Below, one piece after another: positions 1-32,007 of a DNA stretch of 32,007 nucleotides. The translations under genes and the position numbers were made by a program. The notes beneath the pieces were generated by a model. That model was not told the DNA's origin, searched no databases, and saw only the letters and a list, made by a program, of their open reading frames with translations. This DNA is from a virus: IMG/VR virus record IMGVR_UViG_3300027899_000044, positions 1 through 32,007 of that record; one strand, given 5' to 3'. Positions within the stretch are counted from its first letter, which is position 1. Each line of letters starts with the position of its first letter.

Positions 1-2
1 AG

Positions 3-155
3 AGTGACGGGGTAAAGATAAGAGGTGGTGGGCATGATTTCCCTAAGAATTCAAATCCCCTTGTATACACCTACTTCATAAATTTTTTATACCCCACAAT
101 TTCTAATACCTTCATCCAATTTTTTATATATATTTTTATAAATTGTAATACATGA
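3..155 (+). CDS. possible 3' end of an upstream gene (partial)
   Basis: This frame stays open for 50 codons from the window edge to a TGA at 153-155. That stop overlaps the terminase start codon as ATGA, the same coupling used by many gene pairs here. The terminase start has no Shine-Dalgarno site, which would fit reinitiation after this gene. Against it, the last 25 codons come from very AT-rich sequence and give a Phe/Ile/Asn-rich tail that could be chance. I do not recognise the peptide. By position it could be the end of a small terminase gene, but nothing in the residues shows that. Confidence 0.3.
   Translation, partial: SDGVKIRGGGHDFPKNSNPLVYTYFINFLYPTISNTFIQFFIYIFINCNT
43..108 (+). 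promoter_or_regulatory. AT-rich leader with composite motif shared with 24486-24540
   Basis: The leader before the terminase gene holds CTAAGAATTCAA (43-54), a TTGTATACA stretch (61-69) and AATTTCTAATA (98-108). The same 12-mer and 11-mer occur in the same order in the leader before the gene at 24553, with a TATACA stretch between them. These are two of the few intergenic spaces of any length in the window. I infer a phage promoter or activator site starting the packaging/head operon. The -35 and -10 elements are not clear enough to name. Confidence 0.4.
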
Positions 156-1423
156 TCAAGTTACCCACACTGCATTCAGGTCAGGTAGAAATCTATAAGA
201 ATAGGGCTAGGTATAATGTAGTTGCATGTGGTCGTCGATTTGGGAAAACAATACTACTTGAGACCATTGCTGCGGATTGTGCTGCTAAGGGAAAGAGGTT
301 TGGATTATTCACCCCTGAGTTTCGTCAGTTAGCGGAGCCGTTTGATCATATCCTGAACATGCTCAATCCTATTGTGAAGAGCAAGAGTTTGAACGATGGG
401 CGTATTGTGACTGTGACGGGTGGCGTGGTTGACTTCTGGAGTTTGAAGGATAACCAGTTGGCGGGTCGTGGCCGTGAGTACCATAAGATCGGTATTGACG
501 AAGCTGCCTTTACCAAAAATGGTCAGATGAACGATATCTGGCGTAAATCGATTAAACCGACCCTATTGACCACCAGAGGAGAGGCGTGGGTATGCTCTAC
601 TCCCAATGGGGCTGACCCAGATAACTTCTTCTACCAGCTTTGGCACGATGAGGAGATGGGATTTAAAACCCACCATGCCCCTACTGCGTCAAATCCGTAT
701 GTTCCTGAAGATGAATTGCTGCGCGAGCAAAAGACCGCCCATCCCTTAGTCTGGCGGCAGGAATACCTTGCCGAATTTGTTCGCTGGGATGGCGAATCGT
801 TCTTCAATGTTAACTACTTCTTGGTTAATGAGCAACCCGTTGATTATCCAGTGAAATGCGATGGTATTTTCGCTGTGATGGACTGCGCCGTGAAGTCTGG
901 ATCAGAACACGATGCCACCGCCGTGATCTATTGCGCTATCAGTCGATACGGAGAACATGAACTGATCTGGTTGGACTATGAGATGTACTCCATTGAAGCC
1001 GCGTCTCTAGAATATTTAGCCCCATCTATCATAGAACGATGCGAAAAACTAGCAGAACAGTGTCAGGCGCGTAACGGATCGCTCGGTCTGTTGGTGGAAG
1101 ACGCTGCTGGTGGTCAAGTTCTAATACAACAAGCCAAGGCAAGAGGATGGCCGATCAAACCCATTGATTCTAAGATTACCTCAAGGGGTAAGGACGAAAG
1201 AGCGATGATGGCAGGTGGTGCTGCCTACGAAGGAAGATGTAAGGTCAGTCGATATGCCTACGAAAAAACCGTTAACTGGAAGGGTAGAACGATGAACCAT
1301 CTACTCCACCAAGTCGCCACATTTAGAATTGGTGACAAAGAAGCCTATAAACGCGCAGACGATCTACTGGATTGCGCCACCTACTCAATGATAGTAGCCT
1401 TGACCGATGCGAGGACAATGTAA
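152..1423 (+). CDS. terL: terminase large subunit
   Basis: This is the packaging motor ATPase and nuclease that cuts concatemeric DNA and pumps it through the portal. The ATPase half carries Walker A GRRFGKT (residues 27-33) and a Walker B ending in the acidic pair D116-E117 (GIDEAAF). The C-terminal half looks like the RNase H-fold nuclease: an acidic residue in VMDCAV (D244), the pair in LLVEDAAGG (E316, D317) and a late LLDCATY (D407) are candidate metal ligands. At 423 residues it is of ordinary size for a compact large terminase. The ATG at 152 sits just before the expected N-terminal helix and has no Shine-Dalgarno site, so it may be coupled to an upstream gene. Its stop overlaps the portal start by one base. 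No small terminase is visible in this window. Confidence 0.95.
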   Translation: MIKLPTLHSGQVEIYKNRARYNVVACGRRFGKTILLETIAADCAAKGKRFGLFTPEFRQLAEPFDHILNMLNPIVKSKSLNDGRIVTVTGGVVDFWSLKDNQLAGRGREYHKIGIDEAAFTKNGQMNDIWRKSIKPTLLTTRGEAWVCSTPNGADPDNFFYQLWHDEEMGFKTHHAPTASNPYVPEDELLREQKTAHPLVWRQEYLAEFVRWDGESFFNVNYFLVNEQPVDYPVKCDGIFAVMDCAVKSGSEHDATAVIYCAISRYGEHELIWLDYEMYSIEAASLEYLAPSIIERCEKLAEQCQARNGSLGLLVEDAAGGQVLIQQAKARGWPIKPIDSKITSRGKDERAMMAGGAAYEGRCKVSRYAYEKTVNWKGRTMNHLLHQVATFRIGDKEAYKRADDLLDCATYSMIVALTDARTM

Positions 1424-2841
1424 TGAGTGAAGTATTTTTAAATTCGACTGCGCTGCCATCTGAGTTGGCGCAGATTCTTGAGTCGAGCAATATCCAAATT
1501 GGATCACAACTAAGCTATCAGTTGTGTAAGTTGCTATGGGAATTCCACCCACTTGCCGGAAAGATCATCGAAAAGCCTATCCGCTTGGCTTTGTCCAAAA
1601 ATAGAAAAGTCACCGTCTCTTGTGGCATCGAAGAACAGTTAGTCGAAGCATTTGAGCGTGAATGGGATCGTCTGGGAGCCACAAACCATATTCGTGACAC
1701 CATGTATCTCAGTCGAGTGTATGGCGCATCCGCAATTATCTATGGCGCTCCCAATATTCCAACAGATCAACCCATCGACCCTTGGCAGTTAGCCGATATT
1801 CCTGACTTGTACTTCAACCAACTTGATCCGTTGAACCTTGCAGGGTCAATTGTCACCAATCAGAATCCAAATTCGCCTGATTTCCAAAAACCTAATGCAA
1901 ATATCACTGCGGCAGGTCAACCCTACCATCAAAGCCGCTCTTGTACGGTTTTCTGCGGAACACCCATTTATTTGGCATTCCAAGGCTCAAGTTTCAGCTT
2001 TAGCGGTCGATCACTGTTCCTCAGAGCGTTATATCCACTGAAATCGTTCATTCAAACGATGACGGTAGACGATCTGGTATCCCTAAAAGCAGGTCTGTTG
2101 ATTGCCAAAATCCAGCAATCTGGCTCTATCGTGAACCGTCTGATGCAATCTGCAACAGGTGGTAAGCGTGAAATGCTCAAAGAAGCACAAACAGGCAATA
2201 TCCTATCTATTGATCCTGCCGAATCGATTGAATCTATCGATCTGAACAACACAGACAAGGCAATGACCACCGCCCGCAACAATATTATCGCCAATATTGC
2301 TGCTGCGTGTGATGTTCCTGCAATTCTTCTGAAAGATGAAGCCTACACCCAAGGATTTGGCGAAGGTACGGAAGATGCGAAGTCTGTTGCGCAGTATTTA
2401 GAAGCACTGCGTCACGATATGCGCCCACTGTTTGATTACTTCGACAAAATCGTTCAGCACCGCGCATGGAATCGTGAATTCTATGAAAGTTTAGCCGCAG
2501 AACACCCTGAAGAAATCGGCACGATGAGTTATGAGCAGTTCTTCTACTTTGCTCAAAACCAATTTAAAGCGACATGGCCTACCCTGATCGAAGAAAAAGA
2601 GTCCGATCGCGTACGCAGAGCCTCCGAAAAGCTAAAAGCAATGGCTGATGTCGTTCGTACTCTCGGAATTATTGTTGATCCTGAGAACAGAGCGCGTATG
2701 GTGGAATGGTTCCAAGAAAATATTAATACTATGGACATTCTGTTCCCAGCGACTATGGATTTAGACATCGAATCCATCGCTGAATACGAACCACCGCACA
2801 TGCCAAACCCAGATCACACTTCAGGTGAACAGATTGTCTAA
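1423..2841 (+). CDS. portal protein
   Basis: This is the dodecameric portal ring at the packaging vertex, through which DNA enters and leaves. The 472-residue protein follows the terminase directly, as is standard. It has the features of DUF1073-type portals: an N-terminal part with LSRVYGASAIIYG, a central segment LDPLNLAGS, and a C-terminal alpha-rich part with NNIIANIAAACDVPAILLK followed by a GFGEGTEDAK segment resembling the portal crown/stem region. I chose the ATG at 1423 (TAATG overlap with the terminase stop, GAGG at 1411-1414) over an upstream ATG at 1372 that would add 17 residues lying wholly inside terminase. Family assignment rests on pattern and gene order. Confidence 0.88.
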   Translation: MSEVFLNSTALPSELAQILESSNIQIGSQLSYQLCKLLWEFHPLAGKIIEKPIRLALSKNRKVTVSCGIEEQLVEAFEREWDRLGATNHIRDTMYLSRVYGASAIIYGAPNIPTDQPIDPWQLADIPDLYFNQLDPLNLAGSIVTNQNPNSPDFQKPNANITAAGQPYHQSRSCTVFCGTPIYLAFQGSSFSFSGRSLFLRALYPLKSFIQTMTVDDLVSLKAGLLIAKIQQSGSIVNRLMQSATGGKREMLKEAQTGNILSIDPAESIESIDLNNTDKAMTTARNNIIANIAAACDVPAILLKDEAYTQGFGEGTEDAKSVAQYLEALRHDMRPLFDYFDKIVQHRAWNREFYESLAAEHPEEIGTMSYEQFFYFAQNQFKATWPTLIEEKESDRVRRASEKLKAMADVVRTLGIIVDPENRARMVEWFQENINTMDILFPATMDLDIESIAEYEPPHMPNPDHTSGEQIV

Positions 2842-3637
2842 ATCTTTCTTCCAAGTGCTGACGGAAGCAATCGCGCACTTCATCCAGTACGGATATAGTT
2901 CGCAAAAGGAGTTAAACCTATGGGTAAAGCTCCTCAAATCCGCTATAGGAAGACAACTCGGCTCGCCAGTACAAACGGAGCAGATGGTTACACGTGCGCT
3001 CAAAGGCGTTTATAGACGGCAGGTGACGCTACACGGAATCATCAAAGTACATGAGGGTGTGTCTAAATTTAGCGTGGATAAACTTAAACCAACGATGCGC
3101 CGCGAACTGGAAAGAAGAATTTTAGCCAGTGCAAATCTTATAAAACTAAATCGCGAATCCGCTATCGCATCTACATTGCGACGTTTTGAAGGGTGGGCGA
3201 CCAGTATCCCTAAAGGCGGCAGTCAGGCTGTAGACGTAAACAAAGAAAAGAAGGATATCCGCAAGGCGATCACAAAACTCACCTATCAAGAGCGTCGAGT
3301 CATTGTCGATCAAGGTCAGAAGTTTGCCGCTTCATTGAATGCGGTTGTGGCTAAAGAGAACAAAGCCATCGCTGCCAAATGGCGAAGCCGCTGGAGAACG
3401 AAAGGGTACGACTACCGCGAAGATCACAAAGAACGTGACGAAAACGTGTATGCAATTGCCGACAACTGGGCTATTCGACAGGGGTTGATGAAGGCAGGAG
3501 AATGTGGATACACTCAAGACATAACGCAACCAGCAGAAGAAATCAACTGTCAGTGTCGTTATACGTATATCTATTCCATTAACGATTTACCGCCAGAGAT
3601 GTTGACTGAGAAAGGCCGACAATTACTAGGAAAATAA
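2825..3637 (+). CDS. MuF-like head morphogenesis protein
   Basis: This is a minor head protein of the SPP1 gp7/Mu gpF class, normally found between portal and protease and packaged in a few copies near the portal. The body (270 residues) is basic and helical. The C-terminal third has the family pattern: a charged YREDHKERDENVYA segment, then GYTQDITQPAEEINCQCRY, where the closing N-C-x-C-R is the hallmark. The GTG at 2825 overlaps the portal gene by 17 bases and lacks a good ribosome site. A TTG at 2834, three codons later, has AGGTG (2823-2827) six bases upstream and may be the true start. No ATG lies nearby. The stop overlaps the next gene as TAATG. Confidence 0.8.
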   Translation: MNRLSKSFFQVLTEAIAHFIQYGYSSQKELNLWVKLLKSAIGRQLGSPVQTEQMVTRALKGVYRRQVTLHGIIKVHEGVSKFSVDKLKPTMRRELERRILASANLIKLNRESAIASTLRRFEGWATSIPKGGSQAVDVNKEKKDIRKAITKLTYQERRVIVDQGQKFAASLNAVVAKENKAIAAKWRSRWRTKGYDYREDHKERDENVYAIADNWAIRQGLMKAGECGYTQDITQPAEEINCQCRYTYIYSINDLPPEMLTEKGRQLLGK

Positions 3638-5520
3638 TGCCTACAAAATCTGCTGCACAAGAACGCCTCATGCAAGGGGTCGCGCACAATCCTGAATTCG
3701 CTAAGAAGATGGGCATTCCTCAAAGCGTTGGTAAAGAATTTGTCGATCAGAGTTTGCTTACTCCACGAGTAGCAGATGATGTTTCACATGAAACAATGCC
3801 TATTGATCCTCAAGGTGGTGCGCATGGTCGTGCCGCTGGGATCATGTTTATGACTGAGGCTGGAGAAATCCTTCTAATGCGCCGAGGAAACGGCGGGGAT
3901 TATCCATTTACATTCGGGTTGGCGGGTGGTCATCAAGAGCACGGAGAAACTCTGGAAGAATGCGCCCGACGCGAAGCAGAAGAAGAAACTGGACTAAAAT
4001 ATAACGGTCACTTGGATTTAATACACGACGATGGTCAATTTGCGACCTATATAGCTAAAATTAAAGAGCCCTTTGAGGTTAAGTTGTGTGATGAATCCAC
4101 AGGCTTTGTGTGGTGTAAACCAGAGAATGCCCCGCATCCACTGCATCCTAGTCTAGCAGTGTCCATGAGAGTTGCGGCCGCCAACACCGAATTTGACGTT
4201 GCTCAATTGATTTCTGAAGGCATTCTGACCTCTCCACAGGTCTATGCGAACATGCACCTGCTTGCAATCCGCATCACAGGGACTGGTTTAGCCTACAGAA
4301 GCTCTATGGGAGAACACGTATGGCGCGATCAGTCGCTATACCTGAATGAAGAATTTCTAAAACGCTGCAATGGCTTGATGGTGATTATGGATCACCCTGA
4401 TGGCGCAATTTTAGATACCAAAGAATTTAAAGACCGAGCGATTGGCTCAATCATGCTTCCCTACATTAAAGGGGATGAAGTTTGGGGCATCGCTAAGGTC
4501 TACGATGAAGCCGCAATGCAAGAAATCTGCGAAGGCGACATCTCAACGAGTCCAAGTGTGGTGTTTGACGAAACATCTGAGAACATCACGCTTAAAACAC
4601 AGGAAGGCGACCCGCTTCTTATTGAAGGCCGAGCATTCCTGCTAGATCACATTGCCATAGTAACCAAGAAACGTGGTTCCCGTGGCGTATGGGATAAGGG
4701 CGGTGCGCCAACAGGCGTTGAACTTAACAATCCAGAGGTAATACCTATGACTGATGTAGCTGTAAAGGCAGATGCGTCTGGCGATAAGCTAGACAAACTG
4801 CTGTCAATGATGACCAGCCTAAGTGCGCGGATCGATGCGTTGGAACATGTTCCAGCCGCCCCGCTTGCAAAGGCTTCTGATGACGAAGATGCGAAGAAAG
4901 ACGACGATGCGAAGAAAGATGATGATTCTTTGCACATGGAAAAGAAAGATGATGATGCCAAGAAAGATGAAGACGACTTTGATCACAAGATGGTGAAAGT
5001 TGCCGACAAGAAGCGTAAAGACGCTGAAGGCTCACATCCTGCTGAAGAAAAAGAACACGCTGGCGAAATGCGTCCTGATGACGACGAAGAAGCCGCTAAG
5101 CACGAAGACGAAAAGCACACCAAGATGGCTGATTATCAAGCTAAGGCTGATTCAGTATTGGCTGCTTTCGGTAAATCTGCTTCTCGCCCACTCCAAGGCG
5201 AAAGCGTACAGGCTTACCGTACTCGCTTGCTGCGTGGCCTTCAGGGTTACAGCGATTCTTACAAGTCGGTTAACTTGCGTAGCGTTAAAGATGCTGCTCT
5301 GTTCGATATCATCGAAAAGCAAATTCTTGCTGATGCAAAAGCCGCTGCTAAGTCTCCAGTAGCCTATGGTGATGCGCTGGTTGAACACCGCACACTGGAT
5401 CGCGCTGGCCGTACAGTTAGCACGTTCACGGGTTCTGTCTCTGCTTGGTTAGACCAATTCAAGGTTGCCCCTATGCGTTGTACAGAGTTCAACACTCCTA
5501 ACGTCAACAAATATCGCTAA
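3637..5520 (+). CDS. Nudix domain - prohead protease - scaffold fusion protein
   Basis: This 627-residue polyprotein has four parts. Residues 1-38 carry a peptide often seen at the start of phage head proteins (SAAQERLMQGVAHNPEFAKK). Residues about 65-190 are a Nudix hydrolase with a complete Nudix box G98-x5-E104-x7-R112-E-A-E-E-E-T-G-L120, so it should bind metal and split a nucleoside-diphosphate-linked substrate. Residues about 200-365 match DUF2213/XkdF-type putative serine proteases, with a candidate catalytic His in MDHPDG (near 252) and Ser in STSPS (near 302). Residues about 395-500 are an extreme Asp/Lys/Glu/His-rich stretch typical of scaffolds, followed by a helical tail. Position between MuF and capsid genes supports a role in head assembly. 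The Nudix role is unknown. Confidence 0.82.
   Translation: MPTKSAAQERLMQGVAHNPEFAKKMGIPQSVGKEFVDQSLLTPRVADDVSHETMPIDPQGGAHGRAAGIMFMTEAGEILLMRRGNGGDYPFTFGLAGGHQEHGETLEECARREAEEETGLKYNGHLDLIHDDGQFATYIAKIKEPFEVKLCDESTGFVWCKPENAPHPLHPSLAVSMRVAAANTEFDVAQLISEGILTSPQVYANMHLLAIRITGTGLAYRSSMGEHVWRDQSLYLNEEFLKRCNGLMVIMDHPDGAILDTKEFKDRAIGSIMLPYIKGDEVWGIAKVYDEAAMQEICEGDISTSPSVVFDETSENITLKTQEGDPLLIEGRAFLLDHIAIVTKKRGSRGVWDKGGAPTGVELNNPEVIPMTDVAVKADASGDKLDKLLSMMTSLSARIDALEHVPAAPLAKASDDEDAKKDDDAKKDDDSLHMEKKDDDAKKDEDDFDHKMVKVADKKRKDAEGSHPAEEKEHAGEMRPDDDEEAAKHEDEKHTKMADYQAKADSVLAAFGKSASRPLQGESVQAYRTRLLRGLQGYSDSYKSVNLRSVKDAALFDIIEKQILADAKAAAKSPVAYGDALVEHRTLDRAGRTVSTFTGSVSAWLDQFKVAPMRCTEFNTPNVNKYR
4747..5520 (+). 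CDS. probable nested scaffold protein (in-frame internal start)
   Basis: An ATG at codon 371 of the protease gene is preceded by AGAGG (4734-4738) with an 8-base gap, a better ribosome site than that of the parent gene. Translation from here gives a 257-residue protein that starts just after the protease domain with MTDVAVKADASGDKLDKLLS. It holds a short coiled coil (residues about 10-35), the acidic/lysine repeat and the helical C-terminus. Lambda C/Nu3 is the known precedent: protease and scaffold share a C-terminus and the scaffold is made from an internal start. That this phage does the same is inferred from the ribosome site and the domain boundary. Confidence 0.6.
   Translation: MTDVAVKADASGDKLDKLLSMMTSLSARIDALEHVPAAPLAKASDDEDAKKDDDAKKDDDSLHMEKKDDDAKKDEDDFDHKMVKVADKKRKDAEGSHPAEEKEHAGEMRPDDDEEAAKHEDEKHTKMADYQAKADSVLAAFGKSASRPLQGESVQAYRTRLLRGLQGYSDSYKSVNLRSVKDAALFDIIEKQILADAKAAAKSPVAYGDALVEHRTLDRAGRTVSTFTGSVSAWLDQFKVAPMRCTEFNTPNVNKYR
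4885..4976 (+). repeat. low-complexity Asp/Lys repeat inside the scaffold region
   Basis: A degenerate 15-base unit (roughly GATGCGAAGAAAGAC) recurs about four times and encodes iterated D-D-D-A-K-K blocks. Such runs are common in phage scaffolds and expand or shrink by slippage. The same low complexity creates long but meaningless open frames on the opposite strand. Confidence 0.7.
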
Positions 5521-5534
5521 GGTAGGTATCTAAC

Positions 5535-6143
5535 ATGCCAAGTTCAATTTCTCTAACTCCAATGCAGACGACCACTGCTGCTGGCTTGTTTCAAGTCAAC
5601 TCTGCTGGTTTTACGCAAGGTGATGCACAGGACGATCCTGCCATTAAGTTCCAACTTGTTGGTGGCGTATTGTCTGCAAGCGCAACTACTCCAATTTGGG
5701 GTGGTATTCCTATTAAGGAATTAATTCCTGCTGCAACTGCTGGTAACAACATGGCTTTGGGTAGCACTGTTATCCAAGCTGCTTCATATGCTGATGTTAA
5801 CGGCTTCTGCGTATACAATCAGGCTTATGGCGGTATCACTACCCCACAAAGCACTGCTCCATTGTTCTCTGCTGGTATGAGTGTTAACTACTACCGCATG
5901 GGTTCTGGCGCACGCATTCCTCTGCCTATTGATCCTACTCTAGTATCATTAGACGGCGGTCAGATCAGTCAGCAAGTGTCTTGGGACTTTACCAATAACA
6001 AAATTATTGCGTATAGCACTACTGCACTACCTGTTAAGATTCTGAAGATTGTTACCTCGAACAACCTGTTGGTTTCTTACAACGGTACGACGGGTAACGC
6101 AAACTGGACAAGCACTGGCGCACTCGCCTTGTGCCTGATTTAA
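5535..6143 (+). CDS. probable capsid decoration (cement) protein
   Basis: This 202-residue protein lies between scaffold and major capsid genes, the usual place for decoration or head-stabilising proteins. It is rich in Gly, Ala, Ser, Thr and short beta strands, has few charged residues, and contains an aromatic FCVYNQAYGG segment. No enzyme motif, signal peptide or membrane segment is seen. The ATG at 5535 is preceded by AAGGTAGG, a good ribosome site, and the gene is separated by only 13 bases from the capsid gene. Function is inferred from position and composition. A head-fibre base is the main alternative. Confidence 0.55.
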   Translation: MPSSISLTPMQTTTAAGLFQVNSAGFTQGDAQDDPAIKFQLVGGVLSASATTPIWGGIPIKELIPAATAGNNMALGSTVIQAASYADVNGFCVYNQAYGGITTPQSTAPLFSAGMSVNYYRMGSGARIPLPIDPTLVSLDGGQISQQVSWDFTNNKIIAYSTTALPVKILKIVTSNNLLVSYNGTTGNANWTSTGALALCLI

Positions 6144-6156
6144 GAGGTAAACAACA

Positions 6157-7182
6157 ATGAGTGCATTTGCTCCTAGTTATGTAACAGTCAATCCAAACCA
6201 CATGCTGCCTGAATTGATCATGCAGTATAGTTTGGCTTCTGGCGCTTTCTCTACGCTTGCGTCTGAGAACCCAATGCCACGCTTGGGCGAAGCTGATCTT
6301 TACGTCTATGCACGTAAGGTTCAGTTGACCAGCCAAGTTGCTGTTAATCAATCAATGGCTAATCAGTTGCCTTCAGCTTCTGTTGTGCCATCAATGATCA
6401 GCACTGCAACTTACCGCATCAATACCCGTTCACAATATGACGGTTTTGATGAAACGGCTGCTAGTCATTGGAACGTAGCCCTTCCTGAAGCCATGCGTTT
6501 AGCCGCCCGTCAGGGTATTGCTCAACAGTTGCGTAATGCTCTGTTGTACGGCTTCAACGCTGCTAACGGCGAAGGTCTATTGAACGCAACAGGTGTTACC
6601 GCCATCAACCTTGGTTCTGATAGCAATGGCAACACTGGTTATAGCACATGGGATTCGGGTCAGTTGGCTCAGTTCCTGTTGAATATGATCGGTACTTTGA
6701 AGACCAACACTTTGCAGATCGGTCAGCCGCTCCGCTTGGTGTTCTTGGCTCCTCAGCGTTTCATTAGCCAAATCAGCTACTCTGGTGTAGTTAGCCTGAC
6801 TCAATTCCAACGCGTAGGCGCTGGTGTTGAAACGGCTGCTGGCTTGGTAGAAACCGTTGCTAAGTGGGCTGGCGGTGATACCGTTGAGTTCGCTGTTGAC
6901 GATACTTTGATTGGTCAAGGTTCTGGCGGTACAGATGCGATCATCCTGATTGCTCCTGAACTGAAAGTGCCAAAAGCTAACAGTGTTGTTAACACCAACG
7001 CTTTTGCTACGCTTGCTCCAAATCTGACGGCCACTAGCCTGATGCTTTGCGACATGGCTGCTCCTCGTGAAATCCCAACGCCACTTCCTGATGGCGCGAT
7101 TACCACGCTGTACAGCCTCCGTACTACTTCTGGTTGGGCTATCCGTCCTGAAGCAGTTTCGGTACTATCTGCCGCGTACTAA
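6157..7182 (+). CDS. major capsid protein (DUF2184-like)
   Basis: This 341-residue protein should form the hexamers and pentamers of the head shell. It resembles the DUF2184 family of HK97-fold coat proteins: an N-terminal segment with LYVYARKVQLTSQ, a central stretch with LPEAMRLAARQGIAQQLRNALLYG (helix leading to the E-loop/P-domain) and a C-terminal part with PREIPTPLPDGA and TTSGWAIRPEAVSVLS. It has the Ala/Gly/Asn-rich bias of abundant structural proteins, an AGAGGT-type ribosome site, and is followed by a terminator. There is no obvious N-terminal propeptide, so cleavage by the upstream protease cannot be predicted. Confidence 0.85.
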   Translation: MSAFAPSYVTVNPNHMLPELIMQYSLASGAFSTLASENPMPRLGEADLYVYARKVQLTSQVAVNQSMANQLPSASVVPSMISTATYRINTRSQYDGFDETAASHWNVALPEAMRLAARQGIAQQLRNALLYGFNAANGEGLLNATGVTAINLGSDSNGNTGYSTWDSGQLAQFLLNMIGTLKTNTLQIGQPLRLVFLAPQRFISQISYSGVVSLTQFQRVGAGVETAAGLVETVAKWAGGDTVEFAVDDTLIGQGSGGTDAIILIAPELKVPKANSVVNTNAFATLAPNLTATSLMLCDMAAPREIPTPLPDGAITTLYSLRTTSGWAIRPEAVSVLSAAY

Positions 7183-7190
7183 CGCAACCT

Positions 7191-7222
7191 GCCGCCTCTG
7201 AAATACGGGGCGGCTCCTTTTT
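7191..7222 (+). terminator. intrinsic terminator after the capsid gene
   Basis: An 8-bp GC-rich stem (GCCGCCTC 7191-7198 with GGGGCGGC 7207-7214, one G-T wobble) closes an 8-base loop and is followed by TCCTTTTT. It starts 8 bases after the capsid stop. No obvious promoter lies between it and the next gene at 7238, so downstream genes are probably reached by read-through. Confidence 0.8.
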
Positions 7223-7237
7223 ACATCGGGGGATGTT

Positions 7238-7744
7238 ATGAATCTTTACATTGCCAATTGCTCCAAATCTGATTTTATTTTCACTTACATGCTGGTGGAA
7301 AACCCACGCCCGTTTCATCATAAGATTCGTGCTGGCGCACAGATTTGTTTAACTGTAGAGCAGATTGAGGCTGACCAAATCATCAAGCAGCATTCTATTT
7401 ACGGAATGCAACCTGCTGATAAGGTCGGTAAAGGCTTTGCTGGCTTGGCTTATCGCATTGGTAAACCAATCTCTGTAGAAGCCATTGAAGCTGGTATTAG
7501 TCAGAAAGATCAGGAAAACATCGAACGGGCATTAGAAACCCGTAAAAATACGGCAGCAGCTACTGACCACATTCTGCAAGAAAAAGCGCGTGAATTTGGT
7601 TCCAAGCAGACTGCTCCGTTAGAAATTGAGATTGTTGAAGAAAAACGTAATCCAGTGGATCAAACCGCAGGATTTAATGAAACTATTCAGGTTGTTAAGC
7701 AGGGCTTAACGCCTGAGAAACCTAAAAAGAAACGCGCAGCCTAA
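7238..7744 (+). CDS. hypothetical protein after the capsid gene
   Basis: This 168-residue protein is not recognised. It starts at an ATG with a strong GGGGGA ribosome site directly after the capsid terminator. The N-terminal 80 residues look folded (MNLYIANCSKSDFIFTYMLV, then a KIRAGAQ/LTVEQIEADQIIKQH segment). The C-terminal half is charged, probably helical or disordered, and ends in a basic PKKKRAA tail. No membrane or enzyme motif is seen. Its place between capsid and connector genes, and the TAATG overlap with the next gene, suggest a virion or head-completion role, possibly as a DNA- or neck-contacting protein. Confidence 0.7.
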   Translation: MNLYIANCSKSDFIFTYMLVENPRPFHHKIRAGAQICLTVEQIEADQIIKQHSIYGMQPADKVGKGFAGLAYRIGKPISVEAIEAGISQKDQENIERALETRKNTAAATDHILQEKAREFGSKQTAPLEIEIVEEKRNPVDQTAGFNETIQVVKQGLTPEKPKKKRAA

Positions 7745-8190
7745 TGGACACGACCCCAACACTATCCGGCTTTGTAAATTTCTGTAGAAATGTCGTAGGT
7801 ATTTCTGTTATTGAAATGCCGGATGGTGATGCGGGCTTTTTGAATTCATATACAGTTGCGCTGGAATGGATTCCAATCAATATCAGCGATTACAGCCCCA
7901 CGTTATATACCTTAGCCGTATACAACTGGGGCGCTTCTTTATTGATTCAATTTCAGCAAGATCAGGTTGGACAAGTATTTTTTACCAACGCCAGAAGTTC
8001 ATTTGGCGTAAATAATTTCATGGCTGGCGTGATCAACTACGCTTCCAACGACGCTACTAATCAAAGCATGACTGTCGGTAAAGGTCTATCCAATATGACT
8101 TTGACAGATTTGCAGCGCGTTAAAGACCCCTATGGTAGACAGGCTTTAGCAATACTTCAGGACTTGGGTACGCTCTGGGGGATGACTTGA
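7744..8190 (+). CDS. probable head-tail connector protein
   Basis: This 148-residue protein follows the previous gene by TAATG and overlaps the next. It has segments such as LYTLAVYNWGASLLI and a C-terminal LSNMTLTDLQRVKDPYGRQALAIL that resemble the helical adaptors that dock under the portal. Distance from the capsid gene and position before the tail genes also fit an adaptor or head-completion protein. I see no motif that names a specific family, so the call rests mainly on gene order. Confidence 0.55.
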   Translation: MDTTPTLSGFVNFCRNVVGISVIEMPDGDAGFLNSYTVALEWIPINISDYSPTLYTLAVYNWGASLLIQFQQDQVGQVFFTNARSSFGVNNFMAGVINYASNDATNQSMTVGKGLSNMTLTDLQRVKDPYGRQALAILQDLGTLWGMT

Positions 8191-8591
8191 AGCTACATCT
8201 GGGCGTTAATGATGTTCCTGAATTTGAGGAAGATGTCCAGTTATACGATGTTGCTGTTGATCTCGAAAGACACTACAGACTGTTTTCTACCTTTGTAGAT
8301 TTGCACAAAGACGATATAGAAAGCGAAATCGTTAACAGTCTTAATTCTCAATTAAGTAACATAATTGCTGGTCAACCTTCTGAGAATCCTCTGCAAGGTG
8401 GGTTGGAAAATATTGAAAATCTATTCCAAGAATATTTGACCAAAGAAGAAATGGCCGGAGTGGTTAAGGGCGTTCCTACCAGAATGGCATTCTTCAATAA
8501 GAGCCGTATTCCAGATTTTAAACGTCGTGGACAATCATTTGTAGACACTGGTACTCTACGGGCAAATCTTAGAGTCTGGATAGAAGAATAA
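8187..8591 (+). CDS. probable neck / tail-completion protein (TTG start)
   Basis: This 134-residue protein begins at TTG 8187, inside the stop region of the previous gene, with GGGGGA (8177-8182) as a strong ribosome site. No in-frame ATG is nearer. The N-terminal half is acidic and helical. The C-terminal end carries FVDTGTLRANLRVWIE, which resembles the D-T-G-x-L-x-x-x-L/F motif at the end of many HK97 gp10-like and other tail-completion proteins. It overlaps the next gene by TAATG. A neck or tail-completion role is inferred from this motif and from location before the sheath. Confidence 0.5.
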   Translation: MKLHLGVNDVPEFEEDVQLYDVAVDLERHYRLFSTFVDLHKDDIESEIVNSLNSQLSNIIAGQPSENPLQGGLENIENLFQEYLTKEEMAGVVKGVPTRMAFFNKSRIPDFKRRGQSFVDTGTLRANLRVWIEE

Positions 8592-9655
8592 TGGCTACAA
8601 TCAGCGAAGCCACATTACAAGCTGGATCATCTGATAAAGCCGCTGGGCTGATTGCGGCTATTGGCTTAATTTCTGCTGAACAAACTTATACTTTTGATTT
8701 GTATAAGCGGGTAGTTCTACCAGTAGACGGATATGTTTTCTGGATTAAATACAATCAACTCCCTGATTATCTGGTTAGATATGGAACTCCAGCGCTATAT
8801 GGGAAAACTGCGTTTGGTAGCCGAGCACTAAATCAATTAAATGCTACTAATCCGTATACTCCAGAAGAATTGCAGCGCCTGACATTCAGCATTAATGGCA
8901 GTTTGCATTTAACTCAGGAATTGCATCAAGAAGATTCTTCTACCTTTGTAGACCAGACCATTGCTTTTACGACAAAGACACAAGTCACATATTTTGAAAG
9001 CATTGCGCCGGATGAGTTATATATTGTAACCATTCCAAACGGGTCAAAAGTTGCATTTTCTCGGCAGCAAAATAGATATACCAATGCGGGTCTCTGGCAC
9101 TATCACGGGCGGTCTGTTTTTTCGATAACGTCTACTCAGATTATTGATGATATTGCTGATCTAAATCCTAATTTGCAGATCGTTTCTAATAGTTTGCCTT
9201 ACTGGTTGGCTCTTTCTACAAATACCGTTCCAGTATATCCATCCTTTTTATCGCCTAAAAATCTAATACCTCCATTTATTACTGCCGATATTAGATCAAC
9301 TGAGGCACTGCAACAGGCTCCTGCGTATGATCGTTACACCTCGCAAGGACAATTAGTTTCAGATACTATCGAATTTACTATGTATGGGTTGAATAATGAT
9401 GCTGCATTGGATTTCCAATATAGTGTGTTATCTAATTCAGAAAATGGTGAATATGGCATACAAAATATGCCAGTTCCTGTCGATGTAAAAACCAATCAGA
9501 CTGAGTTTCAGGTGATCGCTCAAAAGAAAACCATGATGGTTCAGGCTGATTATTACCAATATCGGTCAAGGGCGTTTGCTAGAACAATCATTCAAAAAGC
9601 AATGATTCAGTTAACACCTGAGCCGCATGACTTCCCTGTTCCTATTATTGTTTAA
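8591..9655 (+). CDS. structural protein upstream of the sheath, function unknown
   Basis: This 354-residue protein is translationally coupled (TAATG) to the preceding neck-like gene. It appears mostly beta-structured, with aromatic-rich segments such as YKRVVLPVDGYVFWIKYNQL and GLWHYHGRSVFSI and a C-terminal IIQKAMIQLTPEPHDFPVP. No enzymatic motif, signal peptide or transmembrane segment is apparent. Phages of this gene order commonly carry one protein of this size between neck and sheath genes, annotated only as structural. It may contribute to the neck, tail terminator or whisker. I cannot choose between these. Confidence 0.6.
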   Translation: MATISEATLQAGSSDKAAGLIAAIGLISAEQTYTFDLYKRVVLPVDGYVFWIKYNQLPDYLVRYGTPALYGKTAFGSRALNQLNATNPYTPEELQRLTFSINGSLHLTQELHQEDSSTFVDQTIAFTTKTQVTYFESIAPDELYIVTIPNGSKVAFSRQQNRYTNAGLWHYHGRSVFSITSTQIIDDIADLNPNLQIVSNSLPYWLALSTNTVPVYPSFLSPKNLIPPFITADIRSTEALQQAPAYDRYTSQGQLVSDTIEFTMYGLNNDAALDFQYSVLSNSENGEYGIQNMPVPVDVKTNQTEFQVIAQKKTMMVQADYYQYRSRAFARTIIQKAMIQLTPEPHDFPVPIIV

Positions 9656-9667
9656 CTGAGGTTTATT

Positions 9668-9967
9668 ATGGCAATTACGCAACCCGCTTATATCGCTTTA
9701 CCATACAACACAAAAAGTTCTTTGAACCTTTCTGCAAGCACTGTTGTAAAAGCAAGTCGTGGCAGTATCGCAAAAGTTAGCGTGTTAACCGCTGGCTCTG
9801 CTGCTGGTGCGATTCATGACTGTGCAACTACTGGCGCTGCCGCTGCTGCTAACAAAGTAGCAACGATTCCTAACACTGTTGGTGTGTACTCATTTGAATT
9901 CCCTTGTTTCAATGGTATCACTTACGTTGTTGGTACAGGTCAAGTTGTATCAGTGACTTACGCTTAA
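9668..9967 (+). CDS. small beta-rich structural protein
   Basis: This 99-residue protein has the pattern of a small phage virion protein family: VVKASRGSIAKVSVLTAGSA, then IHDCATTGAAAAANKVATIP, then a YSFEFPCFNGITYVVGTGQ ending. The shape suggests one beta-sandwich domain similar to decoration or head-fibre-knob proteins. The ATG has GAGG six bases upstream. It lies immediately before the sheath gene, away from the capsid genes, so decoration of capsid or tail are both possible. The family resemblance is from memory of sequence patterns, so treat the role as open. Confidence 0.6.
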   Translation: MAITQPAYIALPYNTKSSLNLSASTVVKASRGSIAKVSVLTAGSAAGAIHDCATTGAAAAANKVATIPNTVGVYSFEFPCFNGITYVVGTGQVVSVTYA

Positions 9968-9992
9968 TCGTCCGAACTAAGAGGGCGTTCAC

Positions 9993-11120
9993 ATGGTTAA
10001 TATTGTTAATGTACAGGTATCTCAACAGGTTGCCAGTGCGCCATCTACTCTGCAAAGAACAGGTGCATTGCTAACTCAAGGTGGTACAAACACTGCTGCA
10101 AATACTGCAACATTGCTGACTGCTGCTGCTGACTTTGTTGCAATTAAATCAAGCACCAATACATCTGCCGCTGCCGAATTACAGTCAATGGTTGATACAT
10201 TCTTTGCTCAAGGAAATGCGACTGCTGTATATGTTTTGGAATTAGGCTCTGATGGCACACCAACACCTGCTGAAGGTGTAATTGCGCTAACAACCTATAT
10301 CACTACTTATGCTGGTACAACAAGTTCTACTGGACTTGTAAGACCACGATTCTATTCATACTTAGTTCCAAAGAGCTGGGATACAGAATCGACATTTAAG
10401 TCATTAGTGGCAAACTATTCAGCACCAGCATCAGAACTTTATTTCTATATTTCTACCACGCTGACTACTTATTCAGCATGGTCGTCAGTTGGTTATAAAG
10501 CTGCATTCTGCGTAGTTCCAAGTACTTCAGCACCAACTTCTGAATTTAGTGCTGCTGCATTCTTCTATGTCTCATTGGCATATGATCCCAATGCTTCTAA
10601 CTTAGTATCTCCAATGTCATACACCTACTTGTATGGTGTAACGCCCAACAAGGCTTTAACCAATGCACAGCAAACTTCATTGTTGGCTGGTGGCATGAAC
10701 TGGATTGGTACTGGCGCAGAAGGTGGGATTTCTCTGAGCGTTATTTATGGTGGTCAATTCCTAGATTTGCATCCTTTTAACTATTGGTATGCAGTGGACT
10801 GGCTGGCTATTAACTCTCAGTTGTATCTTGCTGGGGCAGTGATTAATGGTTCAAATAATCCACAAAATCCGCTGTACTACAACCAGAATGGTATTAACAG
10901 GCTTCAGTCTGTTGCCCAATCTGTTGTAAACAACGGTATTAGCTTTGGTCTGATTTTGGCTCCTGCAACTGTAAATGCCGTGTCATTCACGACTTACGTT
11001 GCTCAGAACCCATCAGATTACTCAACTGGCACGTACAAGGGCTTGTCTCTGACGTTCGTACCAGCGAGAGGCTTCCAGAGCATTACTATTTACCTGACTG
11101 CTTCTAACATCCCAGTTTAA
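9993..11120 (+). CDS. tail sheath protein
   Basis: This is the contractile sheath subunit and the reason for calling the phage a myovirus. The 375-residue protein opens with VNIVNVQVSQQVASAPSTLQRTGALLTQGG, a start typical of short sheath proteins of small myoviruses, followed by an alpha/beta body with AADFVAIKSSTNT and WDTESTFKSLVANY. The C-terminal strand-rich end (GLSLTFVPARGFQSITIYLTA) is the part that in sheath proteins extends to neighbours and the tube. It is shorter than the T4 or P2 sheaths, fitting a minimal sheath. The ribosome site is GAGGGCG, and the tube gene follows 11 bases later, as is standard. Confidence 0.85.
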   Translation: MVNIVNVQVSQQVASAPSTLQRTGALLTQGGTNTAANTATLLTAAADFVAIKSSTNTSAAAELQSMVDTFFAQGNATAVYVLELGSDGTPTPAEGVIALTTYITTYAGTTSSTGLVRPRFYSYLVPKSWDTESTFKSLVANYSAPASELYFYISTTLTTYSAWSSVGYKAAFCVVPSTSAPTSEFSAAAFFYVSLAYDPNASNLVSPMSYTYLYGVTPNKALTNAQQTSLLAGGMNWIGTGAEGGISLSVIYGGQFLDLHPFNYWYAVDWLAINSQLYLAGAVINGSNNPQNPLYYNQNGINRLQSVAQSVVNNGISFGLILAPATVNAVSFTTYVAQNPSDYSTGTYKGLSLTFVPARGFQSITIYLTASNIPV

Positions 11121-11131
11121 GAGAGTAAAAT

Positions 11132-11578
11132 ATGGCAAGTAATCCATTAGTGCTGCAAGGCACGTTAAACAGGATTAGAGGCAATGTGGTTATTGCCACT
11201 TATCCACAATTAAATGTTACTGCTGGCTATTTGGGCAAAGAAGGCATCAGCTTCCAATTGGAAGGCGAGGCAAGCCAATTAATTGGCACGCTTACTGGTG
11301 CAATTCCTAGTCCAGAGCCATATCAGTACGCAACTGTAACCGTACATTTGTTACGCACCCAATCTTTGTCTCAACTGTATCTTGCTCAGATGCTGGTAAC
11401 GACCAATTTGGGTAACGTCACAGTGTTCCCTGATACTGATACTATTGCTCCATTCGTATTATTGAATGCTGTCATTAGTTCTGTACAGGAAATGCCGTTT
11501 AACGGAACGAACCCAGAAATGGTTGTGCGTTTACGTGGTACATATGTACAAAATGCTCTAATGTGGGCTTCGGGCTAA
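11132..11578 (+). CDS. tail tube protein
   Basis: This 148-residue protein directly follows the sheath gene, as tube proteins of contractile tails do. It has the beta-barrel pattern of the Hcp/gp19 tube fold: short strands such as LVLQGTLNRIRGNVVIATYP, a loop with EGEASQLIGTLTGAIPSPEPYQ, strands ATVTVHLLRTQSL, a single helix SQLYLAQMLV, and final strands MVVRLRGTYVQNALMW. It should form hexameric rings stacked to make the DNA channel. The ATG has AGAG upstream. Confidence 0.82.
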   Translation: MASNPLVLQGTLNRIRGNVVIATYPQLNVTAGYLGKEGISFQLEGEASQLIGTLTGAIPSPEPYQYATVTVHLLRTQSLSQLYLAQMLVTTNLGNVTVFPDTDTIAPFVLLNAVISSVQEMPFNGTNPEMVVRLRGTYVQNALMWASG

Positions 11579-11599
11579 TTCTCAACTTCGGGGTAAAAA

Positions 11600-12178
11600 A
11601 TGAGAATTGATCAAAAGTTAAACTTTGTATTTCCAATAGAAACACCAAATAACGGCGTGGCCTATGTGTATTCATTACCCATAGGTCGCGTTGTGTTTGA
11701 AAGCTATTACAGTGTTTTGGGTAAGGTATTTACTACCTGTTTTGAAGGACAAGACCCTAAGCATATTGCATTAACCGCTCCACAGGTTGCATATCCTGCC
11801 TTGAAAACTATTTCAAAGGCAGATAACACTTGGGAAGGTACTGCAGGTGTCAAAGCTGGATTGATTAACGAAATCATTCGCTTAACGTCTGTGATGGTAA
11901 TTAGTGATAATGGATGGGAAACCATTCCAATGGATTTAGCTATCAAACGTGGAATTTTTGATGAAGACTGCGAGGCTGAGGTACTCAGTGCATTAGTTTT
12001 TTTTACGTCAATTTCCAAGGTAGCACCCAAGCAGTTGGCTGGGACTTTCTTGGAAATGGCGGGTTCCCTGAGAAATTGGCAGTTCACATCCTTGGGATGT
12101 ATGGAATTCAAGAATTCTTTGCCGACATCGACAGAGGACAAAGATACGATACCGAATCAGTCACAGGTTATTTCCTAA
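11600..12178 (+). CDS. tail assembly chaperone (zero-frame product)
   Basis: This 192-residue protein lies between tube and tape measure genes, where contractile and siphophages encode the G/GT-type chaperones that coat the tape measure before tube polymerisation. Its body is helical, and the C-terminal part (TSLGCMEFKNSLPTSTED then a polar tail) looks like a natural end for the shorter product. GGGG at 11590-11593 precedes the ATG. At codons 134-135 the message runs through eight T residues, with a heptamer T-TTT-TTT in register and a stem-loop downstream, so a fraction of ribosomes should shift into the -1 frame and make a longer form ending at 12300. Residue-level similarity to a named family was not established. 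Confidence 0.78.
   Translation: MRIDQKLNFVFPIETPNNGVAYVYSLPIGRVVFESYYSVLGKVFTTCFEGQDPKHIALTAPQVAYPALKTISKADNTWEGTAGVKAGLINEIIRLTSVMVISDNGWETIPMDLAIKRGIFDEDCEAEVLSALVFFTSISKVAPKQLAGTFLEMAGSLRNWQFTSLGCMEFKNSLPTSTEDKDTIPNQSQVIS
11998..12057 (+). promoter_or_regulatory. -1 ribosomal frameshift signal: slippery heptamer plus two-tier stem-loop
   Basis: The heptamer T-TTT-TTT (11998-12004) is in register with the chaperone reading frame and is a canonical X-XXY-YYZ site. After a 6-base spacer, ATTTCCAAGG (12011-12020) pairs with TCTTGGAAAT (12048-12057), ten pairs counting one G-U. Inside it CCC-AGC (12026-12032, with one bulged A) pairs with GCTGGG (12038-12043). Spacer length and stem size are right for a stimulatory structure. 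The -1 frame is open from 11980 to the stop at 12298-12300. Confidence 0.8.
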
Positions 12179-12300
12179 GTTATTTGTCAGGTCTTGGATT
12201 TGCCGATTTGATGAAGGAAACTGGGGGAAAATGGACTGATTCATCTGACTTTAGGTACAGGCATTTAATTTATACAATTAAAAGCAAGTCCATTTTTTAA
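12004..12300 (+). CDS. -1 frame extension of the tail assembly chaperone (GT-like)
   Basis: Read by slippage at 11998-12004, this frame adds 98 residues to the first 135 of the chaperone, for a 233-residue fusion. The extension includes LAVHILGMYGIQEFFADI and YFLSYLSGLGFADLMKETGG, which read as genuine protein, and it ends 11 bases before the tape measure start. It has no ribosome site of its own; a TTG at 12076 and an ATG at 12097 are the only weak internal starts. In lambda-like systems the extended form recruits the tape measure while the short form coats it. Shifting exactly at the heptamer is inferred, not shown. Confidence 0.65.
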   Translation, partial: YVNFQGSTQAVGWDFLGNGGFPEKLAVHILGMYGIQEFFADIDRGQRYDTESVTGYFLSYLSGLGFADLMKETGGKWTDSSDFRYRHLIYTIKSKSIF

Positions 12301-12311
12301 GAGTTTCTGCA

Positions 12312-13859
12312 ATGGCAAAATCGGTCATAGAAGTTGATATTGTTGGCTATGATAAATTCATGGCTTTTGCAGAGGCTTTTGAGAAATTTCAAAAGACGCT
12401 AAAGGACGCGCAGGAAAAATTAGACAAAATAGGTAAAGTCGCAGAAGAAGCTGGCAATAAAGGAAAAAAGTCTTTTGAAGCTACCAAAAAAGAATTAGAT
12501 AATTTAAATCGATCTGCACAATCTGTTCTTACACCATTAACAAAAATAGGCAGCGTTGTAGCAGATGTTGCCAAATCTGCGGCAAGCACAGCATTAAGTT
12601 TTGCTAAATGGATCGCTTTTGGAGCATTGGGAACTGGATTTGGTTTGGGCGCATTAGCAAGAGGCGCTGTAGGTACTGAAACTCAAGCGCGTGGATATGG
12701 AATATCTTCAGGCGCATTGAGAGCCGCTAGAACTGCCTATTCTCCATTAGGCATAGATGTAGAAGGGATGCTATCTACGCTGACTCAAGCTAAATATGAG
12801 CCAAGCAAATATGCTGCATTCCAGCAATTAGGAATTAAGCCCCAAGCTGGGCAACAAATATCAGAGATGTCCTCATTAGACATCATGAATCAGGCATTGC
12901 GTGGCTTACAGGGAAAGCAAATTACTTATGGAACCAGACAATTATTGTCACAAATTGGTCTTGGTGCTGAAGATATCAATCGTATACAAGGAATTAAATC
13001 TGGAGCATTAGAACCTGCAATTGCTATGCAGCAGAAACTTGCTCCTAAATATGAAACTAATGAAGCAGGATGGATGAAATTTCAGCAAAGCATCAGTGCT
13101 GCCGGAGAAACAATTGAAACTTCGTTAATTAGAAATCTATCTAAGTTAGCTCCTGTATTAGGAGATTTAGCTAACCAAATTGCTGGAGCAATTGATTCAT
13201 TTGCTCAAAGCGGTGGCTTTCAAAAAATGTTAGACACTGCAGTCAGTGGGATAAAAGAATTTGGAAAATATATTGGTTCTGGTGAATTTCAAGCAAATAT
13301 TAAAAAGTTTGCAGAAGTATTGTGGGAACTGACACAGTTCTTAATGGAAGAATTGAATGCTTTAAGACATCCACTTGCGACAACAACTGAAGCCATATCA
13401 AAAACAGCCAGCTTTTGGCTTGATAATGCTAAAAAATTTGGTGACGGTTCTTATGCAGAAACTCATTTAACATCAGCACAAAAGCAAGAAGCCGCAAAGT
13501 TTGCACAGGCATATAATTTGCCAAAAGGGGTCTTGGAAAATGTCATGCAAAGTTTAGCTGGAACTGGAGCGTTCTATGGACAGAAAAATGCTTCCTATTA
13601 CACAGCAAAAACTCAACAGGCAGGACAAACGCTTTCTGCTGAAATGTCTCGATTTGCTGGAGACAAACAACAGTTATTAAAAGCTATTTCTGCATACATT
13701 ATTGGTGATACAGAATTTGATAAACTGCTAAAAGCAAAACCAACAACATGGCAATTAGATTCTAGAGTACAAAATGTTCAAAGTATTGTCATTAGTAATA
13801 ATACAGGCGGCAGTGCTGTAGTTTCTGCTCCTCAATTGCAAGGAGCAACAGGTAAGTAA
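12312..13859 (+). CDS. tail tape measure protein
   Basis: This 515-residue protein sets tail length and sits in the tube lumen before ejection. Residues about 10-75 are a charged coiled coil (FEKFQKTLKDAQEKLDKIGK and onward). Residues about 85-115 are a hydrophobic Gly/Ala segment (FAKWIAFGALGTGFGLGALA) typical of membrane-inserting stretches in tape measures. The rest is mostly helical, with a LAPVLGDLANQIAGAIDSF segment. It follows the frameshifting chaperone, as expected. The size is small for the family and implies a short tail. A lysozyme-like motif, sometimes found in tape measures, was not seen. Confidence 0.85.
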   Translation: MAKSVIEVDIVGYDKFMAFAEAFEKFQKTLKDAQEKLDKIGKVAEEAGNKGKKSFEATKKELDNLNRSAQSVLTPLTKIGSVVADVAKSAASTALSFAKWIAFGALGTGFGLGALARGAVGTETQARGYGISSGALRAARTAYSPLGIDVEGMLSTLTQAKYEPSKYAAFQQLGIKPQAGQQISEMSSLDIMNQALRGLQGKQITYGTRQLLSQIGLGAEDINRIQGIKSGALEPAIAMQQKLAPKYETNEAGWMKFQQSISAAGETIETSLIRNLSKLAPVLGDLANQIAGAIDSFAQSGGFQKMLDTAVSGIKEFGKYIGSGEFQANIKKFAEVLWELTQFLMEELNALRHPLATTTEAISKTASFWLDNAKKFGDGSYAETHLTSAQKQEAAKFAQAYNLPKGVLENVMQSLAGTGAFYGQKNASYYTAKTQQAGQTLSAEMSRFAGDKQQLLKAISAYIIGDTEFDKLLKAKPTTWQLDSRVQNVQSIVISNNTGGSAVVSAPQLQGATGK

Positions 13860-13861
13860 TT

Positions 13862-14560
13862 ATGGCATTTAATCAGCAAAATCAATTTAATGACCAGCGC
13901 ATTAATTTCCAATATACCTACGAAATATCACCAATAGTTCTGCGCGGAGGAATTGCTGCAGGTCTAGTTGATAGCATGATGAGCATTCTGCAGCTTACGG
14001 AAGGCAATAGTGCTGTTGTATATCCAAATGTTGACGATTATTTTGCCAACTTTAAAGTAATTTCAGGCGGTACATTGCAAGACTGGACTACAGCAGAGTA
14101 TCCATTTGCCAGCATGGTTATGGCTGCTAACGCTGTTATTCAAAATCCATTAAAAGTAAGTATGCTGATGATTTGCCCTGTTCGCGCTAGGGAAGATTAC
14201 AAAAATAGCTTTACGGACAAAGAAGGAAAGATGAGAGCATTGAAAGCCTCTTTAAATGATCATATTTCCAGCGGCGGTACATTCGATGTATATACACCAT
14301 CATTTGTATATGGAGACTGTTTGCTAACTTCCTTACGTGACGTAAGCGTAACTTCTGATAAGCAAGTGCAATACATGTGGCAATGGGATTTTGTACAGCC
14401 ATTAATTACGCAAAGCCAAGCTACTCAGGTTTATAACAATCTCTATGCAAAACTGGCCGCCGGAACTCCTGTAAAAGACCCAGTTGAAAACAGCGGAGTT
14501 AACAACGTAACGGATGTACCTCCTGTAGAAGATTCTTGGTCTGATGGTCAAACAGGGTAA
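13862..14560 (+). CDS. Dit-like / tube-baseplate adaptor protein (by position)
   Basis: This 232-residue protein starts right after the tape measure with AGGTAAG as ribosome site. An N-terminal beta segment (FQYTYEISPIVLRGGIAAG) leads to a central alpha/beta region (PLKVSMLMICPVRAREDY) and a second beta region (VYGDCLLTSLRDVSV), followed by a Pro/Glu/Asp-rich, probably disordered tail. The arrangement looks like a two-lobed tail adaptor that joins tube and hub, comparable in place to the adaptor of minimal myoviruses. I do not recognise a defining motif, so the role rests on order. Confidence 0.5.
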   Translation: MAFNQQNQFNDQRINFQYTYEISPIVLRGGIAAGLVDSMMSILQLTEGNSAVVYPNVDDYFANFKVISGGTLQDWTTAEYPFASMVMAANAVIQNPLKVSMLMICPVRAREDYKNSFTDKEGKMRALKASLNDHISSGGTFDVYTPSFVYGDCLLTSLRDVSVTSDKQVQYMWQWDFVQPLITQSQATQVYNNLYAKLAAGTPVKDPVENSGVNNVTDVPPVEDSWSDGQTG

Positions 14561-14565
14561 TTATT

Positions 14566-14829
14566 ATGACTATTGTTCCATTTAACCCAAGCAATACTGC
14601 TCAATTTCAATTCAATCCTGAGTTGGATGGCGTTACATATATTGCTTATTGTCCATATAATGTATATAGCCAAAGATACTATTTAAGTATTTATAACACT
14701 CAAAAAGTGTTACAAATGAATATTCCTTTGATTCCATCTCCTGATACTGGCGATATCAATTTAACTCAGGGTTATTTTGATACGCCAATTATATTTAGGG
14801 CAAGTTCAAATAATTTTGAGATTGGATAA
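14566..14829 (+). CDS. baseplate plug protein, Pam3 gp18-like
   Basis: This 87-residue protein matches the pattern of the small baseplate plug family described for cyanophage Pam3 gp18: FNPELDGVTYIAYCPYNV, then SQRYYLSIYNTQKVLQMNIP, then LIPSPDTGDINLTQGY. The central Q-R-Y-Y-L-S-I-Y strand with flanking hydrophobics is the recognisable part. In such phages the plug seals the tube at the hub until contraction. The neighbours, adaptor before and hub directly after (ATAATG overlap), support this. Length is a little below the family as I remember it. Confidence 0.62.
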   Translation: MTIVPFNPSNTAQFQFNPELDGVTYIAYCPYNVYSQRYYLSIYNTQKVLQMNIPLIPSPDTGDINLTQGYFDTPIIFRASSNNFEIG

Positions 14830-15779
14830 TGCGTTATTACGCCATCAGCATTACTAATCCAGATAATAATGAAGTCTTATTAAGATATAGCAGTCTTAAT
14901 GCAGACGGATCAAATAATCTGTCTTGTTTAAGAGTAGTCATGGATATTCCACAATATGCCGCAGGACAACCTGCAGGTTTGGCATATATAAAATTATATG
15001 GCGTAACATTTCCAGAATTAAGTCAAAGCAATAAATTAACTCGAGCAAAGATTATTGTTTGGGGAGGAATGAGCAAAGGATTGCCATTAGTAAATACGCA
15101 ACAACAAGGAATATTGCTTAGTGGACGAATTTGGCAAGCATTTGGTAACTGGCAAGCTAATGAAGTTACTCTAGATTTGGTCGTAGAGCCTGAATTTTCT
15201 ACCAATATAGACAATGCAAATTTAACTGGTATCTGGGCTATAGGTGAAAATCTTACTTCATTTACAAAACGTACTTTGCTGCAAGCATTTCCGTCATCGA
15301 CAGTTATTGGTAAATTTTATGCTGGATTGACAACAGTATCTGATTTATCTATTGGTCATACTGATTTAAAAAACTTTTCTGAACAAATTTTAGAAATTAG
15401 TAAATCTATCAATTCAAATGCTGATTATATAGGCGCACAAATTGTTCCTACTTCTAATGGATTTTATTTATATGATGGAACTTCAGCACCACAAGCAAAA
15501 GAATTGGCATTTACTGATTTTATAGGAAATATTACATATATTGATTATCAGACCATTAACTTTAAAACAGTTATGCGCGGTGATTTGCAGGTTGGTGATG
15601 TAATTAAATTGCCAGCCAGAACAAATGTAGTAAATGCTGTTAATTCATTTACTCAATATAGGGATAATATTTCTTTCCAAAATAATTTTACAATTAAAAG
15701 CATTAGACATATTGGAGACAGTAGACAATCTACTGCTGATAACTGGTGCAGTATTATTGATGCTTATTTGGGTGGCTAA
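14829..15779 (+). CDS. baseplate hub protein (gp27/gpD-like)
   Basis: This 316-residue protein is placed between plug and spike, the slot of the trimeric hub. It has an N-terminal half of beta strands (CLRVVMDIPQYA, AYIKLYGVTFPELSQ) forming the tube-like barrel seen in hub proteins, with a YGVTFPELSQSNKLTRAKI/VWGGMS segment, and a C-terminal half ending IKSIRHIGDSRQSTADNWCSIIDAYLGG. The latter resembles the closing motif of simple hub proteins, in which I-x-H-x-G-D-x-R precedes a Trp-containing strand. It is coupled to both neighbours by TAATG overlaps. No lysozyme domain is present. Confidence 0.68.
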   Translation: MRYYAISITNPDNNEVLLRYSSLNADGSNNLSCLRVVMDIPQYAAGQPAGLAYIKLYGVTFPELSQSNKLTRAKIIVWGGMSKGLPLVNTQQQGILLSGRIWQAFGNWQANEVTLDLVVEPEFSTNIDNANLTGIWAIGENLTSFTKRTLLQAFPSSTVIGKFYAGLTTVSDLSIGHTDLKNFSEQILEISKSINSNADYIGAQIVPTSNGFYLYDGTSAPQAKELAFTDFIGNITYIDYQTINFKTVMRGDLQVGDVIKLPARTNVVNAVNSFTQYRDNISFQNNFTIKSIRHIGDSRQSTADNWCSIIDAYLGG

Positions 15780-16447
15780 TGAGTGACGGATTAAAAATAC
15801 CGTTTAACTTTGCATTAAATCGATTTGCAAAGAAGAATGCATTTGACCTGACGCAGATGTTAGGCCAAGCATTGCCATGCCACGTAGTAGCGCGTAATGG
15901 GGCTATTGTAACTATTGCATTTGACGTACAGCCACCAGAAGGCATTACCCTGCCCCAAACAAAATGTCCTATTTTGGAGAGTCAGTACGTTAAGTTGCCT
16001 ATACAGGTAGGTGATCGTGGCATCACTATTCCATGCTCTGCAAATTTAAATCCTACTACTGGATTGGGTGGTAAAGCTGCCCCGTTTCAATCACAGCCAT
16101 TTAACCTTAGTTCGCTGGTATTTGTTCCTGTCGGGAATCTTGGTTGGTCAAATCCTGACGGCACAGCAACTATTATAACCTCTCAAAATGGATCATCCGT
16201 AGTTACTGTAAGCAATTCAGGAATTACGATGACCAAGGGCGGTTCATCTATTTCTATTGATGGATCAAGTATTAGTATTAATGCCAGTACTGTTACGATC
16301 AACGGAACTACAACGGTCAATGGGGCTGCTACAGTTACTGGAGCCTCCACTCTATCTGGTGGCGCAACTATTTCTGGTAAGTCATTCTTGAGTCATACTC
16401 ATGGTGGCGTATCCACTGGCACAGGCACAACAGGAGGCGTAAGTTAA
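15779..16447 (+). CDS. baseplate central spike (Gp138/gpV-like)
   Basis: This is the membrane-piercing tip under the hub. The 222-residue protein begins with a Gp138-type N-terminal domain: LGQALPCHVVARNGAIVTIA, FDVQPPEGITLPQ and VQVGDRGITIPC-like beta strands forming an OB barrel. From about residue 135 the chain is a regular Ser/Thr/Gly/Ile repeat (ISIDGSSISINASTVTING and onward), the signature of a trimeric beta-helix needle. The end has LSHTHGGVSTGTG, with H206-x-H208 as the iron-binding H-x-H apex known from phage P2 gpV and phi92 gp138 spikes. Coupled to both neighbours by TAATG. Confidence 0.85.
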   Translation: MSDGLKIPFNFALNRFAKKNAFDLTQMLGQALPCHVVARNGAIVTIAFDVQPPEGITLPQTKCPILESQYVKLPIQVGDRGITIPCSANLNPTTGLGGKAAPFQSQPFNLSSLVFVPVGNLGWSNPDGTATIITSQNGSSVVTVSNSGITMTKGGSSISIDGSSISINASTVTINGTTTVNGAATVTGASTLSGGATISGKSFLSHTHGGVSTGTGTTGGVS

Positions 16448-16767
16448 TGAGAACTTATGGCAGAGATTCTACTGGTAAATGGCAAGTTATTACTGAAACT
16501 AATTACGTTCAATTAGCAACACTTGTACAAGTATTACGTTTGCAGCAGGGCGAATCTCCTTTCTTTGGTAACTATGGATTACCTGCCGTCCAATCCGTTC
16601 AACATCAAGTTGCTCCACAGGCTGCACTAAGCAGAACTCAGGCGCAATTTAGCAAGTATTTTGCTAGTCTTACCATTACGCGATTAACTGGATACACTAA
16701 TCCTACTTATGACGTAAAAGCAGTATTTTTGAACGGCACAGTAATCCAATCTACTTTAGCGACCTAA
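16447..16767 (+). CDS. baseplate wedge protein, gpW/gp25-like
   Basis: This 106-residue protein has the pattern of short W/gp25-type wedge proteins: start MRTYGRDSTGKWQVI, then LVQVLRLQQGESPFFGNYGLPAVQSV and a final beta region with YFASLTITRLTGYTNP. GESPFFGNYGLPA is close to the core motif of this group, in which a G-E-x-P-F-x-x-x-x-G-I-P stretch is conserved. In contractile tails the protein starts the sheath onto the baseplate and holds the inner wedge. It sits immediately before the J gene, the canonical order W-J-I. Confidence 0.82.
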   Translation: MRTYGRDSTGKWQVITETNYVQLATLVQVLRLQQGESPFFGNYGLPAVQSVQHQVAPQAALSRTQAQFSKYFASLTITRLTGYTNPTYDVKAVFLNGTVIQSTLAT

Positions 16768-16768
16768 C

Positions 16769-17965
16769 ATGGCAACAATTACTGAAAATGGCGCAATTCC
16801 TGATTCTCCGGCTACTTTACGGGCGAATCTACTTACTGCTGCAACTGCATTATCTCCGTCTTTAACTGCTAATTTGCCAGCTTCATTAATTGAAGATATG
16901 GCTAGTACTGGCACTGGCGCATTAGTTGTACAGGATCAGGCATATGTAGATGCAATTAATTCGATTGCACCAACTACTGCAAACGATGAAATTCTAATAC
17001 AGTTAGGTAACGTATATGGCGTTCCTAGAGGATTAGGATCAAATGCAAGCGTTTATGTGACATTTACTGGCACTGTTGGTTTTGTAATTAACGCAGGTTT
17101 TATTGTTTCTGATGGTACATATCAATATACGACTCAAGAAGCCGCTGTAGTCCCCACTGGAGGCACGACAGATCCCGTATATTGCGTTGCGACTAAAGCA
17201 GGATCGTGGGCAATCCCAGCAGCTTCAGTAACTTCTTTATCAACATCAGTACCATCTGGAATTACTTTGACTGTGACTAATCCTAATGCAGGTACTGTCG
17301 GCCAGACAGCACAAAGTATTAATGATTATAGATTGCAAGTTATCCAAGCAGGTCGTGCAGTAGCGACTGGCTCTGCTACGTTCATTAAAACAGCTTTGCA
17401 GAAGGTATCTGGAGTCATTCCAAGAACGATATCTATAAGATATCTATCTGGAATTGGTACTGAGATTGTTGTTGCAGGTGGCGATCCATATAAAATTGCC
17501 AATGCCATTTTCCAGTCTATGTTCAATATTAGAGATTTAGTTGGAAAACAAACCATTGGCACTACCCAGACTATTACAGTCAAAGATTACCCTGATAACT
17601 ATCAGATTAAATTTGTCACTCCAACTTCTCAAGCAGTAACTGTTGCTGCATATTGGACTACAGTTTCTGGTACAAACTTTGTTAGCAATACAGTAGTTTC
17701 ATCTGCTGTTATTCCTGCTATTACCGCATATATCAATAGCATCAATATTGGCGAAAAGATGAGTTTGTTGGACTTGCAAGATACTTTTGTTGCAGCAACT
17801 GCATCAATTCTTGATCCAACAACTATTGCCACATTAGGATTTGTTGTAACTATTGCAGGAACCACTGTATCTCCAAGTGGCATGATTTATTCTGCATCAC
17901 CTGTAGACTCAGAAGCATATTTAACTGCTTCTACCATAACTGTTTCTAATACTACTCCTCCATAA
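16769..17965 (+). CDS. baseplate protein J-like
   Basis: This 398-residue protein is the large wedge component. The N-terminal third (LRANLLTAATALSPSLTANLPASLIEDM followed by QAYVDAINSIAPTTANDEIL) matches the start of phage J proteins that line up wedge helices. The middle carries the core Baseplate_J pattern: VYVTFTGTVGFVINAGFIVSDG, TQEAAVVPTGG and SWAIPAASVTSLSTSVP, followed by QSINDYRLQVIQAGRAVATG. The C-terminal end has the VVTIAGTTVSPSGMIYSASPVDSEAYL part. It lies between W- and I-like genes without gap. Confidence 0.9.
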   Translation: MATITENGAIPDSPATLRANLLTAATALSPSLTANLPASLIEDMASTGTGALVVQDQAYVDAINSIAPTTANDEILIQLGNVYGVPRGLGSNASVYVTFTGTVGFVINAGFIVSDGTYQYTTQEAAVVPTGGTTDPVYCVATKAGSWAIPAASVTSLSTSVPSGITLTVTNPNAGTVGQTAQSINDYRLQVIQAGRAVATGSATFIKTALQKVSGVIPRTISIRYLSGIGTEIVVAGGDPYKIANAIFQSMFNIRDLVGKQTIGTTQTITVKDYPDNYQIKFVTPTSQAVTVAAYWTTVSGTNFVSNTVVSSAVIPAITAYINSINIGEKMSLLDLQDTFVAATASILDPTTIATLGFVVTIAGTTVSPSGMIYSASPVDSEAYLTASTITVSNTTPP

Positions 17966-18562
17966 ATGGCTAACCTGACTACACAATTAGCTTCATACGC
18001 TTATGCGCAGTATTCTGATGATTCAGATATTGTGGCGTTCTTTACTGCGTATAACCAGTTAAGTCAGGCTAATTTAGATGCAATGAATGCTTTGGTACTA
18101 CCAAACTATCAAAGCAAATCAGGCAATTTATTAAATTGGGTTGGGGAAAATATTTATGGAGAAGAAAGAAAATCTATTGCAGTTGGTATTGCGCATTCTG
18201 TTGGTGACATTAATACTTATGAATACAATCAACTAGAATCTAATAAATATTCTTTAGTATTTAAAAATACAGATTACGCAGTATCAGATACCGTATATCA
18301 ATCCATCATTACATGGAACTATTACAAAGCAGATGGATTTCAATTTACATTAAGATGGTTAAAAAGGCGCGTATATCGGTTTTTAAACGGCGGTAACAAT
18401 ATTCAAAGTACTTACAATGTAAGCGTGTTTTTTACTTCCGCTACCGCTGTTACTATTCAAGTACCAGCTTCTAATATTTATTCTGGAGTGTTATCTGCGG
18501 CTATTCAAAGCGGCATTTTGATGCTTCCAATTGGATTTACTTTTACTGTTACCACCGTGTAA
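17966..18562 (+). CDS. tail protein I-like (fibre adaptor)
   Basis: This 198-residue protein follows J, the slot of P2 gpI-type proteins that join fibres to the baseplate. The start MANLTTQLASYAYAQYSDDSDIVAFFTAYNQLSQ is helical, and a basic segment FTLRWLKRRVYRFLNGGNNIQ resembles the core motif (L-K-R-R-V-x-R-F-L) of such tail proteins. The C-terminal part (SVFFTSATAVTIQVPASN and on) is beta-rich. It abuts the J gene (stop followed directly by ATG) and precedes the first fibre gene by 10 bases with a CGGAG site. Confidence 0.68.
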   Translation: MANLTTQLASYAYAQYSDDSDIVAFFTAYNQLSQANLDAMNALVLPNYQSKSGNLLNWVGENIYGEERKSIAVGIAHSVGDINTYEYNQLESNKYSLVFKNTDYAVSDTVYQSIITWNYYKADGFQFTLRWLKRRVYRFLNGGNNIQSTYNVSVFFTSATAVTIQVPASNIYSGVLSAAIQSGILMLPIGFTFTVTTV

Positions 18563-18572
18563 CGGAGACAAT

Positions 18573-19364
18573 ATGGCAATTTTAAAATATAGCAATAATG
18601 CCCATACAACTCTGCAATCAACAATTACCAGCGGTGCTACATCATTAACGGTAGCTTCTGGTACAGGCGCATTATTCCCCACTACAACTGGTGGATATAA
18701 CTTTTATATCACAATACTAGATGCCGCCACTTTGACTACTAATGAGATTGTTAAAGTAACTTCACGATCTGGTGATGTGTTTACTGTTGTACGAGCGCAG
18801 CAAAGCACCACCGCTGTAGGTTGGGCTGCTGGATCAGTTGTTGCACAATTGATTACTGCTGGAGACTTAACTACCTTTGTTCAGCAAGAACAACTTCCTA
18901 TTTTTGGCACAACAACATATCCATTAACGATGGATAGCAGTGGTTCTGGAGCCACTCCATCAACAACATTTAATGGTTCTGCTGCTCAAACTATTAGTTA
19001 TAACACTTTGGGAGCCATGTCATCTCTTGCTTTCTCTGGGTCTAATGTCAATTTAGCTGGTAGACCATTAGTTTCTCCATCAAGCGGATATCAAAAATTT
19101 CCTAGTGGATTGTGGATGCAATGGGGAACAACATATGCAGCAGCCGGAGATAATTCATATTCAGTAACTTTCCCAATAGCATTTCCAAATGCTGTTTTTA
19201 ATATACAGTTAACTGCTAATAATAATAATCTGAACTACAGAAATGACACATGGGCACAATTAGGAAATACTATTACTACAACATCTTTTAACTATTTCTA
19301 TCAACAGTCTTATGATAATTCATCTGTTGGGGGATACGTTAACTGGCTGGCTCTTGGGTATTAA
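18573..19364 (+). CDS. tail fibre protein with gp53-like C-terminal knob
   Basis: This 263-residue fibre has two parts. Residues 1-110 form a tail-attachment head (ILKYSNNAHTTLQ, LTVASGTGALFP, NEIVKVTSRSGDVFTVVRAQQ, AGDLTTF) shared with the next gene. Residues about 170-263 (YQKFPSGLWMQWGTTY, VTFPIAFPNAVFNIQLT, VNWLALGY) match the gp53-like tail fibre C-terminal domain, a receptor-binding knob with the typical final W-x-A-x-G-Y. I chose ATG 18573 with CGGAG (18563-18567) over an upstream alternative inside the previous gene, which would add 14 residues. No chaperone gene follows. Confidence 0.82.
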   Translation: MAILKYSNNAHTTLQSTITSGATSLTVASGTGALFPTTTGGYNFYITILDAATLTTNEIVKVTSRSGDVFTVVRAQQSTTAVGWAAGSVVAQLITAGDLTTFVQQEQLPIFGTTTYPLTMDSSGSGATPSTTFNGSAAQTISYNTLGAMSSLAFSGSNVNLAGRPLVSPSSGYQKFPSGLWMQWGTTYAAAGDNSYSVTFPIAFPNAVFNIQLTANNNNLNYRNDTWAQLGNTITTTSFNYFYQQSYDNSSVGGYVNWLALGY

Positions 19365-19367
19365 AAA

Positions 19368-21911
19368 ATGACTACATTACTATTTAAAAATAATGCTCAA
19401 AGTAAATTAGCATATGCAATTCCTGCAAATGCAACAACCGCATATTTAACATCCGGCACAGGAATCTTATTTCCTCAACCTACTACAGGTCAGGGATTTT
19501 ATTTAACATTTTATGATGCTGCTGGAACTAGCCTTGTTAATGAAATTGTTTTGGTCACTGGTATTTCTGGCGATCAAATTACCTCGATGGTTCGCGCCCA
19601 ACAAGGAACTACTGCAGTAAACTGGGCTGTCGGAACTGCTGCTGCACAACTTTATACAGCAGGTGATGCACAAGCGTTTGATCAATCTCCAGCCGATGTC
19701 ACTATTGGTTCTAGTCAAGTCACTGGTGGTACAAATGGTTATGTTCTATATAACAACAATGGCCTGTTAGGTAACAAGACAGTTATAGAATCTGTTACTG
19801 CTGGTACAGGTATTACAGTAACAAATCCAACTTCGACATCAGCTCTTGTCTCAGCAACTGGAATTCAGACTGTTTCAGGAACTACTGGGACTATTTCCGT
19901 TACTTCTGGTCAAAATCCAACTATTAATTTGCAAAGTGGCGTTGTTTCTGCTGGCACTGTTGGATCATCTGCCTTAATTCCTGTTATTACTACAGATACT
20001 TATGGCCGTGTAACTGGAGTTTCTACTGCCGCTAACCCACAAGGAACTCTTACAGGATTGTCAGTTTCTTCTTCTAATGGTTTTGCTGGAACTGTAGGCA
20101 GCGGTGCTAGTCCTGCTATTACTTTAAGCACTACTGTTGGTGCTGCTGGCAGTGAAAAATTACTAAAAGGAAATGGAACGTCTATCAGTGCTGCAACTGC
20201 CGGAACTGATTATGCCCCCGCAACGTCTGGAACTGCCTCTCAACTGCTTGCCAATAATGGATCAGGAGGATTTTCCAATGTTACTGTTGGTTCTGGTTTG
20301 TCTTTTGCTTCTGGTACTTTAAGCAACCCTACATCTGGCACTGTCACACAAGTAACTACTACAGCCCCTTTGGGTGTTACTAGCGGGACAACCACTCCAG
20401 CATTAACAATTACTCAAGCGACAACATTAACAGATGGATATTTAAGTAGTACGGACTGGAATACATTTAAAAACAAAGTATCCTCAGTTGCTTCTGCTGA
20501 TGGCAGCGTTTCTGTTACTACAACAAGTAATGCTGTTGATCTTGCTGTTGCTAGTTCTCCACAGGCAGCAACAGTAGTAATGACGGTATATAACAATACT
20601 GGCTCTACTTTAACTACAGGAACTGTTGTTTATATTCAAAGCGCATCAGGCAATTTACCTTACGTTAACAAAGCACTAGCAACATCAGATGCTACTTCTT
20701 TGGAAACATTAGGAATTGTAAAAAGCGATATTACAAATTTAAGCAGTGGAAGCGTTGTTACTTCTGGTATCGTCACTGGAATCAATACTGCTGCATATTC
20801 AGCAGGTCAAATCTTATACCTTAGTGCAACAACCGCTGGAGCTTTAACTCCAACTGCACCATCCTCTCCAAATCATTTAGTTTACGTTGCTGTCGTTGTT
20901 AATGCAGCTGCATCTGGTTCTTTGCTTGTAAATATAAAGACAAGCCTTGATTTGCATGAACTTGATGACGTAACAATTACTAGCCCTGCAAATGGACAAA
21001 CCATTATTTATGATGCTACTAATCAGATTTGGGTCAACAATACTTTAACCAGTGGTACTGGCATTAACATTACAAATAATGCTGGTGGCATTACTATTAA
21101 TAATACTGGTGTTACTTCTGTTTCTGGAACCTCTGGAAATATTGTAGTAACTGGCACAACTACTCCTACTATTAACTTAGCAACTAGCGGTGTAGGCTCT
21201 GGAAGCAGTGTAGGTTCTGCGACTTTAGTACCTGTAATCACATATGATACTTATGGAAGAATTACTGGCGTATCTACGGCAGCAGCAAATCCACAAGGTA
21301 CTGTGACTGGTGTATCGGTTGTCAGTGCAAATGGATTAGCGGGCACTGTGACTTCTGGAGCCACTCCAGCCATTACATTATCCACTTCTGTAACTGGATT
21401 ATTAAAAGGAAACGGCACTTCAATTAGTGCCGCAACTTCTGGTACAGATTATGCACCTGCCACATCAGGTGCGTATTTATTATATGGTAATGGACTAGGT
21501 GGATTTTCTAACGCAACAATCAGCACTGGACTTAGCTTTTCAGGTGGAGTTTTAAGGGCTTTACCAAGAATTGTTTCTACTAATACATTTGGATCAAATA
21601 TTTATTGGAATAGCAGTCAAGTTGATTTAGTTAGCATTTCTGCACAAGTTGGTGCAGTAACTATTGACGCTGATTCTAATCCTGTTCCTCTTAATGGACA
21701 GAAAATTATGTTCAGAATTACTGGAGGCATTGGTGGTGCAATTATTGAGTTTACAACTGGAGACTATGGTTTTGTAGGCATTGGCATTCCTTTAACATCA
21801 ATCTCTTTAGCTGCAAATACTACTGTTGTAATTGGAGCCATGTTTAATCCTCAAAGCAAAAGCACAACCGCAACTCCACGTTGGGAAGTAATTGCTATTA
21901 CTCAGGGGTAA
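19368..21911 (+). CDS. long tail fibre protein with duplicated shaft module
   Basis: This 847-residue fibre starts with the same attachment head as the preceding gene (LLFKNNAQSKLAYAIP, SGTGILFPQP, NEIVLVTGISGDQITSMVRA, AGDAQAF). The shaft is Ser/Thr/Gly-rich and beta-structured, with short repeats of T-G-T-x-x-I-x-V type. Two copies of a longer module, nucleotides about 19951-20325 and 21191-21557, both read VPVITxDTYGRxTGVSTAA, then NPQGTxTGxSV, then LLKGNGTSISAAT and GTDYAPATSG. The C-terminal 110 residues are a compact beta domain (AQVGAVTIDADSNPVPLNGQ). A host-binding role is inferred. Confidence 0.82.
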   Translation: MTTLLFKNNAQSKLAYAIPANATTAYLTSGTGILFPQPTTGQGFYLTFYDAAGTSLVNEIVLVTGISGDQITSMVRAQQGTTAVNWAVGTAAAQLYTAGDAQAFDQSPADVTIGSSQVTGGTNGYVLYNNNGLLGNKTVIESVTAGTGITVTNPTSTSALVSATGIQTVSGTTGTISVTSGQNPTINLQSGVVSAGTVGSSALIPVITTDTYGRVTGVSTAANPQGTLTGLSVSSSNGFAGTVGSGASPAITLSTTVGAAGSEKLLKGNGTSISAATAGTDYAPATSGTASQLLANNGSGGFSNVTVGSGLSFASGTLSNPTSGTVTQVTTTAPLGVTSGTTTPALTITQATTLTDGYLSSTDWNTFKNKVSSVASADGSVSVTTTSNAVDLAVASSPQAATVVMTVYNNTGSTLTTGTVVYIQSASGNLPYVNKALATSDATSLETLGIVKSDITNLSSGSVVTSGIVTGINTAAYSAGQILYLSATTAGALTPTAPSSPNHLVYVAVVVNAAASGSLLVNIKTSLDLHELDDVTITSPANGQTIIYDATNQIWVNNTLTSGTGINITNNAGGITINNTGVTSVSGTSGNIVVTGTTTPTINLATSGVGSGSSVGSATLVPVITYDTYGRITGVSTAAANPQGTVTGVSVVSANGLAGTVTSGATPAITLSTSVTGLLKGNGTSISAATSGTDYAPATSGAYLLYGNGLGGFSNATISTGLSFSGGVLRALPRIVSTNTFGSNIYWNSSQVDLVSISAQVGAVTIDADSNPVPLNGQKIMFRITGGIGGAIIEFTTGDYGFVGIGIPLTSISLAANTTVVIGAMFNPQSKSTTATPRWEVIAITQG
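19951..20325 (+). repeat. fibre shaft module, copy 1
   Basis: Encodes a segment from GTVGSSALIPVITTDTYGR through KGNGTSISAATAGTDYAPATSG to SNVTVGSGLSFASGTL. It matches copy 2 at 21191-21557 over most of its length at protein level and in blocks at DNA level. Boundaries are approximate. Confidence 0.65.
21191..21557 (+). repeat. fibre shaft module, copy 2
   Basis: Second copy of the shaft module, with SVGSATLVPVITYDTYGRI and the shared KGNGTSISAAT and GTDYAPATSG blocks, ending SNATISTGLSFSGGVL. It is slightly shorter than copy 1: the AAGSEK insertion before LLKGNG is absent. Confidence 0.65.
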
Positions 21912-21914
21912 TGT

Positions 21915-22079
21915 ATGACTAGAATTCCATTTTCATTCGATTCTCAATACGGAAAATTTAGTGATTGTTTGGTTTTTCCAGATGATCAAACATTCACCGA
22001 AGAAGAACTGACTGCCATGAAAGAACAAAGATTTCAAACTTGGCTTAGTTTTGTACAAGAATCTTCAGAAGCTGAATAA
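21915..22079 (+). CDS. small conserved fibre-cassette protein (54 aa)
   Basis: A 54-codon frame fills the gap between the long fibre and the next spike gene. It starts MTRIPFSFDSQYGKFSDCLV, continues FPDDQTFTEEELTAMKEQRF and ends with a Trp-containing helix and an acidic tail. The pattern (M-x-R-I-P-F, then P-D-D-x-x-x-T-x-x-E/D-x-x-x-M-K-x-x-R-x-x-x-W) is one I know from small proteins beside tail fibre genes in proteobacterial phages. CAGGGG (21903-21908) precedes it and its stop overlaps the next start as TAATG. Function unknown; a fibre-assembly helper is a guess. Confidence 0.7.
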   Translation: MTRIPFSFDSQYGKFSDCLVFPDDQTFTEEELTAMKEQRFQTWLSFVQESSEAE

Positions 22080-24466
22080 TGGCTACTTATTATTGGGTTG
22101 GTGGATCAGGAAATTGGACATCTGATGATCCTTCACATTGGTCTCTATCTTCTGGTGGTACTGGCTTTGCTGGTGTTCCTACGATCGATGACAATGTTAT
22201 TTTTGATTTAGCAGGAACAATTACAGTTACCATTATTGGAACAGTTAACTGCAATAATTTTTCTGTTGCAGGAAGTACTTATATTTTTGTTGGATCGGTA
22301 GGTGAGATTAACGTAGGTGGTAGTCTAGATTTACTTACTGGAACTCTATGGAATTTTACTGGTGGCTTGTGGTTTATAAATACTCAATATGGCAGATGGA
22401 TTTGGACAAATGGAGTTGTCATAAACAGTCCTATATATATTAATTCCCCTGTTGATATAGGATATCTTAATTACTATGCTATTAAATTAGGTTCTGCTTT
22501 ATTAACAACAAAAAATATTTACATTCTTGCTGGTAAATTAATTACTGGCGATGCAGATACCTATTACTTTAATTTAACAGCTACCGCGTCAGATATATAT
22601 GTTGCCGCTAATGCAGCATTTGATTTTTCTTATGTCACTGTTGTATGCAACAACTTTACATGCGAAGCAACAAGTTATATTAATGCTTCTGGATCGTTAT
22701 TATCAGCAAATCAATCTTCTTCTATTGTCACTGCTCCATGTCAATTATTAGGCACAGTAAGATTTGCAACTTCTGGCTCTGGTTTATTAAAAACTGGTTC
22801 TCAATATGGAATTAGCATCGATTACAATACCACAACATTTGGAGATCCATCTCATAATGTAGCGTTAACTAATCCCTCTGATATTCAATATGTTGGTTAT
22901 TTTGATAGCATTGCTAACGGAGTTGTGCCTATAGATGGAACTTATATTCCATCTGGAACAAAGATTATACATGTTAGCTATTCTTCAACCCTTTCAACTT
23001 ATATTTTATATCTTTCTAATGCAGTAACCACTGCAAGTGTTATTACAAATAGTCCAGCAGCAATTACTCAAGCTGTATTATTGGAAGAATTAAATGTTCC
23101 AACTCCTTTAACAAATGGTATTACAACTGTATCGTTAGAAGGGTATGTTGGTACATTAACTATTAATGCTAATGGCTCACAAACTAATAGAAGAACATTT
23201 ATAAAATCAAATACGTTATTTAAACAAGTAACTCTTTGGTCTTATGGATTTTCTTCTGCTCCGCAAAATATAGATTTTAGAGACATCAATTTAGATGGAG
23301 CGGCTGCTGGAACAACAATTACCAATGGTGGAAATTGTCAAGGAAATAATGGAATAGATTTTCCATCAGGTAAAACTGTGTACATGAAAGCTAGTACTAC
23401 TACCGTCTTATGGTCTGATACGGTATGGGCAACATCTAGTGGTGGCACTCCTGCATTAGCCAATTTTCCGTTGGCACAGGATGAAGCAATTATTGACAAT
23501 AATAGTTACATTTATGGATTAACTGTAAATTTCACTAAAACGTGGAATATAGGAATTCTGAAATTAACAAAATATTCTCAGCCTTTAAATATTAATATTT
23601 CTATTTCTATTAATATTTATCGTCATTTTTATAGCAATATGTCTGTAAATTTTGGCAACTATGGTGCTCCAATTTATTTTATTAATAACGATATATATTG
23701 GAATAATATTAATGCCAATGGCGCTGTTTTAAATAATCCTGTTCAATTTTTATCTTATACAACAGGTGGTGGTGAGATAGATTTCAATAGCGCATTTATT
23801 TGTACTAAAGACATTAGTTTTATTGGTGCAACATATATAGCCGGATATGATGTTGTCACTCCTACATATTTTACATACACAATTACTGCTCCAAATATTA
23901 CTTTTAATAATAATTGCTCAAATGGTCAAAATCATTATATCGACAATCTGCAATTTGTTTGCACAGGCAGCAATTTTAATATTTTAAATCGTCCAAATTA
24001 TTTTAGTGGCGGTAACTGTGAGGTTAGATTTACATCATCTTCAACAAAAACTTTTAATTCTGTAGATGCAATATATGCAACAAGTAGTGCTATTGGCACT
24101 GGATTGGCACTCTGCAATGCAGGGTCAGGCGCATTAATTGTTGATGGAAATTATACTTTTCAAGACATATATAATCTTACATCTCCTACAACTTTTGAAT
24201 TTGGTTCAAGTAAAACAATTAAAATATATAATTTTAATATTCAAGGAACTGACGGCAATTATGTCTTTTTAACTAATACCAATATTGATAACTTTGTATT
24301 ACAAAACCTACAATCTACCTCCATTAATACTTATTACTTACAAATATTAAAATCTTCTGCTACAGGTGGCTTAGGATGGAATGCATCTAACAGCATCGAT
24401 TTAGGCGGCAACTATGGGTGGACTTTTGGATACGGACAGAAAGGTAACTTTCTAATGTTCTTCTAA
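22079..24466 (+). CDS. beta-helix-type tail spike or fibre
   Basis: This 795-residue protein opens with ATYYWVGGSGNWTSDDPSHW, SLSSGGTGFAGVPTIDDNVI, a module (W-V-G-G-S-G-N-W ... V-P-T-x-x-D-x-V-x-F-D) common at the start of large phage and bacterial surface beta-proteins. The rest is long runs of short strands rich in Asn, Ile, Tyr and Thr (GTITVTIIGTVNCNNFSVAG and similar), typical of a right-handed beta-helix. The end has SNSIDLGGNYGWTFGYGQKG. No lyase or hydrolase site could be identified. It is coupled to the small 54-residue gene. Receptor binding is inferred from location and shape. Confidence 0.72.
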   Translation: MATYYWVGGSGNWTSDDPSHWSLSSGGTGFAGVPTIDDNVIFDLAGTITVTIIGTVNCNNFSVAGSTYIFVGSVGEINVGGSLDLLTGTLWNFTGGLWFINTQYGRWIWTNGVVINSPIYINSPVDIGYLNYYAIKLGSALLTTKNIYILAGKLITGDADTYYFNLTATASDIYVAANAAFDFSYVTVVCNNFTCEATSYINASGSLLSANQSSSIVTAPCQLLGTVRFATSGSGLLKTGSQYGISIDYNTTTFGDPSHNVALTNPSDIQYVGYFDSIANGVVPIDGTYIPSGTKIIHVSYSSTLSTYILYLSNAVTTASVITNSPAAITQAVLLEELNVPTPLTNGITTVSLEGYVGTLTINANGSQTNRRTFIKSNTLFKQVTLWSYGFSSAPQNIDFRDINLDGAAAGTTITNGGNCQGNNGIDFPSGKTVYMKASTTTVLWSDTVWATSSGGTPALANFPLAQDEAIIDNNSYIYGLTVNFTKTWNIGILKLTKYSQPLNINISISINIYRHFYSNMSVNFGNYGAPIYFINNDIYWNNINANGAVLNNPVQFLSYTTGGGEIDFNSAFICTKDISFIGATYIAGYDVVTPTYFTYTITAPNITFNNNCSNGQNHYIDNLQFVCTGSNFNILNRPNYFSGGNCEVRFTSSSTKTFNSVDAIYATSSAIGTGLALCNAGSGALIVDGNYTFQDIYNLTSPTTFEFGSSKTIKIYNFNIQGTDGNYVFLTNTNIDNFVLQNLQSTSINTYYLQILKSSATGGLGWNASNSIDLGGNYGWTFGYGQKGNFLMFF

Positions 24467-24485
24467 GTTTTATCGAGATTTATTG

Positions 24486-24540
24486 CTAAGAATTCAATTG
24501 TTATATACATTACAAATAAATAAAAACCTAATTTCTAATA
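24486..24540 (+). promoter_or_regulatory. AT-rich leader with composite motif shared with 43-108
   Basis: In this 86-base gap, the largest inside the tail region, CTAAGAATTCAA (24486-24497) and AATTTCTAATA (24530-24540) flank TTGTTATATACAT. The same two words in the same order occur before the terminase gene. The gene that follows at 24553 lacks a clear ribosome site. I infer a phage promoter that starts a second late unit (fibre and lysis genes). Confidence 0.42.
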
Positions 24541-24552
24541 ATTAATTCTTAT

Positions 24553-24951
24553 ATGCAGTTAACCCTTACCACATTGCAAAACAGACCAGTCGTCTACAAG
24601 ATGATTCGGTTTGACTCTGCCGATCCTGCAATCAGACAGATTGTGGAAACTGTATATATTGATTCTTTAGCAGATGCGGAGACTGCTGCTGGAAGTGATT
24701 GGATTGCTGGTAAAGCAATGGGCGTTGAATGCAGAGAATTTCAAGCTGGAGATATATTAGAATTATCAGATGGCAAGATAGCCGTTCTGACTAATGCCGC
24801 TGGCGCTAAAGTTGTATTTGATGCTAATGAATACACAGGAACATTGCCTTCCATTAGCGTAGATCAAACAATCATAGACGCAATTCAATATAGACCAAAT
24901 CAACCTAGAATACAGTCTCTTGTAAATGGGGAAATGACATTATGGCCGTAG
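24553..24951 (+). CDS. hypothetical protein, tail fibre region
   Basis: This 132-residue protein is not recognised. It is acidic, with likely helices around RQIVETVYIDSLADAETAA and a small beta part (GVECREFQAGDILELSDGKI, VLTNAAGAKVVFDANEYTG). It follows an AT-rich leader, has no clear Shine-Dalgarno site, and overlaps the next gene by 10 bases, so it is probably the first gene of a new transcription unit. Position suggests a fibre-associated or accessory virion protein. No motif decides this. Confidence 0.6.
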   Translation: MQLTLTTLQNRPVVYKMIRFDSADPAIRQIVETVYIDSLADAETAAGSDWIAGKAMGVECREFQAGDILELSDGKIAVLTNAAGAKVVFDANEYTGTLPSISVDQTIIDAIQYRPNQPRIQSLVNGEMTLWP

Positions 24952-25787
24952 CATATGCATCCCCTCCGTTAAGGTCTGATTGCCCAAGTTTTTTTCCATC
25001 TTCTTGGTCTTTTTCATATACCAATAATGGTAATGCAATAGCGTTAGTGGCATGGGCTATAGAAAATAATACCTATGATCCTCCACACATGGCAGCAACC
25101 TACAACGGTTCTTCATTTACGCAAGATTTTTTTATTAGTGATGGGATTTGGAACGGAATAGGCTGGACTGGATTGCATTTACTAAATGCAGCTTCAGGTT
25201 CACATACTTTAGTTATTTCTATTAATCCTTTAACTGGCGCTGGTGTAGCGGATAATATTGGCGCTTATGTTGTGTCTGTTTCTGGAGCCAGCACAACTGC
25301 ATCTGTATTAAGCAATGCAAGTGCTTATGATTATATTGGTGGAGCAGATGCAACTATAACCGCCCCTGCTGTTGCCATGCCATCTCGTGTTAATGATTTG
25401 GTTATTGGATTTGCTGATCTAAACTCAGCATATTCACCAATCACTGCATTAACTGGAACAAACATTACGCCTATAGCAACTTCCGCAGGGTTTTGGTCAA
25501 GTTATACTGCTGGCTCATCTCCGTCTGTAAATGTACAGCAAACTTTCTTTTTTGATTGGAATGCAGGTGAATATGGTGTTGGCGCTGCTACGATGGGATT
25601 TTCTTTTTCTCCATCAGGCGGCACTTCTAATCCTGCAAATCCACCAGATCAAGTAACTAATTCTGCTGCTGCAATTCCGATTCGTATAGTTAATCCATAC
25701 GTTTCTCCAACATACCCTGCTAATCCTCCAGACCAAATTACTAACGATAGAGCGGCTATTCCCGTCTATTTCGTAGTCAAACCTTAA
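24942..25787 (+). CDS. beta-sandwich tail protein with two C-terminal NPP/AAIPV peptides
   Basis: This 281-residue protein has a jelly-roll-like N-terminal body (residues about 20-220, with WSFSYTNNGNAIALVAWAIE and TGLHLLNAASGSHTLVISIN). The last 55 residues hold two copies of a peptide: PANPPDQVTNSAAAIPIRI and PANPPDQITNDRAAIPVYF. Near-identical peptides form the N-termini of the next two genes. The ATG at 24942 has GGGGA (24928-24932) upstream. Carbohydrate binding or decoration is plausible for the jelly-roll. Nothing shows a catalytic site. Confidence 0.65.
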   Translation: MAVAYASPPLRSDCPSFFPSSWSFSYTNNGNAIALVAWAIENNTYDPPHMAATYNGSSFTQDFFISDGIWNGIGWTGLHLLNAASGSHTLVISINPLTGAGVADNIGAYVVSVSGASTTASVLSNASAYDYIGGADATITAPAVAMPSRVNDLVIGFADLNSAYSPITALTGTNITPIATSAGFWSSYTAGSSPSVNVQQTFFFDWNAGEYGVGAATMGFSFSPSGGTSNPANPPDQVTNSAAAIPIRIVNPYVSPTYPANPPDQITNDRAAIPVYFVVKP

Positions 25788-25799
25788 TGAGACAAAATA

Positions 25800-27638
25800 A
25801 TGCCAGTCAGTCCATCGAATCCACCGAACTATACAAATAATGCTAATGCTGCTATTCCTGTTTACTTAGCAAGCAGCGGTGGAGTTCAGCCATCTGCCGG
25901 AACATACACTTCATCAACATTGCCAAGTGCTTCATTATATTCTGCTGGCACAAGTGCATATACAACCGATATGGGATTTGTATATACCGACGGATCAAAA
26001 TGGATTAATGAAAATGATTATTTTGTTGCCAAAACACGAACAAGTTTAAATACAACTCAGCCTGTATATCAAGAAAACTTTTACGGTGCGACCAAGATAT
26101 TTAGCGGATATACCGATGCGCAGACATTTTTAACTGTATCAGGCATTGCACCTAATGGTATTGAAATAGGTTGGAATGCTGGCATTACATCAACTAATAG
26201 TTGGTATGTAGGTGTACAAAAGACCTTTACAACGCCTTGGGATTTGTCTAATACGGATCGAATTCAATATGAATTTGGTTGGTATAAAAATGCACCATTG
26301 ACACGAATAAACTTGATCTTAGTTGACGGTTCTGCAAATTCAATGATATTTAGCGGATTGTTAAATGGTTCTGAAAAACCGCAGCAATGGTCACAAGTAT
26401 TGCTCAAATCTCAATTTGCTCAATTTGCTGGTAGTACATTTAACTGGAACAATGTAGTAAGGACAGATGTTAGATTTGTAACTAGTGGTGTTACCTCTGA
26501 CGATTCACGCAGTATGGCTTTGTACCGAGTTACTGCTGGTGGATATACAAAACCAACTGTTGTCATTAGTTGTGATGATATTTATTCTGGTGACGGCGTT
26601 GGTACTGATGCGCTTGGACTTAATGCAATGCTTCCAACTTGCATTTCTCGAAATGTAAAAGGCACACATTTTGTAACAGACACAGAAATACTGAATGGTG
26701 GTCAAGGTACGTCATATAAAATGACGCAAACTCAAGTTCAGGCTTGGTGTAACGCAGGATGGAGTATCTGCTGTCATAACATTCAGCACAGACCATTTGC
26801 TATTGATGTAGCCAGTTATTCTAAGACTACATCAGTGGTCACAATGGTAATTAACTGGGGATCATCTACTAATACAAAAGGAACACCAACAGGATTTACA
26901 TTAGTTGCGGGAGATACAATCACTGTTTCTCGATGCGGATTTAATAACGTAAATGGAACTTATACTGTTTTAACAGTCACACAAGGGTCAGCCACAACCA
27001 CAATTACTTATGATGTAGGCAATTCAACTGCTGTACCTACGGTTTCTGTTGGCGATGGTGGCGTAATTAGTGTCAACAAGTACAGCGTCAAAAATGACAA
27101 TCAGTTGCTAAGAACAATGATTAAGCAACAAGGGTACAAAACCAATGATGCAATCATGGCATATACCTATGGTCAAAATGATGAAGTTGCCAGAACTGCA
27201 CTCGCCGAAAATGGCGTTCGTATTGCTAGAACAACTGTTGGGAATGGCACAAACCCTGAATACTACACAGGATTACAATTAGGAGTTACTCAGATCAGCA
27301 GAAAAAATGGTCTTGTTTTGTTTTCAAAAAATACAACAAGTACCACTGTTGCTCAATTAAACAGCAGGATGCTAACAATTCCCACCTATGGATATACAGG
27401 CGTTTTATCAAGCGTTCAAAGCATTATGGCATCTCTAATACAAACAGGCGGTTTGTTCTCTATTTATTGGCATGGAGAAGCATTGACGGACGGTGCAAAC
27501 ATGACAGATCAATCACAAATTGATTTGATCAACTATCTTGCTGATCTGCGTGATGCTGGGACAATTGATTTGATTGCGTTTGACCAATTAGATGCAATGA
27601 TTAGTCAAAGATTAAATCCTAACGACATTCAAAATTAA
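25800..27638 (+). CDS. tail protein with CE4 polysaccharide deacetylase domain
   Basis: This 612-residue protein starts with the shared peptide (SPSNPPNYTNNANAAIPVYL). Residues about 55-250 look like a beta-sandwich module that may bind glycan. From residue 251 a NodB/CE4-like deacetylase begins: motif 1 KPTVVISCDD (D259, D260), motif 2 CCHNIQH (H326, H330 as metal ligands), a Y-T-Y-G-Q segment (455-459) followed by VARTALAENGVRIARTT, and a late W-H-G-E (H558) as candidate catalytic His. Between motif 2 and the next helix, about residues 336-432 form an inserted beta domain (SVVTMVINWGSST, DTITVSRCGFNNVNGTYTVL). Such an enzyme would remove acetyl groups from capsule or O-antigen. Substrate is unknown. 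Confidence 0.72.
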   Translation: MPVSPSNPPNYTNNANAAIPVYLASSGGVQPSAGTYTSSTLPSASLYSAGTSAYTTDMGFVYTDGSKWINENDYFVAKTRTSLNTTQPVYQENFYGATKIFSGYTDAQTFLTVSGIAPNGIEIGWNAGITSTNSWYVGVQKTFTTPWDLSNTDRIQYEFGWYKNAPLTRINLILVDGSANSMIFSGLLNGSEKPQQWSQVLLKSQFAQFAGSTFNWNNVVRTDVRFVTSGVTSDDSRSMALYRVTAGGYTKPTVVISCDDIYSGDGVGTDALGLNAMLPTCISRNVKGTHFVTDTEILNGGQGTSYKMTQTQVQAWCNAGWSICCHNIQHRPFAIDVASYSKTTSVVTMVINWGSSTNTKGTPTGFTLVAGDTITVSRCGFNNVNGTYTVLTVTQGSATTTITYDVGNSTAVPTVSVGDGGVISVNKYSVKNDNQLLRTMIKQQGYKTNDAIMAYTYGQNDEVARTALAENGVRIARTTVGNGTNPEYYTGLQLGVTQISRKNGLVLFSKNTTSTTVAQLNSRMLTIPTYGYTGVLSSVQSIMASLIQTGGLFSIYWHGEALTDGANMTDQSQIDLINYLADLRDAGTIDLIAFDQLDAMISQRLNPNDIQN

Positions 27639-27645
27639 AATTTAA

Positions 27646-28242
27646 ATGCCTATTACTCCATCAAATCCACCAAATTATACCAATAATCCTGCTGGTGCTA
27701 TCCCTGTCTATATTGCTTCTGGCGATATAAACACTGGCTTTGTGTATGTTAAAAACACACCCACTTCATTAACTCCAACTTCTACGGCTAATCAACCAGT
27801 ATTAGGATTGACCAATGGAGTGGCTTTAGCTGCAAATACTCGGTATTACGTTGAAGGGCAATTTGTGTTGTCGCAAATTGGAAATGCCAATAACCATACT
27901 GAAACTGTTGGCTTTACGTCCTCTACTTCTCTAGCGGCTATTAATGTACAAATTATTAGAAATAGGAATGATAGCCCATCTACTTCTTTTTCTAGCGTTA
28001 CATTGAGCAATACAGCAGCATTAACGGCATTGGCTTATACCGCCACTGGCAATGCTGACTATGTAAACTGCTACAACTTTTCTGGTTATGTTGTTACAAA
28101 CGCTGCTGCAACCAATCTAAATCCAATATTAGTATTTGGTTCCAATTCTGGCACTTCATCTACAGTATTGGAAAATGCGTACTTTAAATTTACCCCCAAT
28201 GGGGCTTCTGGCTCTAACTTTGTTGTTGGTACTTGGTCTTAA
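27646..28242 (+). CDS. jelly-roll tail-associated protein with N-terminal NPP/AIPV peptide
   Basis: This 198-residue protein begins with the shared peptide (TPSNPPNYTNNPAGAIPVYI) and continues as one beta domain of TNF-like look: VALAANTRYYVEGQFVLSQIG, AALTALAYTATGNADYVNCY and a final SGSNFVVGTWS. Similar C-terminal domains occur in phage virion proteins that cap fibres or decorate heads. The gene starts 7 bases after the deacetylase stop and has no strong ribosome site, so it probably depends on translation through the upstream gene. Role inferred. Confidence 0.65.
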   Translation: MPITPSNPPNYTNNPAGAIPVYIASGDINTGFVYVKNTPTSLTPTSTANQPVLGLTNGVALAANTRYYVEGQFVLSQIGNANNHTETVGFTSSTSLAAINVQIIRNRNDSPSTSFSSVTLSNTAALTALAYTATGNADYVNCYNFSGYVVTNAAATNLNPILVFGSNSGTSSTVLENAYFKFTPNGASGSNFVVGTWS

Positions 28243-28264
28243 TTAATCTTTATGGCATGACAAG

Positions 28265-28498
28265 ATGGAAACTCAATTAGCGTTCAACATTATATTAGGA
28301 TTGGCTTCATTTTTTGGAGCATATATTTTGAATACAATCAGCAATAAGATTGAACGATTAGATAATGATTTAAGAGACCTGCCAAAACTTTATGTTACTA
28401 AGGATGAAAATCGTCACGACATGGATGAAATAAAACAAATGTTGCAGCGTATTTTTGAAAAGTTAGATCAGAAAGTCGATAGAAACGACATTAGATAA
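28265..28498 (+). CDS. small membrane-anchored coiled-coil protein, lysis region
   Basis: This 77-residue protein has an N-terminal membrane segment (LAFNIILGLASFFGAYILNT, residues about 5-24), then a helical coiled-coil part (KIERLDNDLRDLPKLYVTKD, then EIKQMLQRIFEKLDQKVDRN). The Y-V-x-K-(D/E) step followed by paired heptads is a pattern I know from small phage proteins next to lysis genes. It could be a holin partner, a spanin-like anchor or a membrane-organising protein. The family has no assigned function that I can name. It lies before an 82-base gap with a strong hairpin. Confidence 0.65.
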   Translation: METQLAFNIILGLASFFGAYILNTISNKIERLDNDLRDLPKLYVTKDENRHDMDEIKQMLQRIFEKLDQKVDRNDIR

Positions 28499-28503
28499 TC
28501 CAA

Positions 28504-28560
28504 GTCATCGGTTGAGTCTGCTGGATGCTACCCCGACAGACTTCAGGCTTGACCGATGAT
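28504..28560 (+). other. RNA hairpin element between fibre and lysis genes
   Basis: An outer stem of ten pairs (28504-28513 with 28551-28560, terminal G-T wobbles) and an inner stem of seven (28514-28520 with 28536-28543 region, AGTCTG/CAGACT core) form a two-part hairpin with a 7-base bulge and a 16-base loop. No T-run follows, so it is not an ordinary terminator. It sits 20 bases before the holin start and may affect mRNA stability or holin timing. Confidence 0.5.
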
Positions 28561-28580
28561 GAGGTTTCATTGGAGAAAAA

Positions 28581-29096
28581 ATGATTACTTTATTTTCTAC
28601 TTTAATCTCTTTCTTAGCTGGCGGCCTTCCAAAGGTATTGGATTTCTTTCAAGACAAATCTGATAAGAAACAAGAACTGGCACTGGCTCAGTTACAGACT
28701 GCTCATGAACTAGAAATGCGTAAGCAAGGTTATGAGGCTCAACAGAAAATAGAAGAAATCAGATTGGATCAAATACAGGTACAATCTGCTGCACAGACTC
28801 AACAGGTTTTGATTGGCGCACAGCAAGCGGAGATGCAAGCCCTATACGACAACGACAAAGCTCTTGGAGAAGGTACGTCAACATGGGTTAAAAATGTTCG
28901 TGCGCTTGTGCGTCCAATCATTACTTTTGGCTTCTTTGGATTACTTTGCTTTGTAGATATTGGCCTGTTTTACTTTGGTTGGCAGAAGGGCACTGACTTC
29001 ACCGTGTTAGCCGATATGCTGTGGGATAATGAGACTCAAGCGTTATTTGCAAGTATTATTGCCTTTCACTTTGGCGGTCGTGCTTTCGGCAAATGA
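28581..29096 (+). CDS. holin with three membrane segments
   Basis: This 171-residue protein fits the GTA-type three-TM holin family. An N-terminal hydrophobic start (LFSTLISFLAGGLPKVLDF) leads into a long charged helix (residues about 25-85, Lys/Gln/Glu-rich), then two membrane segments: VRPIITFGFFGLLCFVDIGL and ALFASIIAFHFGGRAFG. The V-R-P-I-I start of the second segment and the F-G-G-R-A-F-G end are the recognisable marks. It has a GGAG site and overlaps the lysozyme start by ATGA. It should open the inner membrane for the endolysin, which has no export signal of its own. Confidence 0.8.
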   Translation: MITLFSTLISFLAGGLPKVLDFFQDKSDKKQELALAQLQTAHELEMRKQGYEAQQKIEEIRLDQIQVQSAAQTQQVLIGAQQAEMQALYDNDKALGEGTSTWVKNVRALVRPIITFGFFGLLCFVDIGLFYFGWQKGTDFTVLADMLWDNETQALFASIIAFHFGGRAFGK

Positions 29097-29575
29097 AAAC
29101 GTCAGATAAAGCAAAGGAACTGATTAAGCATCACGAAGGCGTGAAAAACCGCCCATACCTTTGTCCGGCTAAAATCTGGACAATAGGTGTTGGTCATGTT
29201 CTTTATCCTGAACAAGCAAAGTTAAAGATAGAAGATCGTAAAAACATAACGCTGCTGATGGTAGACAACCGTGTCTGGACTATGGAGGAAATCAATGCAT
29301 TACTTAATGCAGACCTTGCGCGTTTTGAGCGAGGTGTGGCTAGACTCTGTCCTGCTTCTGTTGGTAATCAAAACCATTTCGACGCACTGGTCAGTTTTTC
29401 CTTTAATGTAGGTCTGGGTAACCTGCAAAACTCAGGGCTTAGATTTAAGTACAATCGTGGCGAATTTGAGTATGCCGCTAACGAATTCCTAAAATGGACT
29501 AAGGCTGGCGGTAAAGAACTAAAAGGATTAGTCAACCGCCGCCAAGATGAGCGTAATTTATTTCTAGGTAGATAA
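29093..29575 (+). CDS. endolysin, T4-type lysozyme (GH24)
   Basis: This 160-residue muramidase breaks the N-acetylmuramic acid to N-acetylglucosamine bond of peptidoglycan. Its N-terminal catalytic lobe carries the GH24 triad spacing E15-x8-C24-x5-T30 (HHEGVKNRPYL, C, PAKIWTIGVGH). The usual Asp of the triad is Cys here. Asp/Cys alternation is known in this family. The later part has FDALVSFSFNVGLGNLQNSG and the end GLVNRRQDERNLFL, both standard GH24 blocks. There is no signal peptide or signal-anchor, so export depends on the upstream holin, whose stop it overlaps. Confidence 0.93.
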   Translation: MKTSDKAKELIKHHEGVKNRPYLCPAKIWTIGVGHVLYPEQAKLKIEDRKNITLLMVDNRVWTMEEINALLNADLARFERGVARLCPASVGNQNHFDALVSFSFNVGLGNLQNSGLRFKYNRGEFEYAANEFLKWTKAGGKELKGLVNRRQDERNLFLGR

Positions 29576-29583
29576 AATTAACT

Positions 29584-29832
29584 ATGCAGCAATTGTATGT
29601 ATTTAAGTTTTTTCTTTATCTAGATAGATTTATTGGTGCATGTATATGGAGAGAATCTAATATCACCATATCATCTCACTGCGGCTTAGAACTGCGAAAG
29701 CCAAATCCAGCATGGTGGGCTAGACTAATTGGGCATCATTTCCTGAATAGGTTCTGGCCTAACCACTGTGAACTGGCTATTCAATATGATGCTAGATGCG
29801 CAGTACAGACCCTTCAATATTTAGGGTATTAA
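29584..29832 (+). CDS. small conserved lysis-region protein
   Basis: This 82-residue protein follows the lysozyme by 8 bases. Its pattern (F-L-Y-L-D-R-F, then SNITISSHCGLELRKPNPAW, then NHCELAIQYDARCAVQTLQY) resembles small proteins that follow lysozyme genes in proteobacterial phages and lack a known function. There is no membrane segment and no lipoprotein box, so it is not a clear spanin. No ribosome site is visible. Its stop lies inside a palindrome shared with the end of the opposing minus-strand gene. Confidence 0.65.
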   Translation: MQQLYVFKFFLYLDRFIGACIWRESNITISSHCGLELRKPNPAWWARLIGHHFLNRFWPNHCELAIQYDARCAVQTLQYLGY

Positions 29833-29850
29833 CAAATTTGTTAAGTTTTT
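29829..29850 (+). terminator. weak terminator palindrome between convergent genes
   Basis: TTAACAAATTTGTTAA (29829-29844) is a perfect 16-bp palindrome followed by GTTTTT on the plus strand. As RNA it makes a 6-bp stem with an AATT loop. It contains the stop codons of both facing genes. The stem is AT-rich, so termination would be inefficient. On the minus strand no T-run follows. Confidence 0.45.
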
Positions 29851-29975
29851 GGAGCGTCGCTGGGTTCTGTCTTTTTAATTTTGCAAGTAACGCAAATAAA
29901 AAACTTCCCAGTAACATGCCCGCCAATTAACTCTCTATGCTTCCCGCATTTTAAGCAGCGTCTAGTAAAAGTCAT
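29841..29975 (-). CDS. tiny zinc-ribbon protein (44 aa)
   Basis: Reading leftward from ATG at 29975-29973, a 44-codon frame encodes MTFTRRCLKCGKHRELIGGH followed by VTGKFFICVTCK and a polar tail. C7-x2-C10 and C28-x2-C31 form a four-cysteine zinc ribbon with an 17-residue spacer, a fold used for nucleic acid or protein binding. The start overlaps the stop of the minus-strand gene to the right by ATGA, so it is translationally coupled. The stop lies in the palindrome at 29829-29844. Coding potential is supported by motif and coupling. Its partner is unknown. Confidence 0.65.
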   Translation of the reverse strand: MTFTRRCLKCGKHRELIGGHVTGKFFICVTCKIKKTEPSDAPKT

Positions 29976-30220
29976 TTGCTAGACCTTTCCTTAAGAATTG
30001 CCACCAGTTCATCGTCCATAAATGGGTCGGCAACTTTATTGATGTAATCAATTAACTTATCGTGCTTTTCGGATAACTGCTGATAAGCAAATAGCAGGTT
30101 TTTATTCTTGATCTCTAAATCAATTAAAGTCATTTCCATATCTTTTGCATTTGCCGCCCAGTCAGAAACATCTGACTTTCCGTTCAAATATTCATTAATC
30201 TTTTGACTTAGGGTTGTCAT
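29972..30220 (-). CDS. coiled-coil protein of unknown function, minus strand
   Basis: This 82-residue protein (MTTLSQKINEYLNGKSDVSD, then a leucine-rich helix IDLEIKNKNLLFAYQQLSEK) is mostly helical, with heptad-like spacing over residues about 28-60, and ends in a basic LKERSSK. It has AGGTAAG upstream of its ATG, overlaps the upstream minus-strand gene by 26 bases and the zinc-ribbon gene by ATGA. No known family is recognised. As part of a leftward unit inside a rightward late region it may be an early or regulatory protein. Confidence 0.6.
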   Translation of the reverse strand: MTTLSQKINEYLNGKSDVSDWAANAKDMEMTLIDLEIKNKNLLFAYQQLSEKHDKLIDYINKVADPFMDDELVAILKERSSK

Positions 30221-30365
30221 TACGCTTACCTACTAAATTGATTAATTCGGCTTCTAACTCTAATTCCAATCTTGCTTCACGCAAATTATCCTGCATAAAA
30301 GCATCTGCAATTTTTCTGTCTACAATCGCATGTATCCATGCTTTGAATAATTGAAAGTCTTGCAT
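30195..30365 (-). CDS. short helical protein at head of the minus-strand operon
   Basis: From ATG at 30365-30363 a 56-codon frame encodes MQDFQLFKAWIHAIVDRKIA, an acidic Leu/Glu helix (NLREARLELELEAELINLVG) and a polar end. The amphipathic pattern and the overlap with the next minus-strand gene in a different frame support it being real. A TATAAT sits at 30389-30384 on this strand, giving a short leader of about a dozen bases and no clear ribosome site, so initiation may be near-leaderless. Function unknown. Confidence 0.5.
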   Translation of the reverse strand: MQDFQLFKAWIHAIVDRKIADAFMQDNLREARLELELEAELINLVGKRNDNPKSKD

Positions 30366-30470
30366 AAATTTAATATTTAATGAATTATAAGCATTATCTC
30401 TTTTAATGACATAAATGCAATGTTTAATTTTTTTATGCTATAACTAAGAAAACTAAACAGTACAAGTATT
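30366..30470. promoter_or_regulatory. divergent promoter region
   Basis: This AT-rich gap separates the leftward operon (start 30365) from the rightward one (start 30471). Leftward: TATAAT at 30389-30384 on the minus strand. Rightward: TGCTATAAC (30436-30444), an extended -10 with the TG one base upstream of TATAAC (30439-30444). Good -35 boxes are not visible for either. No other gene fits here. Confidence 0.5.
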
Positions 30471-30668
30471 ATGAATAAAGAGAAAGTACAGCAGTTATAT
30501 GACAATGTTTGGTATCGCATAGATAACGAATATACGCATGAATGTTGCGATTGTTCGTTAGTGCATACTGTTAAATATAAGTTAGAAAACGGGGTGGTTT
30601 TTATGCAATGGAACTTGAATCCTCGTGAAACTAAAAAAGCGAGGAAGATTCGTGCCCAAAATAAGTGA
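30471..30668 (+). CDS. small Cys-rich phage protein (probable zinc binder)
   Basis: This 65-residue protein contains HECCDCSLVHTVKYKLENG, where C25-C26-x-C28 is followed by a conserved L-V-H. The pattern resembles short phage proteins whose core reads C-x-D-C-G-L-V-H followed by a beta strand and a basic end (here PRETKKARKIRAQNK). Metal binding is likely but has not been shown. It is first in the rightward unit, 27 bases after the TATAAC box, and its end overlaps the next gene. The role is unknown. Confidence 0.65.
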   Translation: MNKEKVQQLYDNVWYRIDNEYTHECCDCSLVHTVKYKLENGVVFMQWNLNPRETKKARKIRAQNK

Positions 30669-31596
30669 TGCAGAGTTTGTTTCCGTTTGGAACTTGTATG
30701 GCTCACCTGCACTGGTTGCCAAGCATTTAAAAATTGATGTCCGTAGTGTCTATAGGGCAAGGGCAAAATTAGTAGATCAGGGACATGATCTTCCAACTTT
30801 CAACCATACAGGCAATAATAAGTACTTCACCCCAGACGTTGCAGCGGCAATGAAATGGGAAAAACGTAGAACACTAGAAGTAAAAAATGGATATGTCATT
30901 ATCTTTTCTGATCCTCATTTTTATCCTGACCATAACACTATTGCACAATCTGCACTCTTAACTGTCATCAAGCAGTTAAAGCCCCATGCGGTTTTATGTG
31001 GTGGGGATGCATTAGACGGCACTCAAATTGGACGGCACGATCCAACTAGAGGATGGCATCAGCCTGTAACGCTTAAAGAACAGTTGACCTGCATGTCAGA
31101 AAGCATGACTGCCATTAAGAAGGCAGCCAAAGGCGCTGTGACGATGATGACAATGGGCAATCACGATGCCCGTCTATCTCGTTATTTAGCCATGCATGCC
31201 CCTGCTGTAGAAGACCTAATTGGCACTAAACTAGAAGATTACATACCTAGCTGGCCGTTATCTTGGACTGTTGAGATTAACGGTGACACCATTCTCAGGC
31301 ATCGACACCTTGGGGGTATGCTGCACTTACAGGCTCAGAAAGCCGGATGCAACTTTGTACACGGCCATTTGCATAAGTTAGGGTGTATGGTTACCCCTCA
31401 ATATCATGGATTCAAATACTCCATTGATGCTGGAAGTCTAGCCGACCCAAAATCTGATGCATTTGACTATGCGGAAGATGGCGTCCCTTTTGTGCAAGGC
31501 TTTGCTGTGTTAAAGTTTGAAAATTATAAATTGTTATGGCCGGAGTTTTGTTACGTGCAAAACGGTGTTGCATATTTCAGGGGAAATAGAGTATGA
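30652..31596 (+). CDS. HTH-metallophosphoesterase
   Basis: This is a calcineurin-like phosphoesterase with a DNA-binding-like head. I take GTG 30652, which has GAGGAAG (30641-30647) just upstream, giving 314 residues; a GTG at 30625 would add nine and lacks a good site. Residues about 5-40 form a helix-turn-helix (FVSVWNLYGSPALVAKHLKI, then DVRSVYRARAKL). From about residue 80 the metal motifs appear in order: SDPHFYP (D-x-H), GGDALDG, MGNHDAR, VHGHLHK. These bind two metal ions for phosphoester hydrolysis. A nuclease or 3' phosphatase acting on phage or host DNA is plausible. Its substrate is not shown. Overlaps the next gene by ATGA. Confidence 0.85.
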   Translation: MPKISDAEFVSVWNLYGSPALVAKHLKIDVRSVYRARAKLVDQGHDLPTFNHTGNNKYFTPDVAAAMKWEKRRTLEVKNGYVIIFSDPHFYPDHNTIAQSALLTVIKQLKPHAVLCGGDALDGTQIGRHDPTRGWHQPVTLKEQLTCMSESMTAIKKAAKGAVTMMTMGNHDARLSRYLAMHAPAVEDLIGTKLEDYIPSWPLSWTVEINGDTILRHRHLGGMLHLQAQKAGCNFVHGHLHKLGCMVTPQYHGFKYSIDAGSLADPKSDAFDYAEDGVPFVQGFAVLKFENYKLLWPEFCYVQNGVAYFRGNRV

Positions 31597-31844
31597 GCTC
31601 AGCCCATAAGCAGATTGGTGGAACCCACTATGTTGATATGGCAATTCAACCTTGGGACGTAATGCAAGCTTTGTTAAGCGAAGAAGAATTCATTGGCTTC
31701 ATCAAAGGAAATATCATTAAGTATTCTATGCGCGTCGGTCGTAAAGACGGTTCTGACGATGCAGCAAAAGCCCTGCACTACATGGAAAAATTAAAAGAAT
31801 TGCTGTCTGAACAAGAAGAAATCGAAGGGTTTTGGGAAGAATAA
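31593..31844 (+). CDS. DUF3310-type protein
   Basis: This 83-residue protein has the pattern of DUF3310, sometimes annotated as a nucleotide kinase-like protein: GGTHYVDMAIQPWDVM, FIGFIKGNIIKYSMRVGRKDG and DAAKALHYMEKL. The last blocks (G-N-x-I-K-Y-x-x-R-x-G-R-K-D-G then K-A-x-x-Y-x-x-x-L) are diagnostic. The molecular function is not known, although it often lies near replication and nucleotide-metabolism genes. It is coupled to the phosphoesterase gene and followed by a terminator. Confidence 0.85.
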   Translation: MSSAHKQIGGTHYVDMAIQPWDVMQALLSEEEFIGFIKGNIIKYSMRVGRKDGSDDAAKALHYMEKLKELLSEQEEIEGFWEE

Positions 31845-31852
31845 AGTATTTG

Positions 31853-31915
31853 CCCCACACGCCTCTGCCAAACTGCGTAGCGGGCTAACATGCGCACCAG
31901 TGGGGTTTCTTTTTT
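31853..31915 (+). terminator. intrinsic terminator with branched loop after DUF3310 gene
   Basis: CCCCAC (31853-31858) pairs with GTGGGG (31900-31905), followed by TTTCTTTTTT (31906-31915). The 41-base interior can fold again: TGCG (31874-31877) with CGCA (31893-31896), and TAG/CTA around CGGG. The long interior is unusual for a terminator, but the GC stem and T-run are clear. It ends the rightward unit that began at 30471. Confidence 0.65.
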
Positions 31916-31935
31916 GCTGGTTCACGGTCTAGAAC

Positions 31936-32007
31936 GTGGTAAAGGCGCAACCTCCCAGCATCTATTTTTTGAGAACAGTTGTTCTCAGCTTTACCACAAA
32001 TGTGGTA
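31936..32007. promoter_or_regulatory. cluster of palindromes at window end (probable operators)
   Basis: Three inverted repeats overlap here. TGAGAACA-GT-TGTTCTCA (31970-31987) is a perfect 8-2-8 palindrome whose core GAAC-N4-GTTC matches the pattern bound by LexA/DinR-type repressors in Gram-positive bacteria. TACCACA-AA-TGTGGTA (31992-32007) is a perfect 7-2-7 palindrome at the window edge. GTGGTAAAG (31936-31944) repeats inverted as CTTTACCAC (31989-31997). No gene was found in 31916-32007. Repressor binding or a control region for genes beyond the edge is inferred. Confidence 0.5.

Follow-up and report, generated by a model that had tools for sequence, protein, structure and literature searches.

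The tail-fibre locus and the shared tag

The stretch of DNA analysed here, called the window below, is a 32,007-base virus record in which PHROGs identify genes for terminase, portal, capsid, sheath and baseplate; judged from its sequence, the phage is contractile-tailed. Its capsid protein is 50–53% identical to those of Klebsiella phage Chronis, Escherichia phage Rac-SA53 and Yersinia and Pantoea phages, and 79–90% identical to its counterparts in 80 environmental viral contigs. The gene studied in this work (25800..27638, + strand) has an ATG start, is intact and encodes 612 amino acids (aa). It closes the tail-fibre block, with baseplate and fibre genes upstream and lysis genes downstream; its assignment to a fibre locus in the first-pass annotation agrees with this position between the baseplate/fibre genes and the endolysin gene. 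Upstream are a tail fibre gene (19368..21911, + strand; PHROG 8469, tail fibre N-terminus), a gene for a 795-aa fibre-locus protein (22079–24466) for which no family match was found in Pfam, PHROGs or NCBIfam, and a gene for a 281-aa protein (24942..25787, + strand). Downstream are a gene for a 198-aa protein (27646..28242, + strand) and, in the lysis block 3' of the fibre locus, the endolysin gene (29093..29575, + strand; Phage_lysozyme). A metallophosphoesterase-like gene lies past the lysis block (30625–31596; Pfam Metallophos, PHROG 221).

The 612-aa protein is composed of an N-terminal tag, a linker, a beta-rich region and a NodB/CE4 domain split by an insert. The tag (residues 1–24, MPVSPSNPPNYTNNANAAIPVYLA; 25800..25871, + strand) is common to the N-terminus of the next gene product (27667–27707), and the previous gene carries two tandem copies at its C-terminal end (25641–25681 and 25725–25765). 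When 51 records were scanned with the tag pattern, it was also found in the records of four relatives, at the head of other small proteins, while the same pattern read backwards, used as a control, gave zero matches everywhere. The tag is probably an attachment peptide. In one of the relatives (G002; L098, 9216–9425) a 69-aa open reading frame consists largely of two tags and lies beside a tagged 138-aa protein. Several tandem fibre genes of relatives begin with another N-terminal sequence that recurs (YANNAxTTLA...GTGxxFP; L098, 5632–9261; L100, 1946–6536; L101, 2384–4001; L102, 895–10164).

A NodB domain interrupted between motifs 2 and 3

The region that precedes the catalytic domain (residues ~90–245; 26067..26534, + strand) is beta-rich by inspection and has no assigned family. 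The NodB domain itself is in two parts, residues 250–333 (26547..26798, + strand), where the Pfam family PF01522 (Polysacc_deac_1) matches, and residues ~434–600 (27099..27599, + strand). With the whole protein as query, PF01522 scores 17.7 bits, below its cut-off of 23.1, and aligns with the first half of the domain only; when residues 341–428 are omitted from the query the score rises to 26.8 bits and the match covers profile positions 6–123 of 124. A similar result was obtained with hhalign and a profile of 20 viral NodB sequences from which the window's own protein was excluded: the insert-less domain aligns over 206 columns with a probability of 95.7% (E 1e-8), and the DD, H...H, YxYG and last H are all paired, whereas with the insert kept the probability is 64.9% and only residues 251–331 are aligned. 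The C-terminal half of the protein is, on these alignments, a diverged and interrupted NodB/CE4 domain. The first-pass annotation had recognised such a domain from its motifs, and this identification was borne out by Pfam, HMMER and hhalign comparisons of the domain in intact and insert-less form, with the motifs in the order it had given.

The place of the interruption was located with a sliding control, in which an 86-residue excision was moved along the domain and the remainder was scored with an HMM of 12 other phage/viral NodB domains. The intact domain scores 12.8 bits. Excisions starting at about residues 331–350 raise the score to 20.6–22.8 bits, and the rise is limited to those starts; elsewhere, excision lowers the score or leaves it near the intact value (~1.5–17 bits), and among 234 scored shuffles the highest value is 4.8 bits. 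Because the score is gained only with cuts in this interval, the protein carries a NodB domain whose motifs 2 and 3 are separated by an insert of about 86 aa (residues ~345–430; 26832..27089, + strand). Its boundaries are uncertain by about 14 residues, the segment lying somewhere between 335–420 and 349–434. An insertion of about 95 residues at 336–432 had been proposed on first reading; its existence and its place are borne out, and its length and limits are revised to these values. Motifs 2 and 3 are 126 residues apart in this protein, compared with 25–49 residues in 34 of 39 other phage/viral NodB domains, and the outliers, at 62–107 residues, include classic proteins in which the regular expression may match a later site. 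Two other viral NodB domains (L168 and L156) carry additional, shorter segments close to this position, and for this reason the insertion site seems permissive.

A possible source for the insert was met in the tail sheath. The window sheath (9993–11120, 375 aa) and those of its close relatives L003, L004 and L005 are without a beta module, about 75 aa long, which splits the sheaths of almost all other relatives. Those sheaths are mostly of 434–446 aa (sheath open reading frames L003–L081 and L097); the Rac-SA53 sheath has a diverged copy of the module. That the insert is a copy of this module moved into the deacetylase, which would be compatible with a deacetylase function, was an attractive early lead: the insert alone matches the sheath module in three relatives (E 0.0015–0.0026 per genome, 26–27% identity) and weakly matches an Rctr197k protein taken to be a sheath (37.8%, E 2), and with a set of sheath modules hhalign gives a probability of 70%, higher than for 200 shuffles and for 70 other tiles. 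This set included sequences picked for their likeness to the insert, however, and when these are removed the probability drops to 6–12%; in addition, a 42-sequence HMMER profile of the module scores 1.8 bits against the insert, below the best shuffles. The lead was therefore not upheld, and we regard a sheath origin of the insert as doubtful. It is more doubtful still that a beta module from sheaths was moved into a catalytic NodB domain, which would give a virion enzyme with an exchangeable module as the rim of its active site.

Active-site residues and predicted structure

The four motifs lie where they had been noted from the sequence, CDD at 258–260, HNIQH at 326–330, YTYGQ at 455–459 and HGE at 558–560. 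Motif 1 (S-C-D259-D260, residues 257–260; 26568..26579, + strand) reads SCDD in place of TFDD, and both the base D and the metal D are kept; this variant, also part of the first description, is seen in a 21-row alignment in which both D residues are invariant, as are the two histidines of motif 2, H326 and H330. In motif 2 (H(S/T)xxH; here H326-N-I-Q-H330; 26775..26789, + strand) both metal histidines are thus kept and the S/T is replaced by N. Motif 3 is RxxPY, or AYPYG in many phage relatives; AYTYG (residues 454–458; 27159..27173, + strand) aligns with it, but the P is replaced by T. In motif 5 (HGE, in the context SIYWHGE; 27471..27479, + strand) H558 pairs with the catalytic histidine of relatives. 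The largely conserved GxEIGxH that precedes motif 2 is also altered: in the same 21-row alignment its nearly invariant E and G are S and C in this protein (GWSIC), a deviation absent from the first-pass annotation. As read from the alignment, the metal and catalytic residues are present and their surroundings are unusual.

Structure prediction with AlphaFold2 (AF2) from the single sequence was unusable (pLDDT 31.7), and an alignment of 20 viral NodB domains was used. Owing to the insert, motif 3 was put in the wrong place by MAFFT for most sets of homologues, and the set used was selected among 900 random subsets for its motif placement. This selection, like the composition of the alignment from NodB sequences, is a bias in favour of a NodB answer. 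On this motif-selected alignment the model has a mean pLDDT of 58 and a pTM of 0.65, with alternating strands and helices. Its best PDB match by Foldseek is the peptidoglycan deacetylase PdaC (6h8l, probability 1.00, E 3.7e-3), and minor tail proteins of Arthrobacter phages rank among its top viral hits. The predicted order of strands and helices fits a NodB barrel, and since the homologue subset was chosen so that the motifs align, we take the model as supportive, not independent. The NodB barrel with an insert that had been anticipated is thus recovered in part: the NodB-like fold is predicted, and on this motif-selected alignment it does not contradict the first description, but most of the insert, like residues 481–533, is below pLDDT 50.

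Relatives, proposed function and meaning

Searches of phages, plasmids, viral contigs and bacterial genomes (two genome scans) gave no close homologue of the protein. A PF01522 match was present in none of the 50 phage relatives found via the capsid protein, many of whose records are fragments, and the NodB gene therefore seems to have been acquired by this lineage specifically, at a site that varies. A consensus CE4 query gave no yield among viral contigs; it matched 104 phage records, among which are many Gordonia genes with the annotation 'minor tail protein' or 'glucosaminyl deacetylase'. The first-pass annotation had described deacetylases as less common on tail spikes, a view at odds with these 104 records and with the presence of such a protein on the capsid turrets of HFTV1 (PMC12494034). 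Virion or tail enzymes of this kind are already known, and the present one is ordinary in kind and unusual in detail.

The HFTV1 turret head protein (THP, gp31; PDB 8qpg/8qpq) has a galactose-binding-like and a deacetylase-like domain with Zn sites, and its authors suggest that it binds and modifies glycans during attachment (PMC12494034); the viral NodB profile finds it with an E-value of 7.4e-10. THP is a virion protein of solved structure with a C-terminal NodB deacetylase-like domain after a binding-like domain, an arrangement comparable to that proposed here, but it is placed on archaeal capsid turrets and not in a tail locus, and the accessible description mentions no insert between motifs 2 and 3, compared with about 86 aa here (PMC12494034). 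Residues ~90–245 appear to occupy the position that the galactose-binding-like domain has in THP (PMC12494034). In the Gordonia and Arthrobacter phage minor tail proteins (glucosaminyl deacetylase) NodB also follows another domain within a tail-gene block, but these proteins lack the insert, have a motif 3 of the AYPNG/AYPAG type and are 14–21% identical to the window protein; a profile of their N-terminal regions found no real match in it. The bacterial CE4 deacetylases PdaC and PgaB/BpsB are alike in fold and motifs but are cellular enzymes, and the matched PdaC chain, of 206 residues, has no room for such an insert. The Aristophanes tailspike gp41, shown by experiment to deacetylate the host capsule at adsorption, has a similar action in another family, being of the SGNH hydrolase fold and not CE4 (PMC8471582).

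We propose that the gene probably encodes a virion-associated accessory protein of the fibre locus, a NodB/CE4 deacetylase that acts on a host surface glycan at adsorption. The N-terminal tag, common to the neighbours, would most likely fix the protein to the tail or fibre; the middle region and/or the insert would position the host glycan; and the putative metal site of D260, H326 and H330, with D259 as base and H558, would take acetyl groups off the glycan during adsorption. The insert would lengthen the loop after motif 2, near the rim of the active site, where it probably tunes substrate recognition. In favour of a deacetylase we count the NodB tests with and without the insert, the invariant D/D/H/H, the AF2 model and its Foldseek matches, the locus, the tag and the precedents; against it count the deviations in GxEIG and in the P of motif 3, the bias of the AF2 alignment, the existence of silent CE4 relatives, and the lack, among the phages, plasmids, viral contigs and bacterial genomes searched, of a close homologue that would show whether its own family keeps the site.

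These same deviations suggest another reading, in which a NodB fold has kept its metal site, lost catalysis and become a glycan-binding receptor binder, with the insert in the binding face. Such a protein is conceivable because the conserved GxEIG beside motif 2 reads GWSIC, and the change of AYPYG to AYTYG points the same way; catalytically silent CE4 relatives, BA0330/BA0331, are reported (PMC4505593). All five residues expected for metal binding and catalysis (D259, D260, H326, H330 and H558) are present, however, and we consider this reading unlikely. A deacetylase acting on peptidoglycan or in lysis, and not at adsorption, would suit a gene directly before the lysis block whose best PDB fold match is a peptidoglycan deacetylase, but the N-terminal tag is common to other fibre-locus proteins and many of the homologues in phages carry the annotation 'minor tail protein', which makes this role very improbable.

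Returning to the deacetylase, what makes it interesting is its uncommon insertion, together with the altered surroundings of the active site, and not a virion deacetylase as such. Deacetylation at adsorption is known from few worked cases, and an insert of about 86 residues, tolerated directly behind the metal histidines of a NodB domain, would indicate a place at which these enzymes can gain surfaces for binding. Should the domain prove inactive, it would illustrate the reuse of an enzyme fold for receptor binding. The shared N-terminal tag, finally, suggests how accessory proteins may be swapped within one phage lineage.
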